Origin: Sinorhizobium arboris LMG 14919
GTDB taxonomy: Bacteria > Pseudomonadota > Alphaproteobacteria > Rhizobiales > Rhizobiaceae
DNA length: 64,000 bases
Assembly (NCBI RefSeq): GCF_000427465.1
Contig: NZ_ATYB01000009.1
Location: 1 to 64,000, forward strand
Direction: 5' to 3'
Under the pieces are notes generated by a model. That model did no database searches and was not told where the DNA came from. It saw nothing but the letters and a program-made list of their open reading frames with translations. Of this stretch, positions 1 to 64,000 are shown one piece after another. The position numbers and the translations under genes were made by a program. Each line of letters opens with the position of its first letter. Positions within the stretch are counted from its first letter, which is position 1.

Positions 1-25
1 TAACGGGTGGTCACTTGCAAGGATT

Positions 26-44
26 GGGTAGTGAAAGACTACCC
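26..44. repeat. Inverted repeat, possible terminator
   Basis: GGGTAGT, a 5-base loop GAAAG, then ACTACCC: a perfect 7-bp inverted repeat just past the stop codon of the leftward response-regulator gene. A further ACTACC/GGTAGT element follows at 46-54, so alternative hairpins can form. No clear T-run follows on either strand, so a terminator role is only a guess. Confidence 0.35.
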
Positions 45-52
45 GCAGGTAG

Positions 53-682
53 TCACTCCGGATTGCGCCGGCGTTCCTTGGCGTAAAGGGCGACCGCCAT
101 GGCGCGGTTGCGCACTTCGAGTTTGTCGTAAAGATTTTTGAGGTGGTATTTCACGGTATTCTCGGAAATGCCCGTTCGTGCGGCAATCTGGATATTGGTC
201 CAACCGTTGGCCAGCATGCCGAGCAGCTCACGTTCCCGAGAGGTGAGCTGCTGGAATGGCGTGTTCGAGACTTTCGAGAGCACCGTATAGGGAATGCAGA
301 TCCGACCTTGCATTACGGCGGTGAGCGTCGCGAACAGGATTCCAGGATCTTCGAATTGGTAGCAGAGACCGTTGACACCAAGCCGGATGGTCTCGTTGAG
401 GACCGAGGGGTTGCTGGTATCGGCAAAGAGGACAATCCTCGGGTCGAGACCCAGCCGGCTGAGTTCCGCAAGCACCTCGGGCGCCTCTGCATCGTCGAGC
501 TGCCAACTGAGCAGCACGCAGTCCGTCCTGATGGAGGCAAGCTTCTCGCAAAGTTCGGCCGATGTCCGCGCCGTATCGATGATGGAAAACCTGGCGTTTT
601 CGGAAAAAAGTCCGCGAAGAGCGGCAATCACCAGTGGGTTGCGCTCCGCGACCAATACCCGGCCTCCGACCTCCTGCGACAT
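53..682 (-). CDS. LuxR/NarL-family response regulator
   Basis: A 209-residue protein with an N-terminal receiver-like domain (about residues 8-125) and a C-terminal LuxR-type helix-turn-helix (about 145-205, with LTSRERELLGMLANGWTN and ISENTVKYHLKNLYDKL). The receiver is atypical: the expected phospho-acceptor position near residue 55 falls in CVLLSWQLDD rather than a clean D-in-strand context, so it may not be controlled by ordinary phosphorylation. The ATG at 682 is preceded by GGAGG on the minus strand. No histidine kinase gene is adjacent. Probably a DNA-binding transcription factor; target unknown. Confidence 0.85.
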   Translation of the reverse strand: MSQEVGGRVLVAERNPLVIAALRGLFSENARFSIIDTARTSAELCEKLASIRTDCVLLSWQLDDAEAPEVLAELSRLGLDPRIVLFADTSNPSVLNETIRLGVNGLCYQFEDPGILFATLTAVMQGRICIPYTVLSKVSNTPFQQLTSRERELLGMLANGWTNIQIAARTGISENTVKYHLKNLYDKLEVRNRAMAVALYAKERRRNPE

Positions 683-932
683 GTGCCTCCCTGCGTCCTA
701 TGCGGTGACGCGCACTCATCCAGCGACGGTCCGAACAGTAACATCACAAATTGCGTACATTTCATCGTCGAGCGACGAAACGTGTCTTAAAACGTCTTTT
801 TACATTCTGCACGGCCGCCTTGCCGCCGCCGGTCGGTGGAAGTTGATGGCGATAGATGGGTGCGTGCCTGGCGTCAGCGGGCCCAGGCGTGACCCGCCTG
901 GTTGTCCGGTCGTCTTGACGCTAGTCTCAAAA

Positions 933-949
933 ATGCATAGCCTATGCAT
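933..949. promoter_or_regulatory. Palindromic operator for the MarR-type regulator
   Basis: ATGCATAGCCTATGCAT is a perfect inverted repeat (8-bp arms, 1-bp centre) lying over the first possible start codon (944) of the MarR-type gene. A TTGACG -35-like hexamer is at 915-920. Size and position suit autorepression by a MarR dimer. Confidence 0.6.
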
Positions 950-1486
950 ATGTTGGATGGAAACAAACTCGGGGTCATGGGACTGCTCGTTGTCGACGCG
1001 ATCGAGACATCGTTCGGCGATTTGTCGCGCAGTGCCGCCGCCCTTCTCCTGACTTTACACTATCACGGGCCAATGACGGCGACAGAGCTCGCCATGATCG
1101 CCGGGATCACCCAGCCAACCGCAGTCCGAGTTGTGGATGGCCTCATCCGACGCGGCCTCGTCGTGCGCGAAGGACGATCGGGGCGGAGGGCGCCGCTGGC
1201 CCTTACCCGCGAAGGATCGGAAAGTACCAATGCCCTGCAGGCGGCCCGGTTGGACGCCATGGAACGTCTGCTGGCAACGCTGCCGAAGGCCGAACGTGTG
1301 CGGTTCGAGCGGTCCCTCGATCGGCTACTTGCGTCGGCAACTCGGTCCCGGGCCTTTGCCCGTACGACCTGCCGTCTCTGCGACCACGGGCTTTGCAGCG
1401 GCCCGCTCTGCCCGATTGGTACCCGGGCGAGTGAACTCGAACACGTCGCCGGCGCTAAAGGAGAACCACATGCTGATCGCACATGA
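944..1486 (+). CDS. MarR-family transcriptional regulator with C-terminal cysteine cluster
   Basis: A 180-residue protein with a winged-helix MarR domain (about residues 25-130; MTATELAMIAGITQPTAVRVVDGLIRRGLV is the recognition region). The C-terminal part carries CRLCDHGLCSGPLCP, four cysteines in 15 residues, which could bind metal or sense oxidation. The start is uncertain: ATG at 944 and 950 fall in or beside a palindrome, and an ATG at 977 is preceded by CGGGGTC. The gene overlaps the next one (its ATG is at 1470), so the two are probably co-transcribed and translationally coupled. Confidence 0.82.
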   Translation: MHMLDGNKLGVMGLLVVDAIETSFGDLSRSAAALLLTLHYHGPMTATELAMIAGITQPTAVRVVDGLIRRGLVVREGRSGRRAPLALTREGSESTNALQAARLDAMERLLATLPKAERVRFERSLDRLLASATRSRAFARTTCRLCDHGLCSGPLCPIGTRASELEHVAGAKGEPHADRT

Positions 1487-2072
1487 CGACAAGAGCCCGC
1501 AGATCGACCCCACAGCCTGGATCGCCCCCGACGCAACCGTCTGCGGTGACGTGATCATTGGCCCGGGCGTGCGCATTCTGCACGGAGCAAGGGTGATCGG
1601 CGAAGCAGGCGGCTCCATCCGGATCGGCCGCGACTGTATCGTGATGGAGAACGCAGTGATCCGCGCCAATCCTCGTCACGGCTGCGTCATCGGCAATCAC
1701 TGCCTCATCGGGCCGAACGCCCATGTCATTGGCGCAACAATCGAGGACGAGGTCTTCGTCGCGACCTCCGCCGCAATCTTCCACGGCGCCCATCTCGGCC
1801 GCGGCACGGAAGTACGCGTCCATGCAACCGTCCACCTGCGGACCCGCCTCGCGGCCGGCAGCACGGTGCCAATCGGCTGGGTAGCTGTTGGCGACCCGGC
1901 TTGCGTCCTGCCGCCCGACCGACACGACGAAATCTGGGCGATACAAAAGCCGCTGAACTTCCCGGAGTGGGTCTATGGCTACGACCGTGCCACGCCGGAT
2001 CTTATGCGACAGGTCACCCGGCGCCTCTCCGAGAGCTTGGGATCACACATCGGCGACACGGTCGTCGGCTAA
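1470..2072 (+). CDS. Gamma-carbonic-anhydrase-like hexapeptide-repeat protein
   Basis: A 200-residue left-handed beta-helix protein. Repeats with the spacing of [LIV]-G-x4 run from about residue 12 to 140 (DPTAWIAPDATVCGDVIIG, then GCVIGNHCLIGPNAHVIGA). Histidines in GPNAHVIG and FHGAHLG sit where the gamma-class places its metal ligands, but not every canonical ligand can be confirmed by eye. The start at 1470 is chosen because AAAGGAGA lies just upstream. It overlaps the end of the MarR gene by 17 bases, suggesting one operon. Could be a carbonic anhydrase or a YrdA/PaaY-type protein of unknown substrate. Confidence 0.8.
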   Translation: MLIAHDDKSPQIDPTAWIAPDATVCGDVIIGPGVRILHGARVIGEAGGSIRIGRDCIVMENAVIRANPRHGCVIGNHCLIGPNAHVIGATIEDEVFVATSAAIFHGAHLGRGTEVRVHATVHLRTRLAAGSTVPIGWVAVGDPACVLPPDRHDEIWAIQKPLNFPEWVYGYDRATPDLMRQVTRRLSESLGSHIGDTVVG

Positions 2073-2402
2073 ATGTCGTAAAGCGTCGCCGATGGTTATG
2101 ATCAGCGCGTCCAGTGTATATCGCGTATATAAGCGACACCGAGCCGGCGGCCTCAGAGGGTGTTCATTGGCTATAGGTTTCTGGATGAGTATCTACGGAA
2201 ATCAACACTCTGCCCAGTGGGTCTGAAAGCCATCCAACGACGTGTTCGCTGTTCGTTCATGAATTCCGGACACCTACGCACTACTCTTGTAATGCCCCCG
2301 CGATGGCCGAGCAATCGCCTCTGGCGCCTCCACGCCAATGGCGTTCACAATCTTGAATGATACAAGTGTTGCTTTTCGGATCGTTGATGATACGGTGGGA
2401 AC
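2073..2402. other. Intergenic region upstream of chrB
   Basis: About 330 bases without a supportable gene. It must hold the promoter of the chromate operon. ATATCGCGTATATA near 2118-2131 and TTGATGATAC near 2386 are AT-rich, but no -35/-10 pair could be assigned with confidence. Confidence 0.4.
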
Positions 2403-3389
2403 ATGAAGGACGATTTCATGCCGGCGGAGCGCCGCTGGCTGCTTCTGATCCACCAACTGCCGAGCAAACCAGCCTACTTCCGAGTGAAGGTCTGGCGGCG
2501 CCTGCAGCGCATCGGCGCCGTCGCCGTCAAGAGCACGGTCTACGCGCTGCCGGCGAATGCTGAGACACAGGAGGATTTTGAATGGCTGCTGAAAGAGATC
2601 GTCGAAGGCGGTGGCGAGGCCATGGTGTGCGAGGCGCGTCTGATCGACGGCCTCTCGGACGCCCAAGCGCACGCGCTGTTCGATGCGGCTCGCGACGAGG
2701 ACTACGAGACAATCGCGAACGAGGCGCGGACGCTTTCAGCCCGGCTCGAGGCGGCTGCGTCGGCAGAGGTACGGGCCGAGATTCGCGCACAGGTCGGCAG
2801 GCTGCGCAAGCGCCTCGCGGACATCGCCACCATCGACTTCTTCGGCGCGACCGGCCGCCTCTCCGCAGAGAGCTTAATCGCGGAACTTGAAAGCAGACTT
2901 GCAGAGGACACCGACATGGCCGACGAGGAGGCGAGAACGACGCCGCTCACGGCGGCGGATCTGAAGGGGCGGATCTGGGTCACGCGCAAAGGTGTGCATG
3001 TCGATCGCATCGCCTGCAGTTGGCTCATCCGCCGCTTCATCGATCCGGATGCCGTCATTCGGTTCGTGCCCGGCAAAGGCTACGTCCCCAACTCTGGCGA
3101 AATTCGCTTCGACATGTTCGAGGGAGAGATTACTCATGAAGGCGATCGATGCAGTTTCGAGGTCCTACTCACCAGGGTTGGCATCACCGATCCGGCGCTC
3201 CAGGCAATCGCCGAGATCGTCCACGACATCGATTTGAAGGATGCGAAGTTCGGGCGCGAGGAGGCGACCGGCATCGCCAGCCTGGTTGCCGGCATCTGCG
3301 CAGCCAATCCGCAGGACGAGCAACGCATTGCCCAAGGCGGGCCGGTCTTCGACAACCTCTATCAGTATTTCCGCGCAAAGCGCGGATGA
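2403..3389 (+). CDS. chrB: Chromate resistance protein ChrB
   Basis: A 328-residue protein matching ChrB in length and layout. The N-terminal ChrB domain (about residues 1-150) begins with ERRWLLLIHQLPSKPAYFRV and VKSTVYALP. The C-terminal domain has GVHVDRIACSWLIRRFIDP at about 196-214. ChrB proteins of other proteobacteria act as chromate-responsive regulators of chrA. The gene lies 16 bases before chrA on the same strand, with an MFS gene beyond, a common chr arrangement. Confidence 0.92.
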   Translation: MKDDFMPAERRWLLLIHQLPSKPAYFRVKVWRRLQRIGAVAVKSTVYALPANAETQEDFEWLLKEIVEGGGEAMVCEARLIDGLSDAQAHALFDAARDEDYETIANEARTLSARLEAAASAEVRAEIRAQVGRLRKRLADIATIDFFGATGRLSAESLIAELESRLAEDTDMADEEARTTPLTAADLKGRIWVTRKGVHVDRIACSWLIRRFIDPDAVIRFVPGKGYVPNSGEIRFDMFEGEITHEGDRCSFEVLLTRVGITDPALQAIAEIVHDIDLKDAKFGREEATGIASLVAGICAANPQDEQRIAQGGPVFDNLYQYFRAKRG

Positions 3390-3405
3390 TTACGGAAAGC
3401 CAGCC

Positions 3406-4821
3406 ATGAACCAGTCTGACAGTCTCGATACGGCGCCGGTCCAGCGGGCTGACACGCCTTCCCACGGCGTTACCTTCGCCGAGGCACTGCGCGTCTGGGC
3501 ACGTGTGGCCGCCTTAAGCTTCGGCGGTCCTGCCGGGCAGATTGCGATGATGCATCGCATCATCGTCGAGGAGAAACGCTGGATTGGCGAAACGCGGTTC
3601 CTGCACGCGCTCAACTATTGCACGCTGTTGCCGGGGCCGGAGGCGCAGCAGCTTGCGATCTATATCGGCTGGCTGATGCACAAGACGAAGGGCGGACTGG
3701 TCGCGGGGACGCTATTCGTGCTTCCCGGCGCCGTTGCCATCATGGCGCTGAGCTGGATCTACGCCCTGTTCGGAAATGTCGGAGCCGTTCAGGCGCTGTT
3801 CTTCGGATTGAAGGCCGCAGTTCTGGCGATCGTGCTCGAGGCGGTTCTGCGTATCGGCCGGCGTGCTCTTAGAAACAACGTCATGATAGCGCTTGCCGCC
3901 GCGGCCTTCATCGCGCTCTTCCTGTTCCGTGCCCCGTTCCCACTGGTGGTCCTCGCTGCGGGCCTCATCGGCTATATCGGCGGTCGGGCCGGATGGGCTG
4001 CATTCCAGGCGGGCAACGGCCACGGCAAAGTCGGTGGCAAACAGGTCGCCGACGCCGAGACAGCGCTTGGCGAAGAGGTCCCGGCCCACGCGCGCCCGCC
4101 AATCAGTTGGTCGCTCAAGGTCGCCGGTGTGGCACTCTTTTTATGGTTTGCGCCGGTGCTTGTGCTGCTGGCGTTGCTTGGTCCAGGCAATGTCTTCACG
4201 GACATCTCGATCTTCTTTTCGAAGATGGCGATGGTCACCTTCGGCGGCGCCTATGCGGTTCTTTCCTACGTCGCCCAGCAGGCTGTCGAACACTACCACT
4301 GGCTGAGACCCGGCGAAATGCTCGATGGTCTCGGCATGGCGGAGACTACGCCTGGACCGCTGATCATGGTCACCCAGTTCGTCGGTTTCATGGGGGCGCA
4401 TCGTGACCCTGGCTCTCTCGACCCTCTGCTTGCCGGCACGCTTGGTGGAATTCTGACGACCTGGGTAACCTTCGTACCTTGCTTTCTCTGGATTTTCCTG
4501 GGCGCACCCTTCATGGAAACGATGCGCAGCAACCGGGCGCTGTCCGCTGCACTGGCCGCGATCACTGCCGCAGTCGTCGGCGTCATCCTTAATCTGGCGA
4601 TCTGGTTCGCACTGCACGTGTTGTTCCGCGAACTCTATGAGGCGCGTGGCCTCGGCATGACGATCGACGTCCCGGTATTGAGTTCCGTCAACCTCGCCTC
4701 GCTGACCCTGACGCTTGGCGCGATGCTCGCAGTGTTCCGCTTCAAGATCGGCATGCTGACGGTCCTGGCCGGCTGCTCGTTCATCGGGCTTTCCTATGGA
4801 TTCCTCACGGGGTGGGTCTAG
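3406..4821 (+). CDS. chrA: Chromate efflux transporter ChrA
   Basis: A 471-residue long-chain CHR-family membrane protein with two homologous halves. SFGGPAGQIAMMH near residue 38 and VTFGGAYAVLSYV near 278 are the paired CHR motifs, and TTPGPLIMVTQF near 313 is also typical. The linker between the halves (about 195-235) is hydrophilic. The family pumps chromate (and possibly sulfate-like anions) out through the inner membrane. The ATG at 3406 follows GGAAAG, 16 bases after the chrB stop, and starts immediately before the recognisable family sequence. Confidence 0.93.
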   Translation: MNQSDSLDTAPVQRADTPSHGVTFAEALRVWARVAALSFGGPAGQIAMMHRIIVEEKRWIGETRFLHALNYCTLLPGPEAQQLAIYIGWLMHKTKGGLVAGTLFVLPGAVAIMALSWIYALFGNVGAVQALFFGLKAAVLAIVLEAVLRIGRRALRNNVMIALAAAAFIALFLFRAPFPLVVLAAGLIGYIGGRAGWAAFQAGNGHGKVGGKQVADAETALGEEVPAHARPPISWSLKVAGVALFLWFAPVLVLLALLGPGNVFTDISIFFSKMAMVTFGGAYAVLSYVAQQAVEHYHWLRPGEMLDGLGMAETTPGPLIMVTQFVGFMGAHRDPGSLDPLLAGTLGGILTTWVTFVPCFLWIFLGAPFMETMRSNRALSAALAAITAAVVGVILNLAIWFALHVLFRELYEARGLGMTIDVPVLSSVNLASLTLTLGAMLAVFRFKIGMLTVLAGCSFIGLSYGFLTGWV

Positions 4822-4914
4822 CGCATCAATCCCATCTAAGGTGAGACACTCCGCAGGCATAAATAGTGAGCAGTGCGCCAGTGCGGCTCCTCGACAGCAT
4901 TACGTAGGAAAGTA

Positions 4915-6117
4915 GTGCGACCCGTGCAGAGCATTCATCCGACTACATACCTCTTAGCGGCGCGAGCTTTACGCGACTTCGGGGACGGTTTCGTCGCCAT
5001 TCTGCTGCCCGTCTATCTGCTTGCACTGGGGTTTTCACCCCTGCAAGTCGGTGTCATCGCCACGGCATCGCTTTTTGGCTCGGCGTTCTTGACGTTGGTG
5101 GTCGGGTTTCTGGGCGCGCGCCGTGAGCTGCGCGGGTTGCTGCTGGGCGCCGCGAGCCTGATGGTGGCCACTGGTGCAGCCATGTCCATGACCAACGATT
5201 ATGCGCTGCTGCTGGTCGTCACATTTGCCGGCACGATCAATCCGTCCGCCGGCAGTGTGAGCGTCTTCGTGCCACTGGAGCACGCGGTGCTCACTCGCGA
5301 GGTCGCGAGTGTCGAGCGCACGAGCATGTTCGCTCGCTACAGCCTCGTTGGGGCGCTCGCGAGCGCGTTTGGCGCCCTTGCCGCAGCCATGCCTGACTTG
5401 ATCACGCCCCTGGGGCCAGGGCCGCTGACCGCCATCAAGCTGATGTTCGTTCTCTATGCACTCCTGGGTCTGGCGGGGGCTGTACTTTATGCCCGCATAC
5501 CTCCGCGCATTACCGGCGACGAGCCCCCGAAGACGGCGCTTGGCCCTTCGCGCGCTATCGTGCTGAAGCTCGCTGCCCTGTTCAGCCTTGATGCTTTCGC
5601 TGGCGGGTTCGTGGTCCAGTCGTTGCTCGCCTTGTGGCTGTTCGAACGGTTCAATCTGTCGCTCGCGGAAGCCGGGGTGTTTTTCTTCTGGTTGGGCGTG
5701 CTGTCGGCGCTCTCCTTTCCGGTCGCCGCATGGCTGTCGAAGCGCGTTGGGCTCGTCAACACGATGGTGTTCACGCACATCCCGTCGAGCATAGCGCTGA
5801 TGCTGGCGGCATTCGCGCCAACCTTGCCGTTGACGCTCGCCTTGCTGCTCATTCGGGCGGCGCTCTCGCAGATGGACGTGCCAACACGCTCGTCTTACGT
5901 AATGGCGGTCGTGACGGAGGCGGAGCGCGCTGCCGCAGCAAGTTTCACGTCAGTTCCCCGAAGTCTTTCGGCGGCTGCCAGCCCCGCGCTCGCAGGTGCC
6001 CTCTTCGCTGCATCATATCAAGCCTGGCCGCTCCTGATCTGTGGCGCACTGAAGATCACCTACGACCTGCTACTGCTGCTGCAATTCCGGCACGTGAAGC
6101 CACCTGAGGAGTGCTGA
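4915..6117 (+). CDS. MFS transporter next to chrBA
   Basis: A 400-residue major facilitator protein with about 12 hydrophobic segments and a central loop near ARIPPRITGDEPPKTALG. GTG at 4915 is preferred because AGGAA lies just upstream; GTG at 4873 or 4924 is also possible. It follows chrA by about 90 bases on the same strand. MFS genes often accompany chr operons in rhizobia, so a role in metal or oxyanion stress is plausible, but the substrate cannot be read from sequence. Confidence 0.82.
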   Translation: MRPVQSIHPTTYLLAARALRDFGDGFVAILLPVYLLALGFSPLQVGVIATASLFGSAFLTLVVGFLGARRELRGLLLGAASLMVATGAAMSMTNDYALLLVVTFAGTINPSAGSVSVFVPLEHAVLTREVASVERTSMFARYSLVGALASAFGALAAAMPDLITPLGPGPLTAIKLMFVLYALLGLAGAVLYARIPPRITGDEPPKTALGPSRAIVLKLAALFSLDAFAGGFVVQSLLALWLFERFNLSLAEAGVFFFWLGVLSALSFPVAAWLSKRVGLVNTMVFTHIPSSIALMLAAFAPTLPLTLALLLIRAALSQMDVPTRSSYVMAVVTEAERAAAASFTSVPRSLSAAASPALAGALFAASYQAWPLLICGALKITYDLLLLLQFRHVKPPEEC

Positions 6118-6327
6118 ACGAAACGCGCCTGAGAGCCAATGATGATCCGTAACTCATCTTGGTTGCCAGAGGCTCGGCCCTTCTCTTGGGCAAAAGTCCG
6201 TGGAGATCTCAGTTGCGAAGAAACCGCTGGCGGCAGGCACTCTGGTCATCGATCACGTGGCTTAACCGGCAAACAATTGGCGGCGTCGCTCTTGCGGAAG
6301 CCTCAGCCTCACGGGAGTTGCCTCAAG

Positions 6328-6753
6328 TCAGTCCCCCTCCGGCAGATTGGCCGGATTCCACACGACCTCCCACAGATGGCCATCGGGATCGGTGAAGTAG
6401 CCCGCATATCCCCCGTAGAATGTCTCTTGGGCAGCCTTCACGATGGTCGCGCCCGCTTCACGTGCCTGTTCCATGACTTCATCCACCTCGCTTCGTTGCG
6501 AGACGTTATGACCGATCGAGAACGATGTGCTGCTGGCGGGCGCTTTCGTCAGGCCGGTATCGTGAGCCAAATCGTCCTGATTCCAGATCGCAAGTTTGAT
6601 ACCGTTCGAAAGATCAAAGAATGCGACGGCGCCATGCTCGAATTCGCGGCCCACGATCCCTGGGGTGTCTAGCCCCAATCCGTCACGATAGAAAGCGAGA
6701 GACCGTTCAAGATCTGCGACACCAAGCGTCAGTACAGAGATCCGGGCCTTCAT
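6328..6753 (-). CDS. VOC (glyoxalase/bleomycin-resistance) family protein
   Basis: A 141-residue single-domain VOC protein: ISVLTLGVADLERSLAFYRDGLGL at the N-terminus and YAGYFTDPDGHLWEVVWNP at the C-terminus, the two ends of the beta-alpha-beta-beta-beta repeats. The terminal Glu of HLWEV is a usual metal ligand. Start at 6753 is supported by a GGGAGGA ribosome site; an upstream in-frame extension to 6834 has no such site. Substrate unknown. Confidence 0.85.
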   Translation of the reverse strand: MKARISVLTLGVADLERSLAFYRDGLGLDTPGIVGREFEHGAVAFFDLSNGIKLAIWNQDDLAHDTGLTKAPASSTSFSIGHNVSQRSEVDEVMEQAREAGATIVKAAQETFYGGYAGYFTDPDGHLWEVVWNPANLPEGD

Positions 6754-7206
6754 GAGCAATCCTCCCGTTAAATCGTGGCTTGGTACATCAGTTTGGCGCC
6801 GCCTTTGCGTCCAAGAGCATTGCCGCAAAAGCATAGCCCGTGAGGGGGCCTGTTATCACTGGGAGTTGTCTTTTCTTGGGCCTTGACGCTCCTCCGCCGA
6901 ACGTGAGCGCCAAGGCGAATGTAAGGAAACGAAGAGCAACGGTTCGATCCGTCGATCACCGACAAGAGCCCCTCTCCCATCCTTGCACCAGACGCATTCG
7001 CTCTCCTGACCGCCATTGCCGACGATAGCGTTCCAATAGCGATCTGTTTCTTCCTGATGCTGATCTGGAACGAAAAGGCTTCACTGTGTTTGAATGTCGG
7101 GCCGCCGCGATCTGATGATACGATGACGCGCCAGCTGTCACCGATCCGAGATCACGATCAGGATCGCGGCACTTCTTTAGCTCCCGCGACCCTCGGAGAG
7201 AGAAGC
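6754..7206. other. Intergenic region, nothing recognised
   Basis: About 450 bases between the leftward VOC gene and the rightward SnoaL-like gene, so it holds both promoters. Open frames here have no recognisable protein sequence or ribosome sites. Confidence 0.4.
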
Positions 7207-7590
7207 ATGATGCTGAAAGCCTTCTATCGTGCCTACATAGACTGCCTGAATCGACAGGACTGGAATGAACTTGGGCGGTATGTTGCCGACGATGCCAGAC
7301 ACAACGGTCGCCCCCTGGGACTGTCAGGCTATCGGTCGATGCTTATAAAGGATTTTGAGGACATTCCCGATTTGCGTTTCACAATCGATCGTCTGGCGTG
7401 CGAGCCCCCCCTCATTGCCGCCAGATTGTTGTTCGACTGCTCGCCGAAAGGCAACTTCCTCGGGCTAAGGATTGATGGTCGGCGCATCTCCTTCGCAGAG
7501 AACGTGTTTTACGAAGTGCGAAACGGCAAGATTGCCGATGTATTTTCCGTCATCGATAAAGCAGCGATCGAAGATCAGATAGCGAAGTGA
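7207..7590 (+). CDS. SnoaL-like / ester cyclase family protein
   Basis: A 127-residue NTF2-fold protein. FYRAYIDCLNRQDWNELGRYVADDARHNG and RISFAENVFYEVRNGKIADVFSVIDKAAIEDQI match the SnoaL-like polyketide-cyclase pattern (the latter including the final beta strands). ATG at 7207 follows GGAGAGAGAAGC; the frame is open upstream to 7057 but without family similarity. Function in the cell unknown. Confidence 0.75.
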   Translation: MMLKAFYRAYIDCLNRQDWNELGRYVADDARHNGRPLGLSGYRSMLIKDFEDIPDLRFTIDRLACEPPLIAARLLFDCSPKGNFLGLRIDGRRISFAENVFYEVRNGKIADVFSVIDKAAIEDQIAK

Positions 7591-7706
7591 ACCACGCCGG
7601 CGGAGATCATGCGACTGCACTCGAGTGATGAAAGGGGTCACAGCGCATAGATATTGACGTCTATGCTTTTGCCGGCGGCCGCTTCGCGCTAACATTTCTG
7701 AATCAG

Positions 7707-9041
7707 ATGCTTGGATTGCAATCAATCTCAAGAGGCTCGGCCGTGGATTTCACGCAGATAGTTCGCCCGCTTGAAATCTGGTTCAGGACATTCGTGCTGA
7801 GCGAATGGACATTCTACCAGCTTGGAATCATCGCGGCCGGTTACGTTTTTGCCTCCTTCCTTGCGTCCAGAACCGAGCCGGCTATGGAAACCAGGGCCCG
7901 GCGCATCAAGGGCAACCCGGATCTGCTGCGCGTGATCATCGCCTTCATGCGCCGTCTGAAATGGCTCTTTCTGACCGGCTGGCTGTGGCTCGCCAACGTC
8001 ATTCTCACCCAAGGGACCTGGCCCTCGCAGCGATGGCTTGTCTCGACCGCGCTGTCTCTGGCGGCTGCCTGGTTCGTCATTTCCGTGCTGACCAAGATTA
8101 TCCGCAACCCGACCCTGTCGCGCGTGGTCGCTATCGTAAGCTGGGGCTACCTTGCGATTTATGCCACCGGGCTCGACGGCCCTGTGCTGTCGACCCTGGA
8201 CGCTGCCGCCGTCAATCTGGGGGCGATGCGTCTTTCGCTGCTGACCGTTCTGAAGGCGATTGTTCTGACAATCGCTCTGATCTGGGTCGCAGTGCTCGTC
8301 GGCAACGTGCTTTCCCATTGGGTTCAACGTTCGGGCGACCTTTCGCCGTCGTTCAAAGTGCTGATCAGCAAGGTCATCAAGATCGCGCTGATCATAATCG
8401 CCGGCGCCATCGCATTGTCTGCGACAGGCATCGATCTCACTGCTCTAACGGTATTTTCGGGTGCAGTCGGTGTCGGAGTCGGCTTCGGACTGCAGAAGGT
8501 TGTGTCCAATTTCATATCCGGGATCATCATCCTGCTCGACAAGTCGATCAAGCCAGGCGACACGATCACCCTTGGCGACACGTTCGGGTCCATTCGGGAC
8601 CTGCGCGCACGTTTCGTGTCGGTCATTACCCGTGACGGGAAGGAGTACCTTATCCCCAATGAGGACTTCATCTCCCAACAGGTGGTGAACTGGTCCTTTT
8701 CCAGCGACTACGTCCGTATCGACGTCGATTTCGGTACATCCTACGACAGTGACCCGCATGAGGTGGTACGGATCGCCATCGAAATGGCATCGGCCGTCCC
8801 CCGTGTTGCCGCCAACTACAAGGCGCCGGTCTGCTGGATGACGGCGTTCGGTGCCTCCTCGCTGGATTTCCGCCTGCGCTTCTGGATCTCGGATCCGGCC
8901 AACGGCCTGACGAATGTGCGCGGCCAGGTTCTGATGGCATTATGGGATGCGTTCAAGGAGGCGGGGATATCCATCCCCTTCCCGCATCGAGAGATCATCA
9001 TGAAGACGCCGGTCGAAGTTCAACGGACGCCTCGGGCATAA
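7707..9041 (+). CDS. Mechanosensitive ion channel, MscS family
   Basis: A 444-residue protein with several N-terminal hydrophobic segments (about residues 20-200) followed by the MscS core. The pore helix GVGVGFGLQKVVSNFISGIIILLD is at about 250-273, the beta domain follows with SVITRDGKEYLIPNEDFISQQVVNWS, then the C-terminal alpha/beta part. It would open under membrane tension in the inner membrane. A GTG at 7743 is an alternative start. No operon partner. Confidence 0.92.
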   Translation: MLGLQSISRGSAVDFTQIVRPLEIWFRTFVLSEWTFYQLGIIAAGYVFASFLASRTEPAMETRARRIKGNPDLLRVIIAFMRRLKWLFLTGWLWLANVILTQGTWPSQRWLVSTALSLAAAWFVISVLTKIIRNPTLSRVVAIVSWGYLAIYATGLDGPVLSTLDAAAVNLGAMRLSLLTVLKAIVLTIALIWVAVLVGNVLSHWVQRSGDLSPSFKVLISKVIKIALIIIAGAIALSATGIDLTALTVFSGAVGVGVGFGLQKVVSNFISGIIILLDKSIKPGDTITLGDTFGSIRDLRARFVSVITRDGKEYLIPNEDFISQQVVNWSFSSDYVRIDVDFGTSYDSDPHEVVRIAIEMASAVPRVAANYKAPVCWMTAFGASSLDFRLRFWISDPANGLTNVRGQVLMALWDAFKEAGISIPFPHREIIMKTPVEVQRTPRA

Positions 9042-9278
9042 GTTTGATCGCCGATGACTTCTCGCGTCCGGCCTTGCAAGTATATCCGTCAGGGCTGGAT
9101 TTCCCGCCGTACAGGCGTGAATTTGGCCTCGGGCAGAACAAGATCTGTTCAAAATCCTGCGCTAACGTAGAAAGAACCCGAAATACAATTGCCGTCTTGG
9201 CGTACTCAATCGTGTTCTAGGTCTCTTTGGCCCTGATTTTGGCGCATGAAGCCGTGCTCATTCTAACGAGAGGCTTCT

Positions 9279-10304
9279 ATGTTCAAATCTCTATTGCACG
9301 CCCTGGGGTTCTTGCTGGTCACCACCGAACTCGCCCACTCTGCGGACGCCATTGGCTTCCGAGAGACCGATATCGATAAAGGTGGAGCGCGGCCCCTTCA
9401 TATCAGCATATGGTACCCAACCGAAGACGACGCCAAGGTAGAGATCGTCGGCGAGAACCGTGCATTCTTCGGCGTCCCGGCCATTCGGGATGCGAAACCT
9501 GCGTCAACGGGGCGGCCACTTGTCGTACTGTCGCACGGTTATAGCGGTTCGTGGCGAAACCTCAGCTGGTTGGCAATTGATCTCGTCGAGCAAGGTTACA
9601 TCGTTGCAGCACCTGACCATCCTGGCACGACAACGTTCAATATGGATCCTGCGCAGGCGGCGCAACTCTGGGAACGCCCGCGCGATCTTAGCCGCGTGAT
9701 CGATCTTTTGGAGGGCGATTCTACCCTTGCCGGCAAGGTCGATGCCGGTCGGATTGCAGCCATCGGGCATTCGTTGGGCGGATGGACGGTCACGGCGTTA
9801 GCCGGTGCGCGTTTTGATACGAAGTGGTTTGAAAAGGACTGCCAAGCCCGCACCAGCCCTCGCGCGTGCGCTCTTAAGAACGAGCTTGGACTAAGCCGGC
9901 TTCAAATTGAGAGAGATATGATGGACCCGCGTGTGCGAGCATTTGTGTCCCTTGATCTCGGACTGGCGAGGGGATTTACTCCGGCGAGTTTGGCAACGCT
10001 GCGGGTACCATCTCTCGTGATCGCGGCCGGCATCGATATCGGCGGTTTACCGTCGAGACTTGAAACCGGATATCTTGCGGATCACCTCCCGGAAATGTCT
10101 TCGACCTATATCGAAATTCCAGATGCCATGCACTTCAGCTTCATGGGTCTCTGTAAGCCGGGTGCCGCCGCGCTCATCGAAAAGGAAGAGCCGGCCAATG
10201 GCGTGGTCTGCAAGGACGGCGGGACGCGAAACCGTGAAGCAATCCATCGCGAGCTAGCTTATCTCGTTAGCGGATTCTTGACCAAAGCCATCCCGGCAGA
10301 GTAG
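9279..10304 (+). CDS. Secreted alpha/beta hydrolase (PAF-acetylhydrolase-like)
   Basis: A 341-residue protein with a signal peptide (MFKSLLHALGFLLVTTELAHS, cleavage near residue 21) and an alpha/beta hydrolase fold. HISIWYPTE, VVLSHGYSGSWRNLSWLA (oxyanion region, near 82) and GHSLGGW near 163-169 (nucleophile Ser) are typical of the platelet-activating-factor acetylhydrolase/dienelactone-hydrolase group. His near HFSF is the likely catalytic base. Its 3' end overlaps that of the converging AraC gene by 46 bases. Substrate unknown. Confidence 0.85.
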   Translation: MFKSLLHALGFLLVTTELAHSADAIGFRETDIDKGGARPLHISIWYPTEDDAKVEIVGENRAFFGVPAIRDAKPASTGRPLVVLSHGYSGSWRNLSWLAIDLVEQGYIVAAPDHPGTTTFNMDPAQAAQLWERPRDLSRVIDLLEGDSTLAGKVDAGRIAAIGHSLGGWTVTALAGARFDTKWFEKDCQARTSPRACALKNELGLSRLQIERDMMDPRVRAFVSLDLGLARGFTPASLATLRVPSLVIAAGIDIGGLPSRLETGYLADHLPEMSSTYIEIPDAMHFSFMGLCKPGAAALIEKEEPANGVVCKDGGTRNREAIHRELAYLVSGFLTKAIPAE

Positions 10305-11353
10305 TCAGCATTCGATTGGCCGGCCGAGCGGCGATAGTCGCTCGGCGTCATGCCTGTTACTCGGGAAAACTCCCGGTTGAAGTTGGATTTGGTGTAGAAG
10401 CCCGAATCGAACATCACGGCCGTGATTGAGCGATCGGTTTCCGATAGCAAGTGCTGTGCTTCCCTGATCCGGTATTCGTTGACAACCTGCGAGATGTTTC
10501 GGCCGAGGTTCCGATTTACTGCACCCGAGATTTGGCGCGACGGAATGCCCAGTTTGCGTGAAAGGCGATTCAGTGTGAGGTCCGGATCGCGGAATAGATG
10601 TTTGTCCCGCATGATGGTTTCGATTGCAGTTATGATCCGAGCGTCATCTTGCGCTGCCGACGCTGTTTCGTAGTTGGCGGGCTGTTCGTCCTGACCGTCA
10701 ACCCAGGTTTGGTTCGACGATTGCATTTGCGGCACACTCCAGCCGAGAACCGCGAGCGCGTAGGCCAACAATGGCAGCGTAATGACGTTGGCGATGCCGA
10801 CAATAGAGACGGCGTGGCTACCCTGATAAAGAAGGAAGTCGGCAGCGATCATGAGGTCGACGGCACCCGATAACAGGAGCAGCCAGCCTGCCGATAGCGC
10901 TGCCCTTCGAGCGTTGGTAACGTCGCTCAGTCGCGTTCTCTCGAAACCATTGGAGTCGCCGTACGAACGATGGATCAGAGATGTGCCATAGGCGAAATAA
11001 AGAATCGGCAGGAGCAGATCGATCGGCGGGTGCCATCTCTGCCAAGTAGCCGAGAGAACCAGGATTACTGCGGCTGGCAAGAAATGAAGCCACCTCCTAT
11101 TCGATGGCAATTGCCCAAGATCGGAAAAGCAAAGCCAGGCGAAGGATGGCAGCAGTGCCGCGACGACGGGCTGGAGCAATCGTACCATCCGGAGATCAAC
11201 GCTCCAGCGGAGCCCAACTAGGGTTACCAGAAGAATGCAAACGCTGATGAAACCGGCGACCGGCCGTAGATTGGCTTCGCGCTGGGCAAGGACCCGGATC
11301 AGGAGGATGACGAGCAGAAGCGCTATCACAAAAGGCAATGGTATCGCCAACAT
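10259..11353 (-). CDS. Membrane-bound AraC-family regulator
   Basis: A 364-residue protein with about seven hydrophobic segments in residues 1-210 and a C-terminal AraC/XylS DNA-binding domain (about 255-350; ITAVMFDSGFYTKSNFNREFSRVTGMTPSDYR is the second HTH). This architecture places a DNA-binding domain on the cytoplasmic face of the membrane. Its ATG shares one base with the stop of the upstream resolvase gene (TGATG), so it may be translated by coupling. The hydrolase gene converging on it could be a target, but that is inference. Confidence 0.85.
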   Translation of the reverse strand: MLAIPLPFVIALLLVILLIRVLAQREANLRPVAGFISVCILLVTLVGLRWSVDLRMVRLLQPVVAALLPSFAWLCFSDLGQLPSNRRWLHFLPAAVILVLSATWQRWHPPIDLLLPILYFAYGTSLIHRSYGDSNGFERTRLSDVTNARRAALSAGWLLLLSGAVDLMIAADFLLYQGSHAVSIVGIANVITLPLLAYALAVLGWSVPQMQSSNQTWVDGQDEQPANYETASAAQDDARIITAIETIMRDKHLFRDPDLTLNRLSRKLGIPSRQISGAVNRNLGRNISQVVNEYRIREAQHLLSETDRSITAVMFDSGFYTKSNFNREFSRVTGMTPSDYRRSAGQSNADYSAGMALVKNPLTR

Positions 11354-11961
11354 CAGGTCGCTCCATTGCGCGAGTGACTTGGTCGCTGCGTTTCGTCTCG
11401 CACGCGCATAATGGTTTGCCGACTGGTCGCGTATTTTCTGGCGATTGCCGAAACGCTGGTCCCCCGAGCCAAGTCGTCACGCACACCTTGCTTCTGTTCT
11501 TCGCTGAGGGTCGAGGGGCGACCGAGAAGCTTCCCCTCAAACTTGGCGCGCCTGAGACCGGATTGCGTCCTCTCGATCAGCAGATCGCGCTCGAACTGCG
11601 CGACGGCGTTCAGCACATGCATGGTCATGGTGCCTGCCGAACTGGTGAGGTCGGCACCTCCGAGCGCGAGGCAATAGACGCGGACGCCCATTTCGGCCAG
11701 CGTCTTGACCGTGGTACTGACGTCGATCGCATCGCGGCCGAGCCGATCAAGCTTGGTCACGATCAGAATGTCGCCAGACTCCAGCTTGTCCATGAGCCGT
11801 GAAAAGCCACGGCGCTGCGCGATGGCAGTGCTGCCGGAAACCGTCTCGGTGACGATCCGGCGCGGCTCGACCTGGAAGCCGGCCGCTTCGATTTCCTGAA
11901 TCTGATTTTCCGTGGTTTGTCCGGTCGTGGAAACGCGGACATAGGCAAAGGTGCGCGGCAT
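11353..11961 (-). CDS. Tn3-type serine resolvase / invertase
   Basis: A 202-residue small serine recombinase. The N-terminal catalytic domain has YVRVSTTGQTTENQ with the nucleophile Ser near residue 9. LIVTKLDRLGRDAIDV and the helix-E region follow. The C-terminal HTH is LARGTSVSAIARKYATSRQTIMRV (about 165-190). Start at 11961 (MPRTFAYVRVS) is the family start. No transposase gene is adjacent, so it is an orphan from a Tn3-family element or an acquired recombinase. A res-like array lies immediately upstream. Confidence 0.9.
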   Translation of the reverse strand: MPRTFAYVRVSTTGQTTENQIQEIEAAGFQVEPRRIVTETVSGSTAIAQRRGFSRLMDKLESGDILIVTKLDRLGRDAIDVSTTVKTLAEMGVRVYCLALGGADLTSSAGTMTMHVLNAVAQFERDLLIERTQSGLRRAKFEGKLLGRPSTLSEEQKQGVRDDLARGTSVSAIARKYATSRQTIMRVRDETQRPSHSRNGAT

Positions 11962-11971
11962 GTGATCAATT

Positions 11972-12040
11972 TCGTCCGAATAGGCTGTCCGAAATATTCT
12001 GCCTGTTCGAAAACCTGTCAAGTTAATTTGTGGACAGGTC
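11972..12040. promoter_or_regulatory. Probable res site of the resolvase
   Basis: Just upstream of the resolvase start is a run of resolvase-type half sites: TGTCCGAAATATTC (from 11987), TGTTCGAAAACCTGTCA and TTGTGGACA. The TGTCCGAAATAT and GTTCGAAAA half-sites resemble Tn3-family res subsites, which lie directly upstream of tnpR. Exact subsite boundaries cannot be fixed by eye. Confidence 0.65.
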
Positions 12041-12100
12041 GTTTTGCCCCTGTACGTCGATTTTTTGGTTAGTTCTTTCTTCCACCGCTGCCTTGGGAGG

Positions 12101-12400
12101 ATGATCCGCAGCGATGAGGAGCAAACAACGCCTGAAGTCCGCGTTGTTGCTGTGCTTTATGCCAAGGAAGGCACGGAAGACGAGGTCCGGCGCGACTTGG
12201 CCGTTGTCACCGAAACCTCGCGTCAGGAAATTCGAAAAACCGCGCCAAGCTGGCCATTAACCCTTGCCGACAACAGGATTCGTCTGGATCGGCCACGACC
12301 AGGTTTCGGGACCGTTTAGCGGCTTCCGTCGATGCCGATCCATACCCGGCGACTTACCGGAGACTAATGGAAACGTTGTCGTCCGTTGAAGACCTGGTGC
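12101..12400 (+). pseudogene. Remnant resembling an antibiotic-biosynthesis monooxygenase
   Basis: The frame starting near 12101 reads EVRVVAVLYAKEGTEDEVRRDLAVVTETSRQE, like the start of small ABM-fold monooxygenases, but the expected GC..Y/H core does not follow and the frame ends at 12319. A second open frame downstream ends ATYRRLMETLSSVEDLVRA near 12409 and may belong to another gene. Looks like a scar beside the res site. Confidence 0.35.
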
Positions 12401-12418
12401 GGGCCTGACCCGCTGCCA

Positions 12419-13087
12419 TCAAACCGCCGCCGATGAGGGTGGTGCCGACACATGGGATTCGAGCACCCGGTTTACGCCCATCGTGTGCGCCGGCCGCCGG
12501 CGAAATCGATAGACGGCCGCTGGCGGAACGTTCGCCCAGGCGCCACCAATCCGTGTCGCCTTAAGCCCAAGGCGATCCAAGAGCGCCCTCGGTACCGGGC
12601 ATCTTGGGCCATAGGTGAACTGGTAGAACGCGCCGTCGGGCCGAAGGTGACCGAACGCGCCTTCCAGAATTCTGATGACCTCGCGTGGTGACATCGAAAG
12701 GAGCGGCAAGCCGCTAACGATCGCGCCGGCGCCGCGTGGGCCGAACGGCTCGATATGGCGGAGCTGAGCCGCATTCATGCGAAGCGTGCGAGCCTGGGGA
12801 AAGCGGAGTTGGAGAAGCTGGGCGAAATCGAAGCTGGACTCGACGAGCACAAGTTGACCCTCGGGAACACCGCGGGCGATGAGCGCGCGGGTAAATACCC
12901 CGGTCCCGGCGCCAAGCTCGATGACCGGCCCCGTCGCGGCTGAGATTTCCCTGGTCATCGCGTTCGCCAGGGCCATCCCTGAGGGTATGACCGCGGCTAC
13001 GCGTAGCGGATCAGATAGCCAGGCGCGGAAGAACCTGACGAGATCTCTCAGGGGACCTGCGTCCGGTTTTTGGGCCTCATTGGTCAT
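12419..13087 (-). CDS. SAM-dependent methyltransferase, phospholipid N-methyltransferase-like
   Basis: A 222-residue protein. VIELGAGTGVFTRALIARG at about 55-73 is SAM motif I. The N-terminal FFRAWLSDPLRVAAVIPSG resembles the membrane-surface segment of rhizobial PmtA-type phosphatidylethanolamine N-methyltransferases, and GAIVSGLPLLSM fits motif IV. Its 5' end overlaps the DedA gene by 11 bases; the two and a truncated propeller gene form a tight operon. Methylation of a membrane lipid is likely, but the exact substrate is inferred. Confidence 0.75.
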   Translation of the reverse strand: MTNEAQKPDAGPLRDLVRFFRAWLSDPLRVAAVIPSGMALANAMTREISAATGPVIELGAGTGVFTRALIARGVPEGQLVLVESSFDFAQLLQLRFPQARTLRMNAAQLRHIEPFGPRGAGAIVSGLPLLSMSPREVIRILEGAFGHLRPDGAFYQFTYGPRCPVPRALLDRLGLKATRIGGAWANVPPAAVYRFRRRPAHTMGVNRVLESHVSAPPSSAAV

Positions 13088-13724
13088 CAGCTGATATCCT
13101 CTCGATTGCTGCCCGTCCGGCGCGCCGGCGGGTCCAGATCACGACTGCGACACCCTCCGCAATCACCAGGAGCACTAACACACTCAGTGCCAGAGCAGAG
13201 GCATTGGCACCGTCGAGCACGGTGCAGGTCGCGAATCCCAATCCGATGAACGTACTGTTCCAGAGTGCGACCCCGCAGGCGGAAGCCATCACGAAACCGG
13301 TTGCCTTCACACGCAGGAGCCCGGCCAGCCCGGGTGCAAGCAGCCTGATGGTCGGGACGAGTTGTGCGGCGAACGCAACCGCTGCCTGTTTGTCGTGCAG
13401 ACTCGCCGTCCAGCGCTCGACGCGATCAACCGATATGCCGAAAAGACGGCCGATGCTGTAGAGAAGCGTACGTGATCGCGCTTCTCCAAGTGCCTTCACC
13501 AGCAAATAGCAGACGACGCAGCCCAGAAGGCTGCCGGTGATCGACGTGAAAAGAGCAACGGGGAGTGACCACGTGCCCTCTGCGGCGGCGACACCCACAG
13601 CGACAAGAAAGCCGTACGATGGCAGCACGGGTACGAAACGTTCAGCAAGGGCGATGCCGAACAGCCCCGCCACCCCGCAGGCGGCGATCCAGGCCATGAC
13701 TTCGCCGATCGGATCGATATCCAT
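13077..13724 (-). CDS. DedA/VTT-domain membrane protein
   Basis: A 215-residue integral membrane protein with SITGSLLGCVVCYLLVKALGEARSRTL and FAAQLVPTIRLLAPGLAGLLRV, the DedA/SNARE-associated signature. DedA proteins move lipids such as C55-P or phosphatidylethanolamine across the inner membrane. ATG at 13724 shares its A with the stop of the upstream truncated gene (TGATG); a TTG one codon upstream is an alternative. Together with the methyltransferase it suggests a membrane-lipid function. Confidence 0.82.
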   Translation of the reverse strand: MDIDPIGEVMAWIAACGVAGLFGIALAERFVPVLPSYGFLVAVGVAAAEGTWSLPVALFTSITGSLLGCVVCYLLVKALGEARSRTLLYSIGRLFGISVDRVERWTASLHDKQAAVAFAAQLVPTIRLLAPGLAGLLRVKATGFVMASACGVALWNSTFIGLGFATCTVLDGANASALALSVLVLLVIAEGVAVVIWTRRRAGRAAIERISADDQ

Positions 13725-14122
13725 CAAACCGCCTGCAGCCCGATTCCGTGATTGGCCACGTAGAGAACATCATCGGTTCCAACGACGAGGCCCAGCGGGC
13801 GTCCTCCCACGCCGGCAAACCGTTCGAAGCGCGGCGTCTCTGTATTGAGGTCCGCGCGCCAGATCGCGCCATCGACGGTACCGGCGAAGATGTGGGCCCG
13901 GCTGTCGATGGCGACGTCTTCCGATCCTGACAAAGTCTCGTCTCCGACCGGGCGCGCTTCGCGCCATGCGGTGTTGCGCGTGTTTTGCGTATACGGGCCC
14001 GGTTTCCCTCCCGCCGGTGTGAAATCGGACGACCGGGCCACTGTGGCGAACGCCAGGACGAGAAGAACGACAAGTACCGCTGACTCGATAGCAAAGCGTC
14101 GATGAATGACCTGCAGTTTCAT
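13724..14122 (-). CDS. Short secreted beta-propeller fragment (SMP-30/strictosidine-synthase-like)
   Basis: A 132-residue protein with an N-terminal signal anchor (AVLVVLLVLAFATVARS) and two to three propeller-like strands (GSEDVAIDSRAHIFAGTVDGAIWRADL, RPLGLVVGTDDVLYVANHGIGLQAV). Full SMP-30/strictosidine-synthase-like proteins are over 300 residues, so most of the propeller is missing and the stop runs directly into the DedA start. It is either a deletion product still translated as an operon leader, or a decayed gene. Confidence 0.6.
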   Translation of the reverse strand: MKLQVIHRRFAIESAVLVVLLVLAFATVARSSDFTPAGGKPGPYTQNTRNTAWREARPVGDETLSGSEDVAIDSRAHIFAGTVDGAIWRADLNTETPRFERFAGVGGRPLGLVVGTDDVLYVANHGIGLQAV

Positions 14123-14290
14123 GTCGAACGGACCCGGTTTACACGACTGTTCTGAAAATGTATGTCGTTTAACCGCAGTTGATAATTAACCTTGAATCGC
14201 ACAGGTTGATCACGCCCACTTAACAATTGCGCGGTCAGGGATTGGTGGGGCATTCGGCGAGCGTCAGAGAGGGCGCGCGAAGGAAGGGTG

Positions 14291-15223
14291 ATGTTGAAGC
14301 GCACGGAGACCGACGCAGTGGCGGCCTTTATAAGAGTGGCGGAACGCATGAGCTTTCGTGCCGCCGCCGCCGATCTCGGCGTCTCGCCCTCTGCCGTCAG
14401 CCAGATGATCAAAGCGCTGGAAACCAGTCTCGGCACCGCGCTGCTATCCAGGACCACGCGCAGCGTCGGCCTTACCGAGGCTGGGGTACTGTTTTTGAAG
14501 CAGGCGCGTCCGGCGCTGGAAAACCTCGAAGCCTGCTTTACAGCAATGAAGATCTACAGCGGCCGCCCCTCAGGAACGCTTCGGCTCAACGCATCCCGGG
14601 GCGTTATTCCGTTTCTTCTCGATCCGATGCGGGAATTCTGCGCAGCCTACCCTGACATCGAGGTTGAGCTCTTTGCCGAAGATGGGCTCTCGGACATCGT
14701 CGCCAACGGCTTCGATGCGGGTGTCCGTCTCGGGGAACGTCTGCAGCCCGACATGATCGCCATGCGGCTGTCGCCGTCCTTCCCGTTCATTGTCGCCGGT
14801 TCGCCAGACTATTTCGCTGAGTTTCCGAAACCAGAACGACCGGAAGATCTTGCAAGCCACCGCTGCATCCGGTTCCGTCTCAGCACCTCCGGAAAGATCG
14901 CGAACTGGACCTTTCGGGACGGAGAGCGGACCTACGAAGTCACAGTGCAAGGCCCGATGATCCTGAACGACACTCCGGTCACAGTGGCGGCCGCGCTCAA
15001 GGGTGTTGGTCTGATCTACGTGCCGGAGCCCGTCATTCACGAGCATCTCGCCTCGGGCCGTCTGATCGGCGTTCTCGGCGATCACGCGACCGAGTCGCCC
15101 GGTCTCTTTCTCTATTATCCGAAGCGTAATTCTCTGCTGCCGAAGCTCCGAGCCTTGATAGAGTTCGCCCGTGCCCGGGCGCAAGAGCCGCAGCGGCAAG
15201 GCTTTGTGTCGAGGACGCCCTAG
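14291..15223 (+). CDS. LysR-family transcriptional regulator
   Basis: A 310-residue LysR protein: winged HTH in residues 1-60 (AERMSFRAAAADLGVSPSAVSQMIKALE) and a periplasmic-binding-protein-like effector domain. The VGLTEAGVLFL and GLSDIVANGFDAGVRLGERL motifs place it in the CrgA/DsdA-like rhizobial LysR group that typically controls adjacent SDR or oxidoreductase genes. ATG at 14291 follows GGAAGGG. No obvious target gene is adjacent. Confidence 0.9.
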   Translation: MLKRTETDAVAAFIRVAERMSFRAAAADLGVSPSAVSQMIKALETSLGTALLSRTTRSVGLTEAGVLFLKQARPALENLEACFTAMKIYSGRPSGTLRLNASRGVIPFLLDPMREFCAAYPDIEVELFAEDGLSDIVANGFDAGVRLGERLQPDMIAMRLSPSFPFIVAGSPDYFAEFPKPERPEDLASHRCIRFRLSTSGKIANWTFRDGERTYEVTVQGPMILNDTPVTVAAALKGVGLIYVPEPVIHEHLASGRLIGVLGDHATESPGLFLYYPKRNSLLPKLRALIEFARARAQEPQRQGFVSRTP

Positions 15224-15307
15224 GAGCGCGCCTCAGGCAGATATTGCCCGGGTCGCTGCCATTCCGCCGGTGCAAATCTTTGTCGCTTCCTGGCAGTCTG
15301 CTTCTGC

Positions 15308-16216
15308 TCATCGAATCGACCGCAGCACCTGTTTGGCTACATCGATAAAGGCGCGCAGCTTCGGCTGAGCCTGTGCGCGCTGCGGGAAGTAAAGAAGGAG
15401 GCCGGGCGTCGTCGGCAGAAAGGGCTCGAGAACTCGGACGAGGTGGCCGCCGCGCAATTCCGCCTCGACTGCGATGTCGGCCACGTAGGCGAGGCCGAGG
15501 CCGGCGCGTGCCCAGGAGACGAGCAATGCACCGTCGTTTACGATCAGGCTGCCGGGCGGATCGACGGAGAAGGCGCGGCCGTCCCGCTCGAACTCCCACC
15601 GGTAGAGTGCGCCCGAACGCGGAAAGCGGTAGCGGATCGCCTCATGAGCCGTCAGCTCCTGTGGCGTCTCCGGCCTCCCGCGCGCGGCGACATAAGCCGG
15701 GCTCGCCACCACCGACCAGGCGATGTCCCGGGTAAGACGCACCGCGACCATGTCGCGCTCGATATACTCACCGATGCGGATGCCGGCATCGAAGCCGCGC
15801 CCGGGCAAATCGACCGTCGCATCCTCGACCGCGATCTCCACCGCGATCCGCGGATGAGCGCGTTTCAGCGCGGGGATGACCGGCTCGACGACAAGCGGCA
15901 CCGCCATCCGCGGCACGGTGAGGCGCAGCAATCCCGAGGGCTCGTCCGTTGCCGCCGCCTGCTCGACAGCGGCGATGATCTCGGCCGCAGCGGGATTGAT
16001 GCGCGCCAGCAGGGCCGCGCCGGCCTCGCTCAGACCGACGCGCCGCGTCGTGCGGATGAACAAGGGCGTGCCGAGCCTTTCTTCGAGGGCCTTTACCGCC
16101 TGGCTTACGGCAGCCGGCGAGACATCCAGTCGCGCCGCCGCCGCAGTGAAGCCGCCCGCCTCCGCCACCGCGAGAAAGGCCGAAAGGCCAGAGAATGGAT
16201 CCGGTCTCAGGTTCAT
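15308..16216 (-). CDS. LysR-family transcriptional regulator, divergent from an SDR gene
   Basis: A 302-residue LysR protein with the HTH AEAGGFTAAAARLDVSPAAVSQAVKALEERLG and effector region RGFDAGIRIGEYIERDMVAVRL. It is divergently transcribed from the exported SDR gene at 16323, separated by about 105 bases, the classic arrangement in which the LysR protein binds between the genes and activates the partner. Confidence 0.9.
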   Translation of the reverse strand: MNLRPDPFSGLSAFLAVAEAGGFTAAAARLDVSPAAVSQAVKALEERLGTPLFIRTTRRVGLSEAGAALLARINPAAAEIIAAVEQAAATDEPSGLLRLTVPRMAVPLVVEPVIPALKRAHPRIAVEIAVEDATVDLPGRGFDAGIRIGEYIERDMVAVRLTRDIAWSVVASPAYVAARGRPETPQELTAHEAIRYRFPRSGALYRWEFERDGRAFSVDPPGSLIVNDGALLVSWARAGLGLAYVADIAVEAELRGGHLVRVLEPFLPTTPGLLLYFPQRAQAQPKLRAFIDVAKQVLRSIR

Positions 16217-16322
16217 GGGCCGATTATAAACTCAGACTTTAAAATCCTGAAAGCAGACACGGATTTATTCGGCAAATACTCTTGGTTAGCCTTTCCTCCA
16301 TCCATGGCAAGAGAGGAGACGC

Positions 16323-17198
16323 GTGGTGACCGACGAGATCACATCCGACATGACGATGATTCCGCGCAGGCAACTTATCGGCGGCATGCTCGCGACTGGC
16401 GCAGCGGCCGGCGCCGGTTTCACGGCGGCACCCGCGATGGCGCAAAACCCTCGTAGTCTCGAGGGCAAGGTCGCAATCGTGACCGGCGGCACGTCCGGAA
16501 TTGGGGCGGTGACCGCCGGCGCCCTTGCTCGGGCCGGTGCCAAGGTCGCGTTCAATGGTCGGCGGGAAGCGCTCGGGCGCGAGGTAGAGCGCCGCCTGCG
16601 CGCCGCCGGCGGTGACGTTGTCTACATCAAATCGGACGTGCGTGATGCGCTTCAAGTCGAGCGTTTCGTGGCCGAGACCATCGAGCGATATGGCCGCCTC
16701 GACATCGCCTTCAACAATGCCGGCATCGACCTGCCGCCGGCATCCATCGCCGATACGGACCTTGCCGGTTTCGACGACCAGATCGCCACCAATTTGCGCG
16801 GCGTATTCGTCGCGATGAAATACGAACTGCCGCATCTCGTGCAGTCACGAGGCGCGGTGATCAACATGGCGTCGATCGGGGGCCGGCACGCCTTCCCGAA
16901 CATCGTCGCCTACGGAGCTTCCAAGGCCGCCGTCATCCACATGACCCGCGCCGCCGCTCAGGAGTATGGCCGGCACGTGCGCATCAACGCCATCGCGCCC
17001 GGACCGATCGAGACGCCGATGCTGGAGCGGGTGCGGCGCGACTGGAAAGTGACGACGGAACAGCTCGTTGCCCCCTACCCGATGCGCCGCGTCGGTACGC
17101 CGGAGGAAGTGGCTTCCCTGGTGGTCTTTCTCGCCAGCGACGCAAGCTCGTACATCAGCGGCCACGTCATCGGGATCGATGGTGGTGACCTTGCCTAA
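16323..17198 (+). CDS. SDR-family oxidoreductase with Tat-type signal
   Basis: A 291-residue classical short-chain dehydrogenase. Residues 1-42 contain PRRQLIGGMLATGAAAGAG and APAMAQ, a twin-arginine-like signal peptide. The Rossmann motif TGGTSGIGAVTAGAL, NNAGID, catalytic YGASK (Y..SKAAVIHMTRAAAQEYG) and the C-terminal SDASSYISGHVIGIDGG follow. Tat export would deliver the folded, cofactor-loaded enzyme to the periplasm, unusual for an SDR. GTG at 16323 follows AGGAG; GTG at 16326 is equally possible. Likely target of the divergent LysR gene. Confidence 0.88.
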   Translation: MVTDEITSDMTMIPRRQLIGGMLATGAAAGAGFTAAPAMAQNPRSLEGKVAIVTGGTSGIGAVTAGALARAGAKVAFNGRREALGREVERRLRAAGGDVVYIKSDVRDALQVERFVAETIERYGRLDIAFNNAGIDLPPASIADTDLAGFDDQIATNLRGVFVAMKYELPHLVQSRGAVINMASIGGRHAFPNIVAYGASKAAVIHMTRAAAQEYGRHVRINAIAPGPIETPMLERVRRDWKVTTEQLVAPYPMRRVGTPEEVASLVVFLASDASSYISGHVIGIDGGDLA

Positions 17199-17531
17199 AC
17201 TCGGGGCTGGGGCAGACCCGACCTGGCACTTTTCTTTGCCGCAGCGCGGCACGATCTGAATAGCATCCTTCGGCTCGTTATTATAGTGGAGATTGATGTC
17301 GCCGCGTTTCGCGGCGCGGTCGCTGGCACGGAAGAACTGACCGTCCGAAGAGGCCCTTGTTCCTTCCCCCTTAGTCGGGAATGGGGATGATGTGTATGGG
17401 CGGGCGTCGGTCACGCAAGCCTGTGCGGAAATTTGGGACCAGTCGGCAGACCCTCATGCGGATTAGGGATGGAAGTAATATTCTACAGAGGCAAACCTTA
17501 AGATTATTACACTCTAACTGAGGTTAAGTCA
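17199..17531. other. Intergenic region, nothing certain
   Basis: About 330 bases. The minus strand has an open stretch (FFRASDRAAKRGDINLHYNN) without a recognisable family, probably a scar. The last 80 bases are AT-rich (near 17478-17515) and probably carry the promoter of the HEAT-repeat gene. Confidence 0.3.
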
Positions 17532-18623
17532 TTGGCAGTACAATCAACCAAATTATTCCCTTTGAGCGTAGAGGCCGCTCTCATCGAACTGAGAAAAGAT
17601 CTCTCCACGGGAAATTTTTCAGAAGCGCATCTCGCTGATGTAGTAACTGGCCTGAGCCTGTTGCCTCCGCAGGCTATTACTTGGGCTGATGCGAAAATTG
17701 CCTACCTCGCCGAACTTTATCCGCGCCTCAGTTCGCGTCCTTCATTCTTGGCTCTGATCGGACTAAGCCGCAGCAAACCAAGCAGGTCGGCGTTTGATCA
17801 TTTGGCAAATACCCCCAGCTTAGCCCGTCTCTTTCTGTTTCATCGAGATGGATATGTAAGAGAGGCAGCTCTCCACCGCTTTTCAGGCCCACCTGAAACT
17901 GCATTCTTCTTGGCCGCTCTTGTCTACAGGCTCAACGACTGGGCCGAGCCCGTTCGCCGTGCAGCGCGCCGCTGCGCCAAACGGGTATTTCCGTTAATTG
18001 CGCCGGAGGTCGTGGTCACCGCAGCACCCTTTTTACTTACCCGGTGGCGAATCTGGGGAAGATGGGAGCAAGAAGAAGCCTCTCTTGTCGATGCGCTTTT
18101 TGAGCGCGAGGACGTCAACACCTTGTTGGTAGAAAGGTTTGCGCAAGAGACGAAAGGGGCCCTGGCAACTGAATTGCGGTATCTCCTGCGAGGAAATGGC
18201 TTTGATCGCCACCTGCTCTTACTAGCGCGCCACGCGAGGCAGCCAAATGTTCGAGCAGTGGCTTTGAAGGCTTTGATTGATGGGTATGCAACCTGGCCGA
18301 TTGGGTTCGGCCGAAAATGGATTGATAAGCAATTCAACCTCAGCAGACGAATTCCGCTATACGCTCAACGCGCGCTTACCGAACAACATTCAAATGACGC
18401 CCTAATATCCGAAGGGCTTCGAGATAAATCCGCGATTGTAAGACGCATCGCGGCCGATGCGCTTATCGAACGACGACAAACGTTTGCTGGCTTAGACGAT
18501 GTGATTGCGGAGCTTGGCCGGGATCGAAGCCCAGCAATCCGAGAACGTGCAGATTTCCTGGCGCGGAAACGTTCAGAGCAGATTACAAAACCCGCAACAA
18601 CGACTACTGTCTCAAAGCAATAA
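17532..18623 (+). CDS. HEAT-repeat-like protein of unknown function
   Basis: A 363-residue soluble, helix-rich protein without enzyme motifs. Recurrent helical hairpins such as DGYVREAALHRFSG, AEPVRRAARRCAKRVFP, QPNVRAVALKALIDG, KSAIVRRIAADALIERR and SPAIRERADFLARKR resemble HEAT/PBS-lyase repeats, which act as protein-binding scaffolds. TTG at 17532 is the only reasonable start, with GAGG upstream. Base composition is visibly more AT-rich than neighbouring genes, suggesting recent acquisition. No partner gene is obvious. Confidence 0.7.
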   Translation: MAVQSTKLFPLSVEAALIELRKDLSTGNFSEAHLADVVTGLSLLPPQAITWADAKIAYLAELYPRLSSRPSFLALIGLSRSKPSRSAFDHLANTPSLARLFLFHRDGYVREAALHRFSGPPETAFFLAALVYRLNDWAEPVRRAARRCAKRVFPLIAPEVVVTAAPFLLTRWRIWGRWEQEEASLVDALFEREDVNTLLVERFAQETKGALATELRYLLRGNGFDRHLLLLARHARQPNVRAVALKALIDGYATWPIGFGRKWIDKQFNLSRRIPLYAQRALTEQHSNDALISEGLRDKSAIVRRIAADALIERRQTFAGLDDVIAELGRDRSPAIRERADFLARKRSEQITKPATTTTVSKQ

Positions 18624-18649
18624 CTCTGCAGGTTCATGTACCGTTCGCT

Positions 18650-18862
18650 CTAGCTAAGCGTACGATTGCGTACGATGTTGAACCCGACCCCGATCAAGGG
18701 TGTCGAGGAAGATCGCGGCCTCTGCGAGCTCGACGCAACGCAGAGCGCGAGCACGCGCTGACAGAAGCCCGCGATCAGGTGGCCCTCGCTCGCGCCTGGA
18801 AGGCCCCCGTTGATCAGCCAGTCGGGAATACGGTCGGCCCTTTCGCTGGTCATCGCCTGCAC
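18650..18862 (-). pseudogene. Fragment of an adenylate/guanylate cyclase gene
   Basis: The frame reads ADRIPDWLINGGLPGASEGHLIAGFCQRVLAL, the start of a family of rhizobial nucleotidyl cyclases (N-terminal region before the catalytic domain). Thereafter the similarity jumps to another frame (AEAAIFLDTLDRG) near 18710 and ends. Only about 65 codons of a protein normally several hundred residues long remain, so this is a frameshifted relic lying just past the LysR gene. Confidence 0.6.
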
Positions 18863-18877
18863 TCTCCAATCGTCCCC

Positions 18878-19762
18878 TCATGCCTTGATCGCGTCGACAA
18901 GGGCGCGAAAGCCGGCGGACATATGCCGCCGGCTTGGATAGTAGAGATATAGCGCCTCTTCCGGCTGGCACCAGTCGTCCAGCACCCGGATCAATTCACC
19001 GGAGGCAACGAACTTCTCGACCCGCTTCTCCCAGACATAGGCGAGCGCAACGCCGCCGAGCGCGGCCTGGGTCATGAGCTCGTGATCGTCGAGCGACAGC
19101 GGTCCGGTCGGCTGGAAGGTGATGGCTTGCCCGTCCCTCTCGAATTCCCATGGATAACGCGCCCCCGATGGAAACATGTTCTGGATGCAGAGGTGACGCT
19201 TGAGGTCATGCGGCGTCAGCGGTACCGGCCGCCGTTCGAAATAGCCCGGCGATCCGACGACCACGAGCCGCAATCTGGGCTTGATGCGCACGGCGATCAT
19301 ACCCTCCGCCACGCGCTCGCCGAAGCGAATGCCGGCATCGAACCCTTCCTGCACAATGTCGACGAGTCTGTCGGTCGCGCTGATCTCGAGCTCGAGATTC
19401 GGGTTCTTCTCCAGTAGTGGGCCGATAATCCAACCAACGACGAACGGGGCGATCGAGTTCGGGACGTTCAGCTTCACCCTGCCGAAGGGCGTATGGCGAA
19501 AGCGGTTCAGCGCATCGAGAGCCGACGTGATCTCACCGAAGGCCGGGTCGAGGTGCGACTGCAGCAGCGCGCCCGCCTCAGTGAGCGATACGCTGCGCGT
19601 GGTGCGATTGAGCAGGCGAATGCCGATCCGGTCCTCGAGATTGAGAACGGCATGACTGATGGCGGATGCGGTCACGCCCCGCTCCTCACCCGCCCTGCGA
19701 AAGCTCTTGTGGCGGGCTACGGCCGCGAAAGCCGACAACTCCGACAATTCGGTCGCACGCAT
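18878..19762 (-). CDS. LysR-family transcriptional regulator, divergent from an SDR gene
   Basis: A 294-residue LysR protein (HTH ARHKSFRRAGEERGVTASAISHAVLNLEDRIG; effector EGFDAGIRFGERVAEGMIAVRIKP). It starts 119 bases from the divergent SDR gene at 19882, so that gene is the likely target. Close relative in layout to the LysR genes at 14291 and 15308; the three probably descend from one expanded family. Confidence 0.9.
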   Translation of the reverse strand: MRATELSELSAFAAVARHKSFRRAGEERGVTASAISHAVLNLEDRIGIRLLNRTTRSVSLTEAGALLQSHLDPAFGEITSALDALNRFRHTPFGRVKLNVPNSIAPFVVGWIIGPLLEKNPNLELEISATDRLVDIVQEGFDAGIRFGERVAEGMIAVRIKPRLRLVVVGSPGYFERRPVPLTPHDLKRHLCIQNMFPSGARYPWEFERDGQAITFQPTGPLSLDDHELMTQAALGGVALAYVWEKRVEKFVASGELIRVLDDWCQPEEALYLYYPSRRHMSAGFRALVDAIKA

Positions 19763-19881
19763 TGATGAATCTCACTCAATATTGTCTCTCAAAAAACAAA
19801 TCTTATACATCAGCGATTTTGCGGTCAAATTCCATCCCGTCAGCAGAGAGCTGAAGAACACGACATCGGAAGGAGATCGTC

Positions 19882-20715
19882 ATGAAAGTCTGGTTCATCA
19901 CCGGCGCGTCCCGCGGTTTCGGGGCGCTGATCACCAAGGAAGCCCTGGCCGCTGGAGACGCCGTCGTCGCTACCGCGCGCAGCCCCAAGGCCGTGACGGA
20001 AAAGATCGGCGAACACCCGAATCTGTTGGCCGTCGCCCTCGACGTCACCAACGAAGACCAGGCAAAGGAGGCAGCAGCACTCGCCGTGCAGCGGTTCGGC
20101 CGCATCGACGTGCTCGCCAACAATGCGGGCTACGGCCTGCTGGGCGCAGTCGAGGAAGCAACGGCAAGCGAGATCGAGGCCCTCTATGGCACCAATGTCT
20201 TCGGGGTCCTGAAGGTTACGCGCGCCGTGCTGCCACACATGCGCCGCCAGCGCTCGGGCCATATCCTGAACTTCTCGTCGATCGGCGGCTACTTCGGCTA
20301 TCCGGGCTGGGGCGTCTATGGGTCGACGAAGTTCGCAGTCGAAGGCTTGTCGGAGTCGTTGGCAGCGGAGGTCGCTCCCTTCGGCATCAAGGTGACGATC
20401 ATCGAGCCCGGCTTCTTCCGCACGGACTTCCTGCACGACAGCTCGCTGGCGATCAGCCCGGCTTCCATCCCGGACTATGTCGGAACCCCGGCCGGTGACA
20501 TGCGCGATTTCGCGGCTGCTGCCAACCGCGCCCAGCCCGGTGACCCTGCAAAGCTGGCCAGGGGCATTCTGACGCTCGCCAATGCGGTCAATCCTCCGTT
20601 GCGCATGCCATTTGGCAGTGACACGGTGGCAAAGATCGAAGAACAGAATGCAAGCGTTGGCGAGGAGCTGGCGAAATGGAGAGAGCTTGCTGTCTCCACG
20701 GACTTCGACGTGTGA
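19882..20715 (+). CDS. SDR-family oxidoreductase
   Basis: A 277-residue short-chain dehydrogenase: TGASRGFGALITKEAL (cofactor loop), NNAGYGLLG, SSIGGYFGYPGWGVYGSTKFAVEGLSESL (catalytic Ser-Tyr-Lys) and IEPGFFRTDF. The TGxxxGxG loop is present and the pattern resembles the ketoreductase-like subgroup often annotated as oxidoreductase of retinol-dehydrogenase type. GGAGATC precedes the ATG. Cytoplasmic, unlike the SDR at 16323. Substrate unknown. Confidence 0.9.
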   Translation: MKVWFITGASRGFGALITKEALAAGDAVVATARSPKAVTEKIGEHPNLLAVALDVTNEDQAKEAAALAVQRFGRIDVLANNAGYGLLGAVEEATASEIEALYGTNVFGVLKVTRAVLPHMRRQRSGHILNFSSIGGYFGYPGWGVYGSTKFAVEGLSESLAAEVAPFGIKVTIIEPGFFRTDFLHDSSLAISPASIPDYVGTPAGDMRDFAAAANRAQPGDPAKLARGILTLANAVNPPLRMPFGSDTVAKIEEQNASVGEELAKWRELAVSTDFDV

Positions 20716-20900
20716 CAGAACGGCTTCCCTCAAGTCATCCCGGTCGGCAGCTGGCCACCGGGATGTCTGATTCAATACATGTATCCGCGCGCACGCTCTG
20801 GAGCGGTCGGCAGGATTGACGGGCAGTTTTCGCAGTCGCTCTTCGAAATTCAGGATTTTCGCGATAACGCAAAGCCGCCTCGAAACAGGCTTTCGAATCG

Positions 20901-20918
20901 CATAAGTTTGTGCTTATG
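20901..20918. promoter_or_regulatory. Inverted-repeat operator upstream of the ArsR-type gene
   Basis: CATAAGTTTGTGCTTATG has 6-bp arms CATAAG/CTTATG separated by 6 bases, ending 8 bases before the ArsR-type start codon. ArsR/SmtB repressors bind such imperfect dyads, so autorepression is likely. Confidence 0.6.
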
Positions 20919-20925
20919 TGACCGC

Positions 20926-21240
20926 ATGATCGAGAATGACTTTTTCCGGGCTTTGGCAGACCCGACCCGGCGCGCGATCTTCGAGAAGCTGGCGGCAGGG
21001 AGCATGAACGCCAGCGCCTTGCGCGAGGGCATGGAGATCAGCCAGCCGGCAATGTCGCAGCACCTCGCGGTTCTGCGCAATGCAAAGCTCGTGAGGGAAG
21101 AACGGCAGGGGCGCTTCGTGAATTACGAGGTCGATCCGGAGGGACTGGCTCTCATCGCTCAATGGCTGGCGAAGTATCGCACCTACTGGCCCACGCGCAT
21201 TGAAGCTCTCAAGGTCTTGCTGAAGGACATGGATCAATGA
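20926..21240 (+). CDS. ArsR-family transcriptional regulator
   Basis: A 104-residue winged-helix protein: FFRALADPTRRAIFEKLAAGSMNASALREGMEISQPAMSQHLAVLRNAKLVREERQGRFVNYEVD is the ArsR fold. It lacks the cysteines used for arsenic or metal sensing, so it belongs to the metal-independent group that is commonly paired with an SRPBCC/AHSA1 gene. ATG at 20926 follows the operator; longer in-frame starts have no similarity. Overlaps the next gene by 4 bases (ATGA). Confidence 0.88.
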   Translation: MIENDFFRALADPTRRAIFEKLAAGSMNASALREGMEISQPAMSQHLAVLRNAKLVREERQGRFVNYEVDPEGLALIAQWLAKYRTYWPTRIEALKVLLKDMDQ

Positions 21241-21596
21241 ACGAAGGGAAGACCAAGGAGCAGGACAGCGGCGTCGAAATGGAATTTGACCTGGGCGATC
21301 CGCCGCAAAAGGTCTGGCGCGCTATCAGCATTCCCGAATTCAGGGAGAGGTGGCTGCCAAAGGAGGCACTGGCCGATCACGATACGGTCACTGTCACCCC
21401 CGGCCAGGAAGTCCGGTACAAGCTGCGCGACGATAGCCCGCCGTTCCTGGAAAGCACTGTGACGTTCACGATCACTCCGATCGCGACGGGCGGAACCCGC
21501 CTTCGGATCGTCCACGAACTGACGGACACGAGATTCGACGGAATGGCAAGGGCAGCCGCGAACAGCAACAGCCCTCCCCTCATGCTTGCCGCCTGA
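21237..21596 (+). CDS. SRPBCC / AHSA1-domain protein
   Basis: A 119-residue protein of the START-like AHSA1 fold: VEMEFDLGDPPQKVWRAISIPEFRERWLP at the N-terminus and STVTFTITPIATGGTRLRIVHEL near the C-terminus. Translationally coupled to the ArsR gene (ATGA overlap), a widespread gene pair. It probably binds a small hydrophobic ligand. It is shorter than the usual 140-160 residues and ends in LMLAA, so the last helix may be altered. Confidence 0.8.
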   Translation: MNEGKTKEQDSGVEMEFDLGDPPQKVWRAISIPEFRERWLPKEALADHDTVTVTPGQEVRYKLRDDSPPFLESTVTFTITPIATGGTRLRIVHELTDTRFDGMARAAANSNSPPLMLAA

Positions 21597-21640
21597 CGCG
21601 GCGAGCCTCACCATGAATTCTGAAAGTCTGGAGGTCGCCG

Positions 21641-22252
21641 ATGCGCGAAGCGATGCAGCTCGTCCCTATGGTCGTAGAACAGTCGAGCCGTGGGGAACGA
21701 TCATTTGATATTTATTCCCGGCTTCTGCGCGAGCGGATTATCTTCCTCAATGGTGAGGTCAACGATACTGTTGCGGCGCTCGTCTGCGCGCAAATGCTGT
21801 TTCTGGAAGCGGAAGACCCCAAAAAGCCCATCAGCCTTTATATCAATTCGCCGGGCGGCGTCGTGACCAGCGGCATGGCCATGTACGACACCATGCGCTT
21901 TATCCGCGCGCCGGTTCATACGCTTTGCATGGGGACGGCCCGTTCTATGGGATCGTTTCTTCTGATGGCAGGCGAACCCGGCGAAAGAGCTGCATTGCCC
22001 AATGCCAGTATCCTAATTCACCAGCCTTCCGGCGGCTTCCAAGGGCAGGCTTCCGACATGCTGATTCACGCCGAGGAAGTTCTAAAGACCAAGCAGCGCA
22101 TGACGCGGCTCTACGCGGAGCATTGCAGACGGTCCTATGAAGACTTTGAAAGCGGGATGGATCGCGACCGTTTCATGACGGCGGAAGAAGCATTGGAATG
22201 GGGCCTGATCGACCGTATTCTAAAGGTTCGGGAAGATACGGCCAGCCTGTAA
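21641..22252 (+). CDS. ClpP-family serine protease subunit
   Basis: A 203-residue ClpP. The catalytic triad is visible: Ser102 in [11 protein letters not shown], His127 in ILIHQP and Asp176 in [12 protein letters not shown]; the handle region ([10 protein letters not shown]) is conserved. There is an Arg before the catalytic Ser where most ClpPs have Ala (ARSMG versus AASMG). No clpX or clpA neighbour is present, so it is an accessory paralogue that would need an ATPase encoded elsewhere. ATG at 21641 follows GGAGGT. Confidence 0.9.
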
Positions 22253-22340
22253 TCTCTGCCGCAAAATCGCGCGTCTTCGCCAGGGATTACGCGCCGGGCG
22301 GCGATCCCGCTTTGCAGCTTTGCATCTCGACGACGTGACT

Positions 22341-22985
22341 TCAACGGTCACGTTCCAAATCGGCCATCAGCCTTCTTCTGTCCCGCCTGCTTCTGATTTG
22401 CTCCGTCTGCAGCTCTCGCCCACGGATCACCGGTCCGCCGGCATTTTCGAGCACAACGAAAACTCTGCGCGCGCCTATGGGAAGGTCTTCCGAGCCGTAA
22501 TGGCCGACGATTTCCACCATGATGGAGCGAACTTCGGTGTGCCGTTCGTTGGCAACCGGGCGTTCCGATTTGGCATGCAGCGCGTGGTGCATCAGCGTAC
22601 CAAAGGAACCCAGATCCCTGGTCTCGCCGCTCCCCAGAGGGCCTTGCCGCGTGCGCTGCCGAGGTTCGGCCGGAGCCTCTCCTTCCGGATGCAGCATGTC
22701 CGTTACAGGGCAGATGAGCGACCCCGCAGGGGTCTCCAGTTTAACAATCACGCTGGCCACGTGGACGGGTCCCGAGCTCATATTGCTCAGGAAGCATCGA
22801 GCGTCCAATCCGGATCCCGCGCCGCGTGTAATCAGCAAAGTGGCACGGAGCTGCCTTCGATAGTTGCTGACGAACACCTGCAGGTAGATCACCCAGACGG
22901 CCAGGGTCCCCAGCCCGGTAAGCGCAGTGATAAGTTCGCGGTGATCTTCAATCCACTGCAACCCGTTTCTCCGGCGGAAGTGCAA
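22341..22985 (-). CDS. Conserved rhizobial single-span membrane protein of unknown function
   Basis: A 214-residue protein with one transmembrane helix (about residues 18-40: LITALTGLGTLAVWVIYLQVFV) and a cytoplasmic or periplasmic domain of beta-rich character (CFLSNMSSGPVHVASVIVKLETPAG, SIMVEIVGHYGSEDLPIGARRVFVVLE). No catalytic motif seen. The competing plus-strand frame here is longer but of nonsensical composition, so the minus-strand frame is preferred. Confidence 0.6.
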   Translation of the reverse strand: MHFRRRNGLQWIEDHRELITALTGLGTLAVWVIYLQVFVSNYRRQLRATLLITRGAGSGLDARCFLSNMSSGPVHVASVIVKLETPAGSLICPVTDMLHPEGEAPAEPRQRTRQGPLGSGETRDLGSFGTLMHHALHAKSERPVANERHTEVRSIMVEIVGHYGSEDLPIGARRVFVVLENAGGPVIRGRELQTEQIRSRRDRRRLMADLERDR

Positions 22986-23253
22986 TCCTTTGGTGTCGCC
23001 AATACCCTGAACGCCAATGCCATTCGGCGGTGAGCATCCAATCGCGTGGAGGCCCCAGCGGCGGCCAGGTGGTTCGCTCCTGTAACCGCTGAACGTCCGT
23101 TATGTTGCATTACAGGGAATGGCTGCCCGGCCGTTTCCCACCCGCACCGAACGGCCAGAGAAAGAAGGTAGCTGGGCACGTTGCTATCTGCGATGGGCTC
23201 CCATCCCGAGGCCGGAGGTCTTCCCCGGTGTGCCGCCCGCTCGGGTTCCAATC

Positions 23254-24243
23254 CTAGATGCCGACGATCACCGCCCCTCCGGTCAGGCCCGCGCCAGCCG
23301 CCGTCAGCAATACCCTTTCTCCTGACGCGAAAGGCCTATGCCGCTGCGCAAGCGAGAGCGACAGCGGGATTGTCGCGGCGGAGGAATTGCCGTGGTCCTC
23401 GATCGTCCGCACGGTCTTTGACGGGTCGATGCCGAGATTGCCGCAAACCGCATCGAAGATCCGGACATTCGCCTGGTGCGGCACGAAGCGGCTGATGTCC
23501 GCAGAACCAAGACCGGCATCGGCGAGCGCGCGCTTTGCGCAGGCTGTCATCATCTCCACGGCGCGGACGAACAACTCCCGTCCGTCCCGCATCGTCATCA
23601 GCACATCCTCCGCAGGCATGTTCGGCGCAAAGGGCCGGCTGCTGCCGCCGGCGGGTATCGTGATCAGGTCGTAGCAGTTCCCGTCCGATGCCAGATCGAT
23701 GCCGATGAGCCCCTTGTCCGGATCGTCGCAAGGCGCAAGGACGACGGCGCCGGCGGCATCGGCAAAAAGCACAGCGCTCGCCCTTTCCGCCGGATTGATC
23801 CGACGGCTGAGGATATTGGCGGCAACGACAAGCACCGGTCTTCCCTGCGCGCGGACGAAACCATCTGCGAGCGTCAGCGCGTAAAGGAAGCCCGAGCAGG
23901 CGCCGGCAAGGTCGATAGCACCGGAATTGGCAAGGCCGAGCCGATGGGCAAGCAGCGGCGCTGAAGGCGGCAGCAGGTGGTCGGGCGTCGAGGTTGCAAG
24001 CAGCGTCAGAGCAATGTCGCCCCGCGAAATGCCCGAATCCTGAAGCGCCGCCTCACCTGCTTTTGCCGCAAGTCCGCTCAGCGTATCACCCTCGTCCACC
24101 CAATGCCGCGCGCGGATGCCGGTCCGCCGCTCGATCCAAGCCGGCTCGAGGCCGAGCCTCGTTTCGATCTCGGCATTCTCGACGCGCCGTGCCGGCACGT
24201 GATGGCCGAAGCCGGCAAGGCGTGACGACCGGACGGCGCTCAT
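23254..24243 (-). CDS. bioZ: BioZ, beta-ketoacyl-ACP synthase III-like enzyme of pimeloyl synthesis
   Basis: A 329-residue KAS III (FabH-like) protein with catalytic Cys116 in [12 protein letters not shown], His in [10 protein letters not shown] and Asn in [11 protein letters not shown]. In rhizobia and Agrobacterium, BioZ condenses glutaryl-CoA with malonyl-ACP to start the pimeloyl moiety of biotin, replacing the BioC/BioH route. It is the last gene of the bioBFDAZ operon and overlaps bioA by 4 bases. Confidence 0.93.
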
Positions 24244-25508
24244 AGCCGCCCTGCCGCGAAGGCCGACGCCGCCTCGTCGATCGCGCCATAGGCCCGGTCA
24301 AGATCGGCCTCGGTGACGCAATAGGGCGGCATCATGTAGATGACATTGCCGAGCGGCCGGATGAGAAGCCTGCGCTCACGGAAGAAGGCGCGAAGCCGCG
24401 GACCGACGTCGGACAGATAGCCGCCGACCGGCACGGCGAGGTCGAGCGCGGCGATGGTGCCGGCCTGGCGAATGCTGCAGAAACGCGGATCGCCTTCGAA
24501 GCGCCGCAGGTGGATCTCCTGCTTCGCCGCAAGCGCCTCGACGCGCGCCCCGACCGGCTCCGTCTTCCAGATCTCGAGATTGGCAAGGGCGGCCGCGCAG
24601 GCGATCGGGTTGGCCGTATAGGAGCTCGAATGAAAGAACGTCTTGCGGCGATCGGTCGAAAGATGCGCATTGAAGATCTCGGCGGAGCAAAGGGTCGCCG
24701 CCAGCGGCAGCGCGCCGCCTGTGAGCCCCTTCGAAGTACAAAGGATGTCGGGAGCAATCCCCGCCTGCTCGCAGGCGAAAAGACTGCCTGTCCGGCCCCA
24801 TCCGGTCATCACCTCGTCGGCGATGACGAGGCTGCCGTGGCGCTCGGCGATCCGCTTCAGTTCTGCGAGGACGGCGGGCGGATAGATCTTCATTCCGCCG
24901 GCGCCGAGCACCAGCGGCTCGACGAGCAGTGCCGCCACCTGACCGGAAGCGCAGAAGACCTCGAAGGTGTCGAGCGTCTCCTGCTCGCGGCCGGCTTCGG
25001 GAAACGGTAGCCGATCGACGGCGAAGAGAAGCGGCTCGTAGGCGGCATTGAAGACGCCGCGTTCGCCGGCCGACATCGTGCCGATCGTGTCGCCATGGTA
25101 GCCGTGCTCCAGGACGCAGATCCGGCTGCGCGGGGTCCCGATATTGTGGAAGAAGCCAAGCGCCATTTTCAAGGCCACTTCAACTGCAGTCGAGCCGCTG
25201 TCGGAATAGAACACGTGCTTCAGCCGGGGAGGCGCGATCCCGATCAGCCCGCCGGCAAGCTCCTCCGCCGGCGCATGGGTAAATTCGGCGAAGATGATCT
25301 GGTCGTAGGTCTCCGAAGCATGCCGGATCGCCTCCATGATTGCGGGGTGCCGGTGGCCGTGGGTGATCACCCACCAGGACGAGATCGCATCGAGGATCCG
25401 GGCGCCATCCTCATCGATAAGGTAGGCGCCCTCGGTGCTGACGATCCGCTTCATCGGGCCTTCGAGCGCATGTTGGGTAAAAGGGTGCCAGACAGGCGAC
25501 GTTCTCAT
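24240..25508 (-). CDS. bioA: Adenosylmethionine--8-amino-7-oxononanoate aminotransferase
   Basis: A 422-residue class III PLP aminotransferase. [26 protein letters not shown] and the PLP-lysine region [18 protein letters not shown] are typical of Bio[18 protein letters not shown] and [12 protein letters not shown] complete the active site. It converts KAPA to DAPA using S-adenosylmethionine as amino donor. 4-base overlaps on both sides show translational coupling. Confidence 0.95.
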
Positions 25509-26143
25509 ATCTGGGCCTCGCGGAAGGCGTCGATGTCGAAATGGGCGCGAAAAGCTTGCCGCAGAGCATCCGGCGTCAGCGGCTGGAGCCGCGGCAACCG
25601 ACCGAGGGTGCGGACCTGTCCGAGCGCGGCAATAATGGCCTGACTGTCCGCCTGCTCGTCGCCGATGAAAGCGACGCCGAGGATCGGGATCGAACGAGCG
25701 CGAAGCGCTTCGAGCGACAAGAGCGTGTGATTGATCGTCCCGAGCCCGGTGCGGGCACAGAGGACAACGGGAATCCGCCAGCGCGCGAAGACGTCGGCAA
25801 AGATCGTCTGTTCCGTAAGCGGCACCATAAGCCCGCCCGCCCCTTCTATGACGAGCGGCGCGTCGGTCTCTGGCGGCGAAAGATCGTCCGGCACGATGGT
25901 GACGCCGTCGAGCTTGGCAGAGAGATGCGGCGAGGCAGGTGTCGTAAGCCTGTAGGCCTCAGGCAGGATGCGGTCGGGCGCTGCCTGCCCGAGCCGCCGC
26001 ACGGTTTCGCTGTCCGTTGCGCCCTCGAGCCCGGACTGCACCGGCTTCCAATAGTACCCGGAAAGGGCATCGGTGAGTGCTGCGGCAAAGACCGTCTTGC
26101 CGATGCCGGTATCGTTTCCGGTGATCACGAGGCGCGCTTTCAT
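25505..26143 (-). CDS. bioD: Dethiobiotin synthetase
   Basis: A 212-residue P-loop protein: [18 protein letters not shown] (residues 6-23, P-loop GNDTGIGKT), YYWKPVQSG (carbamate/substrate Lys) and [13 protein letters not shown]. It closes the ureido ring of biotin from DAPA, CO2 and ATP. Overlaps bioF and bioA by 4 bases each. Confidence 0.95.
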
Positions 26144-27285
26144 GGCCGCTCCTCCGCGATCGCGATCTTCAGCCTCTCCAGCATCTCGGCGATCGCCGTT
26201 GCATCGACATTCAGCGTGATCGAGATCCGGAGCCGCGCGGTGCCTTCGGGAACGGTCGGCGGACGGATTGCGCGGATATCGAAGCCTTCGCCGCGCAACC
26301 GCGCCGCTATCCGTACCGCTTTGGCATTGTCGCCGATCACTACCGGCAGGATCTGTGATCCGCTGCCCTCTATGCCGAGCGTTGTCGCAAGTGCGTCATT
26401 GGCGAAGGTCCTGCGCTCATCGAAGGCCGCTCGGCGCTGCGGCTCATCCGCGAGTATCCTCAATGCCTCGCGCACTACGGCGGCCGTCAGCGGCGACGGC
26501 GCAGTCGAATAGATGAAGCCGCGGGCGCGGTTGACGAGATAGTCGCAAAGGATCGCGTTTGCGGCGAGCAATGCGCCCGAAACCCCGAGCGCCTTGCCGC
26601 AAGTATGCAGCACGACGACATTGTCCCGGCCCTCCAGGGCAGCGGAAAGACCGCGTCCGCCGGGGCCGAAAACGCCGGTCGCGTGCGCCTCGTCGATCAC
26701 CAGAAAGGCGTCATGCCGCTCCGCGAGCGCAGCGAGTTCGGCGAGCGGCGCCCGGTCGCCGTCCATCGAGTAGAGGCCTTCGACCGCAATCCACGGATGC
26801 CCGGTGCCACCGGCGGCGCGCCATGTGCGGATCGCGTCGGCAAAAGCGTCGACATCGTTGTGCGGCACGGCAACCCCTTCGGCCTTGCTCGCGGCGATGC
26901 CGTCGCGCGCGCTCGCATGGATCAGCGCGTCATAAACGATGATGTCGTCGCGCTGCGGCAGGGTAGAGAAGAGCGCCACATTGGCCGCATAACCGCTGCC
27001 GAAGAAGAGCGCCCGTTCCGTGCCGAAGAATTCGGCCGCTTCCGCCTCCAGCGCCTCATGCTCCGGATGGTTGCCGCGCAACAGCCGCGAGCCGCCGGCG
27101 CCGACCGGCAGGCCGCGGTCGATCGCTGTTGCAATGGCAGCCTTGAGGCGCGGCGAATCGGCCAGCGCCAGGTAGTCGTTCGAAGTGAAATCGACACCAT
27201 GCCGGGGCGCAAGCGCCCGGCTCCGCCCTTTGCGCTTAAGCCCCGCCAGCGTCCTCTCATAACGGACGAGAGCGCCCGGCGTCAT
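26140..27285 (-). CDS. bioF: 8-amino-7-oxononanoate synthase
   Basis: A 381-residue alpha-oxoamine synthase. [47 protein letters not shown] and the PLP-lysine region [12 protein letters not shown] are all present. It condenses pimeloyl-ACP and L-alanine to KAPA. Coupled to bioB and bioD by 4-base overlaps. Confidence 0.95.
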
Positions 27286-28301
27286 TCGCCCGGCTCCGGT
27301 TCGGCCGGATGCAGTTCCATCGGCTTCAGCCCGAGGCGGCGGAACAACGCCGCGTCATGGTCCTCGCCCGGGTTGTCAGCCGTCAACAGCGTCTCGCCGA
27401 CGAATATCGAATTGGCGCCGGCGAAGAAACAGAGCGCCTGCATCTCGTCGCTCATGCCCGTGCGGCCGGCCGAGAGACGGACGTGGGATTGCGGCATCAG
27501 GATGCGGGCGAGCGCGATCGTGCGGACGAAATCGATCGGATCGACCGGCGGTGCGCCGGCGAGCTTCGATCCGGGGATGGGGATCAGCATGTTGATCGGC
27601 ACGCTCTCCGGGGCGGTTGGAAGATTGGCGAGCGTCACCAACATGGAGATACGATCGTCGACCGTCTCGCCCATGCCCAGGATGCCGCCGGCGCAGACCT
27701 TGATTCCCGCCTCGCGCACATTGGCAAGCGTCTCCAGCCGATCGGCGAAGGTCCGGGTGGTGATGACCTCGCTGTAGAAGCGCTCGGACGTATCGATATT
27801 GTGGTTGTAGTAGTCGAGGCCGGCATGCGCCAGCCGCTCCGATTGCGCCGGCGTCAGCATGCCGAGGGTCATGCAGGTTTCCATGCCGAGCGCCTTGACG
27901 CCCTCAACCATGGCGACGATCGTCGCCATGTCCCGTTCCTTCGGGCTCCGCCAGGCGGCCCCCATGCAGTAGCGCGTCGCTCCGCCCTCCTTGGCCTTCT
28001 CGGCCTCCGCGACGACCCGCTCGACCTCCATCAGCTTCGATGCCTTGAGCCCGGTCGGGTAATGCGCCGACTGGCTGCAATAGCCGCAATCCTCCGCGCA
28101 GCCGCCGGTCTTGATCGACAGGAGCCGGCTCATCTGCACGGCGTTGGGATCAAAATGCGCGCGATGGACGGACTGGGCGCGGAAGACAAGATCGTTGAAC
28201 GGCAAATTATAGATTTTTACGGCCTCGGCGAGAACCCAACGCTCTGCCCCGGCCCTGGATTCCGCCGCAACTCCGTCTCCTGATGCTTGTGTGTCGAGCA
28301 T
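27282..28301 (-). CDS. bioB: Biotin synthase
   Basis: A 339-residue radical-SAM enzyme. The 4Fe-4S ligands are Cys68-x3-Cys72-x2-Cys75 in [16 protein letters not shown], with [12 protein letters not shown] and [12 protein letters not shown] downstream. It inserts sulfur into dethiobiotin. First gene of the operon. GGAGGA lies about 13 bases before the ATG, and a BioR box is 50-60 bases upstream. Confidence 0.96.
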
Positions 28302-28332
28302 TCCTGGGGATTCCTCCTGCGCGTAACGGTCA

Positions 28333-28361
28333 ATATAGATAGATTCAGGTTTTATCTATAA
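28333..28361 (-). promoter_or_regulatory. BioR operator region of the bioBFDAZ operon
   Basis: TTATCTATAA at 28352-28361 is a perfect BioR-box palindrome (consensus TTATMKATAA). A second core, ATATAGATAG at 28333-28342, matches 8 of 10 positions of the opposite orientation, 19 bases away and closer to bioB. A repressor dimer at each site would cover the promoter of the operon. Confidence 0.85.
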
Positions 28362-28500
28362 TTTAGCTCGCCAAAGGCTACAGCAACCGCCTAGACGGCG
28401 AGCGGTTTCAAAATTTCAACTAAAGCGGGATCTCCCGACCGTGGCGAACTCTCGCCCGGAACCGGAAAATGCTGCAAACACAATATGCTAAGCGTGGCGG

Positions 28501-29169
28501 TCAGCCGATGATCGCGAAGGTGGCGCGCGTGGAACCGGCCGTGTTTTTCACCGGTTTTTGGCCGATCCTCTGAACGTGACGCTCCAGCACGGCGATGGCG
28601 TTCTCGGTTTTGCCCTGACGAAGGAAGGTCAGGATTGACCTGTGGTCGTGGTCGGGCTTGACTTCCCAGTCCGAGCGCCAGGTCGCAAACAGGAAGCGGG
28701 CGCTGACCGCATGCAGATCGTCGATGGCGGCAAGCAGGCGCGGCATGCCGCAAGGCGCGAGAATCAGCCGGTGGAAGCGCCGGTTCGCATCCTCCCAGGC
28801 GCGCAGGTCAGAGGCGGTGTCGGCTTCGGCCGTCGCCTGTTCGGCCTCATCCAGGATTGAAGGTGTCAGGTGCGGAGCCGCATGGCGAAGCGCCAGGACT
28901 TCGAGGGCCGCCCGCATCTCCGCAACTTCGCGAACCTCCTTGTGGCTGAACGACGCGACCCGAACCCCACGGCGCGGCTCACTGACGGCCAGCCCTTGGG
29001 CTTCAAGCCTCCGAAACGCTTCGCGCACGGGCACATGGCTCGTCCCGAACTCCTCGGCGATATGGTCCTGCCGGAGCTTGGTGCCCGGCTCCAGTACGCC
29101 CGTCACAATCCGATCGGCAAGGATGCGGCAGATGCGGGTGGCAATCGTGTCTTCGTTCGTAGTGGTCAT
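28501..29169 (-). CDS. bioR: GntR-family repressor BioR
   Basis: A 222-residue FadR-subfamily GntR regulator: winged HTH (about residues 8-75; LRQDHIAEEFGTSHVPVREAFRRLEAQGLA) followed by an all-helical FCD domain with metal-type residues (RFHRLILA, DDLH, DHRSILTFL). Adjacent position to the bio operon plus BioR boxes at both promoters identifies it as BioR. It should repress bioBFDAZ and itself. No Shine-Dalgarno precedes the ATG at 29169. Confidence 0.92.
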   Translation of the reverse strand: MTTTNEDTIATRICRILADRIVTGVLEPGTKLRQDHIAEEFGTSHVPVREAFRRLEAQGLAVSEPRRGVRVASFSHKEVREVAEMRAALEVLALRHAAPHLTPSILDEAEQATAEADTASDLRAWEDANRRFHRLILAPCGMPRLLAAIDDLHAVSARFLFATWRSDWEVKPDHDHRSILTFLRQGKTENAIAVLERHVQRIGQKPVKNTAGSTRATFAIIG

Positions 29170-29172
29170 ATT

Positions 29173-29204
29173 TTATAGATAATTTGCGGCAGCCTCGCTG
29201 TCGA
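29173..29204 (-). promoter_or_regulatory. bioR promoter with overlapping BioR box
   Basis: On the minus strand a TCGACA -35 (29199-29204) and TATCTA -10 (29176-29181) are separated by exactly 17 bp. The perfect BioR box TTATCTATAA (29173-29182) covers the -10. The predicted transcription start falls on the A of the bioR ATG (29169), so the mRNA would be leaderless. Confidence 0.7.
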
Positions 29205-29343
29205 GCCGGACAGAAGATTGCCGCCGCTGTGCTCAGCAACGATTTTGATCTAACCGGCCGTTGGAAGGCTTTCCGGGCGCGGTATGCGAAACCGTCATGG
29301 CCGGTCCGGAGAAAGCCTTGTGGCAACTTGACCTAACGCGCCA

Positions 29344-29763
29344 TTAGTCGGCGGCAGGAATCGGGCAGACGTCATCCTTGCAGTTGAGGTAGTTCTGGAA
29401 GTCCTTGATGCGCGCTTCCGTCAAGATCGCCTGGCACATGGAATAGATCATCGGCCCCATGCTGCCGCCACCGACGCCGGCGCGCTGCAGCGTGCATTCG
29501 GCGTCACGATAGGAAACCCAGGCGCGCTGCGCTGTAACCAGTAGTTTCTTCGTGTCGGCGTCATCCTTCAGGCGCGCTTCGATTTCCTTGTAGAGCCTGT
29601 TCAACTCAGCGTCGGACTTTTTGAAATCCTGATCGGCGCAGTCGTTCATCGACGCCTGGTCCATCGCCTTGCTCATGCAAGCGTCATCGGCGCTGGCCCC
29701 GGTAGGAGCCAGAACTAGTGCAGGTAAAAGCATTGCGGCAGGAAGAAGAAGCACGTTTCGCAT
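29344..29763 (-). CDS. LprI/DUF1311-family periplasmic protein
   Basis: A 139-residue protein with a signal peptide (MRNVLLLPAAMLLPALVLAPTGASA) and the DUF1311 pattern: DACMSKAMDQASMNDCADQDFKKSDAELNRLYKEIEARL, AQRAWVSYRDAECTL and CQAILTEARIKDFQNYL, with six conserved-looking cysteines. Members include lysozyme-inhibitor-like LprI. It is oriented the same way as bioR but separated by about 180 bases, so it is not part of that operon. Confidence 0.85.
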   Translation of the reverse strand: MRNVLLLPAAMLLPALVLAPTGASADDACMSKAMDQASMNDCADQDFKKSDAELNRLYKEIEARLKDDADTKKLLVTAQRAWVSYRDAECTLQRAGVGGGSMGPMIYSMCQAILTEARIKDFQNYLNCKDDVCPIPAAD

Positions 29764-29845
29764 GATTGCTATCCTCGCTTGGCTCTGAATTGCCGCCTCT
29801 TGCTGGCGGTCAGCTGTTCAAGGCATCCCTACAACGCCGGCATTC

Positions 29846-30046
29846 TCAGTTTGTCGTCACCTGTGAGATCTCGATGGCAACGACGAGACCATCTGCCAGC
29901 TTGTAGGCAACGGACCGCGTTACGTCGGCCCCGGATTTATCCTTGAACAGGCTGTACAGGATGGCGGGAGATTCATCGTCTGCGAAGAATGCCGCCTTAC
30001 AGCTATAGTAAGATTTATTGCCGGTCTCATAGGCGGCCCCCTCCAT
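29846..30046 (-). CDS. Short hypothetical protein, possibly truncated
   Basis: A 66-residue product, MEGAAYETGNKSYYSCKAAFFADDESPAILYSLFKDKSGADV..., with no signal peptide and no recognised domain. The beta-strand-rich end (VAYKLADGLVVAIEISQV) looks like the C-terminal part of a larger secreted protein. An IS1182 scar lies within 400 bases, so truncation is plausible. Confidence 0.35.
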   Translation of the reverse strand: MEGAAYETGNKSYYSCKAAFFADDESPAILYSLFKDKSGADVTRSVAYKLADGLVVAIEISQVTTN

Positions 30047-30144
30047 GTGAGCAGACTGGGTACTCTCGGCACTTGAATTCCGAGTCGATGCCTGGCGGAT
30101 AGGTCCTCAGGCCGACAAATTTGGTTCGGCTGAGGAATGCTCCT

Positions 30145-30285
30145 TTAGTTGGGATTGTCGGGGTTATCGACTAGGCAACCCACTCCGTGACATCCCTGAT
30201 AATTTCCGTGGATATCGAAATTCGGCTCGCCGTTTTTATCGAATTGCGGGGTCGTATCGACGGTATCGCTGGCGAATACACGCAT
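30145..30285 (-). CDS. Candidate 46-residue small ORF
   Basis: Reads MRVFASDTVDTTPQFDKNGE, then PNFDIHGNYQGCHGVGCLVDNPDNPN. The composition is protein-like (Gly, Cys, Asn, Asp rich) and the frame is uninterrupted, but the Shine-Dalgarno is weak. It may be the decayed 3' end of a larger gene. Low certainty. Confidence 0.25.
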   Translation of the reverse strand: MRVFASDTVDTTPQFDKNGEPNFDIHGNYQGCHGVGCLVDNPDNPN

Positions 30286-30432
30286 TGCATACAACCCTTC
30301 GCCGCTTCTCTCTTCTTAGGAATTAGCAATTATCACTAAACTTGACAATTCATGCCCTAGTCGCTTTCGCAAACATGGCCTTTATGGATAATTTTTTACT
30401 TAGGGCTCGAGCCTTATAGAGAGCGGTTTTCC

Positions 30433-30825
30433 CTATTTTAGGCGGGCAGCAATTCCCGAACATTCAGGCCAGACGCAAGGAACTGGCGGGTCGACATCTT
30501 CAACCAGGTGGTATCCTGGGTAGTGGACGCCAGCTTTTATAGCCATGTGGCAATCGCGGACAATGCCGGTGTCTTTGCCGCTGGTTGCCATCGATCGGGC
30601 ATCGGGGTCGGTTAGGGAGACCTGTTTGTCCGGTGAGGCCTCGACCTGATTGCCGATCTCCTTAAGCGACTGCATCTGCCGGCGCAGGCCTTCGATTTCT
30701 CCTTGAGGCGCACCGTCTTGGCCCCGGCGACATCGCCGTCCTCGAAGAGGTCTGAACTCGGGACAAAAGCGGACGATCAAAAGGAGGCGATCAACGTTCC
30801 AAACCGCATCTATCAGCCCATTCAT
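30433..30825 (-). pseudogene. IS1182-family transposase remnant
   Basis: The frame contains EGLRRQMQSLKEIGNQVEASPDKQVSLTDPDARSMATSGKDTGIV, a conserved central stretch of IS1182-family transposases (the VSLTDPDARSM motif). Just upstream the matching sequence LFEDGDVAGAKTVRLKEK is in another frame near 30700-30760, so a frameshift separates them. Everything after GIV is unrelated. Only about a fifth of the transposase remains. Confidence 0.75.
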
Positions 30826-31007
30826 AAGGAACGGAGAGCGCTGCGTCCGCGCGGCTCACGCAATATTGTATGCCGCAGATTTTCGCAGCAGGCTTATCCG
30901 CGCCATTCTGCTTAAGGAGCGCGCGGAGGCCAAAAGAGCCGTCCCGCTCGAACACGCATTGAAGACGTAGCGCTCCACCGCACGCAGGACGTGTCTCCCC
31001 GCCTGGT

Positions 31008-31634
31008 CTAGTCCACTGCGAAGCAGTAGAAGAGACCGTCTCCGCCCGTGCTCTTGAACGCCTCCAGTGAGCAGCCGCCTCGCGTCAAATGCGAAGAGTT
31101 CCAGGATTTAGCTGCGGCGGAATCGTCCAATCCAGTGCGATCGCTGTGGCCAACTATCGCAGCGCCCTCCGCACTGCCCATCGTCCAGTTTCCGCAGGTT
31201 TCCGGCGCGGCGGTTCCATCGGGCTTGGAGCCGGTCAGTATGTCGTGGCGGTTCGGAGTGTCGCCGCGGCCGGGGATGACTTCACCCTTTTCGTTGAGCG
31301 CGGTCTGCTTCGTGATGTTGTTGCCATCACTGTGAAGCGAGGCGACATCGTCGGCGATCTTTTCGCCCTTGGCGTTGTACCAAGGCCCCGTTCCAATCCG
31401 GTCTTTGGCGTTCTCCCCGCCGGTGGAGAGATAAGCTCTCCAGGTCTTGCCCGTCGAACCGCTCGCCGTCGCCAGAGAATTACAATAGGCGTCGGCTCCG
31501 GCAAGTCCTCCGAGATCGCCGCCCTTGCCCGGATTAGCGCTGGTGACAAAGAAGCTCATAGTGGTGTCCTGAGCAGTGGCCGACAGCGGCGGCCAGGCCA
31601 GAGCGGCCAGGACCAAAGCGAGCCTGCGTTTCAT
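31008..31634 (-). CDS. Exported lectin/endostatin-like domain protein
   Basis: A 208-residue protein with a signal peptide (MKRRLALVLAALAWPPLSATAQ). The rest fits a C-type-lectin/endostatin-like bacterial domain: GKGGDLGGLAGADAYCNSLA, TWRAYLSTGG, GPWYNAKGEKIADD, CGNWTMGSAEGAAIVGHSDR and GDGLFYCFAVD. Cysteines at about 52, 148, 191 and 206 could form two disulfides. Likely periplasmic or secreted; ligand unknown. Confidence 0.72.
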   Translation of the reverse strand: MKRRLALVLAALAWPPLSATAQDTTMSFFVTSANPGKGGDLGGLAGADAYCNSLATASGSTGKTWRAYLSTGGENAKDRIGTGPWYNAKGEKIADDVASLHSDGNNITKQTALNEKGEVIPGRGDTPNRHDILTGSKPDGTAAPETCGNWTMGSAEGAAIVGHSDRTGLDDSAAAKSWNSSHLTRGGCSLEAFKSTGGDGLFYCFAVD

Positions 31635-31772
31635 GGTATTCCTCCCGCATGTCCATATAGCTGAGCCTATTGCGGGAATGGGTCGGCGTAAAATCGAATT
31701 CTTGTGACTTCAGCCCCGCCGGAGGCGAAATCTTCAGGCGGAAATTGCCCAGCACGGATCGAATTGGACGGT

Positions 31773-32951
31773 TCAGTTTGCGCCGGCCTTATAGCTGATC
31801 CTGTAAATCACCCCGTTCGTGTCTTCAGACACGAGCAGTGACCCGTCCGGCGCTATCGCGATCCCAGCAAGGCGGCCGAACTCCATTTTTCGGTCATCGC
31901 TCAAGAAACCGGTCAGGAAGTCTTCCGATCCGGTTGGCTCGCCTTTGTCGAAGTTGACGCGCACCACTTTATAGCCGGCCGGATCCGCCCGGTTTGCCGA
32001 GCCGCGCAGAGTAACAAAGGCATCGTTGCGAAATTCCTCCGGAAACTGCTCCGCACCGTAGAAGCGGATGTTGATGACGGAAGCATGCGCGTCGAACGTC
32101 AGCGCCGGCCCGACGGTCCTGGTGCTGCAGAACTCGTCCTTGGGCGCGCCCTCCGGCATCGTGAAGCTCGCCCAATCGGGCTGCCGATCGCCATAGCAGA
32201 AGGGCCAGCCGTAGTGCGCGCCGTCTTCGATCTTATTCAACTCCTCGCCGGGGAGGTCATCGCCAAGATGGTCGACGCCGTGGTCGACGCCCCACATCAC
32301 ACCCGTTTCTGGATGCCAATCGAAACCGAGCATGTTCCGCAAACCGCTCGCGAAAACCGTCCGCTTCCTGCTGTCGAGGTCAAGGCGTAGGTTGGCAGCC
32401 TTCTCACCGCTGCTTTCGAAGCAGGCATCGCAGGAACTGCCGACATTGATGTGCAGCGCTCCGTCAGGCGCGAAGCCGAGCGTTCGCCGCCCGTGCTGGC
32501 CGCCGTCGGGCAGGTCGTCGATGACCGTTTCCATCTCGCCGATCGTGCCATCCGCATTCAGGCCGGCCACCATCACCGAATGCACGGTGGCCAGGAACAT
32601 GCGGCCATCTCGGATCGCGATGCCGTGGATGCCCTCGAGATCGGATGCCACCACGCGCGGCTCTGAATTGCCGTCCTTCAGGGCGATCACGTCCTTTTCC
32701 TCGGGTCGCGTCACGTAAACGGTGCCGTCTTCCGCCACTGCCATCATGCGGGCATTGCCGAGGTCATGAGCAAAGATGCTCACTTCGAAACCATCGGGCA
32801 CCTTGAGCCGCTTCAGGATATCCTCGCTGAAGGTCTGATGTTTCGGCCTGAAGACATTTGTTTCCACGCTGTGGAGGACGCCTTCCTGCTGTGCCCATGC
32901 CGCCGTCGGGAACAGCAAGATACTCGCCAGCAATGCGGCTCGCGTCATCAT
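31773..32951 (-). CDS. PQQ-type sugar dehydrogenase (sorbosone-dehydrogenase family)
   Basis: A 392-residue periplasmic beta-propeller. The signal peptide ends AAWAQ near 20. RLKVPDGFEVSIFAHDLGNARMMAVAEDGTVYVTRP begins the propeller and HPETGVMWGVDHGVDHLGDDLPGEELNKIEDGAHYGWPFCYG is the family hallmark. ATG at 32951 follows GGAGAGGAGGG; the frame is open upstream without similarity. Such enzymes oxidise aldoses or sorbosone with PQQ; PQQ biosynthesis genes are not in the window. Neighbours encode a CxxC micro-ORF and a di-haem cytochrome, suggesting an electron route. Confidence 0.88.
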   Translation of the reverse strand: MMTRAALLASILLFPTAAWAQQEGVLHSVETNVFRPKHQTFSEDILKRLKVPDGFEVSIFAHDLGNARMMAVAEDGTVYVTRPEEKDVIALKDGNSEPRVVASDLEGIHGIAIRDGRMFLATVHSVMVAGLNADGTIGEMETVIDDLPDGGQHGRRTLGFAPDGALHINVGSSCDACFESSGEKAANLRLDLDSRKRTVFASGLRNMLGFDWHPETGVMWGVDHGVDHLGDDLPGEELNKIEDGAHYGWPFCYGDRQPDWASFTMPEGAPKDEFCSTRTVGPALTFDAHASVINIRFYGAEQFPEEFRNDAFVTLRGSANRADPAGYKVVRVNFDKGEPTGSEDFLTGFLSDDRKMEFGRLAGIAIAPDGSLLVSEDTNGVIYRISYKAGAN

Positions 32952-32995
32952 ATCTACCCTCCTCTCCAGCCGACGTGTCTTTCCTTGGCCTCTTA

Positions 32996-33115
32996 TCAGG
33001 CCGGCCGCGGTTCGTAGAAGCGGCACCGGCCGCACCAAGCATTTCCGCCCGGGATACCGCTTGGCTTGAGCGTCCTTGCCGGGGTCTTATCCACCTGAGC
33101 GCGATCCTTTTTCAT
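32996..33115 (-). CDS. Small CxxC protein between the cytochrome and PQQ-dehydrogenase genes
   Basis: A 39-residue frame, MKKDRAQVDKTPARTLKPSG then IPGGNAWCGRCRFYEPRPA, in the same direction as both neighbours. The WCGRC motif is a possible metal or redox site. An AGG lies about 9 bases before the ATG. The size and position suggest a short operon member too small for usual gene callers. No homologue can be named. Confidence 0.4.
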   Translation of the reverse strand: MKKDRAQVDKTPARTLKPSGIPGGNAWCGRCRFYEPRPA

Positions 33116-33166
33116 GATCTTGCCTAACTGTCAGATTCGAGACCTGCCAACGCCCACGAATAGCGG

Positions 33167-34516
33167 TCAGATCGACTTCAGGTACTCGATCAAATCGCTC
33201 CTCTCCTCGTCGGTGAGATCGAGTTTGAGGTGACGGTCGTAATGCCTGACGACGTCCTCGAGCGTCGCGAACCGGCCGTCATGGTAGAACCCTCCCTTGT
33301 GGATCTTTTCCATGTTCCACAACGCCCGCAATGGCGCGGTGCGATAACGCTCGTCCGGGGATCGCATCGCCTGAAAATCATCGATGCCGATCTCATCTGC
33401 CGTATGCAGGTTCCAGCCGGGCTCCGTGAAGAGCGGTGGCACATGGCAGGTGGCGCACTTGGCCTTTTCATTGAAAAGGGCCTCCCCCTTCTCCGCCGCT
33501 GCGCTGTCGAAGGTGCCGCCGGGGGGCTTCGGAGTTGGCAACGAAAGCTGATAGAAGTGGAGCGCTGGCAGTTTGCCGGTGATCCGGTCTTCCGTGTCCT
33601 GCTTGTGGCCCTGCTTTGTTCTGGCGGCGACGGGGTACTTCTCAGCGTCGTCAAGGCGTGGGTCGTAGAACGTGCCTTTGCCGTGCATTTCGAGATTGCC
33701 GACATAGGCGTTCCAATAGCTGACAGTGCCCCAAGCTCCGGTCCAGGTATGGTTGTTCACGCCTGCCAAACCGAATGCGGGCGGATTGAGGGTGGCGGAC
33801 GTCTTTCCGTCCGGCCGGAACGCCTTTCCGTCCAGATTGAGCTCGGCATCGAATTTGCCAGGTCCCCATGCCTCGATGGCCTTCTTCACCTCCGCCTCGG
33901 AAATCTGCAGCATGTCGCTGAAGGTGCTCAGGTCAGGTGCGAGGGCAACAATTGCCCCGATGTTGAGGTCGCGGTTCGGCCAGCCGTCCAGTCTCGCGCC
34001 GATGCCCGGCGCGTAGGCATCGTCGACGGTCGAGTGGCACACGGCACACTGAATTCCCACCGACCTCAAGGCCTTTCCATCCTCGGCGAAGAACCCCGTC
34101 ACTCCGACAACCGCATTGGCTTTCAACAAAGCAAGGGTGCTCGCCGGATCTTCAAGGTCCACCTCGCCTTTGTTGAGCGCCTCGGCTACATCCTTAGGGA
34201 TAGCGTTGACGTCGACTTTCAAACCGAGCTCGAGCGCCTTCTTTGGGCTGAGACCAGGCCCTTTGCCGCCCAGCTTCTCGCCGGCGATCGCCTCGTGAAG
34301 CTTCAGCTTGCCTCCCCAGAAATCCTCGCTGCCGAACGTATCGTAGCGGAACGTCTCGCGGCCTTCCTCCAGATATCGCATGGCCTGCTCGGTCGCAGCC
34401 GCGTCGAAATCCTTGCCCCGCGTAGAGGCTTTGCCGCTCATTTGAGCGGCGGATGGGATCGAAGTTGAAAAGAAAAGAAGCGGCAAAAATATCGCCGCAG
34501 CGAGGCGTCGAGGCAT
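33167..34516 (-). CDS. Di-haem cytochrome c (peroxidase-like) protein
   Basis: A 449-residue exported protein (signal peptide MPRRLAAAIFLPLLFFSTSIPSAAQ) with two c-type haem motifs: CAVCH near residue 157 and CATCH near 354. The flanking ALRSVGIQ and HVPPLFTEPGWNLHTADE, plus APLRALWNMEKIHKGGFYHDGRFATLEDVVRHYD, match the CCP/MauG-like di-haem family. It likely passes electrons in the periplasm, perhaps from the adjacent PQQ dehydrogenase. Confidence 0.88.
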   Translation of the reverse strand: MPRRLAAAIFLPLLFFSTSIPSAAQMSGKASTRGKDFDAAATEQAMRYLEEGRETFRYDTFGSEDFWGGKLKLHEAIAGEKLGGKGPGLSPKKALELGLKVDVNAIPKDVAEALNKGEVDLEDPASTLALLKANAVVGVTGFFAEDGKALRSVGIQCAVCHSTVDDAYAPGIGARLDGWPNRDLNIGAIVALAPDLSTFSDMLQISEAEVKKAIEAWGPGKFDAELNLDGKAFRPDGKTSATLNPPAFGLAGVNNHTWTGAWGTVSYWNAYVGNLEMHGKGTFYDPRLDDAEKYPVAARTKQGHKQDTEDRITGKLPALHFYQLSLPTPKPPGGTFDSAAAEKGEALFNEKAKCATCHVPPLFTEPGWNLHTADEIGIDDFQAMRSPDERYRTAPLRALWNMEKIHKGGFYHDGRFATLEDVVRHYDRHLKLDLTDEERSDLIEYLKSI

Positions 34517-34812
34517 GCCATATCCCTCCCCGCGGTCGATGCGTCGACTCGCGAAATGCGATCCACGTCAAAGGAAAAATGCCGCCATACGATACATTAA
34601 AATGTTCTAATTTACAAAGGTTCACCTCACTTCCGGTAGCAGTTCGCAAGGTTCCGACGGCTCGGGGAGCTCAGCCCGAGCTATGCTGTGGTTGTCCCTT
34701 GTGACCGGCGTAGCGAACTGAGCAATTGGTATAGCCGGACGGCTGGAGGCGCGGGCTTGGGAATGCAGAAGGGGCGCTTTGAGCAGAAGACGCACAGCTT
34801 TTAAAGGCTGTT

Positions 34813-36312
34813 TCACAGATCCACTGGGATAAGCGGCTGGCGTGCCGGACCGTGGATCACCGTTCCATCGGAGGCAAAGATCGAACCGTGGCAGGGACAA
34901 TCCCAGGTGCAATCGGCATTGTTCCACGTGACCGTGCAGCCCTTGTGCGTGCAGGTTGCGGAGACGGCATGCAGAGATCCGTCAGCATCCCGGCGGACCG
35001 CGATCTTTTCGTCGCCTCTCTGAATGACCCCGGCTTCGCCGGCCCGGATGTCGTTCGTGCTCTGGACGATGGATTGGCTGTCGCCATTTTTATGGAAGTC
35101 CTTGGGATAGGGCCGCGTCGGGTTGTAGAGATTGTGCCAGGGACTGGACCCTCCCCGGATCACGTCCGCGATCATCATGCCGGCCGCGGTCCCGTTGCTG
35201 ATGCCCCAGGCGTTGAAGCCGGTAGCGATATGAAAGCCCGGAGCGTTCTCTGGATCGGGTTCGCCGACATAGGGAACCCGATCCGCCGTGTCGTAGTCCT
35301 CATTGCACCAACCCCAGGCAACATCCCCGACAGGCAGGTTCTTTCGCGACCATTCCTCCAGATCGACGAACCGCGCCGCGACGTTCCCATCCTGTCCAGT
35401 GTTGAATTTCGGCCCCAGCACCACGAGTAGCGGACCGTCGCCATCCCGACCCGTTCGTATCGAATGCGTGGGGTCGTCGATACCAATGAACATGCCATCG
35501 ATGACGGACGGATCGCCGACGCGGAAAGCCATTGCGGTGTGGCACCGAGGCTGCGTCCGGTTGGCCATTCCCACCGGGCTCTTGACGGTCATGTTGGTCG
35601 CAACGACCACGTTTTCGGCATGAACTGTACCGTGAGCCGTGACGACGCGCCACCGGCTCGCTTCACCTATCAGGATCGCGCGGCTCTTCTCGAATATGCG
35701 CCCGCCCCGATTCGCCACGGCGCGCGCCAACCCGACGAGATACTGCGCCGGATTGAATTGCGCCTGATCGGCAAAGCAGAGCGCTCCTGCCGTCTCGAAG
35801 GGAAGCGGAGCGCGATCGAGTACCTCCGCTTGCAGCCCGACTTGGCGCGCGGCCTCAGCCTCGGCTATGATTTCGCCGTGTCCTTCTGCGGTCGTGGCGT
35901 AGGTGTATGCATTCTTGCGCTCCAGATCGCAGGCGATCGCATGTTCCTTTATCCAGTCCTTGATCAGTTCGGCTCCGGCCGAATTCGCCTCTGCATAGCT
36001 GCGCGCCGTCGGCACACCGCAAGTGTCGATCAGATGGCGATAGATTAGTGCGTGCTGTGTAGTGATCTTCGCTGTCGAGCGGCCCGTCACCTGTTTGCCA
36101 ATCTCAAGGGCTTCGACAAGGATCACCGAGCGCCCCGCCTCGCGGAGACGAAGTGCTGTCGTGAGTCCGACGATCCCGCCTCCGACGACAACGGTTTCGG
36201 CATGTATCGAACTATCGAGAAGCGGATAGCCCGTCCGGCCGGCGGTTGCCACCCAGCAGCTTCCGCGATTTCCCGGCAAGTTGACCATCCAAACGGCGTC
36301 CCACGATTGCAT
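34813..36312 (-). CDS. FAD-dependent oxidoreductase with C-terminal Rieske domain
   Basis: A 499-residue protein fusing a DAO-type FAD oxidoreductase (dinucleotide motif VVVGGGIVGLTTALRL at 41-56) to a Rieske [2Fe-2S] domain (CTHKGC at 454-459 and CPCHGS at 472-477). GFNAWGISNGTAAGMMIAD is the second FAD-binding region. This architecture is common in soil proteobacteria and cyanobacteria. Physiological substrate unknown. Start at 36312 or, 27 bases in, Met9 is uncertain. Confidence 0.88.
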   Translation of the reverse strand: MQSWDAVWMVNLPGNRGSCWVATAGRTGYPLLDSSIHAETVVVGGGIVGLTTALRLREAGRSVILVEALEIGKQVTGRSTAKITTQHALIYRHLIDTCGVPTARSYAEANSAGAELIKDWIKEHAIACDLERKNAYTYATTAEGHGEIIAEAEAARQVGLQAEVLDRAPLPFETAGALCFADQAQFNPAQYLVGLARAVANRGGRIFEKSRAILIGEASRWRVVTAHGTVHAENVVVATNMTVKSPVGMANRTQPRCHTAMAFRVGDPSVIDGMFIGIDDPTHSIRTGRDGDGPLLVVLGPKFNTGQDGNVAARFVDLEEWSRKNLPVGDVAWGWCNEDYDTADRVPYVGEPDPENAPGFHIATGFNAWGISNGTAAGMMIADVIRGGSSPWHNLYNPTRPYPKDFHKNGDSQSIVQSTNDIRAGEAGVIQRGDEKIAVRRDADGSLHAVSATCTHKGCTVTWNNADCTWDCPCHGSIFASDGTVIHGPARQPLIPVDL

Positions 36313-36654
36313 GTGATTTCGATAACCACAGCCGCACGGGAATGTTCCGGACCCTACTCGACACGCCGGGCGCGGCCTTCAAAGCGCCATCCTCTTGAAT
36401 TCCCCGAAACGAACTGTGGCATATGAAGGCTGGGCCTGCAGTCGGCGGGCCTGACGCGCGAAGATGCGCTTCGTCAGATGCGGAACTATCTGGCCCATCG
36501 GCTGCCGCATAAGCATCAAAAACTTTAGGAGCGGCCGCCATTTCTCATGGCCGCGGGGACCACGCTTTCCTCAGCGCGTTACTGGGGTCGGTTCCAGCTG
36601 GGCGCGGAATGACACCCTAAGCGGTTGTCTCGATGGGCCAGAGATATTCGCCCG
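36313..36654. other. Gene-poor scar beside the FAD/Rieske gene
   Basis: About 340 bases with no full gene. The plus strand holds a short open piece reading SAGLTREDALRQMRNYLAHRLP near 36440-36527 that ends at a stop. Its family is not clear. The region adjoins a Tn3 transposase relic, so it is probably insertion debris. Confidence 0.35.
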
Positions 36655-36943
36655 TCAACAGGATGTGCGCCCAGCTCAGCCATCGTGGCGGCGCACCGGA
36701 ATAGATCGGGCCAATTTGCGACGATCAGCTCTTCCCGGATTTGCCACCGCCCAGGCCGCCCAAATCCTTCGGCGTTGCTGCAGGATTGAACACGTAGAGC
36801 CGTTTCGATGGCAAATCACGAATACGCAGGATGAGGCGATAGCCGAGCATGGCGCTGATGCCGAAAAGGTGATCCGTGAAGCCGGCCGTATCGGCATATT
36901 GTTCCCCAACCTGCCGACCTGCCTCAAGAAGGCACTGCAACAC
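36655..36943 (-). pseudogene. Tn3-family transposase (TnpA) remnant
   Basis: The minus strand reads EQYADTAGFTDHLFGISAMLGYRLILRIRDLPSKRLYV, a hallmark TnpA segment, followed after a frame change near 36740 by IREELIVANWPDLFRCAATMAEL. Together about 90 of roughly 1000 TnpA residues remain, with a stop and a frameshift. It could be a relic of the element that supplied the orphan resolvase 25 kb away, but that is speculative. Confidence 0.8.
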
Positions 36944-36976
36944 CCGAAAACATCGAGAGGAAATCCGAGGTCGTCT

Positions 36977-37723
36977 ATGCGCAAAGTCTTCGCCACTATG
37001 TTCGCCCTACTGTTTGCTCTATTCGAGTGTGCGCATGCGACAGCTCGCCAACGGATTGCGATACCAGCGTCGACGGGCCATATTCTGGTTGAGCGCTTTG
37101 CGAGTGGAAGAACGGGGTCGCGTCCGGCGGTGCTGATCTTGAGCGGTAGCAGGGGGTTTGGTGCAGCCAGCTATGATGAGATTGGGCAGACGTTTAGCAC
37201 GGCCGGCCTCGACACGTACCTTGTTCATGTGCTTTCCTCGGCCGATCTTGAATCGATCGAGAGTGCTGGAAACGCAAGCGCCCGTGTCAGGTACTACGCC
37301 AAGCGGTTGCCCGATTGGACATCGGCAGTCCACGACGTTATTTCCTATCTTAAGGCGCAACCCCAATATACCGGCAAGGTCGGCGTGCTCGGAATATCTC
37401 TCGGAGCACAGATTGCCGCCGCTGCGTCGGTTGAAACAAGAGAGATAGGCGCCCTGGTGCTCGTCGATGGTGCCTTCCCAAGCGGCTACCCCCAACCGGT
37501 ACGCCCATTGCCACCACTCTTATTGATTTGGGGCAGCGCCGATCGAACTTTTCCGTTGTCTGTAGGACAGGAATTGCGTCGAAAGGCGCAAGCTTTGGGC
37601 GGAGCGGCTTCTCTTGATACCTATGAGGGCGCTGCGCATGATTTCTTTCTAAAGTCAGGCGCGCGACAGGCACAATCAGCTCATCGTAGCGCGGCCGACT
37701 TTCTGACATTGCAGTTGCGATAA
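36977..37723 (+). CDS. Exported dienelactone-hydrolase-like alpha/beta hydrolase
   Basis: A 248-residue protein with a signal peptide (MRKVFATMFALLFALFECAHATA). The hydrolase fold shows RPAVLILSGSRGFGAASYDEIGQ (oxyanion loop), GKVGVLGISLGAQIAAAAS (nucleophile Ser in GISLG), LLLIWGSADRTFPL (acid Asp) and EGAAHDFFLKSG (base His). ATG at 36977 begins a clean signal peptide; the longer open frame upstream is insertion debris. Substrate unknown. Confidence 0.82.
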   Translation: MRKVFATMFALLFALFECAHATARQRIAIPASTGHILVERFASGRTGSRPAVLILSGSRGFGAASYDEIGQTFSTAGLDTYLVHVLSSADLESIESAGNASARVRYYAKRLPDWTSAVHDVISYLKAQPQYTGKVGVLGISLGAQIAAAASVETREIGALVLVDGAFPSGYPQPVRPLPPLLLIWGSADRTFPLSVGQELRRKAQALGGAASLDTYEGAAHDFFLKSGARQAQSAHRSAADFLTLQLR

Positions 37724-38007
37724 ATCCAGGAGAGGCAGCGCCAGAAATGGCTTAGCGTGTCATTTCGCCCCCTACCGGAACCGACCCCTTACTGCCCAGA
37801 TACTTCCTTAGACGTTCTTTTCTCTGAAGAAGCTCGGACAGGCCTTGGTTGAGTCAATGTGCTTTGCTACAGGTGCTCTATATTTTCCACGCTCCGATAA
37901 GGAGCACACTAACTTAACTTCGATGAAAGCGCCATTTTAACGCATTCCCCTAGAGTAGACCAAGATTTCCGATCAATTTTCACAGCGCCTCAAAGGTGAC
38001 TCATTGT

Positions 38008-38409
38008 ATGTACGTCAATCCAGCGCTCCTCGCCCTTTATAGTTATTGTATCATCTGGGGTTTTCTCACGTCACTTACACTGGTGGACGCTGGCTATGTG
38101 ACGAACTTGGTAAACGCCATGATCATGACGTTTATTATGCTGTGGTGGGCGCAGTTGGACGCGGTGAAGCGCGGGCGTTCGATTTCCAAATGGCTCAGAT
38201 GGCTTGTGGCACTCACAGGTCCAATCGGACTTGTCGTTCACTTTCTCCAGACGAGGAGCATATTTGGTGCATCCCTCGCCGTCATCGCAACGGTGTTGCT
38301 GGTGCTGCTGTCGCTCGTCTTCGTCGCGGTAGGAGTCGCATTCGCATGGTTTGCTTGCCAGCTCGATTTTATGCAGGATTATTGCCGCCCAGAGTTTTTG
38401 AGCGGCTAA
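38008..38409 (+). CDS. Small integral membrane protein of unknown function
   Basis: A 133-residue protein with three to four transmembrane helices (LLALYSYCIIWGFLTSLTLV, LVNAMIMTFIMLWWAQL, WLVALTGPIGLVVHFL, LAVIATVLLVLLSLVFVAVGVAFAWFAC) and no soluble domain. ATG at 38008 has AAAGG 11 bases upstream; a GTG at 37996 is an alternative. No family recognised. Confidence 0.6.
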   Translation: MYVNPALLALYSYCIIWGFLTSLTLVDAGYVTNLVNAMIMTFIMLWWAQLDAVKRGRSISKWLRWLVALTGPIGLVVHFLQTRSIFGASLAVIATVLLVLLSLVFVAVGVAFAWFACQLDFMQDYCRPEFLSG

Positions 38410-38598
38410 ACGTGCGCCCGCCGCAGGAGTCCTCGAGAGTGCCGTAGACGCAACAGTCAGCGCAGCAGATTTCCAGCTATTGAGCGCGGCCGCAACATCC
38501 CGCCCGGTCCGGGACATCGACTCCTATGGCTCGCCTCTATTGGACTCGAAGATCGACGGGCGCATTCTGCTGCACGTCTCGGCGCAATGACATTCCGT

Positions 38599-39825
38599 TT
38601 ATTCAACGGGCCACCGCGACGTAAGGAGGGGTGAGAGGATCAGCATCCAGGCCGATACGATGAAGGTGGTGCTTACGTCGCTGTAGGCAGAAAGGGCGCC
38701 CCACAAGCAGCTTCCGCTCGTCGTAGCGCCATACATGACCATCAGGTAAGCCGAAATAGCGCGGGCGCGGATGGATTTGGGGAACATGATCTGCGCAGAT
38801 CCATTGAGACTGGACACAATGAAGGCCCACCCCACCCCTGTTGCCAGCATGGACACCCAAATGGCGACGGACGTGCCGTTCCAGGCAGCAAGCAAGAGTG
38901 CCAAGCCGAGCTGCGTCGAAGCAACGGCAATGAGGCGATTGATGCCGATTTTGGCTTTGAGCCTCGGAAGAAGCGTCCCTCCGAGCACGGCGCCCACGCC
39001 GATTGTTCCCATCAGGAGTCCGACTTCTGCAGCCTCCATCTGAAGTTGGAGAGCTGCAAAGGCTGGCAGGAGACTCCACATGCTGCTGGCACCAAAGAAA
39101 CAGATAAAGGTGCGCACAAGCAGGCTGCGAAATCGGCTGTCGCTCAACATCGCCGAGAAGCCCATTGCCATCGTCTCGCACGGTGGCTCAGACTTCGTTG
39201 CACGGATGCGAGCGGAGCCGGTTCGCCATCGCCAGAAGACAAGGATCAGCCCAAGGAAGGACACGGCGTTGATCCAGAAGATGGTTGCAATGGTCGCTGC
39301 CTGGGCAATGAAGCCAGCCAGGGCCGGCCCGACCGCGCGCGCAAAATTGAAGCTCATGCCATTCAGCGCCGCCGCACTGTGGATCTGCCCGGGCTCGACG
39401 AGCGTGGAAACTGCCGCCTGCCAGGCCGGCATCGTCAGCGCTGCACCGCAGCCAATCACCAGCGTACCGGCCAACAGTATCTGTGGAGTCGCCAAACCGG
39501 CGGTGATCATGAGGCTTAAACCCAAGGCTGAGAGCGCCATGAGGGCATGTGTGGCCAACAGGAAGGTCGGTCGATCGTGGCGATCTGCAAGGATGCCGGC
39601 AGGGACGACCAGGAGGAAAATTGGCAGCGTCATCGCGGCTTGCACCAGAGCCACCATCTGCGCGGATTGGCTGAGTTGGGCCATCAGCCACGCAGCCCCC
39701 ATGCCCTGCATCCACGTGCCGAGATTAGAGACGGCGTTGGCAATCCACAGCGACCGGAACAGGCGGTTTCCGAGCGGTGACCAAATCGGTTCGACGGCCC
39801 TTGCCGCCGACGAACCTTCAGTCAT
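38599..39825 (-). CDS. MFS transporter (MFS_3/enterobactin-exporter-like)
   Basis: A 408-residue major facilitator protein: FRSLWIANAVSNLGTWMQGMGAAWLMAQLS, PAGILADRHDRPTFLL (loop 2-3 motif) and ALNGMSFNFARAVGPALAGFIAQ are typical of the MFS_3 group. Start at 39825 is chosen because it overlaps the stop of a short upstream ORF by 4 bases (ATGA). It is divergent from the citrate-synthase-like gene. Substrate unknown. Confidence 0.85.
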   Translation of the reverse strand: MTEGSSAARAVEPIWSPLGNRLFRSLWIANAVSNLGTWMQGMGAAWLMAQLSQSAQMVALVQAAMTLPIFLLVVPAGILADRHDRPTFLLATHALMALSALGLSLMITAGLATPQILLAGTLVIGCGAALTMPAWQAAVSTLVEPGQIHSAAALNGMSFNFARAVGPALAGFIAQAATIATIFWINAVSFLGLILVFWRWRTGSARIRATKSEPPCETMAMGFSAMLSDSRFRSLLVRTFICFFGASSMWSLLPAFAALQLQMEAAEVGLLMGTIGVGAVLGGTLLPRLKAKIGINRLIAVASTQLGLALLLAAWNGTSVAIWVSMLATGVGWAFIVSSLNGSAQIMFPKSIRARAISAYLMVMYGATTSGSCLWGALSAYSDVSTTFIVSAWMLILSPLLTSRWPVE

Positions 39826-39938
39826 GCCGACCATTCCGAATTGGCGTGGAACCAGCTCTCGAGCGTCTTCGCGCGCGCCTGCAGGTGCTCTTCGTTATCT
39901 CCACGAAAGACAAGGCTGGCTACTTCAGCGTTGGTCAT
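39822..39938 (-). CDS. Short ORF coupled to the MFS gene
   Basis: A 38-residue frame, MTNAEVASLVFRGDNEEHLQ then ARAKTLESWFHANSEWSA, with GGAG just before its ATG and a 4-base overlap with the MFS start. Predicted amphipathic and helical. It could be a leader peptide or the relic of a longer gene. No homologue can be named. Confidence 0.4.
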   Translation of the reverse strand: MTNAEVASLVFRGDNEEHLQARAKTLESWFHANSEWSA

Positions 39939-40075
39939 TGCGGCTCCGCCGTATTCTCGGCCAACGACCACGCGGCCCCATGCCAATTATTCCGAATTTC
40001 CAAGGCATTTAGACTCCAGGTCAATCGATTTACCTTTGATTGCGCGAGGTCTTTACACGCGCACTGGATGTGGTC

Positions 40076-40100
40076 AATATTGATTGATTGATTCAATATT
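40076..40100. promoter_or_regulatory. Operator-like inverted repeat upstream of the citrate-synthase-like gene
   Basis: AATATTGA, a 9-base spacer made of TTGA repeats, then TCAATATT: a perfect 8-bp inverted repeat ending 17 bases before the ATG at 40118. A natural binding site for the HTH domain encoded by that gene, implying autoregulation and control of the divergent MFS gene. Confidence 0.6.
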
Positions 40101-40117
40101 AAGGTTCCGAAGCCGCC

Positions 40118-41311
40118 ATGGGCGAAACCGCTGGATACATGACCGCCAAGGAAGCGGCGGCGGAACTGAATGTGAGCGTGGCCACGCTTTACGCCTATGT
40201 CAGCAGGGGGATTGTCCAGTCCGAGGCGCGGCCAGGTAGCCGGTCAAGACGCTATCTCGCCACCGACATCCGGGCTCTTGCCGAAAAGAACAAAATCGCC
40301 AAGCACGCGGACGGGGGCAGCATTTTGAGCTTCGGCTCTCCGCTGCTCGATTCCGAGATCACCTATACGGACGGCAAGCGGCTATATTTTAGAGGCAGGG
40401 ACAGCTCGCTGTTGGCCACGGCCAGCGCCAGCCTGGAGTCGGTCGCGACTCTGATTTGGGATTGCAGCGAAGACCATGTCTTCCAGGAGGCTCCGCCCCG
40501 TATTCCGGCCGAGTTCGCGGCTATGCGACATGCCGGAAAGGCCGATCGTCCCCTGGTATTGTGTCAGGCCCTGCTTCCACTCATCGGTGAAATGGACCTG
40601 CGGGCATATGATCGTTCGAGGCGTGGCGCATCCCAAACCGGCGCGCGTGTCCTGCGCCTCATGGCCTCGCTTGTAACGGACATGCAACCCAGTGCGACGG
40701 CAGTGCATGAGACATTGTCGTTCGCCTGGCAGGTTGGCAGCCACGCACATCTGGTGCGGTCAGCCCTTATACTCGCGGCAGATCATGAACTGAACGCATC
40801 GACTTTCACAGTTCGAGTCGCCGCCTCCGCAGGCGCTCCGTTGTATCACGCTGCTGCCGCCGGCTTGGCCACCCTGCAAGGTGCGCGGCACGGCGGTGAA
40901 ATCGAACGCGCACTGCGGTTGCTGCGTGAGATGATGAGGGAACACGATCCCGCAGAGGCCGTCTCTGCCTGGATGCGCCGGGGAGACGCGGTTCCAGGGT
41001 TTGGCCATCCTCTTTACCCGGAAGGCGATCCGCGGGCCAGGACTTTGCTGACGTTGATGGAGCGGGAGTTCACCTCTTCCGAGAGCCTTGCGCTTCACAG
41101 AGCCGCTGCTGTCGCGCAATCAATCACCGGCAGGCATCTCAACTTCGACGGCGCGCTGGCAATACTCTCGTTGCATCTTGGTTTGCCGGCTCACACAGGC
41201 CTGAGCCTTCTTGCGATCGGTCGGGTGGTAGGCTGGATTGGTCATGCTATAGAGCAGTATCTGGATGATCGATTGATCAGACCTCGGGCGCGCTATGTCG
41301 GCCTCCGGTAG
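40118..41311 (+). CDS. Citrate synthase-like protein with N-terminal helix-turn-helix
   Basis: A 397-residue fusion. Residues 8-60 are a MerR/excisionase-type HTH (YMTAKEAAAELNVSVATLYAYVSRGIVQSEARPGSRSRRYLATDI). The rest follows a citrate synthase fold with the conserved helices ending GFGHPLYPEGDPRA (catalytic His region) and IGRVVGWIGHAIEQ. Key active-site pieces are partly conserved, so it may bind rather than turn over citrate or acetyl-CoA. The HTH and the upstream dyad suggest a metabolite-sensing regulator of the adjacent MFS transporter. Confidence 0.85.
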   Translation: MGETAGYMTAKEAAAELNVSVATLYAYVSRGIVQSEARPGSRSRRYLATDIRALAEKNKIAKHADGGSILSFGSPLLDSEITYTDGKRLYFRGRDSSLLATASASLESVATLIWDCSEDHVFQEAPPRIPAEFAAMRHAGKADRPLVLCQALLPLIGEMDLRAYDRSRRGASQTGARVLRLMASLVTDMQPSATAVHETLSFAWQVGSHAHLVRSALILAADHELNASTFTVRVAASAGAPLYHAAAAGLATLQGARHGGEIERALRLLREMMREHDPAEAVSAWMRRGDAVPGFGHPLYPEGDPRARTLLTLMEREFTSSESLALHRAAAVAQSITGRHLNFDGALAILSLHLGLPAHTGLSLLAIGRVVGWIGHAIEQYLDDRLIRPRARYVGLR

Positions 41312-41750
41312 AGGTCGGCCAATGGACCTCAGGAGCGCCGCGGCAATGTCGCACCAGCATGGCGCCGATCACAAAGCAACGGAGCACACAGCCCGGCGCC
41401 TGATGCGCTGAAGCCAATTCGCGCGCGCAGTTTGACCCGTTTACTGGGTGGACAACGGAACTGCGTTAGCGTCGCTGGCGAAGGCCATCCCTACCCACCC
41501 TGTGTTCCGTCGATGGTTATGCGATCTTCAAGGCACAGAACGGGAACACTTGGACGCAAGATCATCGGTTCCGACCGTTGTGTGCGCTAACGCGTGTCTT
41601 GCCGCTCGGCAACAAAATGCCAATGCCAATTTCCAGCACCCGAACCCTTATCGATCCACCATCAGAGTATTGGCCACACGTTCCTTTTGACAGTCAATAC
41701 CCCCGCGCCTTGAACGGATTCGAACCGCGGACACGCTGAGCCCGACGACA
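41312..41750. other. Intergenic region with one copy of a flanking repeat
   Basis: About 440 bases between the citrate-synthase-like gene and the stop of rtcR, with no supportable gene. It contains the first copy of the 21-bp direct repeat (41706-41726). On the minus strand the repeat has a GGTTCGAATCC element like a tRNA T-arm. Confidence 0.5.
41706..41726. repeat. Direct repeat, left copy (RNA-repair block)
   Basis: CGCCTTGAACGGAT plus TCGAACC. The right copy at 49666-49686 is identical except for one base (T for A at position 14). On the reverse strand both carry a GGTTCGA sequence resembling a tRNA 3' end. The copies bracket rtcR, Ro60, the Y RNAs, rtcB and the cyclase. Confidence 0.6.
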
Positions 41751-43391
41751 TCAGACGCCGCCGAGGCCGGTTACGGGTCCTCCTGCATTCCGCCTCGTTA
41801 CGTCGTCGAATTTTAAGCCGAATCGGGCGAGGTATTTCACGAGACGGTCAGCATCGTTGCTGCTCTTCTTTTCCAGACGTGAGCTTGCGAACAGCGCTCT
41901 CCCAGCGGCGCTCGCTGTCACATGCTCGCGACAGACCCGAAGAACAGCGGCCAGTTGGGCGGCATCGAATTGATCGAGGCGCGCGGCTGCATCGGCGCCC
42001 AAGAGCTCTGCGATACTCGAGTCAGCATCAGAAACATCCGCCGACGGTCGCCAGAATGAATTCAGTCTGCGGATCTCGTCAGCGACGACCTCGACGGTGA
42101 TGCGGCCATGGGGGGCGAGAGTAGCCATTCGCGTTATGGAGGCCGAGAGGTCGCGGAAGTTCGCATTCCAAACTGCTTGCGGGCTGGTGGCGAAAGCGAC
42201 ATAGCGCTCGCGCGCCTCCTTATTGAAAGTGACGTTCTGGCCCTCGCGCTCCAGATAGCGCCTCAGCTCGAATTCGATGTTGGGCTCAATGTCCTCCTTG
42301 CGCTCGCGGAGCGCCGGCAGCTGGAACGTCCACAGGTTAAGGCGAGCATAAAGGTCCTCGCGGAATCTGCCCTTCCGCACTTCCTCACCGAGATCGCGAT
42401 TGGTGCCGGCAAGCAACTGAAAATCAGCCGAGACTTCGCGGTCGGCGCCGACAGGCAGGAAACGCTTCTCCTCGATCGCGCGCAGGCACATCGCCTGCTC
42501 GTCCAATCCGAGCTCCCCAATTTCGTCGAGAAAGAGCACGCCCTGATCGGCCGATTTGAGCAACCCGGCACGTTCGCCGGCCGCTCCCGTAAATGCGCCC
42601 TTCACATGGCCGAACAGGGCAGACATCGCGTGGTCGCCGCGCAGGGTCGCGCAGTTGACCTCGACGAATTGCCCGCTCACCTTGCGCTGGTTTTTCTTGA
42701 GCTCATAGATCCGGCGCGCAAGCTGGGACTTGCCCGCTCCGGTCGGACCGGTCAGCAGCACCGGTGCCGTCGAGCGGATGACGACGCGCTCGATCTCGTC
42801 GATCATACGGTTGAAGGCGGCACTGCGAGTGGAAATACCCGATTTCAGAAAGGATGTGGCGTCCTCGCGTTCGGAAGCGAACCGCTTGGCGATTTCGTCG
42901 TAGCGCGACAGGTCGAGATCGATGATCCGGTGCGTTCCGGCGAAGTTCTCCCCCGGCTCCCGCTCCCGCGGGGGAGAGAGCTGGAGCAATCGGCCAGGAA
43001 TGATCCGGGCCTCTGTGAGCAGGAACCAACAAATCTGGGCCACATGTGTGCCGGTTGTGATGTTGACGAGATAATCCTCTTCGTCCGGGTCGAACGTATA
43101 GCTGCGGGCAAAGTCTCTGAGACGGGTATAGACCTCGGAGAAGTCCCAGGGGTCCTTGAAGTTTATAAGGTTGCGGCGAACTTCCGTCGCCGGCGATACG
43201 GTTTCGATGTCACCAATAATCCGCCTGGCTAGAGCCTCGGCGTGGTTGTCGTGAATGAGCTCCAGCCTGTCGATGAAGAGGCCCGATTGCTGGCACAACC
43301 CGACATTTGGTCGCCAGCGGCTCCAGCGGTCTTCCCGCTTGCCCAAGTCAAGCGTGGTTCCCAAAATGCTGATAGCAACGCGCCGCTTCAT
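41751..43391 (-). CDS. rtcR: RtcR, CARF-domain sigma-54 activator of RNA repair
   Basis: A 546-residue bacterial enhancer-binding protein. Residues 1-180 are the RtcR/CARF sensor (RRVAISILGTTLDLGK; NITTGTHVAQICWFLL). The AAA+ domain has Walker A GPTGAGKS (215-222), the sigma-54 contact loop GAFTGA (265-270), Walker B LFLDE (286-290) and RLNLWTFQLPALRER. A C-terminal helical domain completes it. In Salmonella, RtcR is switched on by damaged tRNA fragments and activates the rsr-yrl-rtc operon. Here it is divergent from that operon, with a sigma-54-type promoter between. Confidence 0.95.
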   Translation of the reverse strand: MKRRVAISILGTTLDLGKREDRWSRWRPNVGLCQQSGLFIDRLELIHDNHAEALARRIIGDIETVSPATEVRRNLINFKDPWDFSEVYTRLRDFARSYTFDPDEEDYLVNITTGTHVAQICWFLLTEARIIPGRLLQLSPPREREPGENFAGTHRIIDLDLSRYDEIAKRFASEREDATSFLKSGISTRSAAFNRMIDEIERVVIRSTAPVLLTGPTGAGKSQLARRIYELKKNQRKVSGQFVEVNCATLRGDHAMSALFGHVKGAFTGAAGERAGLLKSADQGVLFLDEIGELGLDEQAMCLRAIEEKRFLPVGADREVSADFQLLAGTNRDLGEEVRKGRFREDLYARLNLWTFQLPALRERKEDIEPNIEFELRRYLEREGQNVTFNKEARERYVAFATSPQAVWNANFRDLSASITRMATLAPHGRITVEVVADEIRRLNSFWRPSADVSDADSSIAELLGADAAARLDQFDAAQLAAVLRVCREHVTASAAGRALFASSRLEKKSSNDADRLVKYLARFGLKFDDVTRRNAGGPVTGLGGV

Positions 43392-43422
43392 GACCTATCC
43401 AAATTTATAAAATCCTATAGAT

Positions 43423-43439
43423 GCAGCTAAGATAGCTGC
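43423..43439. promoter_or_regulatory. Candidate upstream activating sequence for RtcR
   Basis: GCAGCTAAGATAGCTGC is a perfect 6-bp dyad with 5-bp centre, about 110 bases upstream of the -24 element of the rsr promoter, the usual enhancer distance for sigma-54 activators. Only one copy is evident. Confidence 0.45.
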
Positions 43440-43550
43440 TGCCTCGTTAGTCGCGCAACCGGCGATTGACGGTTCATCCATATTTTTTTGTTATTTAGTT
43501 TCAATCATATAAGGCAGAGCGGCGTCGTTCTTCTGCGCCTATCTCCGAAA

Positions 43551-43567
43551 TTGGCACGCCTCTTGAA
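43551..43567 (+). promoter_or_regulatory. Sigma-54 promoter of the Ro60-Y RNA-rtcB operon
   Basis: TTGGCACGCCTCTTGAA matches the YTGGCACG-N4-TTGC consensus with a full -24 GG and near-full -12 (TTGA for TTGC). Transcription would start near 43578, about 25 bases before the Ro60 ATG at 43603. A second TTGGCACG at 43573-43580 lacks a -12 partner. Confidence 0.75.
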
Positions 43568-43602
43568 ATGTATTTGGCACGAACCGATCAAGAGGTGCTG
43601 TC

Positions 43603-45159
43603 ATGGTCAACAAGGCATTCTTCAAATCCTATCTCGGTAAACTGCTTCCGCGTGCGGACGCAGCGAACCATGAAGGCGCTCCGGCTTATCGCCTGACCGC
43701 CCGGGAAGCGCTGGCACAGTATGCCATAACCGGGACCTTCAACGGCACCTTCTACGCGGACGGCGCCGAGCAGCTCGAAGCGGTGAAAGCCCTCGCGCTC
43801 GAGGTCGAGCCGGAATTCCTGGCCAAGGTGGCGATCTATGCGGCCGAGAAGGGCTACATGAAGGACATGCCGGTGACTCTGCTGGCAATGCTTTCGAGCC
43901 TTCAGAGCGATGCTTTTGCCCGTGCGTTTCCGCGCGTGGTGAAAAGCGGCAAGATGCTGCGTGGCTTCGTTCAGGTCATGCGCTCCGGCGCCGCTGGACG
44001 CAAGTCGCTCGGCACGCGGCCGAAGAGGGCCGTGCAGGCGTGGCTCGAGCGCGCAAGCACAGAGCAGATCCTGCGCGCAATGGTCGGCAACGACCCTTCG
44101 CTCGCCGACGTGATCCGCATGGTCCATCCGAAGCCGTCCTCGGAGGAGCGCAAGGCGCTCTACGCCTGGGCGATTGGCAAGCCGTATGAGCATACGGCAC
44201 TGCCGGATCTCGTGAAATCGCTGGAGGCATTCCGGCGCGATCAGCGAGGTCCGGTGCCGGATGTGCCGTTTCAGTTGCTGACGTCCCTGCCGCTCACCCG
44301 TGAGCACTGGGTCGAGATCGCCCGACAGGGCGGCTGGCAGATGCTGCGTCAGAACCTCAACACCTTTGCGCGCAACGGCGTGTTCGAGGTGAACGGGTTC
44401 GCGCAGGCTCTGGCGGCACGGCTCTCCGATCCCGCGGAAGTCCGCAGGGCGAAGGTCTTCCCCTATCAGCTGATGATAGCGTGGAGGATGGCCGACAGCC
44501 TGGTTCCGGATCTCGTAAGGAACGCTCTGCAGGAGGCGATGGATATCGCGATCGCCAACGTGCCGGCGATCGAGGGCCGTGTCGTGCTCTGCCCTGACGT
44601 ATCCGGCTCCATGAGCTCGTCGGCGACTGGTTACCGAAAAGGGGCCACGTCTTCTGTGCGCTGCATCGATGTCGCCGGGCTGATGACTGCAGCCTTCCTG
44701 CAGCGCAACCCGAAGGCGCGGGTGCTTCCATTCGAGAGCGACGTGGTGCACATCGACCTCAATCGCCGGGATTCGGTGATGACCAATGCCGGCAAGCTGG
44801 CAGCGATCGGTGGTGGCGGAACCAATTGCTCCGCGCCACTGAGGAAGCTTGCCAGCGAGAAGGCGAAGGTCGATCTCGTGGTCTTCCTCTCGGACAACGA
44901 ATCCTGGGTGGACGCACGCCGTGGCGGTCAGCCGACCGCCGTGATGACCGAGTGGGCGAGGATCAAGAGGGTCAATCCGGATGCAAAGCTGGTTTGCCTC
45001 GACATCCAGCCGCACGCCACGTCTCAGGCGCCCACGCGTGACGACGTGCTCAACATCGGCGGCTTCTCCGACGCCGTCTACGACGTGATTGCGGCCTTCG
45101 CGGCCAACAGGAAAGGAGCGGAAGCCTGGGTGGAAAGCATCGAAGCGATCGAGCTTTGA
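43603..45159 (+). CDS. rsr: Ro60/Rsr-type TROVE domain protein
   Basis: A 518-residue TROVE protein. The N-terminal HEAT-like ring (about 20-310) includes YRLTAREALAQYAITGTFNGTFYADG and AIYAAEKGYMKDMPVTLLAML; the C-terminal von Willebrand A domain has the MIDAS motif DVSGS at 332-336. Bacterial Ro binds the Y RNAs encoded downstream and gates RNA access to nucleases or repair enzymes. ATG at 43603 follows AAGAGGTG. Confidence 0.95.
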   Translation: MVNKAFFKSYLGKLLPRADAANHEGAPAYRLTAREALAQYAITGTFNGTFYADGAEQLEAVKALALEVEPEFLAKVAIYAAEKGYMKDMPVTLLAMLSSLQSDAFARAFPRVVKSGKMLRGFVQVMRSGAAGRKSLGTRPKRAVQAWLERASTEQILRAMVGNDPSLADVIRMVHPKPSSEERKALYAWAIGKPYEHTALPDLVKSLEAFRRDQRGPVPDVPFQLLTSLPLTREHWVEIARQGGWQMLRQNLNTFARNGVFEVNGFAQALAARLSDPAEVRRAKVFPYQLMIAWRMADSLVPDLVRNALQEAMDIAIANVPAIEGRVVLCPDVSGSMSSSATGYRKGATSSVRCIDVAGLMTAAFLQRNPKARVLPFESDVVHIDLNRRDSVMTNAGKLAAIGGGGTNCSAPLRKLASEKAKVDLVVFLSDNESWVDARRGGQPTAVMTEWARIKRVNPDAKLVCLDIQPHATSQAPTRDDVLNIGGFSDAVYDVIAAFAANRKGAEAWVESIEAIEL

Positions 45160-45178
45160 CCCGAACGAAGCAATTCCT

Positions 45179-45199
45179 CGCGCCGCCCTGAACGGCGCG
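45179..45199 (+). other. RNA hairpin just after the Ro60 stop
   Basis: CGCGCCG, 7-base loop, CGGCGCG: a perfect 7-bp hairpin 19 bases past the Ro60 stop and 5 bases before the first Y RNA. No T-run follows, so it is more likely a processing or mRNA-stability element than a terminator. Confidence 0.5.
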
Positions 45200-45204
45200 G
45201 GGGG

Positions 45205-45337
45205 CCGTGACGAATGCCGGATGAAACTACAGGCTGTTAACCCTCCAAGACGCGGGTTCGAATCCCGCCGGGCCCTCCATTATGGCCCGTAGCTCAGCGG
45301 ATAGAGCAGGACGTTTCTCCAACTGTCGTCGTCACGG
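45205..45337 (+). ncRNA. Y-RNA-like unit 1 (tRNA-mimic, 133 nt)
   Basis: Closing helix CCGTGACGA (45205-45213) / TCGTCACGG (45329-45337), 9 bp, perfect. Motifs GACGAATG on the 5' strand and CTGTCGTCG on the 3' strand follow. An inner helix joins GGATGAAAC (45219-45227) to GTTTCTCC (45313-45320) with one bulged T. Within it lie a T-arm (GCGGG-TTCGAAT-CCCGC, 45252-45268), a stem CGGGCC/GGCCCG (45269-45274/45284-45289) closed by a loop containing CCA, and a D-arm (GCTC-N8-GAGC, 45292-45307). The order T-arm, acceptor-like stem, D-arm is a permuted tRNA. Confidence 0.85.
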
Positions 45338-45344
45338 ACGAATA

Positions 45345-45447
45345 CATGGCGAATGCGTGAGAAACTCCATCGGTAGCCCTCAGGGTCGTGGGTTCGAAGC
45401 CCACCTTCCGCAAGGAAGAAGTGTTTCTCGCAACACTCGTCGCCATG
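45345..45447 (+). ncRNA. Y-RNA-like unit 2 (103 nt)
   Basis: Closing helix CATGGCGA (45345-45352) / TCGCCATG (45440-45447), 8 bp, perfect, with GCGAATG and CACTCGTCG motifs. The inner helix pairs GTGAGAAAC (45357-45365) with GTTTCTCGC (45423-45431), 9 bp with one wobble. T-arm GTGGG-TTCGAAG-CCCAC, then stem CTTCC closed by the GNRA-type loop GCAA and GGAAG. No D-arm. A small hairpin CCC-TCA-GGG precedes the T-arm. Confidence 0.8.
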
Positions 45448-45482
45448 GACGGGCAGCTTATGCCTGGAAAACGACGCTGGTG

Positions 45483-45540
45483 CTCCGCGAATGGAGTTGC
45501 AGGTTCGAAGCCTGTGCTGCCGTCATCTCCCGTCGTGGAG
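45483..45540 (+). ncRNA. Minimal Y-RNA-like unit 3 (58 nt)
   Basis: Closing helix CTCCGCGA (45483-45490) / TCGTGGAG (45533-45540), 8 bp with one G-U. The 5' motif GCGAATG and 3' motif CTCCCGTCG flank a T-arm-like hairpin GCAGG-TTCGAAG-CCTGT (45499-45515). It lacks the inner helix, D-arm and acceptor-like stem seen in units 1, 4 and 5. An alternative 7-bp pairing (CTGCCGT 45517-45523 with ACGGCAG 45543-45549) would compete with the closing helix. Confidence 0.7.
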
Positions 45541-45577
45541 GAACGGCAGGAAGTTTTCCGGGCAAGGCTGTTTCAGG

Positions 45578-45705
45578 CAGCGGCGAATGCCGGACGGAAC
45601 TACAGCCTCACCATCGGATGGTCTGGTTGGGTTCGACTCCCACCCTTGGCGGCGCTCTCTGGCACGAGCGGGGCCATCCGGTTTCGTCCACTCTCGTCGC
45701 CGCTG
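45578..45705 (+). ncRNA. Y-RNA-like unit 4 (128 nt)
   Basis: Closing helix CAGCGGCGA (45578-45586) / TCGCCGCTG (45697-45705), 9 bp, perfect, with GCGAATG and CTCTCGTCG motifs. Inner helix GGACGGAAC (45592-45600) / GTTTCGTCC (45681-45689), 9 bp with one wobble. A hairpin ACCAT-CGG-ATGGT, a T-arm TGGG-TTCGACT-CCCA and a stem CGCTC/GAGCG follow. The ACTACAG heptad just inside the inner helix is shared with units 1 and 5. Confidence 0.85.
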
Positions 45706-45744
45706 TGAATATCCCCGCATCGGGGAACCGAAAGGAACGGAATG

Positions 45745-45880
45745 CCCTGCGAATGCCGGCAGGACTACAGGGTAGAGCGGCCCGCCGAACACTCGGCGGG
45801 CAGGTCGGGTGTTCAATCCATCCCGTGTTCCGTTGGAACGCGTAGCTCAGTAAAGCGTCCTGCCAACTCTCGTCGCCGGG
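45745..45880 (+). ncRNA. Y-RNA-like unit 5 (tRNA-mimic, 136 nt)
   Basis: Closing helix CCCTGCGA (45745-45752) / TCGCCGGG (45873-45880), 7 of 8 paired. Inner helix GGCAGGAC (45758-45765) / GTCCTGCC (45857-45864), 8 bp, perfect. Inside: a 9-bp hairpin GCCCGCCGA-ACAC-TCGGCGGGC, a T-arm GGGTG-TTCAATC-CATCC, a stem CGTGTTCC-GTT-GGAACGCG (one wobble) and a D-arm beginning TAGCTCAG. The order is again a permuted tRNA. rtcB starts 54 bases later. Confidence 0.85.
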
Positions 45881-45934
45881 ACGATGCGATGAAGAAACGA
45901 ACGGAACAGAAGGACTGCAGACGCAGAAAAGAAA

Positions 45935-47356
45935 ATGACCGAAGTAATAAGCGGACAGGACTTGATCGATGCTGGCATGAGCCAGGGCAAATGGTTTCGG
46001 GCGGCGCTCGAAGCAGCGAACAAGGCGTTGAACGACGGCGGCTCGATGGCCGACGCTCTGGCTGCTGCTCGCGCACACCAGCCCGCACCGACCCTGCCGC
46101 TGCGATCGGATAACGGCGTGACGATACACATGAACATCCGCGCCGAAAACGCCCATGAGCAGGACAACATCGAGAAGGTGAACGCCACCATGCGGGAGCT
46201 TGTCCGCACACCGGTCGTGCGGGCGGCGGCGATCATGCCGGACGCCTGCCCGTCAGGGCCGGTCGGCACGATTCCCGTCGGGGGTGTGGTCGCCTCGGAG
46301 GCCATTCATCCGGGAATGCATTCGGCCGACATCTGCTGCTCGATGGCGATTTCGGTCTTCCCGGACGCGTCGCCAAAGGCGCTGCTCGACGCCGTGCATA
46401 CGGTGACCCATTTCGGTCCGGGCGGACGTCCGCGCGGCGCACAGATCAAGCCTTCCGAGGCGACGCTTGCGGCGTTCCAGCAGAATCCGCTTCTGAGGGA
46501 GATGGTGAGCGTCGGCATTGATCATTTTGCCACCCAGGGCGACGGGAATCACTTCGCCTATGTGGGGCAAATGAGATCGACCGGTGAGCCGGCGCTCGTC
46601 ACCCATCATGGCTCGCGTGCGCCCGGCGCCCGGCTCTACGAGAGGGGCATGAAGATCGCCGACAGGTTTCGCCAGCAGCTTTCTCCTGAAACGCTGAGGG
46701 AAAATGCCTGGATACCGGCGGAGAGTGAAGAAGGGGAGATCTATTGGTCGGCCCTGCAGGCGGTCCGTCAGTGGACGAAGGAGAACCATTTCGCCATTCA
46801 CGACATGGCGGCGGAGAAGCTTGTGGCAAAGATCGGTGACCGCTTCTGGAATGAACACAACTTCGTCTTCCGGAAATCCGACGGCCTCTTCTATCACGGC
46901 AAGGGCGCCACGCCCGCTTTCGATAATTGGGCCGGCGACGCGACCGATCTCACGATCATCCCGATGAATATGGCGGAGCCGATCCTGATCGTACGCGGAT
47001 CGAACGCCGATAACGGACTTGGCTTCTCGCCTCATGGAGCCGGTCGGAATTTCTCGCGTACCGCGCACATCAGGCGTCTCCGCGAGGAATACGGCGCGGA
47101 CGCGCGCGGTCTGAGCCCGAACAACATCGCGGCGATCATGGAGAAGGAGACGAAAGGTCTCGATGTGCGCTTCTATGCGGGTTCGCCCGACGTGTCGGAG
47201 CTTCCTAGCGCCTACAAGAACGCCGCCCACGTGAAGAAGCAGATCGAGCATTACGGTCTCGCCGAAGTCGTCGACGAGGTCATCCCGTATGGCTCCATCA
47301 TGGCCGGCGACTGGCAGAGCAACGCTCCGTGGCGTCGCGGCAAACGTCGCGGATGA
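45935..47356 (+). CDS. rtcB: RtcB-type RNA ligase
   Basis: A 473-residue RtcB-family RNA ligase. Metal and GMP-site landmarks are present: HSADICCS (129-136, D132 and C135 as in canonical DIGCG), QGDGNHF (201-207), HHGSR (224-228) and HGAGRNFSR (367-375, histidine that carries GMP). The DICCS and GDGNHF variants differ from the DIGCG/GGGNHF consensus, placing it in a divergent bacterial RtcB clade. It would reseal RNAs with 2',3'-cyclic phosphate or 3'-phosphate and 5'-OH ends. Shine-Dalgarno is weak (AGAAAAGAAA). Confidence 0.93.
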   Translation: MTEVISGQDLIDAGMSQGKWFRAALEAANKALNDGGSMADALAAARAHQPAPTLPLRSDNGVTIHMNIRAENAHEQDNIEKVNATMRELVRTPVVRAAAIMPDACPSGPVGTIPVGGVVASEAIHPGMHSADICCSMAISVFPDASPKALLDAVHTVTHFGPGGRPRGAQIKPSEATLAAFQQNPLLREMVSVGIDHFATQGDGNHFAYVGQMRSTGEPALVTHHGSRAPGARLYERGMKIADRFRQQLSPETLRENAWIPAESEEGEIYWSALQAVRQWTKENHFAIHDMAAEKLVAKIGDRFWNEHNFVFRKSDGLFYHGKGATPAFDNWAGDATDLTIIPMNMAEPILIVRGSNADNGLGFSPHGAGRNFSRTAHIRRLREEYGADARGLSPNNIAAIMEKETKGLDVRFYAGSPDVSELPSAYKNAAHVKKQIEHYGLAEVVDEVIPYGSIMAGDWQSNAPWRRGKRRG

Positions 47357-47363
47357 TTGTCAG

Positions 47364-47396
47364 AAGGGCACCGCACTTGCTGGTGCGGTGCCCTTT
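47364..47396 (+). terminator. Rho-independent terminator after rtcB
   Basis: AAGGGCACCGCAC, 6-base loop TTGCTG, GTGCGGTGCCCTT: 13 perfect pairs ending in TTT, eight bases after the rtcB stop. Marks the end of the rsr-Y RNA-rtcB transcription unit and may also stop the converging cyclase transcript. Confidence 0.85.
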
Positions 47397-47477
47397 CGAC
47401 CTGGCTCAACACGGCAGTTCCCGTCCAGGAACGCTCCTCATCGGCAAGCGATCGGTTCTCGAGGTCAATCCAACCCG

Positions 47478-49235
47478 TCAATTCAGGCCGGCACGGGCAA
47501 GTCCCTCGATCAGGCGCGCCCGATCGTCGGCGCGGACGAAAGAAGATGTTGCTCCGACCGCGTCCCGTGAGATGTCAGGGACAAGCGACTTGAGCCGTCC
47601 GAGCAAGTCCGCGGCAGCCTCCTGGTTGTCCAGAAGCCCGGCACAGGCCGTGCCGATGACCAGCGGAACCGCGTGGCCGGACCGCAAGCGATGCGCCTCC
47701 CGTGCATAACTCAATCCAAGCTCGTAATTCGCCCCCTGGAAATAAGCCATGGCGTAGTAAAACTGAAAGTCGCCGAGAAAAGCCTCGCGCGGGCTCAGTC
47801 TGAGGGCGTGGTCGATGCAAGGAATGGCGTCCGCCGCGCGGCCCCCGTTGGCGTGCGCAAGTCCCAACTGACCGTGTGCAAACGCGGAGTTCGGGTTGAT
47901 AGCGACAGCCTGGCTGATCGCTGCCATCGCCAGGACATTGTCACGCGTGGCAAAGGCTATCATCGCCTGCGCAAGGTAGGCCCACGGTTCTTTATCGTCC
48001 GCGGCAATGGCTTGTTGGACGGTATCCCTGGCAAGGGCCAGGGCGTACCCCATGTCCTCCCATCCCTGGAACGCGCGCCACACCGTAATCCAACCTTTCA
48101 TGGCGAGCGCCTGGGCATAATCGGGAGCCAGTCCGATTGCCCGATCGAGCAGGGGGAGCATCTTTCGGCTGCTCTCCTCAGACAACTGGGAACACAGGAA
48201 CACCGCCCGCACGACACATTCCCAGGCATCAAGGCCATGATGCGGCTTGGGGCTTTCGCGAGCATGCTCTGCCGCCAGCAGTTCCGGCCCGATGCGGCCG
48301 ACGACGCTTGTGGTGATTTCGTCCTGAATGACGAAAATGTCGCCGAGGTCGCCGTCGTACCTCTCGGCCCAGAGATGGGCTTCGGAGGCCGCATCGATGA
48401 GCTGCGCGGTCACCCTCACGCGGTTGCCGGACTTGCGGACGCTCCCCTCGAGAACATAGCGGATCCCGAGTTCGCGCCCGACGGCGCGCACATCCACGGG
48501 CTTTCCCTTGTAGGTGAACATCGTGTTGCGGGCGATCACGAAGAAGCCCTTGAGCTTGGATAGCGCGGTGGTGATGTCCTCGGTGAGCCCATCGCTGAAG
48601 AAGTCCTGCTCCGGGTCGGCGCTCATGGCGCTGAACGGCAGTACGGCAATGGATGGTCGGTCCGGAAGTGCGGGCCTTGGCGATGCCGTTCGTGCGGTCG
48701 TCCCTCCCAGAAGCGGCCGGTACAGTCGCACCGGCCGCTCCATGTTCTTGAGCTGGCGTTCGCCGAGGTACTCATAGTCGCAATCAAGCTTGCCCTGGAG
48801 ATGATCGTACGCCGTGCCGGAAATGCAAATGCCGCCTGGATCCGCCAAGGTCTGGAGGCGGGCCGCGATGTTGACGCCATCGCCGTAGAGATCCCCATCA
48901 ACCTCGTGGATCACATCACCGAGATTGACGGCGATCCGGAAGATGATGCGTTGCTCCGTTGGGATATCGGCCTGGTTCTCGGCAACGCCCTTCTGGATGG
49001 CGACCGCGCATGCGACTGCATCGACGACCGAGCCGTACTCCACGAGCGCGCCGTCGCCCATCAGCTTGACGACACGGCCCTGATGCTCGGCAAGCAGCGG
49101 GTCGATCACCTCCCGGCGCAGAACCTTCAGGGCCGACAACGTCCCAGCCTCGTCATGTTCGACGAGGCGGGAATAGCCGACGACATCAGCGGCCAAGATC
49201 GCGGCCAGCCGCCGCTCCGCTCTTGCAGTTGCCAT
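47478..49235 (-). CDS. Adenylate/guanylate cyclase with TolB-like and TPR domains
   Basis: A 585-residue rhizobial class III cyclase. The catalytic domain (about 1-175) starts ERRLAAILAADVVGYSRLV with metal Asp residues and continues KLMGDGALVEYGSVVDAV. A TolB-like region (RPSIAVLPFSAMSADPEQDFFSDGLTEDITTAL, about 210-320) follows. TPR-like repeats (AIAADDKEPWAYLAQAMIAFATRDN, NPNSAFAHGQLGLAHANGG) make the C-terminal half. ATG at 49235 follows GGGAGAG. Converges on the RNA-repair operon. Confidence 0.88.
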   Translation of the reverse strand: MATARAERRLAAILAADVVGYSRLVEHDEAGTLSALKVLRREVIDPLLAEHQGRVVKLMGDGALVEYGSVVDAVACAVAIQKGVAENQADIPTEQRIIFRIAVNLGDVIHEVDGDLYGDGVNIAARLQTLADPGGICISGTAYDHLQGKLDCDYEYLGERQLKNMERPVRLYRPLLGGTTARTASPRPALPDRPSIAVLPFSAMSADPEQDFFSDGLTEDITTALSKLKGFFVIARNTMFTYKGKPVDVRAVGRELGIRYVLEGSVRKSGNRVRVTAQLIDAASEAHLWAERYDGDLGDIFVIQDEITTSVVGRIGPELLAAEHARESPKPHHGLDAWECVVRAVFLCSQLSEESSRKMLPLLDRAIGLAPDYAQALAMKGWITVWRAFQGWEDMGYALALARDTVQQAIAADDKEPWAYLAQAMIAFATRDNVLAMAAISQAVAINPNSAFAHGQLGLAHANGGRAADAIPCIDHALRLSPREAFLGDFQFYYAMAYFQGANYELGLSYAREAHRLRSGHAVPLVIGTACAGLLDNQEAAADLLGRLKSLVPDISRDAVGATSSFVRADDRARLIEGLARAGLN

Positions 49236-49757
49236 GGCTGTCTCTCCCTCAGGAGATCCGCCGGATGAAGCCCCAGGCGATTGACGCGACATGCACCATC
49301 CGGCTGCCCGACACCGCGACCGTGCTGGTTCATGTTACCACTGAGACGGCCATGTGGCGACGCTTCACGAGAGTGCCGAACAGAATCCGCGAAGCGGTCA
49401 CTGCAAAGGATTGTTGCGGTCCATTGCAAGGACGGCGTCATTCGGAGGAAGGTCCGTTTTCGTGACTTCGAACCCACTGGCGCGCTGAATTTGCCGAAGC
49501 GGTTTCTTCCGTCGTTGGTGGTGGGAACAATCGCTCCGGCGGCGACGTGTCCTAACCTCAGGATGGGCCACGACCATGCCCCCAGCCGGCCTCGATGTCC
49601 GCAACCAAATATCTGCGGCCGGAAGCAGCCAATCCGCTCCCGGCCCCAGGCCGACTTTCGTCCCTCGCCTTGAACGGAATCGAACCATAGATACCGCAAT
49701 TCGCATGCACCATTTCCGGCGCGCCGATAGGATATGGTTCAGCAGCCGCCGCCTATG
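49236..49757. other. Intergenic region with the right copy of the flanking repeat
   Basis: About 520 bases with no supportable gene. Open frames on both strands show low-complexity, repeat-like translation (for example GRKSAWGRERIGCFRPQIF) typical of dispersed intergenic repeats. The right 21-bp repeat copy is at 49666-49686. Confidence 0.45.
49666..49686. repeat. Direct repeat, right copy (RNA-repair block)
   Basis: Identical to 41706-41726 except for A instead of T at position 14, in the same orientation, and preceded by CCC in both cases. The two copies lie 7960 bases apart, one 25 bases beyond the rtcR stop and the other about 430 bases beyond the cyclase start. Confidence 0.6.
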
Positions 49758-51485
49758 CTAGTTACGCCAAGCGGAATCATAGCTCCATGCCTCACACGTT
49801 TGGATCCGGCCCCTGTCGGCGCACTTCACTTCAAGCGAGGTCAGGCCTGTGATCTTATAGGTACGGCGCGTGCCGCAGACCGCGCCCCCATTGGCGAATA
49901 CCTCGACGACGCCGCGGTCAAAGAACAAGGTCAATCGTTCGAGCGTCAGCGGCGCTGAGCGGTACTTGATTTCACCATTATCCTCCGCCACGGCCAGCTC
50001 AAGCCGGCGGGCGCTGTGAACCAATCTAAAGCTCTCCCCGTCGCTGCCCCGCGCGATGATTAGAATTCCATCCAGATCGCCTGCCAAAGACAACTCGACG
50101 GGGCGCCCCGGTTCGCATGCGAATTGGCAAGGTGCAGTTAGCGGAAGAGTGCGGGCGCGCAGGCGCTGACAGCCCTTCTCCGGCATCATTGTCAAATTCC
50201 GTTGGGCGTCGAGGCCGAGCACGCGCGGGAGCGACAGCTCCCCGCTATAGGGCGAACCTCCTGGTTTGCGGAATTCCCAATTGAAGAGCCAGGCAAAAGC
50301 GATCTGGCGATCCTTTGCCACGAAGCTCTGCATCGCGTAAAAGTCGGTGCCGAAATCCAACTCCTGCAAAGCGGGAGTCGCGGGCATGAAGCGGTCGCCC
50401 TCGAACGTGCCGACCTGCGCGAAAAGCAGGTTATGACGGCCGGTTTCCGGCTCAGTGTATCCTACAAAGCCCATCACCAGGACATAATCACCATCGAGCT
50501 CGAAGAAATCCGGGCACTCCACGCAGCGTGCGCCGTGCCGGCGAAAATGCTCGGGAGCCCGATAAAGGACGGACAAGAATTTCCAGTCCTCGCCGTCCTC
50601 GGACCCATAGAGCAGGACGGCTGGATCACCATCGATCGCCGCGCCGAGCACCATCCGATATGTGCCGGAGGCCGCATCATACCAGACCTTGGGGTCACGG
50701 AAGTCGTGGGCGCTGCCGTCGGGACCGTTGACAAGCACCAGCTTGGTGGCATCCGGACGCAGGAGATCGGCCGATGGCAGCACTCGCTTCTGCACCTCCT
50801 TGTAGTCCTTGAACAGGTCATAGGCCGGCAGCCGTTCTGTGTAGTAGAAGCTGAGCTTGCCATCGGGGCCGACGAAGGCACTTCCCGAGAAAGCGCCGCC
50901 GGTGGCGCCCAGCGACCAAAGATTCTGTTCCGGATGCAGGAAGACCGGCAGATGGATCCAACGGTAGAGGTCATCGCTGACGGCATGGCCCCAGTGCATG
51001 GGTCCCCATTCGGATTCAACGGGGTGGAACTGGTAATACAGGTGATAGCGGCCGTCGACGAAACACAGACCGTTCGGATCGTTCATCCAGGCCTGAAACG
51101 GCGAGAATCTGAGCTGCGGGCGATTTGCATCGCTCTCGTACCACTCCGGCCAGGATGCCCTCGGTCGAGCGATTACGCGGCCATCGCGCAACTCCAGGAA
51201 AGTCACGCCTTTCTCAGCCACGTCGTCCGGGTTGAAGCTGTAAAGCAGTGGAATTTCAATGGCGCCATCGTCCCATTCTACCGTGAGCGGACCGGCCGCA
51301 TAATGGGTATAGGAATAGAATTGAAAGTAGGGCGGCAGCCGCGCAATCCGGTAAACGACCCGATCGCCGGCACGCAGAACAAAGGCCTCGGCGTATTCTT
51401 CGGGAACTGATTTTCCAGGCTTTTGCCGAGCCCAGATCTCGAACCGCACGCCGTGCTCAGCATTCAATTGCACCCTGTTCTTCAT
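49758..51485 (-). CDS. GH32 beta-fructosidase (levanase/fructan hydrolase type)
   Basis: A 575-residue GH32 enzyme. WMNDPNG near 131 holds the nucleophile Asp, FRDPKVW near 260 the transition-state stabiliser Asp and ECPD near 322 the acid/base Glu, in a five-bladed propeller; the C-terminal beta-sandwich ends with RRTYKITGLTSLEVKC. An extra N-terminal domain of about 110 residues precedes it. No signal peptide, so cytoplasmic. It probably releases fructose from imported inulobiose or fructo-oligosaccharides. Confidence 0.9.
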   Translation of the reverse strand: MKNRVQLNAEHGVRFEIWARQKPGKSVPEEYAEAFVLRAGDRVVYRIARLPPYFQFYSYTHYAAGPLTVEWDDGAIEIPLLYSFNPDDVAEKGVTFLELRDGRVIARPRASWPEWYESDANRPQLRFSPFQAWMNDPNGLCFVDGRYHLYYQFHPVESEWGPMHWGHAVSDDLYRWIHLPVFLHPEQNLWSLGATGGAFSGSAFVGPDGKLSFYYTERLPAYDLFKDYKEVQKRVLPSADLLRPDATKLVLVNGPDGSAHDFRDPKVWYDAASGTYRMVLGAAIDGDPAVLLYGSEDGEDWKFLSVLYRAPEHFRRHGARCVECPDFFELDGDYVLVMGFVGYTEPETGRHNLLFAQVGTFEGDRFMPATPALQELDFGTDFYAMQSFVAKDRQIAFAWLFNWEFRKPGGSPYSGELSLPRVLGLDAQRNLTMMPEKGCQRLRARTLPLTAPCQFACEPGRPVELSLAGDLDGILIIARGSDGESFRLVHSARRLELAVAEDNGEIKYRSAPLTLERLTLFFDRGVVEVFANGGAVCGTRRTYKITGLTSLEVKCADRGRIQTCEAWSYDSAWRN

Positions 51486-51534
51486 TCGATGATCTCATTG
51501 AATAGTCACTGAATTTCGAGAGTCTTCGTTCAGT

Positions 51535-52929
51535 CTATATTGACACTTTGCCACTTTTCCCAGGAACTGGAGTACCCCTGAATGCATTCATTGTTTTGTC
51601 CATCTCAACCTGTTCGTCAGTTCCTGAATCCAGGACACTGTTTCGTGCTGACCCTCTTTGTATCAGTACCGTCGTTACTTCGAGCTCGTTCAAACTGCCA
51701 GTTGAAAGCAATGCGCCCACTTGCGTCGAAAAACAGGCACTGTTTGGCGCATCATTGATTTGCGATATTTCTGTTGTCGCCACGATGTGATTATTGGCTA
51801 TGTAATTTCCGCTACCGGAAACCACATTGATTATGACAGGCTTTGCAGCGAGAGGTTTGATGTACCTAGCATCTATTGTTTCTGAAATATGGTTCGCAAT
51901 TATCGAATTGTTGCTGCCGTCGATTTGCAAAAGTCCGAACAGATCATCCAAGCCGTTGTCGTACTTTTGCATCGGCGCCCATGGCTCTCGATCTCGCAAA
52001 AAGTGATTTGAGGAAACCAGATTTTCGCAACAGTTAGCAGCGAAAACCAGCATTCCGGGGTAAAACGAATGAAATCTATTCCCTGTGACCGAGGAACGCG
52101 CCACGCCGGAAAAGTAGACACTGCTCGCACCTCGAGGGAATACGTTGTTTGCGGATACTAGAATGCCCCCATAATTTTCGGCATAAATGGAATGTCCCCT
52201 ATAACCGGCTCCGACAAAATTATTGGCTATTCTTGAGGCCTGCCCCATACCCTTCAATTCGATACAGTTTCCGCACTCCGCAATGAAATTGTTGTCTATC
52301 GCCAGCGCATCTGCATCATGAATAATAACTCCATGCTCCAGATAGATAAGACCCATCCCCGTTATTCGGCATGAGTCATTGGCGCTGGCTACATAGATGC
52401 CCGTTTTGCCATTCTTATATGTATTTTCTGCCTCACTTTGCCCCGAACCATCGTCAATGAAATGCAGGCCATCAATGCAAAAGTCAGCAAACTCCACAGA
52501 GCTTATCCGAGGATTTCCGGTGCGCTTAACATAAAAGGCGGCTCCAGCAGTCTCACTGTCGGCGGCCTCTGGAGAAATGTCCACAAGTATACGACTACCG
52601 CCGGGCCACACTTCGTGCCAGCGTGCCAGCTCGTTTGCGGGTGTGTTGAAACGAATGCTCGAAGACGTAAAACCGTGCCCGGAACCCACAATCTTCAGAT
52701 AGCTCACGTCTATAACGACTTGAGTGGCAAGACGGTAATCGCCCGGCGGTATATAGATAACTGCTCCAGGTTTTCCGCCATCATTTAGATCGGAAACAGT
52801 TTGCCTGCTCTTGATGTCTGCAATGATGCTATTGATGACCGCTCCGATATCCTCATGGGGATCACCTATGGGATACTTTGTTACGTCGTAACAGTTTTCG
52901 CTAATCATTATTGATGTCTTCTCGGACAT
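51535..52929 (-). CDS. GH91 family (difructose anhydride III hydrolase / inulin fructotransferase-like)
   Basis: A 464-residue right-handed beta-helix protein matching GH91: NCYDVTKYPIGDPHEDIGAV, GKPGAVIYIPPGDYRLATQVVIDVSYLKI, GHGFTSSSIRFN and LIYLEHGVIIHDADALAIDNNFIAECGNCIELKGMGQ. Asp207 (DADAL) and Glu218 (FIAEC) are 11 apart, as in the Asp-Glu pair described for GH91. No signal peptide, unlike secreted inulin fructotransferases. Codon use is visibly more AT-rich than neighbours. Cytoplasmic location plus GH32 favours hydrolysis of imported DFA III. Confidence 0.85.
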   Translation of the reverse strand: MSEKTSIMISENCYDVTKYPIGDPHEDIGAVINSIIADIKSRQTVSDLNDGGKPGAVIYIPPGDYRLATQVVIDVSYLKIVGSGHGFTSSSIRFNTPANELARWHEVWPGGSRILVDISPEAADSETAGAAFYVKRTGNPRISSVEFADFCIDGLHFIDDGSGQSEAENTYKNGKTGIYVASANDSCRITGMGLIYLEHGVIIHDADALAIDNNFIAECGNCIELKGMGQASRIANNFVGAGYRGHSIYAENYGGILVSANNVFPRGASSVYFSGVARSSVTGNRFHSFYPGMLVFAANCCENLVSSNHFLRDREPWAPMQKYDNGLDDLFGLLQIDGSNNSIIANHISETIDARYIKPLAAKPVIINVVSGSGNYIANNHIVATTEISQINDAPNSACFSTQVGALLSTGSLNELEVTTVLIQRGSARNSVLDSGTDEQVEMDKTMNAFRGTPVPGKSGKVSI

Positions 52930-53116
52930 TTCTCACTCCAGACCGGTAGTAGACTGACGTTCTTGATTGGGTTGTTGCCTGCAAGCCGACCGGGGAGTGC
53001 GTTCAAGCAGCTTTCTGTTTAGGTTTGCAGTAAGATCTAGCCGGAGATCCGAAGGAGTCGCAGGCGATTGGTGGCGATAGAGGCTCGTCATCCTTGTTTC
53101 TCTCCTGGCGATACCA

Positions 53117-54259
53117 TCACCAGATGCTGGTGCGGGTGTCCGGTTCAAAGAAGTGAAGTTGTTCGGCATCAACAGCGACACGCGCGATGTCACCTGCGCG
53201 TACTGTGCTCTTCGGAGAAAAACGGGCTACAGCAGCTTTTTCGTCGCCTATGTCGGCGACCGCGTCCGGGTCGCCGGCATCCACCCAAGGTGCGTCGATA
53301 TCCAGATGCACCATGGAATCAGAACCTAGCACCTCAACAAGAGTGACCGGGGCCGAGATCTCGGCCGAAGACGGCCGGATTGCGGCGTCGTTCATGTGCT
53401 CGGGCCGGACACCGACAATGACCTGACGGTTAGATGCACCGTTGAGCGAGGGGCGGCATTCGAAGACCCGCTCGGGGATTTCGAAACTGTTGCTGCCCAG
53501 GGTCAGGGTCCTTCCATCCAGAACGGCCTCGTACAAGTTCATCGAGGGCGATCCGATAAAGGCGGCGACAAAGACATTGCCAGGGCGATTGTACAGGTTT
53601 TGCGGTGTGTCGATTTGCTGCAGCACGCCGCCTTTCATGACAGCTACGCGGTCACCCATCGTCATCGCCTCGACCTGGTCGTGTGTCACGTAAATCGTAG
53701 TGACATTCAGTTTCCTTTGAAGGCTGGCGATCTCGGCGCGCATCTGCATGCGCAGCTTGGCATCGAGGTTCGACAACGGTTCATCCATCAGGAAGGCCGC
53801 TGGTTTGCGCACGATCGCTCGTCCCATGGCGACACGCTGACGCTGGCCTCCGGAAAGGAGCGCCGGCCTACGGTCGAGCAAAGCCGTCAATTCGAGGGTG
53901 CGTGCGGCTTCGTCTACGCGGCTGGCAATTTCGGCCTTCGGCAACCCGGCCATCTGCAGGGGAAAGGCGATATTTTCGCGCACTGTCTTGTGGGGATAGA
54001 GCGCGTAGGACTGGAACACCATGGCGATATCGCGATCCTTGGGATCGACATCGTTGACTAACCTGCCACCGATCCTGAGTTCACCGCTGGTAACGCTCTC
54101 CAGGCCGGCGATCATCCTGAGCGCCGTCGACTTTCCACATCCTGACGGACCGACGAAAACCATGAACTCGCCATCCCTGATGTCGAAGCTCAGATCGTGC
54201 AGAGCGTGAAAGCTGTTTCCGTAGACCTTGTTGATATTGCGCAGCTCAATGGCGGACAT
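53117..54259 (-). CDS. Carbohydrate ABC transporter ATP-binding protein (UgpC/MsmK type)
   Basis: A 380-residue ABC ATPase: Walker A GPSGCGKST, Q-loop MVFQSYALYPHKTVRENI, signature LSGGQRQRVAMGRAI, Walker B FLMDEPLSNLD and switch His in THDQVEAMTMGDR. The C-terminal regulatory domain (about 235-380) is typical of MalK/UgpC. Third component of the sugar importer below. Confidence 0.95.
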   Translation of the reverse strand: MSAIELRNINKVYGNSFHALHDLSFDIRDGEFMVFVGPSGCGKSTALRMIAGLESVTSGELRIGGRLVNDVDPKDRDIAMVFQSYALYPHKTVRENIAFPLQMAGLPKAEIASRVDEAARTLELTALLDRRPALLSGGQRQRVAMGRAIVRKPAAFLMDEPLSNLDAKLRMQMRAEIASLQRKLNVTTIYVTHDQVEAMTMGDRVAVMKGGVLQQIDTPQNLYNRPGNVFVAAFIGSPSMNLYEAVLDGRTLTLGSNSFEIPERVFECRPSLNGASNRQVIVGVRPEHMNDAAIRPSSAEISAPVTLVEVLGSDSMVHLDIDAPWVDAGDPDAVADIGDEKAAVARFSPKSTVRAGDIARVAVDAEQLHFFEPDTRTSIW

Positions 54260-54272
54260 GCTTCTGCCTCCC

Positions 54273-55109
54273 TCATCCCTTTACAGCGCCGAATGTCAGG
54301 CCGCCGACGATCTGCTTTTGAAGTGCGAGCGTTACGACGATGACGGGAAGCGAATAGAGCACCGCGGCTGCGGTCATCGCTCCCCAGGCAAGCCCGTAGA
54401 CTGAATTGTATTCGGCGATGACGATCGGTGCCGTTTTCGTAGCCTCCGAAGTCAGCAGCAACGCGTAGAGAAACTCGTTCCAACTCGTGATGAAGGTGAA
54501 GAGCGCAGTCACTGCGATCCCGCCGATCATGACCGGAAGGATAATCTTCCGGAATGCCTGGAAACGTGTGCAGCCATCCATGCGTGCTGCTTCTTCGAGT
54601 TCCTTCGGCACGCCTTCGAAGAAGGCGGACATGAGCAACAGCGCCAGCGGGACGGCAGCCGAGGTGTGGGCGAGAACCAGACCCGGAATTGTATCGAGCA
54701 GTCCCAGAGACTTTAGTAGCTGGAACAGTGGCACACCGAGGGACACCGACGGCACCATGCGCGTGACCAGCGCAAACAGCAGGAACAGGGTGGTGATCCT
54801 GCGCCGGTACTGCGTTGCGACGTAGGCTGCGGGGACCGCCACCGCCAGCGACAGCAGGGTTGTCAGCACCGCCACCGTGAGCGAGCTTGCGAACGCCTTC
54901 GGCAGAGCCGACGATTGCAGTACTTCGCGAAAGTTTTCGAGCGAGACCACTGCAGGCAGGAAGCTCGGCGGAATCTGCTGGACATCCGCCGCCGGCTTGA
55001 TCGAGGTCATGAGCAGGTAGACGTATGGCAGCGCATAGGACAGAACGAGCACGAGGGCTGCCGCGTTGACGAGGATGCCATTGATATTGAAGCGGCGTGC
55101 CCTACGCAT
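54273..55109 (-). CDS. Carbohydrate ABC transporter permease (MalG type)
   Basis: A 278-residue permease with six transmembrane helices. The EAA loop is ELEEAARMDGCTRFQAFRKIILPVM. Its start overlaps the upstream permease gene by 8 bases, showing operon coupling. Confidence 0.93.
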   Translation of the reverse strand: MRRARRFNINGILVNAAALVLVLSYALPYVYLLMTSIKPAADVQQIPPSFLPAVVSLENFREVLQSSALPKAFASSLTVAVLTTLLSLAVAVPAAYVATQYRRRITTLFLLFALVTRMVPSVSLGVPLFQLLKSLGLLDTIPGLVLAHTSAAVPLALLLMSAFFEGVPKELEEAARMDGCTRFQAFRKIILPVMIGGIAVTALFTFITSWNEFLYALLLTSEATKTAPIVIAEYNSVYGLAWGAMTAAAVLYSLPVIVVTLALQKQIVGGLTFGAVKG

Positions 55110-55983
55110 GAGCCGGCCTCCATATCTTCCAATATGCCGCGGCGGCGAGAAGCATCATGACGATCAGGAACAGGGTCCCGGACGCCGATGCCTCGCCGAG
55201 ATCGCCGAACCGAACCATGCGCTGATAGATGTTCATCGAGAACACTTCAGATGCGTGATTGGGACCCCCTTGCGTCTGTATCCAGATGAGGTCGAAGGTC
55301 TTGGCCGCATCCACAGCGCGGACGATGACAATGACGGCGATAACCGGACGCATCAGCGGCAAGGTGACATGCCAAAACCGCTTGAACGCATTCGCGCCAT
55401 CGATCCGGGCAGCTTCGAGCAAGTCTCTCGGAATGTTCGTCAATCCGGCGTAGGACACGAGCGCGACAAAGGAGGTCGTCAGCCAGATATCGGCGAAGGA
55501 AACGGAATAGATGACGATGTCCTCGTCGGACAGCCAGGCGATCGCATCGGGGTCTGTGATAATACCCAGATGGACGAGCCCATAATTGAGAATGCCAATG
55601 TTGCCGACGAGCAGGAAGCGCCACAACAGACCGGCGACGATCGGCGGCACCATCAGCGGCAGCGTGAAGACCGTGCGGTGCCAGCGCGATCGGCCAGGAA
55701 GCGCCGAAAACAGGAGAGCGGCGCAGAAGCCGAAGGCAAACTCGAAGAACAGCGCAAAGACCGAATATTGAAACGTTCTCATTGCGCTTTCGGCGACACG
55801 CTTGGAGGTTAGCGCGTCGATATAGTTCTTGAGCCCGACCCACTCCCTTATGTGGGGGGTGATGGTGTCGACCTTGAAAAAGGAATCGAACACCAGGAGC
55901 CCCACCGGGTATGCGACCAGCAGCCCTAGGATGGCGAGCGCCGGCGCAAGCATGCAGAGCACAAATCGGTCTTCACCCGACAT
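55102..55983 (-). CDS. Carbohydrate ABC transporter permease (MalF type)
   Basis: A 293-residue permease with six helices; the EAA loop is DLLEAARIDGANAFKRFWHVTLPLM. The first helix LAPALAILGLLVAYPVGLLVFDSFF is typical of MalF-type subunits. Separated from the binding-protein gene by a 65-base gap with a hairpin. Confidence 0.93.
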   Translation of the reverse strand: MSGEDRFVLCMLAPALAILGLLVAYPVGLLVFDSFFKVDTITPHIREWVGLKNYIDALTSKRVAESAMRTFQYSVFALFFEFAFGFCAALLFSALPGRSRWHRTVFTLPLMVPPIVAGLLWRFLLVGNIGILNYGLVHLGIITDPDAIAWLSDEDIVIYSVSFADIWLTTSFVALVSYAGLTNIPRDLLEAARIDGANAFKRFWHVTLPLMRPVIAVIVIVRAVDAAKTFDLIWIQTQGGPNHASEVFSMNIYQRMVRFGDLGEASASGTLFLIVMMLLAAAAYWKIWRPAHA

Positions 55984-56007
55984 GGCTGTCTCCGAAAGCT
56001 GATGATA

Positions 56008-56030
56008 GGCGGAGGATTCTCTCCTCCGCC
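56008..56030 (-). other. Intercistronic hairpin between binding protein and permease genes
   Basis: GGCGGAGGA, loop GAGAA (minus strand), TCCTCCGCC: a perfect 9-bp hairpin. Such stem-loops after periplasmic binding-protein genes commonly protect the upstream message and raise the binding-protein to permease ratio. Confidence 0.7.
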
Positions 56031-56048
56031 GACGATGCGGATATAGAG

Positions 56049-57308
56049 TTAGTCGAGGATGTCCTCGATCGTTTCCCTGGCATCGGCCAGGACCTTGCCG
56101 ACATCCGCTTTGCAGGCCAGGGCCTGCTGCACGGCGGGAAGGACAGCTTCATCGACGATTTCCTGGTATTTCTCATTCATCGGCCGCCCCTGGGTCGCCG
56201 GCGCACTCAAGGTCTCAAGCAGCGGCGTGAAATGCTCATATCCCGGCTTGCCGGAATAGCTGCGATAGGCGGAGTTCGTCGCGGCGAGGCCGAGCGGCGC
56301 TTCGATGCCCAATGCATTGTTGGCGATCGCAAAGGCTATGAATTTCTTGGCCAGGTCCTTGTGCTGCGACGTCGAAGGAACAACATTGTACCACGGCCCC
56401 GGAATGGCGGCGATTCCGGCATCGCCCGCCAGCATCGGTGCAACGCCGACCTTTCCGCTGACCTTGGAATCCGCAGGCGTCATCTTGTAGGCGTGGGCCC
56501 AGAATTTCATCATGGCCGTCTTGCCTTGATAGAACAGGTTCTGAGCCTCGCCCCAACCGATCTCATTCACGTTCGCCGGCACCGATTGATCGGTGCAGCG
56601 CGGGGCGATGTAGAATTCGAGCGCCTTTTTATGCGCTTCGTTATCGATGATAACTTTGCCATCCTTGTCGAGGATCACACCGGGCGAGCCCGCCTGAAGC
56701 ACATGTGCCATCCACTCTTCGGAAAAGGTGCCGATGGTATCGGTGCCCCAGAAGTCGGTTTTGCCGTCGCCATCCGTGTCGCGGGTGAAGAACTTTGCCA
56801 TGTCGCGCCATTGCTGCCAGGTCTTCGGCGGAGCAAGGGGATAGCCATACTTCTCTCGGAACGCCTTCTGCTCCTCCGGTTTTTCAAAGAGGTCCTTCCG
56901 ATAAAAAACGATCTCCGCATTCGCCCAGGCGGGCATTCCGATCATTTTGCCGCCAACCTGAGAGTCGGCGAGCAAAGCTGGCGGCAGATCCTTGCGAACC
57001 GCGTCGGTGAAAAGCGGTGAGAGATCCTCGACATGGCCCGCGAATTTGGCGTTCCAGACAACATCGATCGTAACAACATCGAACGCCGATGAACCGGAGG
57101 CGATCTCGGCCGAGAATTTGTCGAATACGCCCTGGTAGGGAACGACCGTGAACTTCACCTCGACGCCGGTCTCGGCGGTGAACTTCTCGGCCACGGCCTT
57201 CTGCAGCATCTCGCCGCCGCCCTCGACCAGGATATTGATGGTTTCGGCGTTCGCCGGCGCCGCCATGAAGATGAGCGCAAGCGCGCTGGCTGAAAGCAAA
57301 TCCTTCAT
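56049..57308 (-). CDS. Extracellular sugar-binding protein of the GH91/GH32 locus
   Basis: A 419-residue periplasmic binding protein. Signal peptide MKDLLSASALALIFMAAPANA, then ETINILVEGGGEMLQKAVAEKFTAETGVEVKF of the ABC type-1 sugar-binding family. ATG at 57308 is chosen because the signal peptide begins there and GGAGG lies just upstream. First gene of the operon. The ligand is probably a small fructan or difructose anhydride, inferred from the two enzymes downstream. Confidence 0.93.
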   Translation of the reverse strand: MKDLLSASALALIFMAAPANAETINILVEGGGEMLQKAVAEKFTAETGVEVKFTVVPYQGVFDKFSAEIASGSSAFDVVTIDVVWNAKFAGHVEDLSPLFTDAVRKDLPPALLADSQVGGKMIGMPAWANAEIVFYRKDLFEKPEEQKAFREKYGYPLAPPKTWQQWRDMAKFFTRDTDGDGKTDFWGTDTIGTFSEEWMAHVLQAGSPGVILDKDGKVIIDNEAHKKALEFYIAPRCTDQSVPANVNEIGWGEAQNLFYQGKTAMMKFWAHAYKMTPADSKVSGKVGVAPMLAGDAGIAAIPGPWYNVVPSTSQHKDLAKKFIAFAIANNALGIEAPLGLAATNSAYRSYSGKPGYEHFTPLLETLSAPATQGRPMNEKYQEIVDEAVLPAVQQALACKADVGKVLADARETIEDILD

Positions 57309-57375
57309 GGAATCCTCCTCCCTTACAGCGAGGCTCTCACTCCAGCCTCCGATAAAGGCAACCATAATTGGGGCA

Positions 57376-57432
57376 TGACGACGTTGTCAATGCACATTGT
57401 CGACGTTGTCATGAAAAATGTCGACGTTGTCA
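57376..57432. promoter_or_regulatory. Three tandem LacI-type operators
   Basis: TGACGACGTTGTCA at 57376-57389, TGTCGACGTTGTCA at 57398-57411 and TGTCGACGTTGTCA at 57419-57432. They are near-palindromic (ideal TGACAACGTTGTCA) and spaced 22 and 21 bases, about two helical turns, between the binding-protein gene and the LacI-type gene. Confidence 0.8.
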
Positions 57433-57475
57433 TCTCCTTGGTGTACTACTGCTTTCGGAGAGAGAGGATTCCGAT

Positions 57476-58495
57476 ATGGTCAGCATCGTCAGTGTCGCTA
57501 AAGCGGCAGGGGTATCGAACAAGACCGTGTCCCGGGTAATCAACGGCGAACCGCATGTGACCGAGGACACGCGTGAAAGAGTGGAAAAGGCCATTCGGGA
57601 TCTCGGCTACATTCCCAACATGGCCGCGCGCCAAATACGCTCAAGCCGCTCCAACACGTTCGGGATCATCACCGACTATGTTTCCACGACTCCCTATTCG
57701 GTGGATATCGTGCGCGGAATCCAGGATTGGGCCAACACGCACGGAAAAAGCATCCTGATGGCAAACTCCGGCGGGTTACCCGAAAGGGAGGCGGAAATCT
57801 GGAAGATGTTCCGGTCCCACCGTATCGACGGGGTGCTCTATGTGACCATGTACCACCGCGTCGTGGATCCCGAGGCCGGGGATGTGAGCATACCGACAGT
57901 AATGATCAACTGCCGGCCGCAGACGGGCGAACTCTTGCCATCCATCGAGCCTGACGACTTTCAGGGCGCCCGGGACCTCACCCGATATTTGCTTGAACGG
58001 GGACATCGCAGGATCGGCTATATCAGGCTCAACCCGATTCTGCTCGGCGCCCAACTGCGCCTCGATGCCTTCCGCCGCACCGCGAAGGAATTCGGCCTCG
58101 CGGAGAGCGACCTCTCCATTCGTCTTGGAATGGAAGGCCCGGTCGGAGCGGAGGAGAATTATGTGTTTGCGGCAGCGTCCGAAATTTTGCAGCAAAAGGA
58201 TCGTCCAACCGCGATCATGAGCGGCAATGATGAAATGGCGATCCAGATCTATATTGCAGCTTTGACGTTAGGACTAAGAATCCCGCAGGACGTCAGCATT
58301 GTCGGTTTTGACGATTTCAGAACGGTATCGTTGGCGCTCAAGCCCGAACTGACCACCGCGGCATTGCCGTACTATGATCTCGGTTTTCAGGGTGCCGAGT
58401 GGTTGAACAGCGTCATTTCTGAAGAAAAGGTGCGCGCGAGTCGTCGCGTCATCTCGTGCAAACTTGTCGAGCGTACATCCGTGTGTGCTCTGTAA
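57476..58495 (+). CDS. LacI-family repressor of the GH91/GH32 locus
   Basis: A 339-residue LacI-type protein: HTH VSIVSVAKAAGVSNKTVSRVINGEPHVTEDTRERVEKAIRDLGYIPN (1-48), hinge MAARQIRSSRSNTFGII and a ligand domain ending GFQGAEWLNSVI. ATG at 57476 starts exactly at the HTH and follows GAGAGGA. Divergent from the sugar operon with three operators between, so it probably represses both. Confidence 0.93.
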   Translation: MVSIVSVAKAAGVSNKTVSRVINGEPHVTEDTRERVEKAIRDLGYIPNMAARQIRSSRSNTFGIITDYVSTTPYSVDIVRGIQDWANTHGKSILMANSGGLPEREAEIWKMFRSHRIDGVLYVTMYHRVVDPEAGDVSIPTVMINCRPQTGELLPSIEPDDFQGARDLTRYLLERGHRRIGYIRLNPILLGAQLRLDAFRRTAKEFGLAESDLSIRLGMEGPVGAEENYVFAAASEILQQKDRPTAIMSGNDEMAIQIYIAALTLGLRIPQDVSIVGFDDFRTVSLALKPELTTAALPYYDLGFQGAEWLNSVISEEKVRASRRVISCKLVERTSVCAL

Positions 58496-58664
58496 AACTG
58501 CCAACTTTCTGCTCGCCCAGTCTCAGGTCCGCCGTCGCCTCGACGCGACGGTCGCGCCGTGCCAGCCGCAGATAGTCCTTGTAGGCAAGCAGCACAGTCC
58601 TCGGGCGGCCATTCTTGGCGATGATCACCGGCTCGCGCAGGGCGGCATCCTGGCGGAACAGCTC
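58449..58664 (-). pseudogene. Phd/YefM-type antitoxin fragment
   Basis: Reads FRQDAALREPVIIAKNGRPRTVLLAYKDYLRLARRDRRVEATADL, the central and C-terminal part of a prevent-host-death antitoxin. The usual N-terminal DNA-binding start is replaced by unrelated sequence upstream of 58664. No matching toxin gene follows. Confidence 0.6.
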
Positions 58665-58694
58665 GATGCCATCCTGCCGTTCGACCGCCGCGAC

Positions 58695-58790
58695 GAGCGC
58701 GCCGCGCTGCTGACCGCCGACGACGTCGCCACACTCAAACACCTGGCGCAGCAGGGCATGGGCGAAAACACGCGGCGGGCATCCGGCTGA
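58695..58790 (+). pseudogene. Tyrosine recombinase N-terminal fragment
   Basis: Reads ERAALLTADDVATLKHLAQQ then GMGENTRRASG and stops. TADDVATLKHLAQQGMGENT is the N-terminal core-binding segment of a site-specific integrase common on rhizobial plasmids. Only about 30 of over 300 residues remain, abutting the antitoxin fragment on the other strand. Confidence 0.65.
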
Positions 58791-58831
58791 TCGTCTGAGC
58801 CGTGCGGAACGGGATACCGACTCGGAGACCC

Positions 58832-59236
58832 CTATGGATGTGGCGCGATCAGCGACAGCGTCGGAAAGTAGGTGCGATAGCGTCCGATATCGCGGGTCAG
58901 CAGCGGAAACTGGCTAACTGCGGCATGCGCGCCGATGAAAAAGTCAGATAGGACACCAGTCCTTGATCCTCCTGCCCGGCGATATTGCGTGAAAGCTTTT
59001 CCTGCAAGGAAAAGCGCGGCTCGAGGAATTGGCGTCATCTCCAGTCCAGCCTCCTCGAGAAATACTTCAAGATCCTCAACGCGATCGTATCTGACCGACA
59101 GCTCCGCGTAGACCAAATCGTTGATCAGCAAAGGCCCGTTCAGACTCGCCGCTTCGAGCTGAGCAATCGCCCAATCTGCCCAATTGTCGTCGTTGGTGAC
59201 AACGTCCAAGAGGACGTTGGTGTCGATGAATGTCAT
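58832..59236 (-). CDS. vapC: VapC-type PIN-domain ribonuclease toxin
   Basis: A 134-residue PIN-domain protein. FIDTNVLLDVV (Asp5, Asn7), VYAELSVRY (Glu), and SDFFIGAHAAVSQFPLLTRDIGRYRTYFP (second Asp pair) are the acidic metal-site residues. Overlaps the antitoxin gene by 4 bases. VapC toxins cleave RNA, often initiator or other tRNAs; targets here unknown. Confidence 0.9.
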   Translation of the reverse strand: MTFIDTNVLLDVVTNDDNWADWAIAQLEAASLNGPLLINDLVYAELSVRYDRVEDLEVFLEEAGLEMTPIPRAALFLAGKAFTQYRRAGGSRTGVLSDFFIGAHAAVSQFPLLTRDIGRYRTYFPTLSLIAPHP

Positions 59237-59466
59237 GCTTCGCCACGGGTCAGGGCCATGATGGAGTCGGTATCGAGTCCTTTACCGGCATGACCCCGCA
59301 ACTTCGCAAAGCGGCTCGCCGGCGGCTTTTTGTCTGCACGCGTCAGCACGACGGTGCCGTCGGCAGCACGGCGAAAGTCAACTTTGCTTCCGGGAACGAT
59401 GCCCAATAAATCGCGCACTGGCTTCGGAATCGTCACTTGCCCCTTGGCGGTAACTGTCGTTGCCAT
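59233..59466 (-). CDS. vapB: AbrB/MazE-type antitoxin (VapB)
   Basis: A 77-residue SpoVT/AbrB-fold protein: TTVTAKGQVTIPKPVRDLLGIVPGSKVDFRRAADGTVVLTRAD. Its C-terminal tail should wrap and inhibit VapC. ATGA overlap with vapC. A promoter probably lies in 59467-59520, which includes GGTATTACC-like dyads (near 59496-59507). Confidence 0.88.
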   Translation of the reverse strand: MATTVTAKGQVTIPKPVRDLLGIVPGSKVDFRRAADGTVVLTRADKKPPASRFAKLRGHAGKGLDTDSIMALTRGEA

Positions 59467-59591
59467 CTGCCTTCCTCGGTAATACCAGACACATGAAAGG
59501 TATTACCTCATGCAGGCGATTTCAAGCAGGCCGGGGAACGCCGAGCCGCCTCAATGGTGGTAACCGCCCGCTTTCCGCATCATAGACGACT

Positions 59592-60914
59592 CTACGTTCG
59601 AGGCTCGATTGGCTGCCAAATGCTCATTCTGCGGGTCTCCGGCATTAAGAAGATGGCGAGCGCGAAGCACACTGCAGGAACGACGATTGGGTAGATCAGC
59701 GCGTACCCGATGCTACCCGTCGCTGCGAAAGCCGCCGAGGTGATGAACGGCACCAATCCGCCGCCCCAGCCGTTTCCGATGTGATACGGCACTGACACCG
59801 ACGTGTATCGAATCCTTCCGGGAAAATACTCCGCCAGAAACGCCCCAACCGGCCCGTAGACCATGCCGACATAGCAGACGAGGATGAAGATGATGAAGAT
59901 CGCGATTGGATAGTTGATGTTGTCGGGTTGCGTGACCGCACCGAGCCACGAATACAGCGGGTAATAGGTGAGCGCGGCGAGCAGCATTCCTCCCAGGATC
60001 ACTGGCTTGCGGCCGATAATATCGGAAAGCCAGCCAAACAGGATCAGGCTCGGCGTTGCAAGAAGCAGTGCCGCTCCGACGATATAGGCCGAGTTCAGCG
60101 GATCCACTTTGGAGACCTGCTGCAGAAAGTACAGCGCCCAGAATTGTCCGCTGTACCAGACCACCCCCTGCCCGATGAGCACGATGGTGGCGATGCCAAC
60201 ATATTTGATGTTGGAGCTGAGGAACGCTTCCCTCCAGGGATTTTGGGTCATCTGCCCCTTGGCCTTGATCTCCTGGAAGATTGGTGTCTCCTGGAGCTGG
60301 AGCCGGATGTAGATTGCGATGCCTACCAGCAGGAACGACACCAGGAACGGAACGCGCCACGCCCATGCGTCGAAAGCTTCGCTGCCGAAATAGGTTCGCG
60401 CCGCGATGATCACCGCCAGCGACACCACGATTCCGAGAGTCGGAGAAGTCTGGAGCCAGCCTGTGTAGTAGCCGCGGCGTTCATCGGGAACGTGCTCGGC
60501 GACGTAGGTGATGGCGCCGCCATACTCGCCGCCCAAGCACAAGCCCTGGATCATCCGCAAGCTGAAGAGGAGGAACGCAGCCGTCAGACCGATCGACTCG
60601 TAGGTCGGGATTAAACCGATCGCACCGGTGCCCAATCCCATTCCTGACAGCGTAATCAGGAACGTGTATTTGCGGCCGACCCGATCGCCCATCCAGCCGA
60701 AGAGGAAAGCGCCCAGTGGGCGGATCAGGAATCCTGCCGTGAAGAGCGCAATCGTACTCAACAGCGCCGCAACCGGGTGTGATTGCTCGAAGAACTTGAC
60801 CGACAGAACCGCAGCCAGGCTCCCGAAGATATAGAAATCATACCATTCGATGATGTTTCCCACCGATGCCGCAACGATCACACGGCGGAAATCCGTCGGG
60901 ACTTGAATGGCCAT
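59592..60914 (-). CDS. MFS transporter, metabolite:H+ symporter (MHS) type
   Basis: A 440-residue 12-helix transporter: RRVIVAASVGNIIEWYDFYIFG, RPLGAFLFGWMGDRVGRKYTFLITL and RMIQGLCLGGEYGGAITYVAEHVPDERRGYYTGWLQT are MHS-family hallmarks. Homologues move dicarboxylates, betaine, shikimate or similar anions with protons. Preceded by GGGAGGAAGC on the minus strand. No catabolic partner next to it. Confidence 0.9.
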   Translation of the reverse strand: MAIQVPTDFRRVIVAASVGNIIEWYDFYIFGSLAAVLSVKFFEQSHPVAALLSTIALFTAGFLIRPLGAFLFGWMGDRVGRKYTFLITLSGMGLGTGAIGLIPTYESIGLTAAFLLFSLRMIQGLCLGGEYGGAITYVAEHVPDERRGYYTGWLQTSPTLGIVVSLAVIIAARTYFGSEAFDAWAWRVPFLVSFLLVGIAIYIRLQLQETPIFQEIKAKGQMTQNPWREAFLSSNIKYVGIATIVLIGQGVVWYSGQFWALYFLQQVSKVDPLNSAYIVGAALLLATPSLILFGWLSDIIGRKPVILGGMLLAALTYYPLYSWLGAVTQPDNINYPIAIFIIFILVCYVGMVYGPVGAFLAEYFPGRIRYTSVSVPYHIGNGWGGGLVPFITSAAFAATGSIGYALIYPIVVPAVCFALAIFLMPETRRMSIWQPIEPRT

Positions 60915-61357
60915 GTTGCTTCCTCCCGTTTCAAGACATGGCTCCCTGCAATTTCCAATAGTTTTACCACAAAAATAGCTTGGCCAAAATTGAGTATTGC
61001 TCCGGAACCGACAGATCTCTGGTAGTAAGGGCTGGCAGAAAAACCTCTCGTTCGCGGGAATTGCGAGTTGTTACTTCATCGTAAGGATGCCCCGCGCGCA
61101 TCGGCGGACGAAGAAGCGGACTGCCGCTTTGGTGACGTCGTGGACGGGAAAGGGCTGAAAGCCCTTGCCGATCACGGCAGTCGAGCCCGTTCAAGCTGCG
61201 TTCATGCAAAACGGGCTAAACTATTGAAAGACAAGACGGTGGCGGCCGCCTGACAGAAGCTGGCAGGCGCTCCAACTATGCCCGGGAACCGGAAAGGCCG
61301 GAGTAGATTCAAATACCGGACGTGGCATGACGCCCGCCTCCCAGGGAGTTGAAAAAC
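60915..61357. other. Intergenic region, nothing recognised
   Basis: About 440 bases between two divergent genes. It must contain both promoters. No small gene or strong repeat was seen. Confidence 0.4.
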
Positions 61358-62173
61358 GTGAAACGCACCCTTTTGAAAATTGCCGCGAGCGGTATGCTCT
61401 TGCTTGCTCCGGCGATCGCTCAGGCAGCAGAGGGCTTCGCGACGGCGAACGTCAATATGCGCGCCGGCCCAAGCACGGCATATCCGGCGATTACCGTAAT
61501 ACCGGCCGGCGAATCCATCGAGATCTACGGCTGTCTTGCCGACGTGCCATGGTGCGACGTGGAGTTCTACGACGGCCGTGGCTGGGTGCATGGCCGGTAC
61601 ATCCAGGCACTTTATCAACAGCGCCGGGTATATGTCGGTCCTCAATATTATCGCCGGCTCGGTATTCCTGTCGTCGTCTTCAGCTTCGGCAGCTATTGGG
61701 ATCGTCACTACCGCGACCGTGATTTCTATCGCGACCGCGATCGCTGGCGCCGCGGGCCGGACTTCTATCGCAGCCCGGATCGCCGTGCGGAACCTGACCG
61801 CCCGCCCAGCCGCAGGCCTGGCTTCGAGCCGAGGCCAGCTCCGCGCCCGGATTTTGACCGGAGATTGGAGCGGAGGCCCGATTCCAGTCGCAGTCCTGAA
61901 AGACGCCGGGACTTCGACGATCGTCCGGATCTCCTTCCGGACGTCGAGCGCGTGCCCAACCGCAGGCCCGATGTCGATCGGCGGCCGGACTCCGATCGTG
62001 ATCTACGCAATGATCGCGATCGCAGCCGCCGGAACTTCGAACGCGGGGGCGATGACGGCAATCGCGTCATCCGCCGCGGCGACGACGATCGCAGCCGGAA
62101 CGGTGGTGACAGCGACCGCCGCAGGCCGCAGCGGCGGGTCTGCCAGCCGGGCGATCCGGATTGCCCGAACTAG
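61358..62173 (+). CDS. Exported SH3b protein with Arg/Asp-rich tail
   Basis: A 271-residue protein: signal peptide MKRTLLKIAASGMLLLAPAIAQAA, a bacterial SH3 domain (about 26-85, ATANVNMRAGPSTAYPAITVIPAG and GRGWVHGRYI), then a low-complexity tail of RDR, RRPD and DFYRD repeats (about 115-255). GTG at 61358 is preferred over TTG at 61349 because GGGAG lies 9 bases upstream of the former. Likely periplasmic, perhaps cell-wall associated. Confidence 0.82.
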   Translation: MKRTLLKIAASGMLLLAPAIAQAAEGFATANVNMRAGPSTAYPAITVIPAGESIEIYGCLADVPWCDVEFYDGRGWVHGRYIQALYQQRRVYVGPQYYRRLGIPVVVFSFGSYWDRHYRDRDFYRDRDRWRRGPDFYRSPDRRAEPDRPPSRRPGFEPRPAPRPDFDRRLERRPDSSRSPERRRDFDDRPDLLPDVERVPNRRPDVDRRPDSDRDLRNDRDRSRRNFERGGDDGNRVIRRGDDDRSRNGGDSDRRRPQRRVCQPGDPDCPN

Positions 62174-62453
62174 TGGTGGTCGGCGACGAGGAATTGATCC
62201 TCAGGGGCCACGGTGTCCGGTAAGACGACGACGCGTATCGGACTCCGCGGCCGCCGGACCAACGACATGGCCCTGCCGAAAGACAGGCAGAGCGCCAAAG
62301 GACACAACCAGCCGGCTGCAGGGCGACTGAACGGCCCGGGCCGCCGTCATGCCGAAGTGCCTTGGGTTCTCGACACCGAGATTCACCATACCTGAAAGAC
62401 GAGGAGCCCGGCACACCGTCGCGCGCCTTCTTTCGCAGAAGTCTCGCCGCTCG

Positions 62454-63641
62454 CTAAACCGCCCCGGGGTTCCAGCCGCGCCCTCTGCTGCCAAACATTT
62501 CGTATCCGTCCTTGGTGACGGCGAGCGTATCCTCGAGCTTGATGAAACCGCGCTCCGGGTGAAGCATCGTCGTCTCGACGGAAACGACCATTCCTGCCTC
62601 CAGGGGTCGATCCGCATCTACGCCTTCATAGGCGACGGGGTGGTTGGTCATCAGGAACGGCGCTTCGTGGCTGATGAGACCCATGCCGTGGCAGAAGAAG
62701 TCGGTAAAGGCGGCGGACGGCGAGCTTTTCAAAACCTCTTCCGCCGAGGCGATCATCTCACTGCCCGTTGCCCCGGCCCTGATCCTGGCAAAGGCCGCCT
62801 GCTGGACCGAATCGACTTCAGCCAGCAGGTCCTCGAGCTCCGCATCGGGCTCGCCGAGCACGCCCATCCGGCAAAGGTCACCGATATAGCCCTGGTAGTT
62901 GCCGCCGGAATCAATCGAAAGCACCTCACCCTTCGCCCATGCCTGCGGCGAGGCCGCACGGTTGTGACTGGCACCCAGCGTCAGCAGGCAATACTCGAAA
63001 TGCAGCCCACGATTGGTTTCTTCTCGCCTGAGCCGTTCAATGATCTCGCCCTTGGTGGATCCCTCGCGTGCAGCCGCGATGGTGGCTAGCATTGAATCGG
63101 TGATCAGTTCGGAGGCAACCTTGAGCTTCTCCAGCTCCTGCGGTGTCTTGATCGAACGCAGCCGCTCGAGCGTGTGCGTCGCGTCCACGAAACGCGCAGC
63201 TTCAAGGCGAGAAGCCAAGAGATCCCGCGCATCGGCGGGCAGGAAGGGCGGTTCGATGCCGATCCGAGCACCCGCCTTACCGATCTTCCTCAGGTGCTCG
63301 ACCGCAAGAGCTGCTGCGTCGAGTGTACCCCAGGTCGCCGTATGAACGGCGGGTGTCCAGAAAGGGTTGTTCTGGTGTTCTCCCCCTTCCATGCGGTTGC
63401 CGATATACGCCGAGTGATCGGGAGAGCCCTTCTCATAAACGACGATCGGCAGATAACGGCTGTGGCCAATAGCATCCATCGCGGCGAAGAAGATGAACCT
63501 GTAGCCGCCCAGCAGGTACTGCGTGTTGTGCTTGGATGTGGCGAGCAGAACGTCAATGCCCGCCTCCTCCATGAGCTTGTCGAGTTTCGCCGCATCGAAG
63601 GGCGGCCCCGCCGCCCGCATTTGTGTTGGGCTGATATCCAC
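62454..63641 (-). CDS. M24-family Xaa-Pro dipeptidase-like protein
   Basis: A 395-residue creatinase/aminopeptidase-P-fold protein. The metal-binding core includes SIDSGGNYQGYIGDLCRMGVLGE, FCHGMGLISHEAPFL and EAGMVVSVETTMLHPERGFIKLEDTLAVT. Asp, Asp, His, Glu, Glu ligands appear in order. It may be a peptidase or a creatinase-like hydrolase. The adjacent cupin gene runs the same way. Confidence 0.88.
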   Translation of the reverse strand: MDISPTQMRAAGPPFDAAKLDKLMEEAGIDVLLATSKHNTQYLLGGYRFIFFAAMDAIGHSRYLPIVVYEKGSPDHSAYIGNRMEGGEHQNNPFWTPAVHTATWGTLDAAALAVEHLRKIGKAGARIGIEPPFLPADARDLLASRLEAARFVDATHTLERLRSIKTPQELEKLKVASELITDSMLATIAAAREGSTKGEIIERLRREETNRGLHFEYCLLTLGASHNRAASPQAWAKGEVLSIDSGGNYQGYIGDLCRMGVLGEPDAELEDLLAEVDSVQQAAFARIRAGATGSEMIASAEEVLKSSPSAAFTDFFCHGMGLISHEAPFLMTNHPVAYEGVDADRPLEAGMVVSVETTMLHPERGFIKLEDTLAVTKDGYEMFGSRGRGWNPGAV

Positions 63642-63675
63642 GGAATTTCTCCCACAAAGCCGTTGTCGTGCGCCC

Positions 63676-63999
63676 TCAGGTACCGGGCGGGATCAGACGG
63701 AAATCAGGCAGATCCCGAAGCGCACGCTCGGGGCCGGCCGGTGAGTAGACCACGAAAAGCTGCATCGGGCCGGGGCCCGTGTTTCTCGTCGAGTGGAAGC
63801 GGCTTTCCGGTACATAGATAGTGCAGCCGGGCCCAACCCTCTGCGTCACCGGATCCCCGTTCTCGTCCTCCACCATCTGCTCGCCCTCTCCCGAGATGAC
63901 GAAAATGATCTCTTCCGCGCCCGGATGATTGTGACGCGCATGCCCCTCCCCACTCGGCAAATCGACCACACCACCCGAGAAGCGTTCGGCTCCGTTCAC
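63676..63999 (-). CDS. Cupin-domain protein (5' end outside the window)
   Basis: At least 107 residues of a cupin: GEGHARHNHPGAEEIIFVISGEGEQMVEDENGDPVTQRVGPGCTIYVPESRFHSTRNTG holds motif 1 (HNHPGAEE) and motif 2 (H in FHSTRN). The frame is open to the window edge, so the start is probably beyond 64000. It ends 34 bases before the M24 start and is likely co-transcribed with it. Confidence 0.8.
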   Translation of the reverse strand: MNGAERFSGGVVDLPSGEGHARHNHPGAEEIIFVISGEGEQMVEDENGDPVTQRVGPGCTIYVPESRFHSTRNTGPGPMQLFVVYSPAGPERALRDLPDFRLIPPGT

Positions 64000-64000
64000 C

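Follow-up and report, generated by a model that had tools for sequence, protein, structure and literature searches.

In the present study, the interval between the Ro60 and rtcB genes of Sinorhizobium arboris LMG 14919 was found to hold five Y-RNA-like units in series, the first of which is predicted to present a tRNA permuted at the anticodon arm and the last a tRNA permuted in the D loop. Read from the sequence, the units, their conservation, their permutation classes and their linkage to Ro60 suggest, with a probability of roughly 65%, that the array is a Y RNA set that would be expressed with Ro60 and RtcB under RtcR and sigma-54, would bind Ro60 and would carry tRNA-related modules mounted in two ways. 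The window, i.e. the whole stretch of 64,000 nucleotides analysed, belongs to contig 3 of an assembly totalling 6.85 Mb, and ARAGORN predicted no tRNA genes within it. The locus runs from rtcR on the minus strand through a sigma-54-like site and Ro60 to a 775-base interval and rtcB, as follows.

41751 to 43391, minus strand: RtcR, a sigma-54 activator with an RtcR sensor domain (Pfam RtcR 2.9e-79, Sigma54_activat 1.6e-50)
43552 to 43567, plus strand: candidate sigma-54 promoter TGGCACGCCTCTTGAA, 5' of Ro60, with a single mismatch
43603 to 45159, plus strand: Ro60/Rsr orthologue with TROVE and vWA domains (Pfam vWA_Ro60 4.4e-20, TROVE 9.8e-6)
45935 to 47356, plus strand: RtcB RNA ligase (Pfam RtcB 4.6e-26)

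A divergent rtcR, a predicted sigma-54-type site, Ro60, Y RNAs adjacent to Ro60 and rtcB are the features of an RtcR-controlled RNA repair operon, as in the rsr-yrlBA-rtcBA operon of Salmonella. The present locus differs from the latter in having five units against the two described and in lacking an rtcA directly after rtcB, since the next gene lies on the opposite strand and encodes cyclase and TPR domains (Pfam). For comparison, a Ro60 scan gave 96 related stretches, the best 80 of which were kept and, together with the window, make up 81 loci; the best-matching Ro60 loci among the named records are those of Ensifer sp. BR816 (91% Ro60 identity) and Sinorhizobium saheli (90%). Sites with at most two mismatches to the sigma-54 consensus used for the promoter search were not above chance (10 observed against 11.4 expected), and TGGCACGCCTCTTGAA is the sole single-mismatch site among the 10. 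The pattern TGGYAY-N5-TTGM was observed within about 250 nt 5' of Ro60 in 49 of the 81 loci and in none of 81 control stretches inside the open reading frame. Beside rtcR, positions 40118-41311 encode a citrate-synthase-like protein with an N-terminal MerR-type helix-turn-helix.

The five units are listed below with their matches to the Rfam YrlA model (RF02553); R1 is a model of class D, R2 is a model of a Leu-like sister class, and the rotation score is explained further on.

45205 to 45337, plus strand: U1, class A, predicted YrlA architecture (tRNA permuted at the anticodon arm); YrlA match 45207-45338, 61.9 bits, E 1.7e-12; rotation 80.5
45344 to 45448, plus strand: U2, class B; YrlA match 45346-45449, 33.6 bits, E 2.7e-4; R2 42.9 bits, E 1.1e-9
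45453 to 45574, plus strand: U3, diverged or decaying unit, T arm kept, Ro box lost; YrlA match 45453-45574, 21.2 bits, E 1; fold z -5.03
45578 to 45705, plus strand: U4, class C; YrlA match 45580-45706, 22.8 bits, E 0.36; 59 distinct class C rows
45744 to 45881, plus strand: U5, class D, predicted complete tRNA mimic permuted in the D loop; YrlA match 45746-45882, 28.0 bits, E 0.011; R1 134.4 bits (as a member of the training set); pair counts over 58 rows

The earlier note, written from the letters of this DNA, had placed five such units at 45205-45880 and proposed a YrlA search; they are present at 45205-45881, and the model aligns full length (1-114) to all five. None of them reaches the curated gathering score of 69 (the highest is U1), which a Salmonella-labelled YrlA itself passes at 70.9 bits. 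In the whole genome, a single further YrlA match at E≤1 was observed, a partial one (model 23-85) overlapping two predicted tRNA-Asp genes. The quoted closing helices of U4 (CAGCGGCGA/TCGCCGCTG) and U2 (CATGGCGA/TCGCCATG) are exact, and the compensation supposed to preserve such helices is seen in the relatives. The same motif pair had been claimed for every closing helix; U1, U2, U4 and U5 have this Ro-box helix (CGAATG/TCG), but U3 has CTTATGC as its 5' box and lacks the TCG partner. At the six outermost positions of the closing helix, U1, U2, U3, U4 and U5 have 6, 5, 2, 6 and 4 pairs with their own partner strand, and the 20 mismatched combinations within the window average 2.85; over all loci the values are 5.28 and 3.45 of 6, a comparison that is biased because the unit finder chose matching pairs. 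Folding z-scores from U1 to U5 are -1.94, -3.95, -5.03, -2.31 and -3.71, and the fold of U1 is only moderately better than its shuffles, 9 of 200 of which are as good.

By its predicted structure, U1 is of the known YrlA type, in the order T arm, acceptor and D arm, with a T-CCA in the acceptor loop and an anticodon-loop-like CTGTTAA.

45252 to 45268, plus strand: T arm of U1
45269 to 45289, plus strand: acceptor of U1, with an internal CCA at 45277-45279
45292 to 45307, plus strand: D arm of U1

Matches to tmRNA (29.4 bits, cut-off 47) and permuted tmRNA (15.7 bits) in and around U1 are below the cut-off and are accounted for by the T arm and acceptor. The remaining units depart from YrlA in different ways. 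U2 has a T arm, an acceptor-like hairpin and a short hairpin without a D stem, the place of which seems to be occupied by P2. In U3, a CGAATG at 45488 lies inside the central hairpin, and P1 and P2 merge in the predicted fold; its counterparts are found at loci L074 and L088, and that of L088 has CGAATGC and a possible TCGC partner, unused in the predicted fold. In U4, the acceptor is missing, and a T arm is accompanied by the near-invariant hairpin GCTCTCTGGCACGAGC, which resembles a D arm. Across Rhizobiales, this class C hairpin is almost invariant, and the flanking closing and P2 helices covary. A 187-codon open frame spans the array (45282-45845), and in a plasmid relative a hypothetical protein is annotated in the Ro60-rtcB interval on the other strand (L194).

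U5 contains the following parts.

45775 to 45778, plus strand: D stem 3' strand GAGC, placed upstream, pairing with 45845-45848 in 58 of 58 rows
45780 to 45801, plus strand: anticodon-arm-like hairpin without an anticodon loop
45802 to 45806, plus strand: variable loop AGGTC
45807 to 45823, plus strand: T arm, loop TTCAATC
45824 to 45842, plus strand: acceptor-like hairpin with a closed loop and without CCA
45845 to 45848, plus strand: D stem 5' strand GCTC, then A14 and G15

Throughout class D, the order is closing helix (with one mismatch in U5), AATGC, P2, ACTACA-like bases, GG, TA, GAGC, one base, hairpin, AGGTC, T arm (loop TTCAATC), acceptor-like hairpin, TA, GCTC, AG, P2 and closing helix, which can be read as a class I tRNA followed once round, starting and finishing in mid D loop. 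The connectors in the modelled structure are 2, 1, 5 and 0 bases long, which is the rule for class I tRNAs. Over 41 pairs and 58 distinct rows (the fourth units of L062 and L067, in which the finder starts 11 nt early, were dropped beforehand), 93.8% of cells are paired, compared with 79.5 ± 0.5% in shuffles and 37.7-54.4% in slid versions of the structure. All rows have a fully paired D stem; one of its pairs is A-U in 45 rows and C-G in 13, one shows G-U changes only and two are invariant, so that double changes were observed at 1 of 4 D-stem pairs, along with 8 of 8 in the anticodon-like arm and 7 of 8 in the acceptor. The tRNA bases U8, A14, G15, G18, A21, C48 and U55 are invariant in all 58 rows and U54 (57), C56 (55), R57 (57) and A58 (55) nearly so, and these shared bases partly reflect descent because similarity to U5 in blast was the criterion for including a row. 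Gaps obscure the column of G19, in which 24 of the 33 rows with a base have G, although GG can be seen in the rows as printed. Of the 58 rows, 39 have a four-base hairpin loop. No row has seven loop bases including U33, as the single 7-base loop lacks that base; thus, class D RNAs should not decode. No CCA end is obvious in the acceptor loops of class D as printed. In some copies of this class, the D stem is GCGC/GCGC, as in host tRNA-Pro, which is also their best match. The tRNA mimicry proposed in the earlier note is consistent with these results; that the units differ in architecture, the class of U5 being permuted in the D loop, had escaped it.

The two permutations were also observed in a rotation scan, in which each unit module was rotated through all positions and compared by alignment with 41 distinct host tRNAs. 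In the final scan (334 units after two duplicates were dropped, all rotations, 1002 pooled shuffles with a maximum of 55.0), 160 units scored above every shuffle, and for none of these was the unrotated module within 5 points of the best. Anticodon-arm junctions account for 101 of the 160, D-loop junctions for 50 and other positions for 9; 48 of the 50 D-loop junctions lie at 14-17, and those of class A mostly at 26-36. An earlier, laxer scan (shuffles at every second rotation, maximum 51.5) had given 188 of 336 units with 105, 71 and 12 junctions; the stricter rescan reduced the D-loop count from 71 to 50 and kept both junction peaks. U1 matched tRNA-Met with a junction at 28/29, above the maximum of its 12 own shuffles (43.5) and the pooled maximum. 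Scores below the pooled maximum were obtained for U2 (47.0, junction 9/10, above its 12 own shuffles with a maximum of 37), U3 (43-45, slightly over its own shuffles, 45.0 against 42.5) and U4 (42.5, under its own maximum of 45.0). U5 scored 55.0 with a junction at 15/16 (12 own shuffles, maximum 52.0), and the YrlA order with its anticodon-arm permutation, which U1 fits, does not fit this junction. Because U5 only ties the highest of the 1002 pooled shuffles, its D-loop reading rests on the class and not on U5 alone.

A sister class, which the window lacks, is predicted to be the same D-loop permutation of tRNA-Leu. The D-arm strand pattern GNAGACGC was found at 18 places, giving 17 distinct units, 16 of which were aligned; L066, with a long insert, was excluded and later recovered by R2. 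TGGCG(G/A)A stands at the opposite end in all 16 aligned rows, and 4 of 5 host tRNA-Leu carry TGGCG(G/A)AAT(T/A)GGTAGACGC; that is, the TGGCG(G/A)A and GGTAGACGC-like strands at opposite ends of these units match strands of host tRNA-Leu. In addition, one host tRNA-Leu has the variable arm TGCCGCAAGGCGTG, and many Leu-like units carry GCCGAAAGGC. The D-stem pairs of this class never vary and thus lie outside a covariation test, and the folds of its anticodon segment were judged by eye. Leucyl-tRNA synthetase does not read the anticodon, and a Leu mimic without an anticodon would fit this property.

The classes are widespread in relatives. A mechanical finder (score of at least 24) gave 2-7 candidate units in 79 of the 81 loci, a count that the earlier note had suggested making: five units in 31 loci, three in 17, six in 14, four in 10, two in 6, and seven, one and none in 1 each, the last on a contig that ends at Ro60. 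These counts are approximate, as some boxes are set wrongly; what the finder set as the third unit of the window is a hairpin of 45 nt within the true U3. Among 380 extracted units, a set that includes duplicates and loci beyond the named set, the best blast partner was U1 for 95, U5 for 65, U4 for 63, U2 for 15 and U3 for 3 (units of the window and L088 only), and 139 had no match at E 1e-6. Counterparts of the five units in two close relatives are 89-98% identical in local alignments, and classes A, C and D are shared by different genera of the Rhizobiales. Several Y-RNA-like, tRNA-mimicking units in series next to Ro60, as first supposed, are supported; the idea of an expanding or diversifying family did not hold in the sense of a recent tandem expansion, which is ruled out by old orthologous classes shared across genera. 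In Rhizobium and others, a further class E (L017:7190-7286 and 18 others, 19 rows), not found in the window, is a short Ro-box RNA that is not tRNA-like, lacks a T loop and has the highly conserved stem GGCCGCAT..GCGCCAT..ATGGAATGCGTGCGG.

The two D-loop classes are also linked to Ro60. The 73 R1 copies of at least 100 bits, 16 of which were held out of model building, come from the window and 49 of the 80 named loci (50 of 81 sources), and the next match scored 64.6; the class D row L072:7174-7304, which overlaps its neighbour, is not among the 300 R1 matches listed. R2 found 19 copies of at least 98.9 bits in the 81 sources (3 held out), followed by 71.6. In total, 56 of the 80 named loci have class D or Leu-like copies, 49 with class D and 7 more with Leu-like copies only. 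Among 385 genomes of the class, R1 matched 28 and R2 11 at E≤1e-6, and the four genomes with R1 above 55 bits, including the window, all have Ro60 adjacent. One of them, of another order and outside the training loci, has a class D-like copy (G240, 92.3 bits); the unit of G539 is of the anticodon-arm type, and that of G387 is not above its own shuffles. R2 also has a match of 79.7 bits adjacent to Ro60 in a genome from a different class of the phylum. When 10 of the 30 other genomes with an R1 or R2 match were checked, Ro60 was present in 4, and the 6 without it had matches of at most 48.5 bits, presumably tRNA-like background. Ro60-like matches were also found in 376 phage records, of which Myxococcus phage Mx1 and the two short contigs described below were inspected; Mx1 (L193) encodes a Ro60-like protein 48% identical to that of the window, near genes for tRNA-Gly and peptidyl-tRNA hydrolase, and has one partial R1 match of 22.2 bits.

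The described systems provide a close comparison. At least one Y RNA per species reportedly resembles a tRNA (Chen, 2014). The window array resembles YrlA (RF02553; Salmonella, 6CU1) in the closing Ro helix with CGAATGC and TTGTCG-like boxes, the circularly permuted tRNA module and the place beside Ro60 and rtcB. U1 and class A share its order, the Salmonella-labelled YrlA having a junction at 25/26 in the rotation scan; in contrast, all five units are under the Rfam cut-off, U4 lacks an acceptor and U2 a D stem, and in class D and the Leu-like class the cut lies in the D loop, with an anticodon-like arm and a variable region retained. A description of Y RNA 6CU1 as a tRNA in circularly permuted form has been published (the available part of PMC11472068), and accessible portions of the literature describe YrlA as a substrate of tRNA-modifying enzymes. 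No report of a D-loop-permuted Y RNA was found in the literature searched; key primary papers lie outside that search, and an earlier report is possible. The two Y RNAs that the earlier note gave for Salmonella agree with the available parts of PMC7790460 and PMC9879122; however, two short enterobacterial contigs contain Ro60, YrlB (105.5 bits), YrlA, a third Ro-box unit and rtcB. YrlB (RF02565), a Ro-box RNA of the same interval, differs from the present units in being 78 nt long without a tRNA module, and it has no match in window positions 40000-50000 at E≤10. The third unit (L191:922-1036, L192:1075-1189) consists of GGTA, a short hairpin, a T arm and an acceptor-like hairpin, and scores 31.7 bits with Rfam YrlA (below cut-off) and 44.6 bits with R1 (E 3.4e-11). 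Its rotation score of 44.0 (junction 16/17) is under the maximum of its 8 own shuffles (44.5), so that its Y RNA character is supported and its permutation is not. Both contigs (OR851267.1 and OR845705.1) are unverified records filed as Salmonella and Escherichia phage clones, and are probably host DNA because they hold a bacterial rsr-yrl-rtcB stretch; a search of this stretch against E. coli genomes gave no match.

Herein, we propose that the Y RNAs are probably transcribed with Ro60 and RtcB under RtcR and sigma-54, and that each unit, with U3 doubtful, would combine a Ro60-type closing helix with a tRNA-related display module. In U1, the Ro stem would take the place of the anticodon arm, leaving the elbow and acceptor on display. 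In U5, this stem would exit the D loop, with the D stem split over both ends, so that the acceptor, T arm and anticodon-like arm are shown; tRNA D loops vary in length, and since the handle leaves at this point the elbow contacts may survive. U2, and perhaps U3, may be a reduced form of the D-arm side, and U4 would keep T-loop and D-loop-like hairpins without an acceptor. The array would thereby give Ro60 mimics presenting different tRNA faces, and their job may be to tether Ro60, with PNPase as in the known complex of Rsr, Y RNA and PNPase, to several tRNA-handling enzymes during tRNA damage, or to compete for these enzymes.

Other explanations must be weighed against this proposal. First, the units might be competitive decoys that block a nuclease cleaving tRNAs or a different tRNA enzyme, with Ro60 merely stabilising them. 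Such a role has been proposed for Salmonella YrlA (in the available part of PMC7790460) and several tRNA types are imitated here; we consider it unlikely, given that class D has no anticodon loops and that a tether role of the Y RNA between Rsr and PNPase is described in the accessible literature on that complex. Second, all five units might be ordinary YrlA with an anticodon-arm permutation, the D-loop reading of U5 being a coincidence of conserved motifs. RF02553 does align to U5 with a local D hairpin, and U5 alone is not above the best shuffle; nevertheless, the alignment deletes part of this D hairpin, and the GAGC/GCTC pairing with its A-U/C-G exchange, the separate clustering of the D-loop junctions and the Leu-like strands at opposite ends make this explanation very improbable. 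Third, a single long cis-acting structured element might control rtcB. The units lie nearly back to back, the whole interval folds well as one molecule (z -3.96 against 20 shuffles), and its minimum-energy structure has base pairs that cross unit boundaries; yet 4 of 5 units close on themselves, unit number differs among relatives and Salmonella YrlA is treated as a separate RNA in the available part of the literature, leaving such an element just as small a chance. Finally, it is hardly credible that these are permuted tRNA genes with a Ro stem to be excised and ends to be sealed by the adjoining RtcB into working tRNAs, a type that exists elsewhere with tRNA parts in rotated order and transcripts that are circularised and cut (PMC10085705, in the part available), since class D keeps its Ro stem and lacks a decoding loop and an obvious CCA end, for all that U1 has its T-CCA and anticodon-loop-like bases.

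A Y RNA set mounted in two ways thus remains our preferred reading, and it suggests that Ro60 can hold tRNA look-alikes by more than one handle. More broadly, and somewhat short of even odds, we tentatively suggest that Ro60 operons carry panels of tRNA mimics in at least two orientations (anticodon arm and D loop) and in generic, Pro-like and Leu-like (long variable arm) forms, which would show distinct faces to different enzymes, and that a third member of the Salmonella operon may have been overlooked. At the 81 Ro60 loci examined, an array of Y RNAs is usual and a single one exceptional, and the Rfam YrlA cut-off misses all five units here. Y RNAs were known before as one kind of permuted tRNA mimic tethering Ro60 to PNPase. 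With a second permutation, in which the core is kept and the handle is moved, there would be matched mimics exposing opposite ends of the L, and these would offer a direct way to ask why Ro60 needs the tRNA shape.
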